From a virus, in IMG/VR virus record IMGVR_UViG_3300044988_000542, positions 1-26,073 of that record: DNA of 26,073 nt; one strand, 5' to 3'. A model generated the notes under the pieces. That model had not been told where the DNA came from. It ran no database searches and saw nothing but the letters and a program-made list of their open reading frames with translations. Position numbers and translations under genes: made by a program. Shown in pieces: positions 1 through 26,073 of this stretch (its first letter is position 1; each line of letters starts with the position of its first letter).

Positions 1-51
1 GCTCGGATTACCCGCACAGCAGGGGTGCTGGAAAGGACCCGCGACCCTCAT
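1..51 (-). CDS. partial CDS at the left edge, function unknown
   Basis: An ATG at 51-49 overlaps the stop of the next gene in an ATGA arrangement, like most junctions of this operon. The frame is open for all 17 codons to the edge of the window. The visible residues start MRVAGPFQH and include a CC pair. This is too little to name a function. By position it lies between the replication genes and the expected packaging genes. Confidence 0.5.
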   Translation of the reverse strand, partial: MRVAGPFQHPCCAGNPS

Positions 52-857
52 GCCAAACCTCGCTCGAATGTCTGACGGATGCGGAACCGCAGCCGCTTCT
101 CGACCTGGGCCTGCAGGTCGCCGGCCTGCGCGATGCTGTCCAGGTCCAGCCGCTCGGTGTAGGTGCCGCGCTTGACGAACAGCAGCACGGGCCGGATGTT
201 CATACCCTGCGCGCCGGTGCGGGCCCAGATGCCGGGCGCCAGGTGATCGCCGCGGCGGCCTGGCCGCAGCCGGCCGTAGACCACGAAGTACTGCACCCCG
301 CCGATCGTGCGCACGCCGGCCGCGCTGGTCGTGATGTTGGCCAGCCGGTCGCGGCGCCGCTTCGTCATGTTGGCCCGATAGCCCTGCTCGCTGAACGCCG
401 CAAAGTAGGACAGCAGCTGCACGATGAACGGGCCGCGCAGGTTGCCGCGGCCGTCGTCACTTCCCGGGTACGGCTCGCGCGGGATGGTCGTCTGGTAGCC
501 AAGCGGCAGGATGCCGGCCCGCTCCAGGGCCACCTCGCTGCGCTTGTTGCGACGCCTGCCGCCCTCGATGTGCGCGGCCAGCACCTTGCCGGGCTCGACG
601 CCCTTGCCGCCCTGGTAGCGCGGCTCGACCTCTGCGATGAGCCTGTCCGGCTGAGCGCGCGTCACGCGCACGCTGCTGATGACGTAGGGCGTCGGCCTAT
701 CAAAGACCTTGCGCATGTCGGCCTGGTAGGCCCGGCGCACTGCGAAGGCCGCGTCGTTGAGGGCCGCCGCTGCCGCCTGGTTGAACCCGAACCGACCGAT
801 GGCTCGCAGCTCTTTCTCGACCGTGTCGAACCCCTGCAGCTTGACGTCGATCCTCAT
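48..857 (-). CDS. putative phage tail/morphogenesis protein (GpZ-like), 269 aa
   Basis: The start is the ATG at 857, with a GGGAGGG ribosome site about six bases upstream and an ATGA overlap with the preceding gene. A longer open frame upstream is only a shadow. The N-terminus (MRIDVKLQGFDTVEKELRAI) followed by an Ala/Asn-rich helix (FNQAAAAALNDAA) resembles minor tail protein Z and related virion-morphogenesis proteins. The C-terminal half is basic, with a segment typical of tail-completion proteins (RPVLLFVKRGTYTERLDLD). It lies downstream of the replication genes, where early genes give way to packaging and structural genes. The family match is from memory of overall pattern; an unrelated phage protein is possible. 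Confidence 0.5.
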   Translation of the reverse strand: MRIDVKLQGFDTVEKELRAIGRFGFNQAAAAALNDAAFAVRRAYQADMRKVFDRPTPYVISSVRVTRAQPDRLIAEVEPRYQGGKGVEPGKVLAAHIEGGRRRNKRSEVALERAGILPLGYQTTIPREPYPGSDDGRGNLRGPFIVQLLSYFAAFSEQGYRANMTKRRRDRLANITTSAAGVRTIGGVQYFVVYGRLRPGRRGDHLAPGIWARTGAQGMNIRPVLLFVKRGTYTERLDLDSIAQAGDLQAQVEKRLRFRIRQTFERGLA

Positions 858-1219
858 CGAATGCCCTCCCATGGCTGGGCCTGCGGCCGGTAGCTGACGA
901 GGCCGCGGCGGGCCATGTCGACGGCGCTGCGTGCCTGCTGCAGCCATCTGTCGATGACCTCCACGTGCAGGCCCTGCTGCTGCGCCTGGCGCCATTGCGG
1001 CATCTGCAGCACGTAGGTGCGCACCAGGCACTCGCGCAGCGGCCTGGCCAGCATCTCGACGGCGCGGTGCGTTGCCGCGGCGTCGCGCATGTCGGCCTCG
1101 GTCAGCGGGTGCGGCGGCACCAGCTCGGCCGGCACCCAGTCGGCGCTGTCGGGCCGCAGCCAGACAAACGCGCGGGCCCAGCGGCGCAGCGTCACTTCGA
1201 TGTGGTCCTGGCCGGTCAT
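854..1219 (-). CDS. putative late-gene regulator (Q/RinA-like), 121 aa
   Basis: The ATG at 1219 overlaps the upstream stop (ATGA), and its own stop overlaps the next start. Residues 50-100 form a helical stretch rich in Leu, Arg and Ala, with the look of a sigma-region-4 or antiterminator HTH (LRECLVRTYV, then GLHVEVIDRWLQQA). The gene sits last among the early genes, just before morphogenesis genes in the same direction, which is where lambdoid and related phages keep their late antiterminator or activator. The protein is Trp-rich. The function is inferred from position and weak HTH resemblance only. Confidence 0.35.
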   Translation of the reverse strand: MTGQDHIEVTLRRWARAFVWLRPDSADWVPAELVPPHPLTEADMRDAAATHRAVEMLARPLRECLVRTYVLQMPQWRQAQQQGLHVEVIDRWLQQARSAVDMARRGLVSYRPQAQPWEGIR

Positions 1220-1503
1220 GGTGACGGCCTCGCCTGCATCGCCATAGCCGCGCCGTCACCCTCGACCGGTCGCAGCATCACGAACGCACCGGTGGAGCCC
1301 TGGGCCTGGAACAGCGCCAGGATGTCGGGATCGCCTCCCCAAGCCGTGCCCACGGCCAGCGTGCCCTCGCGGGCAAAGAACCATCCAGGCTCGCCGGCCA
1401 GGCCGCGCTTGATGCACTCGGTGACGTGGGCGTCACCCAGCACCCGACGGTAGTCCCTGACCATGTCGGCGGTCCCCGGCATCGCTTCGCCGATCAGCTT
1501 CAT
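1216..1503 (-). CDS. hypothetical phage protein, 95 aa
   Basis: The start chosen is the ATG at 1503 (MKLIGEAMPG), preceded by a G-rich stretch (TTGGGGTG) that can act as a ribosome site. The same frame is open much further upstream, but only through the GTCCAACC repeat region and across the end of the primase gene, so the longer version is rejected. The product has no recognisable domain. It contains a compact segment (GWFFAREGTLAVGTAWGG) and a hydrophobic patch (TGAFVMLRPV). The stop overlaps the next gene by four bases, so translation is probably coupled. Confidence 0.6.
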   Translation of the reverse strand: MKLIGEAMPGTADMVRDYRRVLGDAHVTECIKRGLAGEPGWFFAREGTLAVGTAWGGDPDILALFQAQGSTGAFVMLRPVEGDGAAMAMQARPSP

Positions 1504-1514
1504 CACCCCAACCC

Positions 1515-1727
1515 GTCCAACCTTTCCATCCGTCCAACCTGTCCAACCTGGTCCCCTCGCGTGCGCGCCGGCGTGGGCGGCCGCCCGGGCGCCCGCTCGC
1601 CCGCCTGCATGCGCGCCCACATGCGCATGCGAGGGTTGGACGGTTGGACGGCCACCTATGTCGTCCAACCTCTCGTCCAACCTTTCGTCCAACCTTTGCG
1701 TAGGTTGGACGGCGGGCGAGGTTGGAC
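1515..1727. repeat. iteron-like cluster of GTCCAACC octamers; candidate replication origin
   Basis: Ten copies of GTCCAACC or its complement lie in the 266-base gap between the primase-helicase gene and the next gene. Plus-strand copies start at 1515, 1532, 1541, 1663, 1675 and 1687. Complementary copies start at 1634, 1642, 1703 and 1720. Copies 1663, 1675 and 1687 are spaced exactly 12 bases apart as TCGTCCAACCTY units. The centre (about 1555-1630) is an extremely GC-rich stretch with several GCATGCGC-type palindromes. Phages whose replication protein combines primase and helicase (P4 alpha is the known example) bind short iterons at their origin. An origin here is therefore a reasonable inference, but it is not shown. 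Confidence 0.6.
1686..1711. repeat. perfect 10-bp inverted repeat inside the iteron cluster
   Basis: CGTCCAACCT at 1686-1695 and AGGTTGGACG at 1702-1711 are perfect complements around a six-base loop (TTGCGT). Both arms are iteron copies. It could extrude as a hairpin or present a symmetric protein-binding site. No T-tract follows on either strand, so an ordinary intrinsic terminator is unlikely. Confidence 0.7.
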
Positions 1728-1769
1728 GGACCGGGGCCGCGACATGGGCCATCGGAGGACGGGGCGAGG

Positions 1770-4067
1770 TCATGCGTCGCCCTCCCCTGCGGGACCACCC
1801 GCAGAGCCTCCGGCTGCCGCCGGCCGGGAACACCCGGGCCGCCAGTAGCGCCACAGCCGTGGAGGCGCGGCGTCTCGCCGCTTCTCCCAACCCAGCTTGT
1901 GCATCGCAATGCCGACGCGCGTGGACATCTGCCGCGCACCGTCGATGCGGTCGACGGGCACGCCCAGCGCCTTGGTCAGCAGGTCGTGCGACGTGAACGA
2001 GTCGATGTCGCAGACCTCGTGCATGGTGTCGCCGTACACGTTCTTGCTGTTCAGCCAAGCGGCCAGGCGCTCAAACCACGGGTCGACGATCTCGCGCTGC
2101 TCTTGCTCCGGCACGAGGTAGCGCTCGGTCTCTTCGCGCGTCGGGTAGTACCGCGAGACGTCCGGGTCGTCGCTGGCCAGCCTGGCGATCGCCTCCGCGA
2201 ACAGCTGGTCGCGCCACTCGGCGAGCTTCAGCACGTCGATGTCGCCCTCGCAGGCCACGGGCCAGAATCGCCGCGCGCCGGTCGGGTCCTTGAAGTATTC
2301 CGACTGATTGGTGGATCCCGCGAACACCCCGCTGCGCGGGCGGTCGGTGCTGCGCCGCGCGAACGGCTCGCGCACGCGGTCGACCCGGCTGGACACGTAC
2401 TGCTTGACCGCAGTCACCTCGGCCCGGTTGAAGCTGTCCAACTCGCCGACTTCGTACAGCCACTTGCCGGCCAGGCTCAGCATCGCGTCCTTGTCGCCGA
2501 TCTTGATCGGGGTGTCGGCGAACCAGTCGTCGTTGCCGACGAGCGTGCGCAGGGCCGTCGACTTGCGCTTGCCCTGGGCACCTTCGAGCACGACCATGTA
2601 GTCCATCTGGCAGCCTGGCACGCGCACGCGCTGCACCATGCCCATGACGAACCAGGTGCCGACCATGCGGCTGTAGGTGCTGTCGGCTGCGCCGAGGCAC
2701 TCGTGCAGCCAGTAGGGCAGACGCTCGACCCCGTCCCACGCCGGCAGCGCGTCCAGGTAGGTCAGCACCGGGTGATAGCGGGCGTGAAACGCCGCCATGG
2801 CCACGCCGGCGACCAGCGTGGCCTCGGACCGCACCGTCAGCCTGATGTGCTCGGTGATCCACAGCCCCAGCAGGTAGTCGTCGCTGGTCGTCCATTCGCC
2901 GGCCTGTGAGTCCCACGGGGGGTCGGCGAGCTTCATCACGCGGTGCGCGAACTCGTCATACCCGACCAGCCCGCGCAGTGCTGGATGCTCGACCAGCAGG
3001 ATGAAGACGTTTTCGCGGCAGTCCTTCCAGCCGTTGTCGCTGCGGATCATCCGCCGCCGCCACGAGGCCAACGGCAGATCGACCACCGGTGCGTCGTCGT
3101 TCGCGACGCGCTCTTCCTTCCGCGCGGAGCCGGCTGAAGGGGTAGGCGAGGGTTCCGACACGGGCCTCAGCCTCGGCTTGCGCGGAGGCTTCCAGCCGGC
3201 GGCCTTGGCCATGCCGAACACGGTGGCCTCGGTGATGCCCGAGCCGCGGAAGCTGTCCCACTTCTTGCGCAGCGCCTCGGTGCCTGGGTACTTGGTGCCC
3301 TTGCTGCTCCAGTAGTCCCACAGCCTGAACCCGGGGTCTCCAAGGCCCGCCTTGATCGCCATGCCCACGTCGACCCAGTCGTCGTGCGGCATGTCCGGCG
3401 ACAGGGCCTGCAAGGCTCCTTCCAGGCGCTGCGCGAGGTCGTCGGATGGCGCCGCAGGGGTTGGCGCGGCAGGCCCGGCGTGGGCCTTGCCCGCGCGTAC
3501 TGTGGCCCGCAGGCGCCTGATGTCGCTGTCCGCGATCGGCCTGACGTCCTCAGGCGTGCCCGGCCACCGCCGGCCCGTGCAGGTGAAGAACTGCCGGCCA
3601 CAGAACACCTCGACGCCGACGTCGTTGTTCTTGAAGGTCGTCGTCGTGCCCTGGACGATGATGTGCACGCCGCGGCCTGACGGGCTCAGCTCGGTGTAGC
3701 TACCGCACGCTGAGATGATCGACTGGCAGCGTTTGGACACCTCGCCGGTCTCGAGGTCGATGGCGCCGTCCAGGTCGATGCCGATCAGGCCGTCACCAGG
3801 CAGGAACGCGAAGCCGGCGCCGTCGTACCGGCGCGCGCGAACCTGCTCGACGGCCTGGTCGAAGCTGGCCAGCTGCGCGCGATCGTCGTCGCTGCCCTGT
3901 TGTCCCCGTCGGCGCTGGCCGTTGACGTAGTACGGCACCTTCCGCGGCTTCTTGTCGCCGTCGAAAGTCTCGAAGCGCCACACCAGCCACTGCTGCCGCT
4001 CCCGCATGGCGGCGGGCAGGTTGGCCAGCATCTCCGCTGGGGACTGATCGGTCATCGGCTCGGCCAT
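1770..4067 (-). CDS. PrimPol / PriCT-2 / VapE-type primase-helicase, 765 aa
   Basis: This is the probable replication initiator and helicase. Residues about 20-195 look like a bifunctional primase-polymerase domain, with the acidic GIDLD motif at 96-100 and SGRGVHII near 130-137. Residues about 210-295 match the PriCT-2 linker type (DDWVDVGMAIKAG, then WDYWSSKG). Residues about 345-690 are a virulence-associated E (VapE) superfamily-3-like ATPase, with a Walker A-like GAQGKRKST at 496-504, an acidic Walker B-like WLYEVGELD at 536-544 and a GSTN...PTGARRFWP segment at 584-603 holding probable sensor and arginine-finger residues. The Walker A has Arg where classical GxxxxGK has Gly. The start is the ATG at 4067, three bases after the upstream stop; Met5 is an alternative. 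The iteron cluster follows the stop. Confidence 0.9.
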   Translation of the reverse strand: MAEPMTDQSPAEMLANLPAAMRERQQWLVWRFETFDGDKKPRKVPYYVNGQRRRGQQGSDDDRAQLASFDQAVEQVRARRYDGAGFAFLPGDGLIGIDLDGAIDLETGEVSKRCQSIISACGSYTELSPSGRGVHIIVQGTTTTFKNNDVGVEVFCGRQFFTCTGRRWPGTPEDVRPIADSDIRRLRATVRAGKAHAGPAAPTPAAPSDDLAQRLEGALQALSPDMPHDDWVDVGMAIKAGLGDPGFRLWDYWSSKGTKYPGTEALRKKWDSFRGSGITEATVFGMAKAAGWKPPRKPRLRPVSEPSPTPSAGSARKEERVANDDAPVVDLPLASWRRRMIRSDNGWKDCRENVFILLVEHPALRGLVGYDEFAHRVMKLADPPWDSQAGEWTTSDDYLLGLWITEHIRLTVRSEATLVAGVAMAAFHARYHPVLTYLDALPAWDGVERLPYWLHECLGAADSTYSRMVGTWFVMGMVQRVRVPGCQMDYMVVLEGAQGKRKSTALRTLVGNDDWFADTPIKIGDKDAMLSLAGKWLYEVGELDSFNRAEVTAVKQYVSSRVDRVREPFARRSTDRPRSGVFAGSTNQSEYFKDPTGARRFWPVACEGDIDVLKLAEWRDQLFAEAIARLASDDPDVSRYYPTREETERYLVPEQEQREIVDPWFERLAAWLNSKNVYGDTMHEVCDIDSFTSHDLLTKALGVPVDRIDGARQMSTRVGIAMHKLGWEKRRDAAPPRLWRYWRPGCSRPAAAGGSAGGPAGEGDA

Positions 4068-4070
4068 GGA

Positions 4071-4595
4071 CTACTGCCCACTGCCTCTGTGATGCGCGCG
4101 CTCATGGCACGACTTGCACAGCGAGACCAGCTGGTACAGCAGCTCGTCTCCGTGGTTGGCATACGTGAGGTGGTGCACGTCTACCGCTGGCTTCTCAAGG
4201 CAACCCTGGCAGACGTACCCGTCGCGCTGAAGCGCGCGAGCGCGCAACTGTTGCCATCGCTCGGTGCGCAGGTATTGCTCGTGTCGTGAGCGACCCTCCT
4301 GGCGCTTCTTCTCCAGCCTGGCCTCGTACGCCTGCGCCGATGCAATGCGCCGATCAAGGTCCCATTGGTCCGCCAGGCTTTCATCCCAAAGCGGCGGCGG
4401 CACAGCAAACGTAGACTGCTTGAGCGGGTTGCTGGTCGCCGCGCCGCAGCTCAAGCACTGGTGCCGGAACTGCACCCCTCCCCCACGGATGCCGCGCTGC
4501 CGAACCTCGGTGCTCAGATGCGCGCAGTCGAGCGCCCCTAGCGCCTCTATCTCGTCGCCCATCGGAACCGAAAGCAAGCCCTGCATGTCGGTCAT
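4071..4595 (-). CDS. HNH endonuclease, 174 aa
   Basis: The C-terminal third has a complete zinc-finger HNH core: CQGC at 129-132, VHHLTY with His141/His142, Asn147, then CKSCHERAH at 160-168. Such proteins nick or cut double-stranded DNA, and in phages many assist packaging or act as homing enzymes. The N-terminal part has extra possible zinc ligands (Cys24, His26, Cys47, Cys50), and the middle is a charged helical stretch. The ATG at 4595 overlaps the preceding stop (ATGA) and the stop is three bases from the primase-helicase start, so it sits inside the replication operon and does not look like an inserted homing gene. Met4 is an alternative start. Confidence 0.85.
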   Translation of the reverse strand: MTDMQGLLSVPMGDEIEALGALDCAHLSTEVRQRGIRGGGVQFRHQCLSCGAATSNPLKQSTFAVPPPLWDESLADQWDLDRRIASAQAYEARLEKKRQEGRSRHEQYLRTERWQQLRARALQRDGYVCQGCLEKPAVDVHHLTYANHGDELLYQLVSLCKSCHERAHHRGSGQ

Positions 4596-4930
4596 CTGGC
4601 CTTTAGCCGCCCCGGCGCGTCATGCGTCGGCGTGTTGGGCAACAGCATCGGCCACACGCGCCCGGCGTCGATCGCGCCCGTGGCCAGCTCGCTGAACGTG
4701 CGCGTGATGCGCGCATCGCGGGCCAGGTCGCGCGCGCACTGCGGCACCCAGCCTGCGTGCGGCCAGGCGTTAGCCGGCCACAGCAGCGCGGTGAAGTACC
4801 CTGGCGCGTAGTCGCAGGACGCGGTCGCCTGCACCTTCCGCCGGGCCTTGCCGCGCACCGTGCGGTCCGCTGGCCTCAGCATGTGAGCCGGGACGACGCC
4901 TGGCCTGTGTTCCACGCGCGGTGCGCTCAT
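4592..4930 (-). CDS. hypothetical phage protein, 112 aa
   Basis: The product is small and basic, and I do not recognise a domain. The N-terminus is Arg/Lys-rich (RPADRTVRGKARRKVQ), followed by an aromatic stretch (DYAPGYFTALLWPANAWP) and a helical C-terminal half. There is no membrane segment or signal peptide. Both ends overlap neighbours by four bases (ATGA), which with GC-rich third positions makes it a convincing gene. Its place between regulator and replication genes suggests an early role. Confidence 0.65.
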   Translation of the reverse strand: MSAPRVEHRPGVVPAHMLRPADRTVRGKARRKVQATASCDYAPGYFTALLWPANAWPHAGWVPQCARDLARDARITRTFSELATGAIDAGRVWPMLLPNTPTHDAPGRLKAR

Positions 4931-5190
4931 CGTGTGACACCTTGCGATGCCCGGACCGACTGGACCGGGTCGCTGTCTGGAAACACACTGTCGGCATGTT
5001 CCTGCGCAGCAGCACCGACGGTCCCGCCGTCCTCGAACGGGTCGCCCCAGAGAAACATCCGGTACGCGCGGCGCCGGATCTCGGACAGCGTCACATGCGC
5101 CTGGGCGGCGCGCCGCATCAGCTCCACCTCGACTTCCTCTGTCTCGCGGACCGGAGGCAAGAGCACGATCTTCTTGATCGGCCGGGTCAT
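4927..5190 (-). CDS. hypothetical early phage protein, possibly DNA-binding, 87 aa
   Basis: The ATG at 5190 has GGGGA upstream at a suitable distance. The first 45 residues contain a beta-strand-like IKKIVLLPPV followed by two amphipathic helices (VEVELMRRAAQAH and LSEIRRRAYRMFLWG), an order reminiscent of ribbon-helix-helix DNA-binding proteins. The remainder is acidic and probably disordered. The resemblance is by eye and weak. The stop overlaps the next start (ATGA). Confidence 0.6.
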   Translation of the reverse strand: MTRPIKKIVLLPPVRETEEVEVELMRRAAQAHVTLSEIRRRAYRMFLWGDPFEDGGTVGAAAQEHADSVFPDSDPVQSVRASQGVTR

Positions 5191-5194
5191 GCGG

Positions 5195-5287
5195 TCATCC
5201 CCAGAAAAGCGCCCCCAGCCGGCTCTCGCCGACCAGGGGCTGAATGACGACCGCGAAGTCGTCGGGAGGAGACACGGTGCGGAACAC
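5195..5287 (-). CDS. candidate 30-codon early gene
   Basis: A GTG at 5287 lies one base after the stop of the Cro-like gene and opens a 30-codon frame that ends four bases before the next ATG. It exactly fills a gap that would otherwise be the only loose junction in the operon. About 25 of its 30 third positions are G or C, as in the real neighbours. The product starts VFRTVSPPDD and ends RLGALFWG. No strong ribosome site precedes it, so it would depend on coupling to the upstream gene. Confidence 0.45.
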   Translation of the reverse strand: MFRTVSPPDDFAVVIQPLVGESRLGALFWG

Positions 5288-5288
5288 C

Positions 5289-5501
5289 TCAGACCATCGC
5301 CTCGTCGGCGTGCCTGACTTGGCCAGCCGGCAGCGGGAACAGGTCAGGCCGCTGCAGGCGCATCAGTGCGGGGATGCCGCGCACTCGCCAGTTGCTGACC
5401 CGCTGCACCCCGCCGGGGTACAGCCCGAGCCTCCGGGCCACGCTCGTGGGCCCGCCAAGCCTGTCGATCAGCTCTCGATCGTGGTCGATGTCCTTTCGCA
5501 T
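5289..5501 (-). CDS. Cro-like / carph-isopro-type HTH regulator, 70 aa
   Basis: Residues 10-45 form a short helix-turn-helix: LIDRLGGPTSVARRLGL, then VSNWRVRGIP. The LGG-x-x-x-VAR and W-R-x-RGIP pattern is typical of small phage Cro-family regulators. It is divergent from the repressor gene across the operator, as a Cro would be. Two in-frame ATGs exist, at 5510 and 5501. The one at 5510 lies inside the -10 box of the only good promoter, so a transcript would probably start beyond it. The ATG at 5501 is preferred and would be at or very near the 5' end of the mRNA. Confidence 0.8.
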   Translation of the reverse strand: MRKDIDHDRELIDRLGGPTSVARRLGLYPGGVQRVSNWRVRGIPALMRLQRPDLFPLPAGQVRHADEAMV

Positions 5502-5508
5502 GGCCCGC

Positions 5509-5538
5509 ATTCCACACCATGTGGAGTGCTCTTGTCAA
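5509..5538 (-). promoter_or_regulatory. leftward early promoter (PL-like)
   Basis: Read on the minus strand, a perfect -35 TTGACA (5538-5533) is followed after 18 bases by TGGAAT (5514-5509, four of six matches to TATAAT). It points into the Cro-like gene and the leftward replication operon. The operator palindrome lies over the spacer and -10 box. Confidence 0.75.
5511..5525. promoter_or_regulatory. operator O1, TCCAC-N5-GTGGA palindrome
   Basis: TCCACACCATGTGGA is a perfect dyad: TCCAC, five bases, GTGGA. It covers the -10 region of the leftward promoter, so a bound repressor would block polymerase. The same half-sites recur at 6417-6431 in the same place relative to a second promoter. Which regulator binds it is not known from sequence. 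Confidence 0.7.
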
Positions 5539-5585
5539 CTGGGCGTGTAACACGGGGAGCGTCTGACGGGGCACAGTGCTCCGGT

Positions 5586-6062
5586 ATGAGCGCTGACACG
5601 ATCGTCGAGGGGTCATTTGGCCGGCTGATGCAGGCCGCCTCCACGCGCGGCGTGGACATGCAGGCACAGCTCGCGCGCAAGCTGAACGAGCGCGACCAAG
5701 TCGTCGGCAACTGGAAGGTCCGCGGTGTCAGCCGCGACGGTGCCCTGGCAGCCCAGCGCGTGCTGGGGATCAGCGCCGTCTGGGTGCTGTACACCGAAGG
5801 CCCGCAGTTCGTATCGACGCCCGCGCCCGCGTTGCTGCCAGCTGCTCCGGTCGCTCGATCGTCAAAGCCCGCTGAGAGCTACGCGCCGGAGTTGGGTGAC
5901 GTGCTCGAGCACTTGGCGCAGCATCTGCGCGATGCCAAGCCGGACACGCGCTACAGCGCGGCACCGCTGCTGGCCAGGCTGGCCGAGAACCCGGCCGATG
6001 CACCGCGCGTCATCCGGGCGCTCGAAGCACTGATGCGGCACTACGCCGTCGAGGCCGCCTAG
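5586..6062 (+). CDS. CI-like repressor (XRE-type HTH), 158 aa
   Basis: The gene is divergent from the Cro-like gene across the operator and encodes the likely lysogeny repressor. Residues 8-60 look like an XRE-type HTH (FGRLMQAASTRGVDMQAQLA, then VVGNWKVRGVSRDGALAAQR, then GISAVWVLYTEG). The C-terminal 70 residues are helical (LGDVLEHLAQHLRD, VIRALEALMRHYAV), and I see none of the Ser/Lys catalytic or Ala-Gly cleavage features of a LexA/S24 peptidase. The ATG at 5586 is the only sensible start; its ribosome site is weak, and the upstream promoter is also poor (TGTAAC at 5546-5551), as is common for a repressor maintenance promoter. Its TAG stop shares bases with the opposing gene's stop. Confidence 0.75.
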   Translation: MSADTIVEGSFGRLMQAASTRGVDMQAQLARKLNERDQVVGNWKVRGVSRDGALAAQRVLGISAVWVLYTEGPQFVSTPAPALLPAAPVARSSKPAESYAPELGDVLEHLAQHLRDAKPDTRYSAAPLLARLAENPADAPRVIRALEALMRHYAVEAA

Positions 6063-6301
6063 GTCCCAGCCGCGCCGCTTGCGCGGCTCTCGGCCGTCTC
6101 CATCGCCCGGCGCATTGCGCGGGCGTCCGTGGCAATGGCCTCCAGCCGCTGGTTCGCTGTGGCCTGCTCGCGCACCATGGCTTGCATCTGCGATCGCAGT
6201 CCGATCACGAGGATCGGCATCAGTATCCAGGCAACCGCAAGGGCCAGGATGAGCAGCAGGGCCGCGAGGCCGAGCATGCCGGTGATTTGCGAATCCATCA
6301 T
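6059..6301 (-). CDS. small single-span membrane protein next to the repressor, 80 aa
   Basis: The start chosen is the ATG at 6301 (MMDSQIT), with GGGAGC seven bases upstream; a start 11 codons earlier lacks such a site. Residues 9-36 are one long hydrophobic segment (LGLAALLLILALAVAWILM and onward). The rest is a charged, Ala/Arg/Glu-rich helix that could form a coiled coil (QRLEAIATDARAMRRAMETA). It converges on the repressor, and both genes end on the same CTAG at 6059-6062. Small membrane proteins beside a repressor are often superinfection-exclusion or lysogenic-conversion factors; that role is a guess here. Confidence 0.65.
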   Translation of the reverse strand: MMDSQITGMLGLAALLLILALAVAWILMPILVIGLRSQMQAMVREQATANQRLEAIATDARAMRRAMETAESRASGAAGT

Positions 6302-6357
6302 CTTGTGCTCCCACTTGGCGCATGATTTGAGCAACTGAAGGTAACGAACACCCCTAG

Positions 6358-6386
6358 TTCACGGGGTTCGTGGTGTTTTCACGGGG
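6358..6386. repeat. TTCACGGGG direct repeats, 20 bases apart
   Basis: TTCACGGGG occurs at 6358-6366 and 6378-6386, two helical turns apart, between the membrane-protein gene and the rightward promoter. The first copy also pairs with CCCC at 6351-6354 in an imperfect dyad (GAACaCCCC, then GGGGTTC). The spacing suits a regulator binding twice on one face. No binding protein can be assigned. Confidence 0.45.
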
Positions 6387-6404
6387 ATCAGTCTACACGC
6401 GCTG

Positions 6405-6433
6405 TTGACTCCACAGTCCACGTCGTGTGAAAT
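6405..6433 (+). promoter_or_regulatory. rightward early promoter (PR-like)
   Basis: A -35 TTGACT at 6405-6410 is followed by a 17-base spacer and TGAAAT at 6428-6433 (four of six matches). It would start transcription near 6440, giving a leader of about 20 bases that contains the GGAG at 6451-6454 used by the gene at 6461. The promoter drives the rightward block. Confidence 0.75.
6417..6431. promoter_or_regulatory. operator O2, TCCAC-N5-GTGAA
   Basis: TCCACGTCGTGTGAA matches operator O1 at nine of its ten half-site positions, with the same five-base spacing. As at O1 it starts six or seven bases after the -35 box and runs into the -10 box. Shared control of both early promoters by one regulator is the simplest reading. 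Confidence 0.6.
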
Positions 6434-6460
6434 CACTCCATCAACCCGATGGAGCACGCG

Positions 6461-6643
6461 ATGTCCCCGACGACACCCAGCGCCGACCAGGTCAAGCGCG
6501 TCCAGGCCGAGACCGGCATGGACTACCTGCAGGCGTACCGGCACCTGCAAAGCCGCGCCCTGGTGGCGGAGGCCCTGGAGCAGCGCCGCCGCGAGTGGTG
6601 GCGCGCGCAGATCAAGGCGCAGCGCTCGGGGGCCGGGCAGTGA
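6461..6643 (+). CDS. hypothetical early protein, 60 aa
   Basis: This is the first gene of the rightward unit. The ATG at 6461 is chosen over the one at 6449 because GGAG at 6451-6454 sits six bases before it. The product is a small, charged, mostly helical protein (ADQVKRVQAETGMDYLQAYRHLQSR split by a short turn), with a basic C-terminus. I do not recognise a family. Its stop overlaps the next GTG start (GTGA). Confidence 0.65.
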   Translation: MSPTTPSADQVKRVQAETGMDYLQAYRHLQSRALVAEALEQRRREWWRAQIKAQRSGAGQ

Positions 6644-6870
6644 ACGCCGGCACCGTCGCCGACCGTCTGCTGGACGCGACCCGCGCAGCCTGGCTGCGGC
6701 TGCAGGCTACGGCCTGCGACCGCGCCATCGAGACCGCTCACCGGCAAGGCCTGGTCGACTCGGAGATGCTGCGCGAGTACGCGCGGCAGCGCGATTCGCA
6801 CTGGGCCGAGCTGGCCCGCATCGAAACCCGGCGCGCGCTGCGCCGCCTGTCCGCTGGGCGGGCCCGCTGA
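6640..6870 (+). CDS. hypothetical protein, 76 aa, GTG start
   Basis: The GTG at 6640 overlaps the previous stop by four bases and follows a G-rich ribosome site. The product is a highly charged helical protein with many Arg and Ala residues (DRAIETAHRQGL, then LREYARQRDSHWAELARIE). No domain is recognised. The frame is open further upstream in shadow, but the GTGA junction fits the pattern of the whole operon. Confidence 0.65.
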   Translation: MNAGTVADRLLDATRAAWLRLQATACDRAIETAHRQGLVDSEMLREYARQRDSHWAELARIETRRALRRLSAGRAR

Positions 6871-7127
6871 TGTGCGCCAGCCGCAACGTCCTGGCGCTGC
6901 GGCACGCCGACCTGGCGACCGCGTTTGCGCGTCACTGGCAGCCTGGGTGGCCTCACGGTCTGCTGGCCGCCCTGCGGCATCCGATCGCCGCTCCCCTTAT
7001 CCGCATCGGCGCGCGGCGGATTGCGCGCGCCCGTCAACACGAAGAAGAAAGCACCCAATGCGCAAAGACGACCTCACACTGGTGCGGCTGCGGCCGCACG
7101 AGCCCGGCAGTGACGAGCGCTGCCTGA
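6870..7127 (+). CDS. hypothetical protein, 85 aa, overlapping the next gene
   Basis: The ATG at 6870 overlaps the previous stop (TGATG). Up to about codon 60 the codons have strong G/C third positions and the product looks like a basic helical protein (LALRHADLATAFARHWQPG, then RIGARRIARARQHEEES). After 7058 it runs under the next gene for 70 bases, and that C-terminal part (Cys, Thr and Ser rich) looks like a reading-frame by-product. The true product may be shorter through frameshift or sequence error, or the overlap may be real. No family is recognised. Confidence 0.5.
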   Translation: MCASRNVLALRHADLATAFARHWQPGWPHGLLAALRHPIAAPLIRIGARRIARARQHEEESTQCAKTTSHWCGCGRTSPAVTSAA

Positions 7128-7354
7128 TCCTGCGGCTGTTGTGGTCCCTGCCCGGCCTGCGCGCCGAGCAGATCGAGTCGCAGCTGACCAGCATGGTCAT
7201 CGGCGGCCGCGTGGCCGTGCGCGACGCCATGGACGCGCTGGCGCGCGACGGGCGGATCGTGCCCGTGGTCAACGCCGTCGGCGTTCCGGCATGGGCGAAC
7301 GCGCTGCCTGAGCAGCACCAGCGTCTGCAGCCGAACCGCCGCCGGATCGTCTGA
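7058..7354 (+). CDS. hypothetical protein, winged-helix-like, 98 aa
   Basis: The start is the ATG at 7058 (MRKDDLTLVRLRP) after an A/G-rich stretch (GAAGAAGAAAG). Residues 20-70 have the order helix, helix, helix, strand seen in winged-helix DNA-binding domains (DERCLILRLLWSLPGLRAEQ, then DAMDALARDGRIVPVV). This may be a small regulator of the rightward unit. The assignment rests on predicted secondary structure by eye. Its stop overlaps the next ATG (TGATG). Confidence 0.6.
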   Translation: MRKDDLTLVRLRPHEPGSDERCLILRLLWSLPGLRAEQIESQLTSMVIGGRVAVRDAMDALARDGRIVPVVNAVGVPAWANALPEQHQRLQPNRRRIV

Positions 7355-7620
7355 TGGACACGCTGACGACCCGCTGGCTGGCCGACCGGGCGGCGGTCGC
7401 CGACATCGGTAGCTACTGCGTGCAGGTGCGGGCCGAGGCCGGCGTCGTGCACTACGACGCGCGGCCGTGGCTCGACAGCCGCGAGCACAGCGACCAGGCG
7501 ATCGACGCGGCGCGCGAGGTCATCCAGTACAGCCTCGACCGCGGCCTGGCCACGGTGGTGGTGCGTCACGCGGACGGGCCGGTGCTCATGCTGACCGCGA
7601 AAGGGGAGGCCCTCAAATGA
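7354..7620 (+). CDS. hypothetical protein, 88 aa
   Basis: The ATG at 7354 overlaps the previous stop, and the stop overlaps the next ATG (ATGA). It is a mixed alpha/beta protein: an N-terminal helical part, a strand pair (SYCVQVRAEAGVVHYDARPW), a helix (DQAIDAAREVIQYSLD) and a final strand pair (ATVVVRHADGPVLMLT). No known motif is visible. Codon bias is as in the neighbours. Confidence 0.65.
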   Translation: MDTLTTRWLADRAAVADIGSYCVQVRAEAGVVHYDARPWLDSREHSDQAIDAAREVIQYSLDRGLATVVVRHADGPVLMLTAKGEALK

Positions 7621-7868
7621 ACGACTGGCACTTCGAGGCCGCCGCGGACAGCGAGCCGGGCACGGTAGCGCCGCGGATCCCGCGGCACAGGCCGCTGATC
7701 CTGCGCGCGTGCTCGGGCAACTGCAACCAGGGGCGGCGCTGGTGCGCCAACCCGGCACGGTGCGAGGCGAGGCTGCCAGTGCGCGTGCCCGACACCTTCA
7801 AGGGTGCGCTGATCGGCGCGGCGTTGGCCCTGCTGGGCGTGGCGGCCCTGCACCTGTGGAGCCGGTGA
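7617..7868 (+). CDS. Cys-cluster protein with a C-terminal membrane segment, 83 aa
   Basis: The ATG at 7617 is preceded by a strong AAGGGGAGG ribosome site. The centre has four cysteines (CSGNCNQGRRWCANPARCEA, residues about 32-51) that could bind a metal. The C-terminus has one hydrophobic span (FKGALIGAALALLGVAALHL) ending in a short basic tail. This suggests a membrane-anchored protein with a cytoplasmic metal-binding head. I know no family with this layout, and no function is assigned. Confidence 0.65.
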   Translation: MNDWHFEAAADSEPGTVAPRIPRHRPLILRACSGNCNQGRRWCANPARCEARLPVRVPDTFKGALIGAALALLGVAALHLWSR

Positions 7869-7870
7869 CC

Positions 7871-8434
7871 ATGCAGCCACCCATCATCATCGGCCTGGCC
7901 GGCCGCGCCGGCGTGGGCAAGGACACGGTTGCCGAGCAGCTGCGCGATGCAGGCTTCATCCGGTTCGCGTTTGCCGAGCCGCTGCGCCAGATGCTCGTCG
8001 CGCACCTTGATCTGCACGGGTTCAACCCGTACTGGATCAACGACCGGGGCTTCAAGGAAACCACGCTGCCGGTCTTCGGCCGCTCCGTCCGCCAGCACCT
8101 GCAGACGATGGGCGCCGCGCTGCGCCAGGACGACCCGGACTACTGGGTGCGCTGCCTGGCCCTCCGCGCTGGCCTGGTCGACGGCCGGCAGCCAGCCGGG
8201 GACCGCATCGTCATCAGCGATGTGCGCTACCGCAACGAGGCGAGCTGGATCCGCAGCCGCGGCGGCCGCATCGTGCGCGTGCTGCGCCACGTCGACCCCG
8301 TGGCTGACCATGAGTCCGAGCGCCAGGTCGACCACATGGCGGCCGACCTGACGATCGTCAACGACGGCACGCTGGACGACCTGCGAGCGCAGGTGGCCCA
8401 GGTGCTCAGCCTGCTGGAGGCCCGAGGTGCGTAA
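7871..8434 (+). CDS. deoxynucleoside monophosphate kinase, 187 aa
   Basis: The product has a clear N-terminal P-loop (GRAGVGKDT, residues 11-19) of the type found in T4 gp1-like dNMP kinases. It continues with a helix and a FAFAEPLRQML segment, a conserved tip (GRSVRQHLQTMGAALRQDDP), a Walker B-like strand (RIVISDVRYRNEASWI) and the late VDHMAADLTIVNDGTLDDL segment usual in this family. These enzymes phosphorylate dNMPs to dNDPs to feed phage DNA synthesis. The length is normal for the family. The start at 7871 is two bases after the upstream stop. The gene is fully intact and the best-identified enzyme of the rightward unit. Confidence 0.9.
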   Translation: MQPPIIIGLAGRAGVGKDTVAEQLRDAGFIRFAFAEPLRQMLVAHLDLHGFNPYWINDRGFKETTLPVFGRSVRQHLQTMGAALRQDDPDYWVRCLALRAGLVDGRQPAGDRIVISDVRYRNEASWIRSRGGRIVRVLRHVDPVADHESERQVDHMAADLTIVNDGTLDDLRAQVAQVLSLLEARGA

Positions 8435-8966
8435 GCGCTGCCGCCGCCGGGTGGTGTCGCCGATGCCGGCCTGGCTGCGGCCGAAACTGGACCGCGACCA
8501 GCTGCTCGACCTTGGCTTGGTGCACAGCCTGAACCTGGACGACATGGCCGCCGGCCGGGCCACGGTCGAAACGATGTGGCAGATGGCCGGCGGGGTGCTG
8601 ACCTGGGCTCGCGTGGCCGAGGTCATCGACATGCACCGCGCCGAGATGGCTAGGCAGGTGCAGACCATGCAGGCGGTGATCGACCGCTACCGGCGCACGC
8701 GGCGGGTCGGCTTCAGCGGCCTCGAGTACCAGGCGGCAAAGGAAGGCGTGGTCGTCATGGACGAGCTGGCCGCCCGCGTGGACCGCGCGACGGCCATGGC
8801 CGCGGCGGACTGGTCCGAGGCGTGCATCAACGACCTGATGGCCCGGGCTGCCGGCCACTGGCCGTTCCCCGATGCCGGCCAGACAAATGCGGCGCCGCCG
8901 CCGTGGAGCGGCACCCAGGCGCCGGCCGACGCCGACATCGCACACGCGGAGGACGCGAGATGGTGA
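8427..8966 (+). CDS. conserved phage hypothetical protein, 179 aa, GTG start
   Basis: The start is the GTG at 8427, eight bases inside the kinase gene, with a strong GGAGG seven bases upstream. The product begins with a basic segment (VRKRCRRRVVSPMP), then a helical core (LLDLGLVHSLNLDDMAAG, MWQMAGGVLTWARVAEVIDM, then a long Met/Arg helix) and a Pro/Ala-rich acidic tail. I recall proteins of this pattern from other Burkholderiales prophages, without a known function. The basic N-terminus and helical core would suit nucleic-acid binding. No catalytic motif is visible. Confidence 0.7.
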   Translation: MRKRCRRRVVSPMPAWLRPKLDRDQLLDLGLVHSLNLDDMAAGRATVETMWQMAGGVLTWARVAEVIDMHRAEMARQVQTMQAVIDRYRRTRRVGFSGLEYQAAKEGVVVMDELAARVDRATAMAAADWSEACINDLMARAAGHWPFPDAGQTNAAPPPWSGTQAPADADIAHAEDARW

Positions 8967-9226
8967 CGCGACTGATCGAGGCGTGGCTGCGCCACGTGGC
9001 CAACGTGCTGCGCGGTGCGCCGCCGCCGCGGCCGACTCTGGACGACGACCGGGCGATGCTCGAGAGCTTCGACGGCCTCGACACTGTGTACCTGTCGCTG
9101 GACGAGCGCGCCGCGCTGGATCGGCTGGTGGCCGCCGGCCAGGCCAGGCGCGAGAGGGCGCTGGCCTTCGGCACGAGCGTGTTTCACCGCTTCCACCTGC
9201 TGCCGCCGGCCGGGGGTGACCGGTGA
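8960..9226 (+). CDS. hypothetical protein, 88 aa
   Basis: The ATG at 8960 lies inside the end of the previous gene, and its stop overlaps the next GTG (GTGA). The product starts with an amphipathic helix (TRLIEAWLRHVANVLRG), then a Pro-rich turn and an acidic helical part (DDDRAMLESFDGLDTVYLSL). No family is recognised. The start of the helix could associate with membranes but is too short and charged for a real membrane span. Confidence 0.6.
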   Translation: MVTRLIEAWLRHVANVLRGAPPPRPTLDDDRAMLESFDGLDTVYLSLDERAALDRLVAAGQARRERALAFGTSVFHRFHLLPPAGGDR

Positions 9227-9915
9227 TTGCCACCGCCGCCCTGGCCGCCAGCGTCGCGGCCTGCTCCTGGGACCGACCCGGCGCCAACCCGTTCACCGGC
9301 GACGTCGTTGCGGCCGTCGACCGCTACCAGGACATTCCGGCGGCAGCGCGCCAGGCCCTCAAGGCCCGCATGGCCGCGCGCCGGTACGACGAGATCGCCA
9401 CGATCACGCGCGACGAGATCCGCGGCGCGCACCGCTACGAGGGCCTGCGCGACATGCACTTCGGCAGCGGGACGGTCTGCCGCACCGTCACCCGCGATCG
9501 GTGGGCGTCCGGCGCGGTCGAGCGCGGCCTCGTCTACTGCGAGCAGGCTCACTGCCTGATCGTGCCGACCGTGTGCCGCAACGTCAGCCGCGTGACGCGC
9601 GTGCCGCCGGCGCCGCCGCTGCCGCCCCCTCCACCCGACGACCCGCTGCGCGGCGCGCTGCAGGTGCCCGGTGGATCGGGCGGCATGAGCTGGGCGCAGC
9701 GCCTGGACGACGCCGGCGGCCAGCTGGTCGAAGAGCCGCGCCGTCGCGCACTGGATGACCCAGGCGCGTCGGCCTGGCCGACGCCGACGGACATGCCGAC
9801 CGTCGCCGCGCTGCCGACCGTCGTGGAGCCCGTGCCGGAGCCTGGCACCTGGGCGCTGATGTTGGCCGGCCTGGCCGGCGTGTGGGCGATCGCCAGAAGG
9901 AAGAGGTCACGATGA
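9223..9915 (+). CDS. MHFG-type PEP-CTERM protein, 230 aa
   Basis: The C-terminus is a textbook PEP-CTERM sorting signal: VPEPGTWALML, a hydrophobic span to about residue 223, then the basic ARRKRSR. Host exosortases recognise this signal and pass the protein to the envelope or surface. The body has the DMHFGSGTVC motif (residues 78-87) and four Cys in two pairs, then a conserved-looking VPTVCRNVSRV stretch and a Pro-rich linker (PPAPPLPPPPPDDP). I recall this as the MHFG family of PEP-CTERM proteins. The N-terminus is a short hydrophobic stretch ending in a lipobox-like VAAC, but without basic residues. The start is the GTG at 9223 (GTGA overlap). It sits inside the phage rightward operon, not beside it. 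Confidence 0.85.
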   Translation: MIATAALAASVAACSWDRPGANPFTGDVVAAVDRYQDIPAAARQALKARMAARRYDEIATITRDEIRGAHRYEGLRDMHFGSGTVCRTVTRDRWASGAVERGLVYCEQAHCLIVPTVCRNVSRVTRVPPAPPLPPPPPDDPLRGALQVPGGSGGMSWAQRLDDAGGQLVEEPRRRALDDPGASAWPTPTDMPTVAALPTVVEPVPEPGTWALMLAGLAGVWAIARRKRSR

Positions 9916-10163
9916 GACAAACACAGTGGGCGCCCACGGCGCCAGACGCGCGCTGGGTGCCGACCGTGCTGATGGTCGAAGAGCACGCTGACCTGTCCTG
10001 GCAGCAGATCCGCCGCCAGCAGCGCGACAGCGGCCCGCGTCGCATCCAGACGCGCAGGGCCGTCGGCATCGACGCCGGCGCGGCGCTGATGGCGCTGCTG
10101 AGCTTCGTGGCCGGGGGGCTGGTGACGCTGGTGACGCTCGCGGCGCGGGGGGTCTGGCTGTGA
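9912..10163 (+). CDS. small membrane protein downstream of the PEP-CTERM gene, 83 aa
   Basis: The ATG at 9912 overlaps the PEP-CTERM stop (ATGA) and has GAGG at a good distance. The N-terminal half is soluble (QWAPTAPDARWVPTVLMVEE). The C-terminal third is one membrane span (GAALMALLSFVAGGLVTLVT, residues about 57-76) and the last residues are short. Tight coupling to the PEP-CTERM gene hints at a shared role at the envelope, but nothing in the sequence proves it. No family is recognised. Confidence 0.65.
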   Translation: MRQTQWAPTAPDARWVPTVLMVEEHADLSWQQIRRQQRDSGPRRIQTRRAVGIDAGAALMALLSFVAGGLVTLVTLAARGVWL

Positions 10164-10837
10164 CGAAGAGCCGCAACAAGAACCGGCCACGCTGGACGCC
10201 CGATGCCGCGGCAGTCCAGCTGCTGCGGCGGGAGTTCCCGACGACGAAGACGGCCGAGCTGGCACAACGCCTGAACGTGCACTATCACCAGGTGGCGAAG
10301 GCCGCCGCGCGGCTCGGGCTGCGCAAAGACGAAGCCTGGCTGAACGGCCCGGATGGCGGGCGCACGGACGGCCGGCGAGGCCTGGGAACCAGGTTTCAGC
10401 CCGGGCAGCGCTCGTGGAGCACGGGCCTCAAGCTGGGCAGCGACTGGGGCAAGGCCTCGCAGTTCAAGCCCGGCCAGCGGCCGGTCAACTGGGTGCCCAT
10501 CGGCACCCTGCGCGTGGCGAGCACCCAGTACCTACAGGTCAAGCTGCACGACACCGGGTATCCGCCGCGTGACTGGGTCATGTATCACCGGCATGTGTGG
10601 GAGCAGGCGCACGGCCCGGTGCCGGCCGGGCACCTGGTGGTCTTTCGTGACGGGCGGCGGCGCCATGACCCGGCGCAGATCACGCTGGACGTGCTCGAGT
10701 GCATCACGCGGCAGGAGAGCATGCGCCGCAACAGCATGCACGCCTTCGGCCCGGAGGTGGCCGGCCTGATCCAACTGCGCGGCGTGCTCAGCCGCGCCAT
10801 CAACCGACGCGCCAAGGCGCAGGAGACGACGGAATGA
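10160..10837 (+). CDS. HNH endonuclease with N-terminal HTH, 225 aa
   Basis: Residues 12-55 resemble a small HTH (TKTAELAQRLNVHYHQVAKA). A linker with two similar basic motifs follows (RFQPGQRSW and QFKPGQRPV). Residues 138-195 form an HNH_3-type nuclease core: WVMYHRHVWEQAHGPVPAGH with His143, a VVFRDGRRRHD strand-turn, ITLDVLECITRQ, and the family's closing MRRNS. These enzymes cut or nick DNA and are often free-standing homing or packaging nucleases in phages. The expected Asn in the LDxLExIT strand region is Val. The GTG at 10160 overlaps the previous stop (GTGA). Confidence 0.85.
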   Translation: MTKSRNKNRPRWTPDAAAVQLLRREFPTTKTAELAQRLNVHYHQVAKAAARLGLRKDEAWLNGPDGGRTDGRRGLGTRFQPGQRSWSTGLKLGSDWGKASQFKPGQRPVNWVPIGTLRVASTQYLQVKLHDTGYPPRDWVMYHRHVWEQAHGPVPAGHLVVFRDGRRRHDPAQITLDVLECITRQESMRRNSMHAFGPEVAGLIQLRGVLSRAINRRAKAQETTE

Positions 10838-11091
10838 GCCAAGACCTGCATGCGCTGCGTGCGCACCTCTTCGCGGCCCTGGAGGGCGTCAAGGCCGGCA
10901 GCCTGGCGCTCGACCAGGCGCGGGCCGTCAACGAGCTGGCGAAGACGCTGGTGGACACGGGCAAGCTGGAGGTCGAGTACCTGAAGACGACCGGCGGCGG
11001 CGAGAGCAAGTTCATCGAGCCCGGCCAGGCCGAGCCCGAGAAGCTGCCGCCCGGCATCGTTCGAGTGACCCGGCATCGGCTTGCGGGGTGA
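10834..11091 (+). CDS. hypothetical phage protein, 85 aa
   Basis: The ATG at 10834 overlaps the HNH stop (ATGA) with GGAG upstream. The product is a small protein with a helical N-terminal part (LHALRAHLFAALEGVKAG, then ALDQARAVNELAKTLVDTG) and a short basic C-terminus (LPPGIVRVTRHRLAG). Proteins like this commonly follow HNH_3 genes in related prophages, as I recall, and may be a DNA-binding partner. The function is unknown. Confidence 0.65.
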   Translation: MSQDLHALRAHLFAALEGVKAGSLALDQARAVNELAKTLVDTGKLEVEYLKTTGGGESKFIEPGQAEPEKLPPGIVRVTRHRLAG

Positions 11092-11093
11092 GC

Positions 11094-11369
11094 ATGGCCC
11101 ACCAGCTCACGATGACCGGCGACGACTGGCTCAGCGACCGCGACCGCAAGAGTCAGGCGAAGGCCGAGGCGGCGAGGAAGCGCGCCGCGGTGCAGTGCGC
11201 GAAGAAGCTGCGCGAGGCGGCCGAGGCGCTGTCGATCTACTCGATGGCATGCCTGGACTGCCGCGACGGCAGCGGCGTGCAGCGCGCAGATGACGGTAGG
11301 TCGCTGCTGATGGGCGACATGCAGGAGTTTGCCGGGTGGTTGGAGTCGGTGTATGGGACAAGGGCCTAA
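11094..11369 (+). CDS. hypothetical protein, 91 aa
   Basis: Two starts are possible: GTG at 11088 (overlapping the previous stop as GTGA) or ATG at 11094. The ATG is listed because GGGG precedes it at a short distance. The product is basic and helical (RDRKSQAKAEAARKRAAVQC), with a second helix (LREAAEALSIYSMACLDCRD) carrying a CLDC pair, and ends in LESVYGTRA. No family is recognised. A short gap (about 45 bases) follows before the HTH gene. Confidence 0.6.
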   Translation: MAHQLTMTGDDWLSDRDRKSQAKAEAARKRAAVQCAKKLREAAEALSIYSMACLDCRDGSGVQRADDGRSLLMGDMQEFAGWLESVYGTRA

Positions 11370-11414
11370 CGCAGCCGCTGCCCCAGCACGAACCAGCATA
11401 GCCCGCCCATACCC

Positions 11415-11741
11415 ATGCTGACCCCCGAGCACCTTGCCGCCGCCCTGTCGATCTCGGTCCGCCAGGTCTCGAGGCTGCGCGCCGCGGGCCTGCCGGCGGT
11501 GCCTGTCGGGGCCCGGTCGGTCAGGTACGATCTGCAGTCCTGCATCCGGTGGTTGCAGGACAACCCCGAGGCCTTATGCCCTACCGGCTCGACTCGCGCG
11601 GCCGCTACGACGTCAGTGTCTGCGTCCGCGGCACGCGCCTACACCGACGCCTGCCGGCGGGTAGCTCTGCGCGTGATGCCAAGCTCGTCGAGTCCGAGCT
11701 GCGCATCGCCGCCGAGCGAGACGCCGGCCGGCGCCAGGTAG
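11415..11741 (+). CDS. excisionase/AlpA-like HTH protein, up to 108 aa
   Basis: Residues 1-50 form a MerR/AlpA-type winged HTH as in many phage excisionases: MLTPEHLAAALSISVRQVSR, then VPVGARSVRYDLQ. It lies directly upstream of the integrase, the usual place for Xis. The frame stays open for 166 bases inside the integrase gene, but that part (Ser/Ala/Pro-rich) carries no visible structure, and the conserved domain ends near the integrase start. Lambda xis and int overlap similarly, though less. The functional C-terminus is uncertain. Confidence 0.7.
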   Translation: MLTPEHLAAALSISVRQVSRLRAAGLPAVPVGARSVRYDLQSCIRWLQDNPEALCPTGSTRAAATTSVSASAARAYTDACRRVALRVMPSSSSPSCASPPSETPAGAR

Positions 11742-12577
11742 TCATCCCTGGCGACCCGGCCCTGACGGCCGTGATGGCCGGCTACGTGGCCGCGGCGAAG
11801 CACCTGCGAAGCCCGGACACGGCCATCCACCACGCCCAGCGCATCGGCCGCTGGGTGGAGCAGTACCGGGCTAGCCAGGCGCGCCAGTGCGCTGCGCACA
11901 TCGTGACCGACATGCGCGGCCACTATGCGGACGCGACGATCAACCGCAGCTTGGGCACGCTGAAGCGTGCGCTGCGCATGGCCTGGGAGCGCGGCGAGAC
12001 CTCGCAGGACTGGTCCGCCCAGGTGCGCCGCCTGGCCGAGCACAATGCCCGCGACGTCTACCTGACGGTCGACGAGGTGGGCGCGATTGCCGCGCAGGCC
12101 AGCGAGTCGGTGCGGGCCTGTGTCTGGATCGCGCTGCTGACCGGCTGCCGCCGCGGCGAGATCCTGGCGCTGCGCGCCGAGGATATCCAGGGCGACACGC
12201 TGCTGGTGCGGGCGGGCAACACGAAGACGCTGCGCACGCGGACGGTGCCGATCATCGCGGCCCTGCGGCCGTGGCTGGCCTACGTGCCGGTGCAGCTGAA
12301 CGCGGAGGGGCTGAAGTCTGGATTCCGCCGCGCGCGCGAGGCGGCCGGGCGGGCGGACGTGCACTTTCACGATCTGCGGCACAGCTGCGCCACCATCCTG
12401 CTGTCCCTGGGCACGCCGCTTGACGTCGTGCGCGACGTGCTGGGGCACACGACGATCCGCACCACCGAGCGCTACGCTCACGCTCTGGTGCACCGGCAGC
12501 GGGCTGCGCTCGAGGGTCTGGGTGCGCTGGCGGATTTGCACCAGGCGTCTGCACCAGCTTCGGACCGAGCGGCCTGA
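11576..12577 (+). CDS. int: tyrosine-recombinase integrase, 333 aa
   Basis: The ATG at 11576 is chosen over an earlier one at 11549 because MPYRLDSRGR is the usual beginning of the arm-binding domain and GAGG lies just upstream. Residues about 60-155 are a SAM-like core-binding domain. The catalytic domain follows with all six expected residues: Arg192 (TGCRRGE), Lys217 (NTKTLR), His265 and Arg268 (HDLRHS), His291 (LGHTTIRT) and Tyr300 (ERYAH). It inserts phage DNA at the tRNA-derived core that begins 26 bases after the stop. The frame is complete and probably active. The gene is expressed in the rightward unit after the excisionase-like gene. Confidence 0.93.
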   Translation: MPYRLDSRGRYDVSVCVRGTRLHRRLPAGSSARDAKLVESELRIAAERDAGRRQVVIPGDPALTAVMAGYVAAAKHLRSPDTAIHHAQRIGRWVEQYRASQARQCAAHIVTDMRGHYADATINRSLGTLKRALRMAWERGETSQDWSAQVRRLAEHNARDVYLTVDEVGAIAAQASESVRACVWIALLTGCRRGEILALRAEDIQGDTLLVRAGNTKTLRTRTVPIIAALRPWLAYVPVQLNAEGLKSGFRRAREAAGRADVHFHDLRHSCATILLSLGTPLDVVRDVLGHTTIRTTERYAHALVHRQRAALEGLGALADLHQASAPASDRAA

Positions 12578-12742
12578 GTCGCCGCTAAGTGCTTGATTTT
12601 GTTGGTGGGTGGTACAGGGATCGAACCTGTGGCCCCTGCCGTGTGAAGGCGACTGGCCGCTCCTGTCACCTACGGAGAGGCCCGCGAAAACAGGCACTTT
12701 CGTGCGTCGGCGGCCTACCGTTTACACCAGAACGTACACCAG
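12485..12742. repeat. T[G/A]CACCAG repeats flanking the att core; candidate integrase arm sites
   Basis: The octamer TGCACCAG or TACACCAG occurs at 12537-12544, 12550-12557, 12723-12730 and 12735-12742, with a complementary copy (CTGGTGCA) at 12485-12492. Copies come in pairs 12-13 bases apart on each side of the core. This mirrors the P and P' arms to which lambda-type integrases bind with their N-terminal domain. On the left side the copies lie inside the end of the integrase gene. The remainder of the 12651-12814 gap holds no gene that I can support. Confidence 0.5.
12603..12650 (-). other. attachment core: 3' part of tRNA-Val(CAC)
   Basis: Read on the minus strand, this is the 3' end of a tRNA: anticodon loop TTCACAC (anticodon CAC), 3' anticodon stem GGCAG, variable loop, T-arm ACAGG-TTCGATC-CCTGT, acceptor strand ACCACCC, discriminator A and CCA. 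The 5' half is missing; no GGGTGGT acceptor partner or D-arm lies upstream. The stem partner of GGCAG should read CTGCC but the sequence reads TCGCC, so tRNA identity ends near 12650, which I take as the core boundary. Such 3' pieces restore the target tRNA after phage integration. Confidence 0.8.
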
Positions 12743-12776
12743 GCCGTGGCGCGCGCTGTGGCGAATCCTGCGTGCC

Positions 12777-12792
12777 CCGCTGCACGCAGCGG
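12777..12792. other. short hairpin after the lysis genes
   Basis: CCGCTG and CAGCGG pair around CACG, with extra G/C pairs at the base. It lies just beyond the end of the leftward late genes and might slow or end transcription, but no T-tract follows on either strand. It could also be part of the attachment site. Confidence 0.25.
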
Positions 12793-12814
12793 CCCCAGAA
12801 TCGACGCCAGCGCG

Positions 12815-13354
12815 TCACTTCAGCGCGTCGACTGCGGCCTGGTAGGCGCGCTCGCAGGCGAGGCCGGCAGCTCGGGCTCGGTCAGCATGTTCTGCCAGCG
12901 CTCCCGCTGCAGCGTCAGACTCCGCGAGCACGCGCAGGAGCCGGTCGGCGTCGTGCATGCTGCCGGGCACGCCGGCTGGCGCGCCTCGCCCGGGAGCGGC
13001 ACCAGGCGGGGGTGAGCAACGGCGGGCGGCGTAGCGGGCGGCTGCGTCGCGCAGGCTGTCAGCAGCGACGACAGCAGCAGCAGCATCGGCGCGCAGCGCC
13101 TCGACGGTTTCGCGGGCTTCACGGGCGATGGCCTCCGTCTTGTCGATGATGTCGTGCTCCCGAGCCCGGGCGGCCTCGACGGCCTGGCGGGCGGCGGTCT
13201 GGGCCTGGGCGAGCTGCTCGGCCTGCTCGGCGCGGATCCTCGCGATCTGGCCGGTGGCGATGTGCCCGCGGGCGAGCCAGCCGGCGGCGACAAGGCTGCC
13301 GCCGATGACGACGGCGGCGATCAGGCGCGGGGATATGGCGGCCAGCGGGATCAC
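12815..13354 (-). CDS. inner-membrane spanin Rz, 179 aa
   Basis: The start is a GTG at 13354 overlapping the endolysin stop (GTGA). Residues 9-29 are an N-terminal membrane anchor (LIAAVVIGGSLVAAGWLA). Residues 35-105 are a coiled-coil stretch rich in Ala, Glu and Arg, as expected of the periplasmic part of an i-spanin. The C-terminal part (LRVLAESDAAAGALAEHADR) resembles the DUF2514-type Rz family. Together with the nested outer-membrane partner it fuses inner and outer membranes in the last lysis step. The upstream long open frame is a shadow. Confidence 0.8.
   Translation of the reverse strand: MIPLAAISPRLIAAVVIGGSLVAAGWLARGHIATGQIARIRAEQAEQLAQAQTAARQAVEAARAREHDIIDKTEAIAREARETVEALRADAAAAVVAADSLRDAAARYAARRCSPPPGAAPGRGAPAGVPGSMHDADRLLRVLAESDAAAGALAEHADRARAAGLACERAYQAAVDALK
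12820..13122 (-). CDS. outer-membrane spanin lipoprotein Rz1, nested in Rz, 100 aa
   Basis: This gene lies entirely inside Rz in another frame, as in lambda. A lipobox LTAC follows a Leu-rich signal (MLLLLSSLLTAC), then a Pro-rich mature part (ATQPPATPPAVAHPRLVPLP). An ATG at 13086 would give no basic residues before the hydrophobic core. A GTG at 13122 gives VKPAKPSRRCAP in front of it, and has GGAGG nine bases upstream, so the GTG is preferred. The lipid-modified Cys would be residue 24. The end segment LQRERWQNMLTEPELP is typical of this group as I recall it. Confidence 0.8.
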   Translation of the reverse strand: MKPAKPSRRCAPMLLLLSSLLTACATQPPATPPAVAHPRLVPLPGEARQPACPAACTTPTGSCACSRSLTLQRERWQNMLTEPELPASPASAPTRPQSTR

Positions 13355-14031
13355 TTGCGGCCCGCCTGGTAGTCCTGCCAGCGGCGCCACAGCGCGTAGG
13401 CCGCGCCCGCGAGCACGACGGCCAGCAGCACCCAGCGCACCGGGTCGGCCGGCGGCGTGTCGGCGGCCTGCTGCACGGCCGCGCGGGTCTCGGTGACGAT
13501 GCGCAGCACCTCGACGCCGCCCAGGCCGGCGGCGGCCACGGTGGCCGAGCCGGCGCCCACGGCGGTGCCGGTCTCGGTGAAGGCGCGCGCCGGGGCCTTG
13601 CCGGCCAGCCAGCGCGCGACATTGAAGCCGGGGCACGCCTTGGCCGCGTACTGGTTGTGGCCCGTGACCTTGGTGATGCCCGGGTGCTCGGCACGCAGCC
13701 TGTCGATGAGGGCCCGCAGGGCGGCGCCCTGCTCGGCCGTGTAGTGCTGCTCGAAGGCGTCGGTGGCCGCCGCGCCGTGGCCACCCAGCAGGCAGATGCC
13801 GATCGCGGTGGCGTTCGCCTTGGGCTCGAATGCGCCAGTGCGGTGCACGGGGCGGCCGGGGTAGACCTGGCCGTCCCTGTCGATCACGAAGTGGTAGCCG
13901 ATGTCCCGCCAGCCGTTGAGCTGCACATGCCAGCGGCGGATCTCGGCGACGCGCTCGACGCCGGTGCGCTCGGCCATCCACCCCGGGCGCGTGGCGGCGC
14001 AGTGAATGTTGATCTCGTCGATCGGCCTCAT
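13351..14031 (-). CDS. N-acetylmuramoyl-L-alanine amidase endolysin with C-terminal membrane segment, 226 aa
   Basis: The enzyme cuts the bond between muramic acid and the stem peptide of the cell wall. Zinc ligands of the Amidase_2/T7-lysozyme family are visible: His10 (INIHCAATRP), His125 (VTGHNQY) and Cys133 (KACPGFNVARW), with Tyr46 (IGYHFVIDRDG) and Lys131 as catalytic residues. The catalytic domain ends near residue 145. A linker rich in Ala, Gly and Thr follows, then a hydrophobic segment (WVLLAVVLAGAAYALW, 200-215) and a basic end. The ATG at 14031 overlaps the preceding stop (ATGA). A membrane-anchored tail is not the standard soluble or N-terminal SAR layout. Confidence 0.9.
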   Translation of the reverse strand: MRPIDEINIHCAATRPGWMAERTGVERVAEIRRWHVQLNGWRDIGYHFVIDRDGQVYPGRPVHRTGAFEPKANATAIGICLLGGHGAAATDAFEQHYTAEQGAALRALIDRLRAEHPGITKVTGHNQYAAKACPGFNVARWLAGKAPARAFTETGTAVGAGSATVAAAGLGGVEVLRIVTETRAAVQQAADTPPADPVRWVLLAVVLAGAAYALWRRWQDYQAGRK

Positions 14032-14255
14032 TCGGCAGCGGCCTGCTTCTGCTGCTGGGCGACCAGGCGGCCGAGGATGATGGCCACCCCCATCAGGCCC
14101 ATCAGCTTGGACTGATCGAGCCCGACGAGCGCCAGGATGGCGGCCTGCTGGTCGGCCGGGATTGAGGCCCAGACAACCAGGAGCGCGCTGATCTGGACGC
14201 TGAGCCACTTCCAGGCTTGGCGCCAGTCGCTGACGAGGATCTTGTCGAGGGTCAT
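14028..14255 (-). CDS. holin-like membrane protein, 75 aa
   Basis: The ATG at 14255 has AGGAGC upstream at a good distance. The N-terminal segment (MTLDKILVSDWRQAWKWLSV) is followed by a membrane span (ISALLVVWASIP), a short loop and a second hydrophobic stretch (KLMGLMGVAIILGRLV), ending in QQQKQAAAE. Size, two spans and position directly before the endolysin fit a small phage holin that lets the endolysin act. A neighbouring gene also encodes a membrane protein, so which is the holin and which the regulator is open. Confidence 0.65.
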   Translation of the reverse strand: MTLDKILVSDWRQAWKWLSVQISALLVVWASIPADQQAAILALVGLDQSKLMGLMGVAIILGRLVAQQQKQAAAE

Positions 14256-14593
14256 GGTGTGTTGCTCCTGATGCTGCTGCGAATCGCCTCCCACACGGCG
14301 AAGGCGAGGAAACCTGCGGCGGCCCACAGGCCGGCCGTCAGGACTTTGCTCATCACGTCGGACTTCAGCCGGTCCCAGCCGGTGGCGGCGCGGATGGCTT
14401 TCTCGTGCGCCAGGCGGTGCCCGTGCGGGTCGCCACCGGGGAAGGCTGACGCGAACGTCTGGCTCAGCCGGTCGAAGCCGCTGTCGAGGTGCCCCATCAT
14501 CTTGGCCTCGTGGGCGGTCAGGGCGGTGCTCAGCGACTCGTTGATGAGCAGCCGCACGCGGTCCTCGGTCAGTGGGTTGAGGTGTTCACTCAT
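14252..14593 (-). CDS. putative holin or holin-associated protein, 113 aa
   Basis: A soluble, charged N-terminal part (residues 1-75, LTEDRVRLLINESLSTAL and a coiled-coil-like middle) is followed by a C-terminal membrane span (VLTAGLWAAAGFLAFAVWEA). The stop overlaps the next gene (ATGA), and the start overlaps the fibre-assembly gene by eight bases. One-span proteins of this length are common beside holins in betaproteobacterial prophages and may be antiholins or class-III-type holins. No catalytic motif is visible. Confidence 0.55.
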   Translation of the reverse strand: MSEHLNPLTEDRVRLLINESLSTALTAHEAKMMGHLDSGFDRLSQTFASAFPGGDPHGHRLAHEKAIRAATGWDRLKSDVMSKVLTAGLWAAAGFLAFAVWEAIRSSIRSNTP

Positions 14594-14993
14594 CGTCAGC
14601 TTCCTGCGGCGGCTGCGGCCAGTCGATGGTCAGCGGGTAGCCCGGCTGCGTCGTGATGTCGCGCAGGGCCTGTCGGTACTGCCGCCAGGTCGGTGGAGCT
14701 GGCTGCCCGCCCTCGGCGGCGCGGATGACGACCCAGTCCGTTGCCGCCAGCAGCTCGGCCCGGCGCGCCGCGGCCGCGTTCCGCGCATCCTGTAGCCGCG
14801 TCTCGTCGCTGCGCAGGTCCCGCCAGACGACGGCCCCATCCTCGACCACAGGCCGCCAGCCCGGGCCCGGCGCGGGGGCGATAGCGGCGTCGTCCGACAG
14901 CAGCACATGCCGCTCGGCCGGCTCGATGTCCAGCGTGACGACGGACGTCACGATGTCCTCCGCGCCCAGGATGGCGTACCGGCGCACCGTCAT
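14586..14993 (-). CDS. putative tail fibre assembly protein, 135 aa
   Basis: The C-terminal half matches the tail-fibre-assembly pattern: AARRAELLAATDWVVIRAAE, then PTWRQYRQALRDITTQPGYP and a WPQPP close. The N-terminus is a strand-rich part (RRYAILGAEDIVTSVVTLD). Such proteins aid folding or attachment of the long tail fibre. The gene directly follows the J-like fibre gene and overlaps its stop (ATGA), which fits. The ATG at 14993 is the correct start; a much longer open frame upstream lies under the J-like gene. Confidence 0.75.
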   Translation of the reverse strand: MTVRRYAILGAEDIVTSVVTLDIEPAERHVLLSDDAAIAPAPGPGWRPVVEDGAVVWRDLRSDETRLQDARNAAAARRAELLAATDWVVIRAAEGGQPAPPTWRQYRQALRDITTQPGYPLTIDWPQPPQEADDE

Positions 14994-17900
14994 GGCCGCG
15001 TCCCATACGTGATGTCGTAGGTGCAGATGCCGGTCCCCGTCCGGCCGTTGGCGTCCGTCGCGACGCAGACGATGTCGAAGGTCTGGCCGGAGTTGTTGGG
15101 CTGCGCGCCCTCGACGTTGACCGTGTCGCCCGAGGTGATGCTGAGGATCGAGGCGTAGGGCCGCGTGCCGCTGCCGAAGTCGACGTCCTGCCGACCGATC
15201 GTGAAGCGGTAGGTGTACGGCGAGGTGCCCCCGCTGGCGCTCGCGGTGACGCTGGTGTATGAGGTCTTCGCGCTGCTGAAGACCTCCTGGGTCACGCTGC
15301 TCGGGCTGAAGCTCACGGTGATCGTGCCGAGGCTGAGCTTGTCCGCGCTGATGCTGCCGGCCAGGTTCGCGTTCGTGACGACTTGCCCGCCGATTTCGAG
15401 TGCGGAGCCCGTCCAACGGACGTATTGCGTCGAGCTGCCGATGTCCAGCCTGGGCGTGCCGGCGTTGTGCTCGATGAGCCAGCCAGTGCCCGAGCCGTAG
15501 CTGGTCTTGCCACTCTGCACCTTGCCGCCGGTGCCGACGGTGAGCGCGCCATCGACCGTCAGGGCGCCTGTGCTTGCGTTGACGGCCTGCAGGTTGGTAA
15601 CGCTGATCTTGCCCGCGGTGACGGACGACGCCGCGAGCTTGTCGGTGGTGATGGCGCCGTCGACGATGAGGTTCGCGCTCGATCGGCGGGCTGCGTACAG
15701 CTTGGTCCACCAGATGGGGCCGCCGCTGGTGTCCGCGTACACGTAGAGCCAGCAGCGCAGCGCGCCCGTGGGCGCGGTGAATGACGCCTCGTAGGTCGCC
15801 CATGAGGTGGTCAGGTTGGAGGCGATCGGATAGAGCAGATCCGTATAGGTCCCGTCGGCCTTCCAGAAGTACGCGATGACGTAGAAGATATTGACCGTCG
15901 TCGCCGCGTCTTTGACCGCCGCGACCGAAACCAGATAGCTCGCGCCGGCCTCGACCGCGAAACCGTCTTTGTCCGCCCCGGCGTCGCTGTACGCCTTGAC
16001 GGCCGCGAACGTCGAGACCGTGCCGGCCTCGAACCGCATCACGTAGTTGGCCGGTGCGGATGCCGGCACCCCGCTGGCGTTCTTGGCGACGACCGACTGC
16101 GTGCCGACCCACGGCCGCCAGTTCTTCGTGTCGCCGGTGGCGAAGTCGGGATTGGCGACCAGGTTGCCGGCGACCACGAGCAGGTTCGCGGTCGTGATGG
16201 CATTGGCCGCGATCTGATCCGCGCCGATCGCGCCGGCCGCGAGCTTGGCGGTCGTGATGGCGTTGGCTGCGATCTTGTCGGCGGTGACAGCACTCGCGTC
16301 GAGCTTGGCCGTCGTGATGGCGCCTGCCGCGACCTTTGACGCGATGATGGCGCCGTCGACGATCAGGGTGGCGTCGACTGCCGGCATCAGGCGGACGTCG
16401 GCGATCTGGACTTCGCCGCCTGCGTTTTCCCAGTTGAACAGGAAGGATGGCGCGACGAACCTGCACGACGCCGAGAACTCGTACGACGAACCTTGGCCGA
16501 CCATGACCTCGATCTGCGTCCAGCTGCCTGCGGCCGTGGCGCCCAGTATCCAGACGTAGAACTCATGGCCCCCGTTGTTGCCTATCAGGGCGCCTGTCGA
16601 GTCGCGCTGTTGCAAAGTCGCGTAGCAGTGGGCGCCCGAGGTCGAGACGACGCGATACCAGAAGCTGAACCGGTAGCGCTTCGTGCGGTCAATCGGGATG
16701 GCTTTCAGGCCGCTGGCGCCAGGGTGCCACTGAAGCGATCGACCCTGGGTGCTGGCAGGCACATAGGCCACGTAGCGACCCGCTGGGGCGTCCGTCACCG
16801 TCTTGAACAGGGCCAGCGTGCCGCCGTAGGTCACGGCCCAATTTGCCTGATCCTCGAAGGTACCGTCTGGCAGCAGCGAGCCCGGACCGGTGACCAGCAG
16901 GTGCTGCGCGCGCACGGCATTGGCAGCGACCTCGTCCGCCGTGATCGCCCCCGCGGCGATCTGCCCGGCCGTAATGGTGTCGGCCGCGATGTTGCTTCCG
17001 GTGATGGTGCCGGCTGCGATCTTGCCGCCGGTGATCGTCGCCGCGGCGATCTCGTTGGCCGTCACGGCGCCGGCCGCCAGCTTGGCGGTGGTCACCGCGC
17101 CGGCCTCGATCTTGCCCGCGGTCACTGCGTTCGAGGCAATCTTGTCGGCGACGATGGCGCCGGCAGCGATCTCGTTCGCCGTCACGGCGCCGGCTGCCAG
17201 CTTGGCGGTGGTCACCGAGCCCGCTGCGATCTCGGTCGCGCTGACGGCGCCCGCGGCGATCTTCCCGGCGACGACGGCGCCGGCGATGATCTTGGGCGAC
17301 GTGATCGCGTTGTCGGCGACCTCGGTGGCCGTGATGGTGTCGGGCAGGATCTCGCTCGGGCGCGGAGAGAACGCCGTGGGCATGTCGCCCAGCTCGACCT
17401 GAACCGCACAGATGTCGAACGCGGCGCCAGACGGGAGGGTGCCGGATCCTCCTTCCCAACTGATGTACAGCTCGCCGTTGGGTGTCTGCGCGTTGCTGGC
17501 TGGGCTGACCCGCCAGGCATACCGCTGCCAGGTGCCGTTGATGAGGTCCGGGTAGGACAGCGTCGTGACCGGGCTGAAACCCATATTGCTGGGCAAGCCC
17601 GTCATCTTGAAGCCGGCCGCCGAAGCGCTTGACGCGCGCGCCCAGAAGCTAATGACGTAGGTCTGGCCCGGCACCCAGGTGGTGACGCCGCCGCCGGTCA
17701 CGCCGGTGCTGGTGAAGACGCCCAGCGTGTTCGTGGTGGCCGCGTCGGCCGTCACGCGCACGAAGTTGGCCCCGAACAGCCCGCCGGTCGACACCGCAAA
17801 CGTGCGCGCCGTCGCCCCGTTGTTGTACTCGGCCCAGGCGTAGGGCAGGCCGCTCGCGTGCTTCTTGAAGTTCGCGTTAGGCAACAGGTTGCCACCGCCG

Positions 17901-20467
17901 ATGGACACCGCGAGCTGCGAGGCGGTCAGCGTGCCGGTTACCTTGGCCGCCGCGATCGCCGCGAGCTGCGAGTCCAAGAGCTGCCCCGTCACCTTGGACG
18001 CGGCCAGGCCGGCGATCTGCGCGTCGGCCACCGTGCCGGTCAGGTCGGTGGTGGGCACCGTTGCGACATAGGCCGAGCCGTTCCAGCGGTACAGCTTCCC
18101 GTCGGTCGTGTTGAACACCGAGCGCGTGGACAGCGACCCGGGCACCGACGACACGATGGTGACCGGCTCCAGGCCCGAGGCAAACTTGGCCACGCTGATG
18201 GCCGCGTCCGCGATCTGCGCCTGGCTGATCGTGCCGCTCAGGTCCGAGGTAGGCACGGCCGCGGTATACGCCGAGCCGGTCCAGCGGTAGAGCTTGCCCG
18301 TGCCGGTCAGCACGATGGTCTCAGTGCTCTTGGTGGTCGGCAGCGTGCTGCCGGCGACGACCGTGACCGGCTCGATGCCGCTGGCGAACGCGGTCAGGGT
18401 TACCGCCTTCTCCGACTGCACGAGCGCGCTGACGGCGCCCGGCGCGATGCCGGTGGACTGGATCTTCGGCGCGGCACTGGTGACGATGGTGGTCTGGGTC
18501 GTCCAGTCGCTGTGCACGCCCAGCGCGTTGACCGAGCGGGTGCGGAACAGGTAGGCCGAGCCGGCCTGCAGCGCGGGCAGGACGACCTCGCTTTGCGTGC
18601 CGCTCGCGCGCACCGATTGCCAGCCGAAGTTGCTGCCGATCTCCAGGTACTCGACCTCGATCCAGCCGTTCTGCGACACGCTGGCATCCGCCGGCGGGGT
18701 CCACTCGACCAGCGCGCGCACGACCGGCTGGCCGTCGACCAGCTCGGCCGCCGAGGTCGTGACCGTCAGGCCGGTCGGCGCGGTGACCACGCTCGGATCC
18801 GGCAGCTCGGTGTTGGGCGTCAGGTCCAGCTCGGCGAAGCTGCTGTCGACGTTGTAGATGGCCGCGGCCGTTTCCTTCAGCGTCAGCACGACCCCGCCGG
18901 TCAGACTCACCGCCCAGTCGACGACCTCGAAGGTCTTGGCGCTCCACCCGAACCGGGCCAGCGTGACGTTGACGACGTCGAACAGCTCCAACTGAAAGGC
19001 CCGCAGGTTGCACGGCAGCCGCACGGTGAGCGCGTTTCGCGCGTCGCGCATCAGCACGCCGCAGACGTGCTGGGCGTGGAGCACGTCGGTCACGCCGCCC
19101 AGCGTGATCTCGCGGGGCAGCTCGCGGCCGTCGGCGGTGATGTAGGTGGTGCTGCGCACCTCGGGGGCGGGGACCGCGAGCCAGCCCTGGTCCTTGTCGC
19201 TGATCGTCGGCCGGTAGACGTTGACGGCTTCCTCGGCCGGCGGCTCGGGCACGATCTGGATGTCGTCGACGCCGCTGAGCCAGTCGTCGGTGATCGTGGC
19301 CACCGGTGCCCGATAGGCGCCCGCCACGACGCGCAGCTGCCCGCCGGCCCAGCCGGCTTTGCCGGCCATGCTCTCGACGATCTCCTCGAAGGTGCTGGAC
19401 GGATCCTCGTCGGTGCGGGCGACGATGTCGCAGGTGAACAGCGGCGCCGTCGTGGTGCCGCTGTCGGTGACGAAGTTCTGGCTCACGTCGCAGGCGTTGG
19501 CCGCCGCGGTGAAGCTGGCCGCAGCCAGGTCGCCGGCAGCGCACCCGCCGCCGTTGGCGTACAGGGCCCAGTCGCGGGCGATCAGCGCGGGGTTGCGCGT
19601 CCAGGCGGTCGTGCTGGTGCGCGGGTCCAGCACCCGGGCGCCGCGGAAGACGGCGGAGATCGAGGGCACGCCGGACGGGAAGGCGTCGGGGTCGAACTCG
19701 AGATCGACCAGCATGCCGGCGATGCCGGCGAAGCGATGGTCGTCGGTGATGAGCGACGGGAACAGCGGCTTGAGGACCGTCGACAGGTTCTGGCCGGACC
19801 CGCCGGTGTAGAACCTGACCCGGGCCTTGCTGTCCACGCGGCTCTGCTGCCAGTTGACCGCGACGGCCGCGCCGGCCGTGCCGCCGCTGACCGTGATGGT
19901 GCTGCCGCTGACGCTCACACTCAGCGTCGTGGCGTTCTCGCTGAGGGTCACCGCGCTCGCGCTGCCGGCCACGACCGTGCCGGTGGCATTGACCGTCGCC
20001 CCGCCGCTGCCGTTCAGCGTGACGGTCGCGTCCTCGCTGGTGCGCCGCGTGATCGCGTAGGGCGGCGTCGTGACGTAGCCGCTGCCGTCGAGCGTCACGG
20101 CGGTGTCGCCGAAGTAGACCGTCTCGAAGGCGTCGATCTCGTGGCCGGCGACCGCGATGAAGAGGGTGTAGAACTCCGAATTCGTGCCGCGCGTGGCCTT
20201 GAAGAGCACCCCGTCGACGTTGCGCACGCGGCCGTAGCAGCGCGAGCGCTGTCCGTTGGCGGTGCTGACCATCACGAGCCGGTCTTCGAGCTGCGCATTG
20301 AAGGCGGCCCGGGCCTGGCGCTGGGCCTTGCGGCGCTGATGGTTGCCGACCACGACCGACCCGACCGCAAAGGCCGCATAGGTGATGGCCGTGATCTGGC
20401 TGGCCGTCAGCACGCTCGCCGCGGTCAGCGTGTTGGTGGCAATCCAGGTGGCGACGGCTTGCGGCAT
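14990..20467 (-). CDS. J-like tail tip/central fibre protein, 1825 aa
   Basis: This is the largest gene. The N-terminal part (to about residue 540) is the tail-tip hub: a hydrophobic start (LTASQITAITYAAFAVGSVV), a phage-tail-hub-type region with DDIQIVPEPP and a Ser/Thr-rich inserted beta domain near 150-200. A fibronectin-III-like domain follows (PTGLTV to HSDWT, about 561-660), then two diverged copies of a 68-residue module (EPVT, KLYRW-x-GSAY, VPT). Three carbohydrate-binding-like beta-sandwich modules start near 861 (LLPNANF), 1196 (LLPDGTF) and 1430 (LVANPDF), separated by decapeptide repeats. An Ig-like domain closes the protein. It probably determines host receptor binding. TAATG overlap at the start. 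Confidence 0.9.
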   Translation of the reverse strand: MPQAVATWIATNTLTAASVLTASQITAITYAAFAVGSVVVGNHQRRKAQRQARAAFNAQLEDRLVMVSTANGQRSRCYGRVRNVDGVLFKATRGTNSEFYTLFIAVAGHEIDAFETVYFGDTAVTLDGSGYVTTPPYAITRRTSEDATVTLNGSGGATVNATGTVVAGSASAVTLSENATTLSVSVSGSTITVSGGTAGAAVAVNWQQSRVDSKARVRFYTGGSGQNLSTVLKPLFPSLITDDHRFAGIAGMLVDLEFDPDAFPSGVPSISAVFRGARVLDPRTSTTAWTRNPALIARDWALYANGGGCAAGDLAAASFTAAANACDVSQNFVTDSGTTTAPLFTCDIVARTDEDPSSTFEEIVESMAGKAGWAGGQLRVVAGAYRAPVATITDDWLSGVDDIQIVPEPPAEEAVNVYRPTISDKDQGWLAVPAPEVRSTTYITADGRELPREITLGGVTDVLHAQHVCGVLMRDARNALTVRLPCNLRAFQLELFDVVNVTLARFGWSAKTFEVVDWAVSLTGGVVLTLKETAAAIYNVDSSFAELDLTPNTELPDPSVVTAPTGLTVTTSAAELVDGQPVVRALVEWTPPADASVSQNGWIEVEYLEIGSNFGWQSVRASGTQSEVVLPALQAGSAYLFRTRSVNALGVHSDWTTQTTIVTSAAPKIQSTGIAPGAVSALVQSEKAVTLTAFASGIEPVTVVAGSTLPTTKSTETIVLTGTGKLYRWTGSAYTAAVPTSDLSGTISQAQIADAAISVAKFASGLEPVTIVSSVPGSLSTRSVFNTTDGKLYRWNGSAYVATVPTTDLTGTVADAQIAGLAASKVTGQLLDSQLAAIAAAKVTGTLTASQLAVSIGGGNLLPNANFKKHASGLPYAWAEYNNGATARTFAVSTGGLFGANFVRVTADAATTNTLGVFTSTGVTGGGVTTWVPGQTYVISFWARASSASAAGFKMTGLPSNMGFSPVTTLSYPDLINGTWQRYAWRVSPASNAQTPNGELYISWEGGSGTLPSGAAFDICAVQVELGDMPTAFSPRPSEILPDTITATEVADNAITSPKIIAGAVVAGKIAAGAVSATEIAAGSVTTAKLAAGAVTANEIAAGAIVADKIASNAVTAGKIEAGAVTTAKLAAGAVTANEIAAATITGGKIAAGTITGSNIAADTITAGQIAAGAITADEVAANAVRAQHLLVTGPGSLLPDGTFEDQANWAVTYGGTLALFKTVTDAPAGRYVAYVPASTQGRSLQWHPGASGLKAIPIDRTKRYRFSFWYRVVSTSGAHCYATLQQRDSTGALIGNNGGHEFYVWILGATAAGSWTQIEVMVGQGSSYEFSASCRFVAPSFLFNWENAGGEVQIADVRLMPAVDATLIVDGAIIASKVAAGAITTAKLDASAVTADKIAANAITTAKLAAGAIGADQIAANAITTANLLVVAGNLVANPDFATGDTKNWRPWVGTQSVVAKNASGVPASAPANYVMRFEAGTVSTFAAVKAYSDAGADKDGFAVEAGASYLVSVAAVKDAATTVNIFYVIAYFWKADGTYTDLLYPIASNLTTSWATYEASFTAPTGALRCWLYVYADTSGGPIWWTKLYAARRSSANLIVDGAITTDKLAASSVTAGKISVTNLQAVNASTGALTVDGALTVGTGGKVQSGKTSYGSGTGWLIEHNAGTPRLDIGSSTQYVRWTGSALEIGGQVVTNANLAGSISADKLSLGTITVSFSPSSVTQEVFSSAKTSYTSVTASASGGTSPYTYRFTIGRQDVDFGSGTRPYASILSITSGDTVNVEGAQPNNSGQTFDIVCVATDANGRTGTGICTYDITYGTRP
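16913..17338 (-). repeat. 30-bp coding repeats (about 14 decapeptides) in the fibre gene
   Basis: About 14 successive units of ten residues, consensus TAxKIAAGAV, are encoded here with a 30-base period. Two further blocks lie at about 16183-16362 (six units) and 15590-15680. Such repeats often form triple-helical or beta-helical fibre shafts. Near-identical units (TTAKLAAGAV TANEIAA occurs twice) make this a likely site of unequal recombination and length change. Confidence 0.75.
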
Positions 20468-20868
20468 TACGCAGCCCTCCAGGCCCAGCGCACGAGCTCG
20501 GCGCGGATCGGCACCAGGAACTTCTCGCCCTGACCCATCCAGCAGGCGCCCACGTTGACGACGAGCGCCCGCGTGCCCACATCACGCAGCAGACCGACGT
20601 CGCCGGGCGCGGCCAGTGCAGGCTTGATCCTCGGGCCCAGGCGGGCCGAGCACGCGCGGGCCAGGCCGCCGCACTGCAGGATGGCCGCGCGGGCCTCCTC
20701 GCGGCTGTGCCACTGGCCGCGCAGGTCCGACAGCGGATCGCGGCCGGTGACGGCCAGGACGGCGTCGGCCGCCCAGGTCACGCAGTCGCGCTCGCCCCAC
20801 GCGAACCCCTGGAGGTGGCGGCGGTGCACCAGGTCGGCGAGGCGGATCTGCCAGTCGGTCACGCGCAT
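20467..20868 (-). CDS. NlpC/P60-like tail-tip peptidase (DUF6950-type), 133 aa
   Basis: The start FAWGERDCVTWAADAV (catalytic Cys28) is the active-site helix of the small NlpC/P60-related family found beside J-like proteins, counterpart of lambda gpK. It probably opens cell-wall peptides during DNA entry. A Gly/Val-rich strand (TRALVVNVGACWMGQG) follows. A clear second-residue His is not evident, so catalysis is not certain. The stop overlaps the J-like start (TAATG), which fits the usual gene order tip protein, peptidase, fibre. Confidence 0.75.
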   Translation of the reverse strand: MRVTDWQIRLADLVHRRHLQGFAWGERDCVTWAADAVLAVTGRDPLSDLRGQWHSREEARAAILQCGGLARACSARLGPRIKPALAAPGDVGLLRDVGTRALVVNVGACWMGQGEKFLVPIRAELVRWAWRAA

Positions 20869-20872
20869 CGGG

Positions 20873-21427
20873 TCACCTGCGGAACCATGAGGCCGCCGGC
20901 CACACGTCCTGATGGTTGGCCTGGCTGACGACGAATTCGAGTGCGCGGTCGCCGCTGCTGACCAGTTGCTGGTCGCCGTCGGTGTAGCGGATCGGCTTCG
21001 GCCTGGCGAAGATGCGGGCGAGCGGGACGGCGGTGACGCCCACGGTCGATCCGGAGATCGTCATCTGGTCCAGGCGGAAGGTGCCCACGGTGCTGACGTC
21101 CTCGACGGCGTGGGTGGTGGCGTTCAGGATTGCCAGCCGCAGCACGCAGGACTTGTTCCGCGCGCTGGTGCCCAGCACCAGGGCCAGCATCTCGGACGGC
21201 ACGCCGGACAGCGAGAACTGCAGCGCCTGGGCCTCGCCGGCCGAGTCGCGCACCGCCTCGACCGCGCCGAGCGAGCCGGCGGCCAGCCAGGTCTTGCTGT
21301 CCCAGACGATGTCCACCGCCGAGGTGGCCAGGTACAGGGCCGGCGAGAAGGCCATCTCGACCAGCATGACGACCGGCACCACGCCGCCGGACAGGGCGCT
21401 GACGGCGCCCGCGGTCAGGGTGCGCAT
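20873..21427 (-). CDS. phage tail-tip protein, 184 aa
   Basis: A beta-rich protein with start MRTLTAGAVSALSGGVVPVV and a segment LYLATSAVDIVWDSKTW that recalls small minor tail proteins located between the distal tail protein and the peptidase. It lacks catalytic motifs. The start overlaps the upstream stop (TAATG). The match to a tail-tip protein is from pattern and position in the run tape measure, two tip proteins, peptidase, fibre. Confidence 0.65.
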   Translation of the reverse strand: MRTLTAGAVSALSGGVVPVVMLVEMAFSPALYLATSAVDIVWDSKTWLAAGSLGAVEAVRDSAGEAQALQFSLSGVPSEMLALVLGTSARNKSCVLRLAILNATTHAVEDVSTVGTFRLDQMTISGSTVGVTAVPLARIFARPKPIRYTDGDQQLVSSGDRALEFVVSQANHQDVWPAASWFRR

Positions 21428-22023
21428 TACCAGACCTCCTCGAAGTCGAAGGCCGCCCCCTCGAGTACCGCGCCGGCGTGGCTGACCGAGGCCAGCCAGG
21501 CGGGCATCACGAAGTCACCCGTGGGCTTGTTCCAGGTCACGGCGCTGCCGCTGGCAATCGTGCTGCGCACCCGGTGCACAACGGCGACCGTGCCGGCGCC
21601 CGAGCCGTTCAGCGTGATGTCCTCGGCCACCATGAAGAGCTGGCCGCCGACGCCCAGCATGTCGCCGGCCTTCAGCGTGGAGCTGGCCGTGCCGCCGGTG
21701 ATCGGCAGCGACGTGCCGCCGCGTGTGACCTGCGCCGACAGCGTCGGGCTGCCGCGCATCGTGCCGCGCGGCACGGGCCGGCCGAAGTGCCAGGCGCGCA
21801 CCCGGTGCACGCCGCCGCGCAACCGGAAGAAGAACGCCTCGACCTGGCCGGCATCGAGCCGGCCGCGCTGCGGCAGCGTGACGCTCAGCACCCAGCGCTC
21901 GGCCACGAACTCCACGGCCTGCAGCGTGCCGTTGTACGGGCTCTTGAACTGCTCGCCGGCGCCCTGGCTGCCGATGGTGGCCTGGGCAGGTTGCAGGGTG
22001 GCGGGCCAGTCGTAGGTGGCCAT
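21427..22023 (-). CDS. phage minor tail/distal tail-like protein, 198 aa
   Basis: Directly after the tape measure, with a TGATG overlap. The sequence starts MATYDWPATLQPAQATIGSQ, continues with strand-rich segments (GRPVPRGTMRGSPTLSAQVT) and a possible turn-rich insert with TSLPITGGTASSTLKAGD, and ends in GAAFDFEEVW. The location, length and beta content fit a distal tail or minor tail protein of the lambda gpM/gpL region. The exact counterpart is not certain. Confidence 0.65.
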   Translation of the reverse strand: MATYDWPATLQPAQATIGSQGAGEQFKSPYNGTLQAVEFVAERWVLSVTLPQRGRLDAGQVEAFFFRLRGGVHRVRAWHFGRPVPRGTMRGSPTLSAQVTRGGTSLPITGGTASSTLKAGDMLGVGGQLFMVAEDITLNGSGAGTVAVVHRVRSTIASGSAVTWNKPTGDFVMPAWLASVSHAGAVLEGAAFDFEEVW

Positions 22024-24056
22024 CAGGCAATTCCCTGGCGCCGCAGCATGGTGGTCATGCGCGCTTCCATGCCGGACTGCAGCACCTGCAGGGCCGTCAC
22101 CAGCTCGTTGCGCGTGACGCCGGCGGCGACGTTGTACGTGATGTTCGTGACCCCGCCGCCGCCCTCGACGCCCAGGCGGCCGTCACGGCCGCGCTTCAGC
22201 GGCATGATCGCCTCGGGCCCGGCTTCGCCCATCAGGCCCAGGCTGCCGCGCATCGGGAAGACGCTTGGCGAGCTGACCACGCCGCCCGAGGCGAACGCGG
22301 TGACCGGCAGGCCGTTGGCGAACGGCGCGCCCTTGGCAAACCCGAACAGGCCACCCAGGAAGCTCAGCAGACCGCCGCCGCCCTTCGGGAACAGCTTGTT
22401 CCCCAGGTCCACCGCGATGGCCTGCGCGGCCATGTCCAGCAGCAGGTTGCCCCACAGGCGGCCGATGCTCTTGAAGTCGCCGGCCAGCGTGCGCTTGATC
22501 GTCTCGCCCATGCTGTCCTGGATGTTCCGCTCGAACTGCTTGGCGAATTCGCTCATCTCGTCGAGGGCGGGCTTGACCTTCTCGGGCAGCTCGCCGAGCG
22601 CCGTGCGCACCGCTTCCTCGTACTGCTGCACGCTCAGCTTGATGCCGCCCACGCCGTCGGTGAACGCCCGGGTCAGCAGCAGCATCTGCGCGCGCGTGGC
22701 CTCCAGGCGGGCCGATGGCGTGGCGGCCAGCAGCTCGTTGAGCTGCTTCAGCTCGGCTGCAGCCGCGTCGCCTGCTTCGCCGGTCGCCTCGGTGCTCTTG
22801 GTGATCTTGCGCAGGGCCGAGTCGTAGATGTCGCCGCTCAAGCCCAGGTCGAAGAAGAGCCGGTCCAGCGTGGCGATCTGGTCCGCAAAACGCTTCGCCC
22901 TGACGACATCGCTGTCTTCGATCGCGCTGGCCACGGTGCGCAGGATGTCTTCTTCGTAGCTCGGCTGCGACGGCACCCGGTCGGGTTCCGGCCGCGCGGC
23001 CGGGGCGGGCTTGGCGGGCAGCTCGGGCAGCTTCGGCAGTTGCACTGCGAACGGCGGGATGATGTCGTCGCCGCGCCCGCCACCGGCCGTGCGCTGGCCG
23101 GTGGCGTTGGCCACGCGCTGGTAGAAGCTGAGCAGCTTCTGTGCGGCGGCCAGGTCGCGCTCGGTGGGCGCGATGTTGATGCGGTCGAAGACGCTGCCGC
23201 CGCGGCGCAGCTTTTCCAGCGATGCCGTCAGGTCGGAGACGCGCTGGCTGTAGAACTCGACGCCCTCGCCTGCGTTCAGGAACTGGCGGCTGAGGGCGCC
23301 TGCCAGCAGCCCGCGACCGGTGCCGCCGAAGACGTCCTGCAGCGCCTGGAACCGGACCAGCACCTCGTTCAGCGTCGGCAGCAGATCGGCAACGAGGTTG
23401 CGCCCCACGTTGGAGGCGTTGGTGCTGAGCGCGGCGAGCTGCTTGTTGAACCGCTCGGCGGCGGCGGCCTGCTCGCTCGTGACCCTGGCGTTCAGCTCGC
23501 CGGCGTCGGCCAGGTCCTTCAGGAACGGCGCGGCCTCGCGGATGCTCTTGCCGAAGAGCTCCTGGATGATGCGCGCCTTGTTGCCGTCGTCCGCGAAACC
23601 GGCCAGCGCGCGAGCGGTCGCCTGCAGCGCTTGGGCGGGGTCGAGCTTTCGCAGCTCCTGCGCGTTCAGGCCGATCGCCTCCAGGGCGCGGCTGACGTCG
23701 TTCTTGCCGTCCGCGCTGTTCAGCGCGGCGTTGAACTTGACCAGGATGCCGGCCACGTCGTCCAGCGTGCCGCCGTTGCGCCGCGCCACGTCTTCGAGTG
23801 CGCTCAGGCTCTCCACCGTGGAGCCGGTGGCGTCTGCCACGTCGTTCAGCGCGTCCAGCGCGTTGATCGTGCCGCGCACGAAGCCGGTCAGCGCGCCGAC
23901 CGAGAACGCCGCGGCCAGCTGCGGCGCCAGGCCGGCGAAGGCCGTGCCGATGCCTGCGGCGCGCTGCTGCAGCGCGGCCAGACCGGCGCTCGCGCTCTTG
24001 AAGGCCGCGGCCGTGTTGTCGGTCGCGGCGATGACGATGCGGGCGACGGCGCTCAC
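22023..24056 (-). CDS. tail length tape measure protein, 677 aa
   Basis: The start is a GTG at 24056, one base after the end of the GT frameshift product. It begins with an alpha-helical stretch (VARIVIAATDNTAAAFKSAS) and continues with long helices and Ala-rich coiled coil up to about residue 560. The C-terminus has the well-known tape-measure close, KGAPFANGLPVTAFASGGVV followed by GLMGEAGPEAIMPLKRG. Tape measures set tail length at roughly 0.15 nm per residue, which suggests a tail near 100 nm if the whole protein is helical. Its size is moderate for siphoviruses. Confidence 0.9.
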   Translation of the reverse strand: MSAVARIVIAATDNTAAAFKSASAGLAALQQRAAGIGTAFAGLAPQLAAAFSVGALTGFVRGTINALDALNDVADATGSTVESLSALEDVARRNGGTLDDVAGILVKFNAALNSADGKNDVSRALEAIGLNAQELRKLDPAQALQATARALAGFADDGNKARIIQELFGKSIREAAPFLKDLADAGELNARVTSEQAAAAERFNKQLAALSTNASNVGRNLVADLLPTLNEVLVRFQALQDVFGGTGRGLLAGALSRQFLNAGEGVEFYSQRVSDLTASLEKLRRGGSVFDRINIAPTERDLAAAQKLLSFYQRVANATGQRTAGGGRGDDIIPPFAVQLPKLPELPAKPAPAARPEPDRVPSQPSYEEDILRTVASAIEDSDVVRAKRFADQIATLDRLFFDLGLSGDIYDSALRKITKSTEATGEAGDAAAAELKQLNELLAATPSARLEATRAQMLLLTRAFTDGVGGIKLSVQQYEEAVRTALGELPEKVKPALDEMSEFAKQFERNIQDSMGETIKRTLAGDFKSIGRLWGNLLLDMAAQAIAVDLGNKLFPKGGGGLLSFLGGLFGFAKGAPFANGLPVTAFASGGVVSSPSVFPMRGSLGLMGEAGPEAIMPLKRGRDGRLGVEGGGGVTNITYNVAAGVTRNELVTALQVLQSGMEARMTTMLRRQGIA

Positions 24057-24057
24057 G

Positions 24058-24626
24058 TCAGTCGTCCCCCATGCCGAACATCGAAGCCAGCTCCCGATCG
24101 GCGGGGCTGGCCGGGCTGGCGTCCTCGTGCTGCAGCGACAGGTAGGCCACCCAGCGGCCGAACTCCTGCCCGCTCATCTCGTGCTGCAGCCGCGCCGCCG
24201 GCATGCGCAGATGCGAGGCGACGGCGTACAGAGCGCGCAGCTCGTGCTGCGTCTTCAGGTTTTTTTTTCAGCGTCGATGTCATGGCCCGAAAGCTGCATG
24301 CACAGGCTGAAGAGCTGCATCGACTCAGACGGATGACGCGCCGCCCAGACGCTCCACTGAGCGCTCGAGTACACCGGGCGCTTGTCCTCGGCGAGCACGC
24401 ACAGGTGCAAGGCGAAGGGCATGACCTCGCCGCCGATGCGCTGCGCGGTGTCCTCGGGCAGCTCGTCCTGCAGCGGCGCCTCGACGCGACGGCGCAGCGC
24501 GGCGAAGCGCATCCAGTCCGCCAGGTCCATGCCGCGCACGAGCACGGCCCCGCCCAGCGCCGGGCACTCGACCTCCTGGGTCGGCAGCTCGACGGCGGGG
24601 ATGTCCTCGCGGCGGATGAGGGCCAT
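24058..24626 (-). CDS. tail assembly chaperone GT, made by -1 frameshift, 189 aa
   Basis: Reading G from 24626 and slipping back one base at the A9 run (24268-24260) joins G to a 67-residue extension that starts NLKTQHELRALYAVASHLRM and ends SMFGMGDD, with a stop one base before the tape measure start. The extension is stop-free, with strong G/C third positions. Lambda-type phages make a small share of GT in this way; GT binds tail tube and tape measure during tail assembly. The slip site A AAA AAA fits the canonical X XXY YYZ pattern. Confidence 0.85.
24255..24626 (-). CDS. tail assembly chaperone G, 123 aa
   Basis: The unshifted product of the chaperone gene: an N-terminal strand-rich part (LIRREDIPAVELPTQEVECP), a helix with DWMRFAALRRRV, and an acidic C-terminal part ending DIDAEKKT followed by TGA just past the A run. 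It lies between the tail tube and the tape measure, the standard place for lambda gpG. Its reading frame has no stop before the slip site. Confidence 0.85.
   Translation of the reverse strand: MALIRREDIPAVELPTQEVECPALGGAVLVRGMDLADWMRFAALRRRVEAPLQDELPEDTAQRIGGEVMPFALHLCVLAEDKRPVYSSAQWSVWAARHPSESMQLFSLCMQLSGHDIDAEKKT
24260..24268 (-). promoter_or_regulatory. A9 frameshift slippery site
   Basis: Nine T residues on the plus strand give nine A residues in the mRNA, in codon phase GAA AAA AAA ACC TGA. A -1 slip replaces ACC TGA by AAC CTG. Runs this long are rare in such GC-rich DNA. The mRNA beyond the run is GC-rich and may fold, but no pseudoknot was tested. Confidence 0.85.
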
Positions 24627-24635
24627 CGGTCAGGC

Positions 24636-25286
24636 TCAGGTCGCGTAGCGGGTGGGCGGGCCGGCGAAGGCCAGGTCGATCGCAGCACGAAGCGTGCTGT
24701 CTTCGATGGTCGGCACCTGCTGCAGCGACCAGTAGGCGAGAGCCAGCAGGCGCGAGCCGTTGGGGAACACCATGCGCATCGGCGTGGCGGCCGACGTCTC
24801 GGACGCGGTGCGCACGACGCTGTACCAGGCCAGCGACGGATCGTCGAACACCGGCAGCGTCACCTGGATGGGCGAGCGGGTCGTCGGGATCTGCTTCTGG
24901 ATCGCGTCGACGATGGTCGTGACGTCGGCGAAGTTCTGCTCGCCGCCGGCCACGCTGATGCCGGACGTGATCTGGCTGATGTTCGTCCAGGCGGTGACCT
25001 CGCGCACCGTGCCCGCCCCGCTGCCGGCGGGATACAGCGTGGTGTCCTGGGTGTCGACGCCCTCCAGCGTGACGTCGTTGGTGGACACGGTCTTCGCGCG
25101 CACGACGCGGCCGTTCAGGCGGTCCCAGCCCGAGTAGACGACGAACAGGTCGCCCTGGCTGATGCCGTGCGAGGCCTCCAGCGTGGCGACCGCTTCGGCC
25201 GCGTTGGAGATCGCGCTCATGGTCTTGGCCGCCGCGATGGTGCTGGCGATGGCCACGGTGGTGCCGACTGCGAGGGTGATGGCCAC
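24636..25286 (-). CDS. major tail tube protein (gpV-like), 216 aa
   Basis: The start is a GTG at 25286, with AGGAG seven bases upstream. It begins VAITLAVGTTVAIASTIAAA and continues with beta-rich segments (SHGISQGDLFVVYSGWDRL, VVRAKTVSTNDVTLEGVDT) typical of the tail-tube fold. A C-terminal part rich in Thr and Pro follows. It sits between the tail terminator and the chaperone genes, the standard lambda order. It would form the stacked hexameric rings of the tail. The fold call rests on position and beta pattern. Confidence 0.8.
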   Translation of the reverse strand: MAITLAVGTTVAIASTIAAAKTMSAISNAAEAVATLEASHGISQGDLFVVYSGWDRLNGRVVRAKTVSTNDVTLEGVDTQDTTLYPAGSGAGTVREVTAWTNISQITSGISVAGGEQNFADVTTIVDAIQKQIPTTRSPIQVTLPVFDDPSLAWYSVVRTASETSAATPMRMVFPNGSRLLALAYWSLQQVPTIEDSTLRAAIDLAFAGPPTRYAT

Positions 25287-25299
25287 GGTGTGACTCCTG

Positions 25300-25758
25300 T
25301 CAGATGAGGGTGCCGGGTGCGTTGCACGCGACGTGGAAGTTGATACCGATCTCGATGCGCGCCAGGCCGACGTCTGCCCCGCCGAGCTGCTCTACCGACC
25401 GATCGACGCCGGCCAGCTGCATGTCGCAGCCCACGAGCGGCGACAGGCTCGACGCCGACTGCGTGCCGAACAGCGCCGACAGGATCGACTCCGTCAGGTT
25501 GTGCATCGCGTCGTCCAGGTCCGCCGCGGCGGTCACGAACGCATCCACCAGCAGCACGAGCGAATGACGCTCCAGCCACGGATAGTCGATGCCCACGCGC
25601 TCGACGCGCTCGCTGTCGGCGTAGACCCGGGCTGCGGGCAGCTCGGACGCGGCCAGCGGCCAGAAGCGGGACGTGTGCACGCGCGACGACATCGACGTGC
25701 CGGCCGCCACCAGGATGGCAGCGACGCGGTCGACGACCTGGGCGGAAGCGAGCGCCAT
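25300..25758 (-). CDS. tail terminator protein (gpU-like), 152 aa
   Basis: The ATG at 25758 and stop at 25300 frame a mixed alpha/beta protein that starts ALASAQVVDRVAAILVAAGT, with the N-terminal helix and strand-rich middle (ERHSLVLLVDAFVT, ARIEIGINFHVAC) seen in gpU-type terminators. These hexamers cap the growing tail and join it to the head. The location between head-tail joining and tail tube genes supports this. A 13-base gap separates it from the next gene downstream. Confidence 0.7.
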   Translation of the reverse strand: MALASAQVVDRVAAILVAAGTSMSSRVHTSRFWPLAASELPAARVYADSERVERVGIDYPWLERHSLVLLVDAFVTAAADLDDAMHNLTESILSALFGTQSASSLSPLVGCDMQLAGVDRSVEQLGGADVGLARIEIGINFHVACNAPGTLI

Positions 25759-25759
25759 C

Positions 25760-26041
25760 TCAGCGGCTCAACACCAGCGTGGTGATGGCGCCGTCCGGCG
25801 GCCTGCGCAGCACCTGGCGGACGCGATACGTGACCCCGTCCACCACGAGCAGCTGGCCCGCGGCGGCGGCCGCGGTGTCCGACGTGCGGGCCGTGAACGC
25901 CGGCGCTTGGCTGAGCACGCCGTCGACGACCAGCTCGGTGCTGGTGTCGAAGATGCCGACCAAGGGCGCGCCCGCCAGCGTCGCCGTGGTGGCAAAGCCA
26001 GCCGCGTCGAAGAAGGGGGAGAGATCCTCGGCGAAGGCCAT
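25760..26041 (-). CDS. head-tail joining protein (gpFII-like), 93 aa
   Basis: A small beta-rich protein that starts MAFAEDLSPFFDAAGFATTA and includes LVGIFDTSTELV and a VDGVTYRVRQVLRRPPDG turn. Length and the acidic start fit the FII-type head-tail joining family that lies before gpZ/gpU in lambda-like phages. Its stop is one base from the start of the tail terminator. The ribosome site is weak; AAGGAG lies some 20 bases upstream. Confidence 0.7.
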   Translation of the reverse strand: MAFAEDLSPFFDAAGFATTATLAGAPLVGIFDTSTELVVDGVLSQAPAFTARTSDTAAAAAGQLLVVDGVTYRVRQVLRRPPDGAITTLVLSR

Positions 26042-26057
26042 GGCCGGCGGCGCTGGA

Positions 26058-26073
26058 TCAGCGCTCCTTCTTC
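26058..26073 (-). CDS. C-terminal end of an upstream CDS (4 codons)
   Basis: On the minus strand one frame reads KKER followed by TGA at 26060-26058, sixteen bases before the next start. This is the likely end of a head or capsid gene lying outside the window. The evidence is only the stop and the position. Confidence 0.3.

Follow-up and report, generated by a model that had tools for sequence, protein, structure and literature searches.

A recurrent phage-borne lineage of MHFG family PEP-CTERM proteins

Why would a virus carry a gene whose product is addressed to a bacterial surface-sorting enzyme? PEP-CTERM proteins have been tied to exosortase and exopolysaccharide (PMC1569441, Haft et al. 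2006). Exosortase sorting has so far been viewed as part of host matrix biology, and the functions of most of its cargo are poorly known. The question is raised by a gene at positions 9223 to 9915 of a linear IMG/VR virus contig of 26,073 bases (the window, i.e., the whole stretch of DNA analyzed). Its product has the PEP motif, membrane helix, and basic tail in common with proteins of the PEP-CTERM/exosortase (EpsH/XrtA) system (PMC1569441); here, however, the cargo gene is viral, and the sorting enzyme would be the host's. Phages are not mentioned in PMC1569441.

An MHFG Family Gene in a Temperate Siphophage

The integrase, tape measure, major tail protein, holin, amidase, and Rz genes mark the window as the genome of a temperate siphophage. 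PHROGs and Pfam searches retrieved a VapE/primase protein (primase/helicase), a deoxynucleotide monophosphate kinase (DNMP kinase), an HNH endonuclease, and a tyrosine integrase, and PHROGs further matched the Rz-like spanin (Rz, phrog_312), amidase, holin, tape measure protein, and major tail protein. The integrase, primase/helicase, tape measure, holin, and Rz matches bear out the claim of a preliminary description, made from the sequence alone, that the gene sits in a phage operon. It lies within a plus-strand run with the DNMP kinase gene on one side and the HNH and integrase genes on the other, while the lysis and tail genes occupy the minus strand. By strand and position it is therefore grouped with non-structural genes, apart from the lysis cassette.

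The immediate neighbors are tightly spaced. An 88-aa gene without a family match (8960 to 9226, plus strand) ends in a GTGA overlap with the start of the gene at 9223 to 9226, and the stop codon (TGA, 9913 to 9915) overlaps the next ATG at 9912 (ATGA, 9912 to 9915), both as first described. That ATG opens a gene for a small single-span membrane protein (9912 to 10163, plus strand), followed in the same operon by the HNH endonuclease gene (10160 to 10837, plus strand; phrog_1891, E = 3e-40). The tyrosine integrase gene (11549 to 12577; PF00589, 84.7 bits; phrog_1) lies downstream on the same strand. A complete, separate lysis cassette (12815 to 14255, minus strand), delimited by PHROGs and the list of open reading frames (ORFs), comprises holin, amidase, and Rz with an embedded Rz1-like lipoprotein frame.

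A helix-turn-helix (excisionase-like) frame at 11415 to 11741 overlaps the integrase start by about 190 bases in a different frame, and the helix-turn-helix sequence at the start of a gene on another viral contig (L133, 8640 to 9746) resembles it. Beside the integrase gene, positions ∼12610 to 12650 resemble the 3' half of a tRNA by eye and were considered as an attP; ARAGORN and Rfam retrieved nothing, and no near-identical copy was found in the 351 genomes scanned. For these reasons, no host was inferred from this segment. Relatives of the window primase occur in 12 of 401 sampled genomes, which does not name the host.

The ORF at 9223 to 9915 (plus strand) is complete and encodes 230 aa from a GTG codon. 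Because an in-frame TGA lies at 9217 to 9219, translation starts at this GTG or later, and a longer N-terminus is impossible. A profile search assigned the protein to NCBIfam NF038119 (PEP_CTERM_MHFG; E = 6e-72, 243.1 bits against a curated cutoff of 100 bits); the family name MHFG given in the preliminary description was thus correct. Pfam PF07589 (PEP-CTERM; 30.4 bits, cutoff of 20.7) and TIGR02595 (28.9 bits, cutoff of 16) also exceeded their cutoffs. The C-terminus reads VPEPGTWALMLAGLAGVWAIARRKRSR, so that the tripartite signal of PEP motif, membrane helix, and basic cluster is intact, as had been proposed. No PHROGs v4 family matched the protein (best E = 0.041, chance level).

Four parts can be distinguished. 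A short hydrophobic N-terminus (9223 to 9261) precedes a conserved five-cysteine MHFG domain (residues 14 to 127; 9262 to 9603), which holds the name-giving motif (M78-H79-F80-G81) and cysteines C14, C86, C106, C111, and C118, all kept in the phage rows and nearly all of the chromosomal rows of our alignments. A proline-rich, variable linker modeled by AlphaFold2 with low confidence follows (9604 to 9822) and includes an (I/V/L)PGG stretch present in 7 of 10 phage copies versus 11 of 56 chromosomal copies. The sorting signal (9823 to 9912) forms the C-terminus, with a predicted helix at residues 209 to 229.

Recurrence on Other Viruses

Scans of 2.9 million viral contigs retrieved the MHFG gene in 11 further records (L002, L003, L109 to L116, and L133), two of which (L111 and L113) encode an identical protein. 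Judged by PHROGs or gene content, the MHFG-bearing contigs represent at least eight distinct phage backbones. L002 and the window are syntenic; L133 shares the HNH-small gene-integrase end of the window and differs from it in replication genes. L003 carries a DNA polymerase A-like gene and tail genes unlike those of the window; L109 and L110 are 60-kb phages with a polymerase and primase of another kind. The remainder are marked by a YqaJ-type exonuclease and RecT-like protein (L111 and L113), endolysin and DNA-ejection or neck genes (L112 and L116), a DNA ligase and an adenylosuccinate-synthetase-like gene (L115), or a NinI-like phosphatase (L114). Apart from one truncated copy, all viral copies have retained the PEP-CTERM end, while the linker is hardly alignable among them. 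A tblastn search of 50,697 annotated phage records with the window, L112, L114, and L116 copies found no relative, nor was one of the window protein found in 72,556 plasmids.

In all readable phage layouts, the MHFG gene accompanies early or middle genes, never late ones: it lies opposite the late genes in the window, L003, L112, and L116; L109/L110, L111, and L133 have it on the same strand as genes for replication, recombination, or integration. The layouts of L114 and L115 are unreadable and have no bearing on timing. This arrangement bears on whether the protein might act on the particle, as a virion-associated or entry-related protein, rather than on the host-cell surface. Nothing specific favors such a role, the gene's non-structural company and its strand opposite the late genes speak against it, and an exosortase signal would have no evident use in a virion; we consider it highly improbable.

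Several further genes on viral contigs deserve mention. Two genes after the MHFG gene, L133 encodes a lipoprotein with a glycine-zipper-like sequence (5449 to 5820), another possible envelope cargo. A gene on L115 (8914 to 9975) matches phrog_1211 (2-aminooxy adenylosuccinate synthetase), on account of which this phage may make a modified adenine for its DNA. Two contigs carry other PEP-CTERM proteins (VPEPGTWALMLAGFAMTGYALRRRR type; L006, 477 to 1076; L007, 2341 to 3003) directly before apparent P2/Mu-like tail and baseplate genes; exosortase cargo on phages thus goes beyond the MHFG family. Lastly, two viral contigs of 20 to 41 kb encode a PEP-CTERM protein of 168 aa with no relation to MHFG (L004, 7608 to 8114; L005, 3269 to 3775), together with YqaJ-like nuclease and methyltransferase-like genes.

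The Chromosomal Family and Its Phage-Borne Sister Lineage

PEP-CTERM proteins had been described at the outset as normally chromosomal, and this holds for the MHFG family: of 401 genomes sampled within the family of Inhella proteolytica (Burkholderiales), 51 scored above the NF038119 cutoff, with the gene usually beside uvrA, and a sample of 299 genomes across the order gave no member outside Inhella itself. A search of phage and host sets, which the preliminary description had proposed, therefore shows a mainly chromosomal family that is also phage-borne (12 viral records). At most compared chromosomal loci, a convergent gene of ∼1,000 aa just downstream is uvrA by sequence, each copy having relatives in about 40 of 60 loci. 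An AKP-repeat (histone H1-like) gene generally lies upstream, in many cases with a response regulator in between. No prophage was found among the atypical chromosomal contexts examined. Some chromosomal frames (L071, 6047 to 8182; L072, 2083 to 4257) encode proteins of 711 to 724 aa that begin with an MHFG-like domain and end in apparent Ig-like repeats without a PEP-CTERM signal; long frames of this kind were also seen in further genomes of the Inhella proteolytica family.

An exosortase match (TIGR02602) of any strength was obtained in 190 of the 401 genomes. Among the MHFG-positive genomes, 48 of 51 had such a match, and it was clear in 47, compared with roughly 120 of the 350 other genomes (odds ratio of 22.8, Fisher P = 6e-16, not corrected for shared ancestry). 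The preliminary description had called for a check that the hosts carry an exosortase; at the level of the family it is there, a result that does not extend to the window phage's own host.

While the chromosomal members share the five-cysteine domain, proline-rich linker, and PEP-CTERM end with the window protein, the window copy is phage-borne, lacks the uvrA neighborhood, and is one residue shorter before L-R-D-M-H-F-G. The one-residue deletion before the motif, with leucine replacing the usual isoleucine, is common to all phage copies and two chromosomal genes (L067, 7658 to 8569; L069, 2947 to 3954) with non-phage neighbors (dus-like and enoyl-CoA hydratase-like). A domain tree, built without three highly divergent chromosomal copies, separated the 11 distinct phage copies plus L067 and L069 from 51 chromosomal copies with branch support of 100/99. 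A phage-only group was not rejected (p-AU = 0.54; likelihood slightly above that of the free tree), and the inner forks are unsure because the domain is short. Thus, the chromosomal Burkholderiales MHFG gene has a phage-borne sister lineage that retains the domain and the PEP-CTERM end. The simplest reading of the tree would be a single capture, after which the gene spread from phage to phage. Since L067 and L069 lie amid ordinary bacterial genes, they could have moved back from a phage into a chromosome, or they could be an ancient sister on the chromosome, and the direction of gene travel is accordingly not fully settled.

Selection and Predicted Structure

Among the window, L002, and L003 copies, dN/dS was 0.12 to 0.21 in the domain, 0.42 to 0.79 in the linker, and 0.39 to 0.55 in the C-terminal signal; the cysteine domain is under purifying selection. 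The domain alone was modeled by AlphaFold2 (12 sequences) with a pLDDT of 91 and a pTM of 0.86, as two helices followed by six strands. Sequence comparison with solved structures found no relative of the window protein, Foldseek gave no match at E = 0.001 for the whole protein or the domain alone, and a VIA-align comparison of the domain model with solved structures reached a best Z of 2.3. Galectin rows in the structure search (TM of about 0.2) were not meaningful. A BFVD model, A0A1B0UZY4, matched the window model with E = 2.3e-3 and a probability of 0.97 at 18% identity and a TM of 0.23. The absence of a confident relative among solved structures would not by itself indicate a new fold.

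These results bear on two rival explanations. In the first, the gene is a passive passenger, whether by chance capture of a host gene, host contamination of viral contigs, or misassembly, as might be supposed for a family that is mainly chromosomal. This is the least probable reading of all and is already contradicted by recurrence, lineage, and selection: the gene is found in 12 viral records on several unrelated backbones, with the chromosomal uvrA context in none of the 12, and its copies share a phage lineage and deletion and are under purifying selection. Misassembly of a chromosomal copy, which the preliminary description had named as a possible refutation, fails on the presence of the gene in 11 other viral contigs with different backbones and on the systematic difference between phage and chromosomal copies in the tree and the deletion.

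In the second, the phage protein is a decoy that competes with the host MHFG protein or occupies the exosortase, leaving the processing of normal PEP-CTERM proteins deficient, with loss of matrix or receptors. The phage and host proteins do resemble each other (chromosomal copies are 47 to 57% identical to the window protein), and the sampled genomes of the family each encode many other PEP-CTERM proteins, as judged from the many C-terminal-only profile matches per genome. A conserved, folded domain under purifying selection would be needless for a pure exosortase decoy, however, and we regard this explanation as unlikely.

The N-Terminus and a Possible Lysis Function

The N-termini of the phage copies are shorter than those of chromosomal members and end at the cysteine. 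In the window, about 13 hydrophobic residues with no lysine or arginine among the first 13 (MIATAALAASVAA) run directly into Cys14 as a putative signal peptide, in contrast to MSLLATLALAASGATLPQ-C in typical chromosomal members. By eye, a lipobox-like sequence is apparent in some phage copies (VAAC in the window, L002, and L003), whereas the chromosomal hydrophobic stretch ends at TLPHC or TLPQC, which does not fit a lipobox. The L116 copy (1894 to 2550) begins MLDACSWD with no in-frame leader and differs in this from all other phage copies with a start present. The phage N-terminus may therefore act as an ordinary signal peptide, as a lipoprotein signal, or as a poorly functioning export signal; of these, the lipoprotein signal seems improbable.

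A lipobox-like VAAC, a periplasmic proline-rich stretch, and a C-terminal membrane span would together give the topology of a u-spanin, and on sequence the window, L002, and L003 proteins fit. In the window, however, the gene lies outside the lysis cassette, which supplies Rz together with its embedded Rz1-like frame, and the protein would not be the only spanin. The chromosomal members moreover mostly adjoin uvrA, not phage genes, and lack the lipobox, and the window protein has no basic n-region. We thus consider a lysis function very unlikely.

A Candidate Partner Gene

The gene at 9912 to 10163 encodes a small protein with apparently one C-terminal span. Its homologues lie directly after the MHFG gene in L002 (57% identity) and one gene further in L003 (34%), with none of 1,000 shuffles reaching the alignment score. 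A viral scan with the three small proteins retrieved no contigs beyond the MHFG-bearing L002 and L003. It may be a partner gene of MHFG in the closest phages. Extension to further phages was weak: in comparisons of the window or L002 protein, 0 to 2 of 1,000 shuffles reached the score with L109 and 3 to 64 of 1,000 with L112, and the L003 protein matched those of L109 and L112 at chance level.

Proposed Role at the Infected-Cell Surface

We propose, with a probability of about 50%, that the MHFG protein is a phage-adapted exosortase cargo that is exported and exosortase-processed in infected or lysogenic cells and remodels their surface or matrix, most likely lowering the adsorption of competing phages. 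The gene would be transcribed with the early or middle genes, or from the prophage, and its product would be exported by Sec. After cleavage at the membrane by the host exosortase, which would recognize the PEP-CTERM end, the five-cysteine domain would reach the outer surface or the matrix, carried on a proline-rich stalk. At that site, the phage protein would replace or mix with the host's own MHFG protein and alter the envelope or exopolysaccharide layer. Adsorption of competing phages would most likely fall as a result, which would amount to superinfection exclusion or lysogenic conversion. We infer receptor masking or a matrix change as the effect of the phage protein, and the proposal of the preliminary description, blocked receptors or altered biofilm material in a lysogen, is plausible. 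The export step is weakened by the signal peptide of only ∼13 residues without a basic residue and by the missing in-frame leader in L116.

Recurrence on at least eight viruses suggests repeated viral use of the host sorting system to alter the infected-cell surface. More tentatively, and at somewhat less than even odds, phages of exosortase-bearing Betaproteobacteria would share a mobile cargo lineage, sometimes with the small membrane protein, that remodels surface or matrix as a counter-phage device not described before.

Relation to Known Systems

Both the protein family and the sorting system were known before; the recurrent phage-borne lineage is undescribed in the literature searched. 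Among the papers listed there, the term MHFG was not found, and those consulted of the PEP-CTERM/exosortase papers mentioning phage describe nothing phage-borne beyond a passing report of TIGR03118 proteins with an exosortase-interaction C-terminus on hot-spring viral contigs, ascribed to horizontal transfer (PMC11003980). That case concerns a different family and setting, and the passage concerned analyzes neither function nor phage spread.

There is precedent for PEP-CTERM proteins of Betaproteobacteria acting in the extracellular matrix. Floc formation in Aquincola involves PepA, whose overexpression raises bound polysaccharide (PMC9850573). The window protein differs from such flocculation proteins of Aquincola and Zoogloea in its unrelated N-terminal part; floc_PepA matches only its C-terminal 26 residues (22 bits). 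Prophage-encoded receptor blocking is likewise a known strategy (PMC11436027), and the proposed role resembles that of superinfection-exclusion proteins such as HK97 gp15 and P22 SieA, phage-encoded envelope proteins that lower entry of other phages (PMC11436027, PMC10883804). The likeness to these proteins lies in the proposed role. Neither gp15 nor SieA is known to use exosortase sorting.

With no member in annotated phage collections or PHROGs, MHFG cargo may be a component of lysogenic conversion in environmental Betaproteobacteria that has so far escaped notice. Many different phages have kept it, so that the action of the domain must help a virus inside the cell, and nature has in effect run an experiment on its function. 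The phage lineage thus opens a direct route to the function of MHFG proteins and to the question of whether exosortase sorting affects phage competition in biofilm and activated-sludge bacteria.
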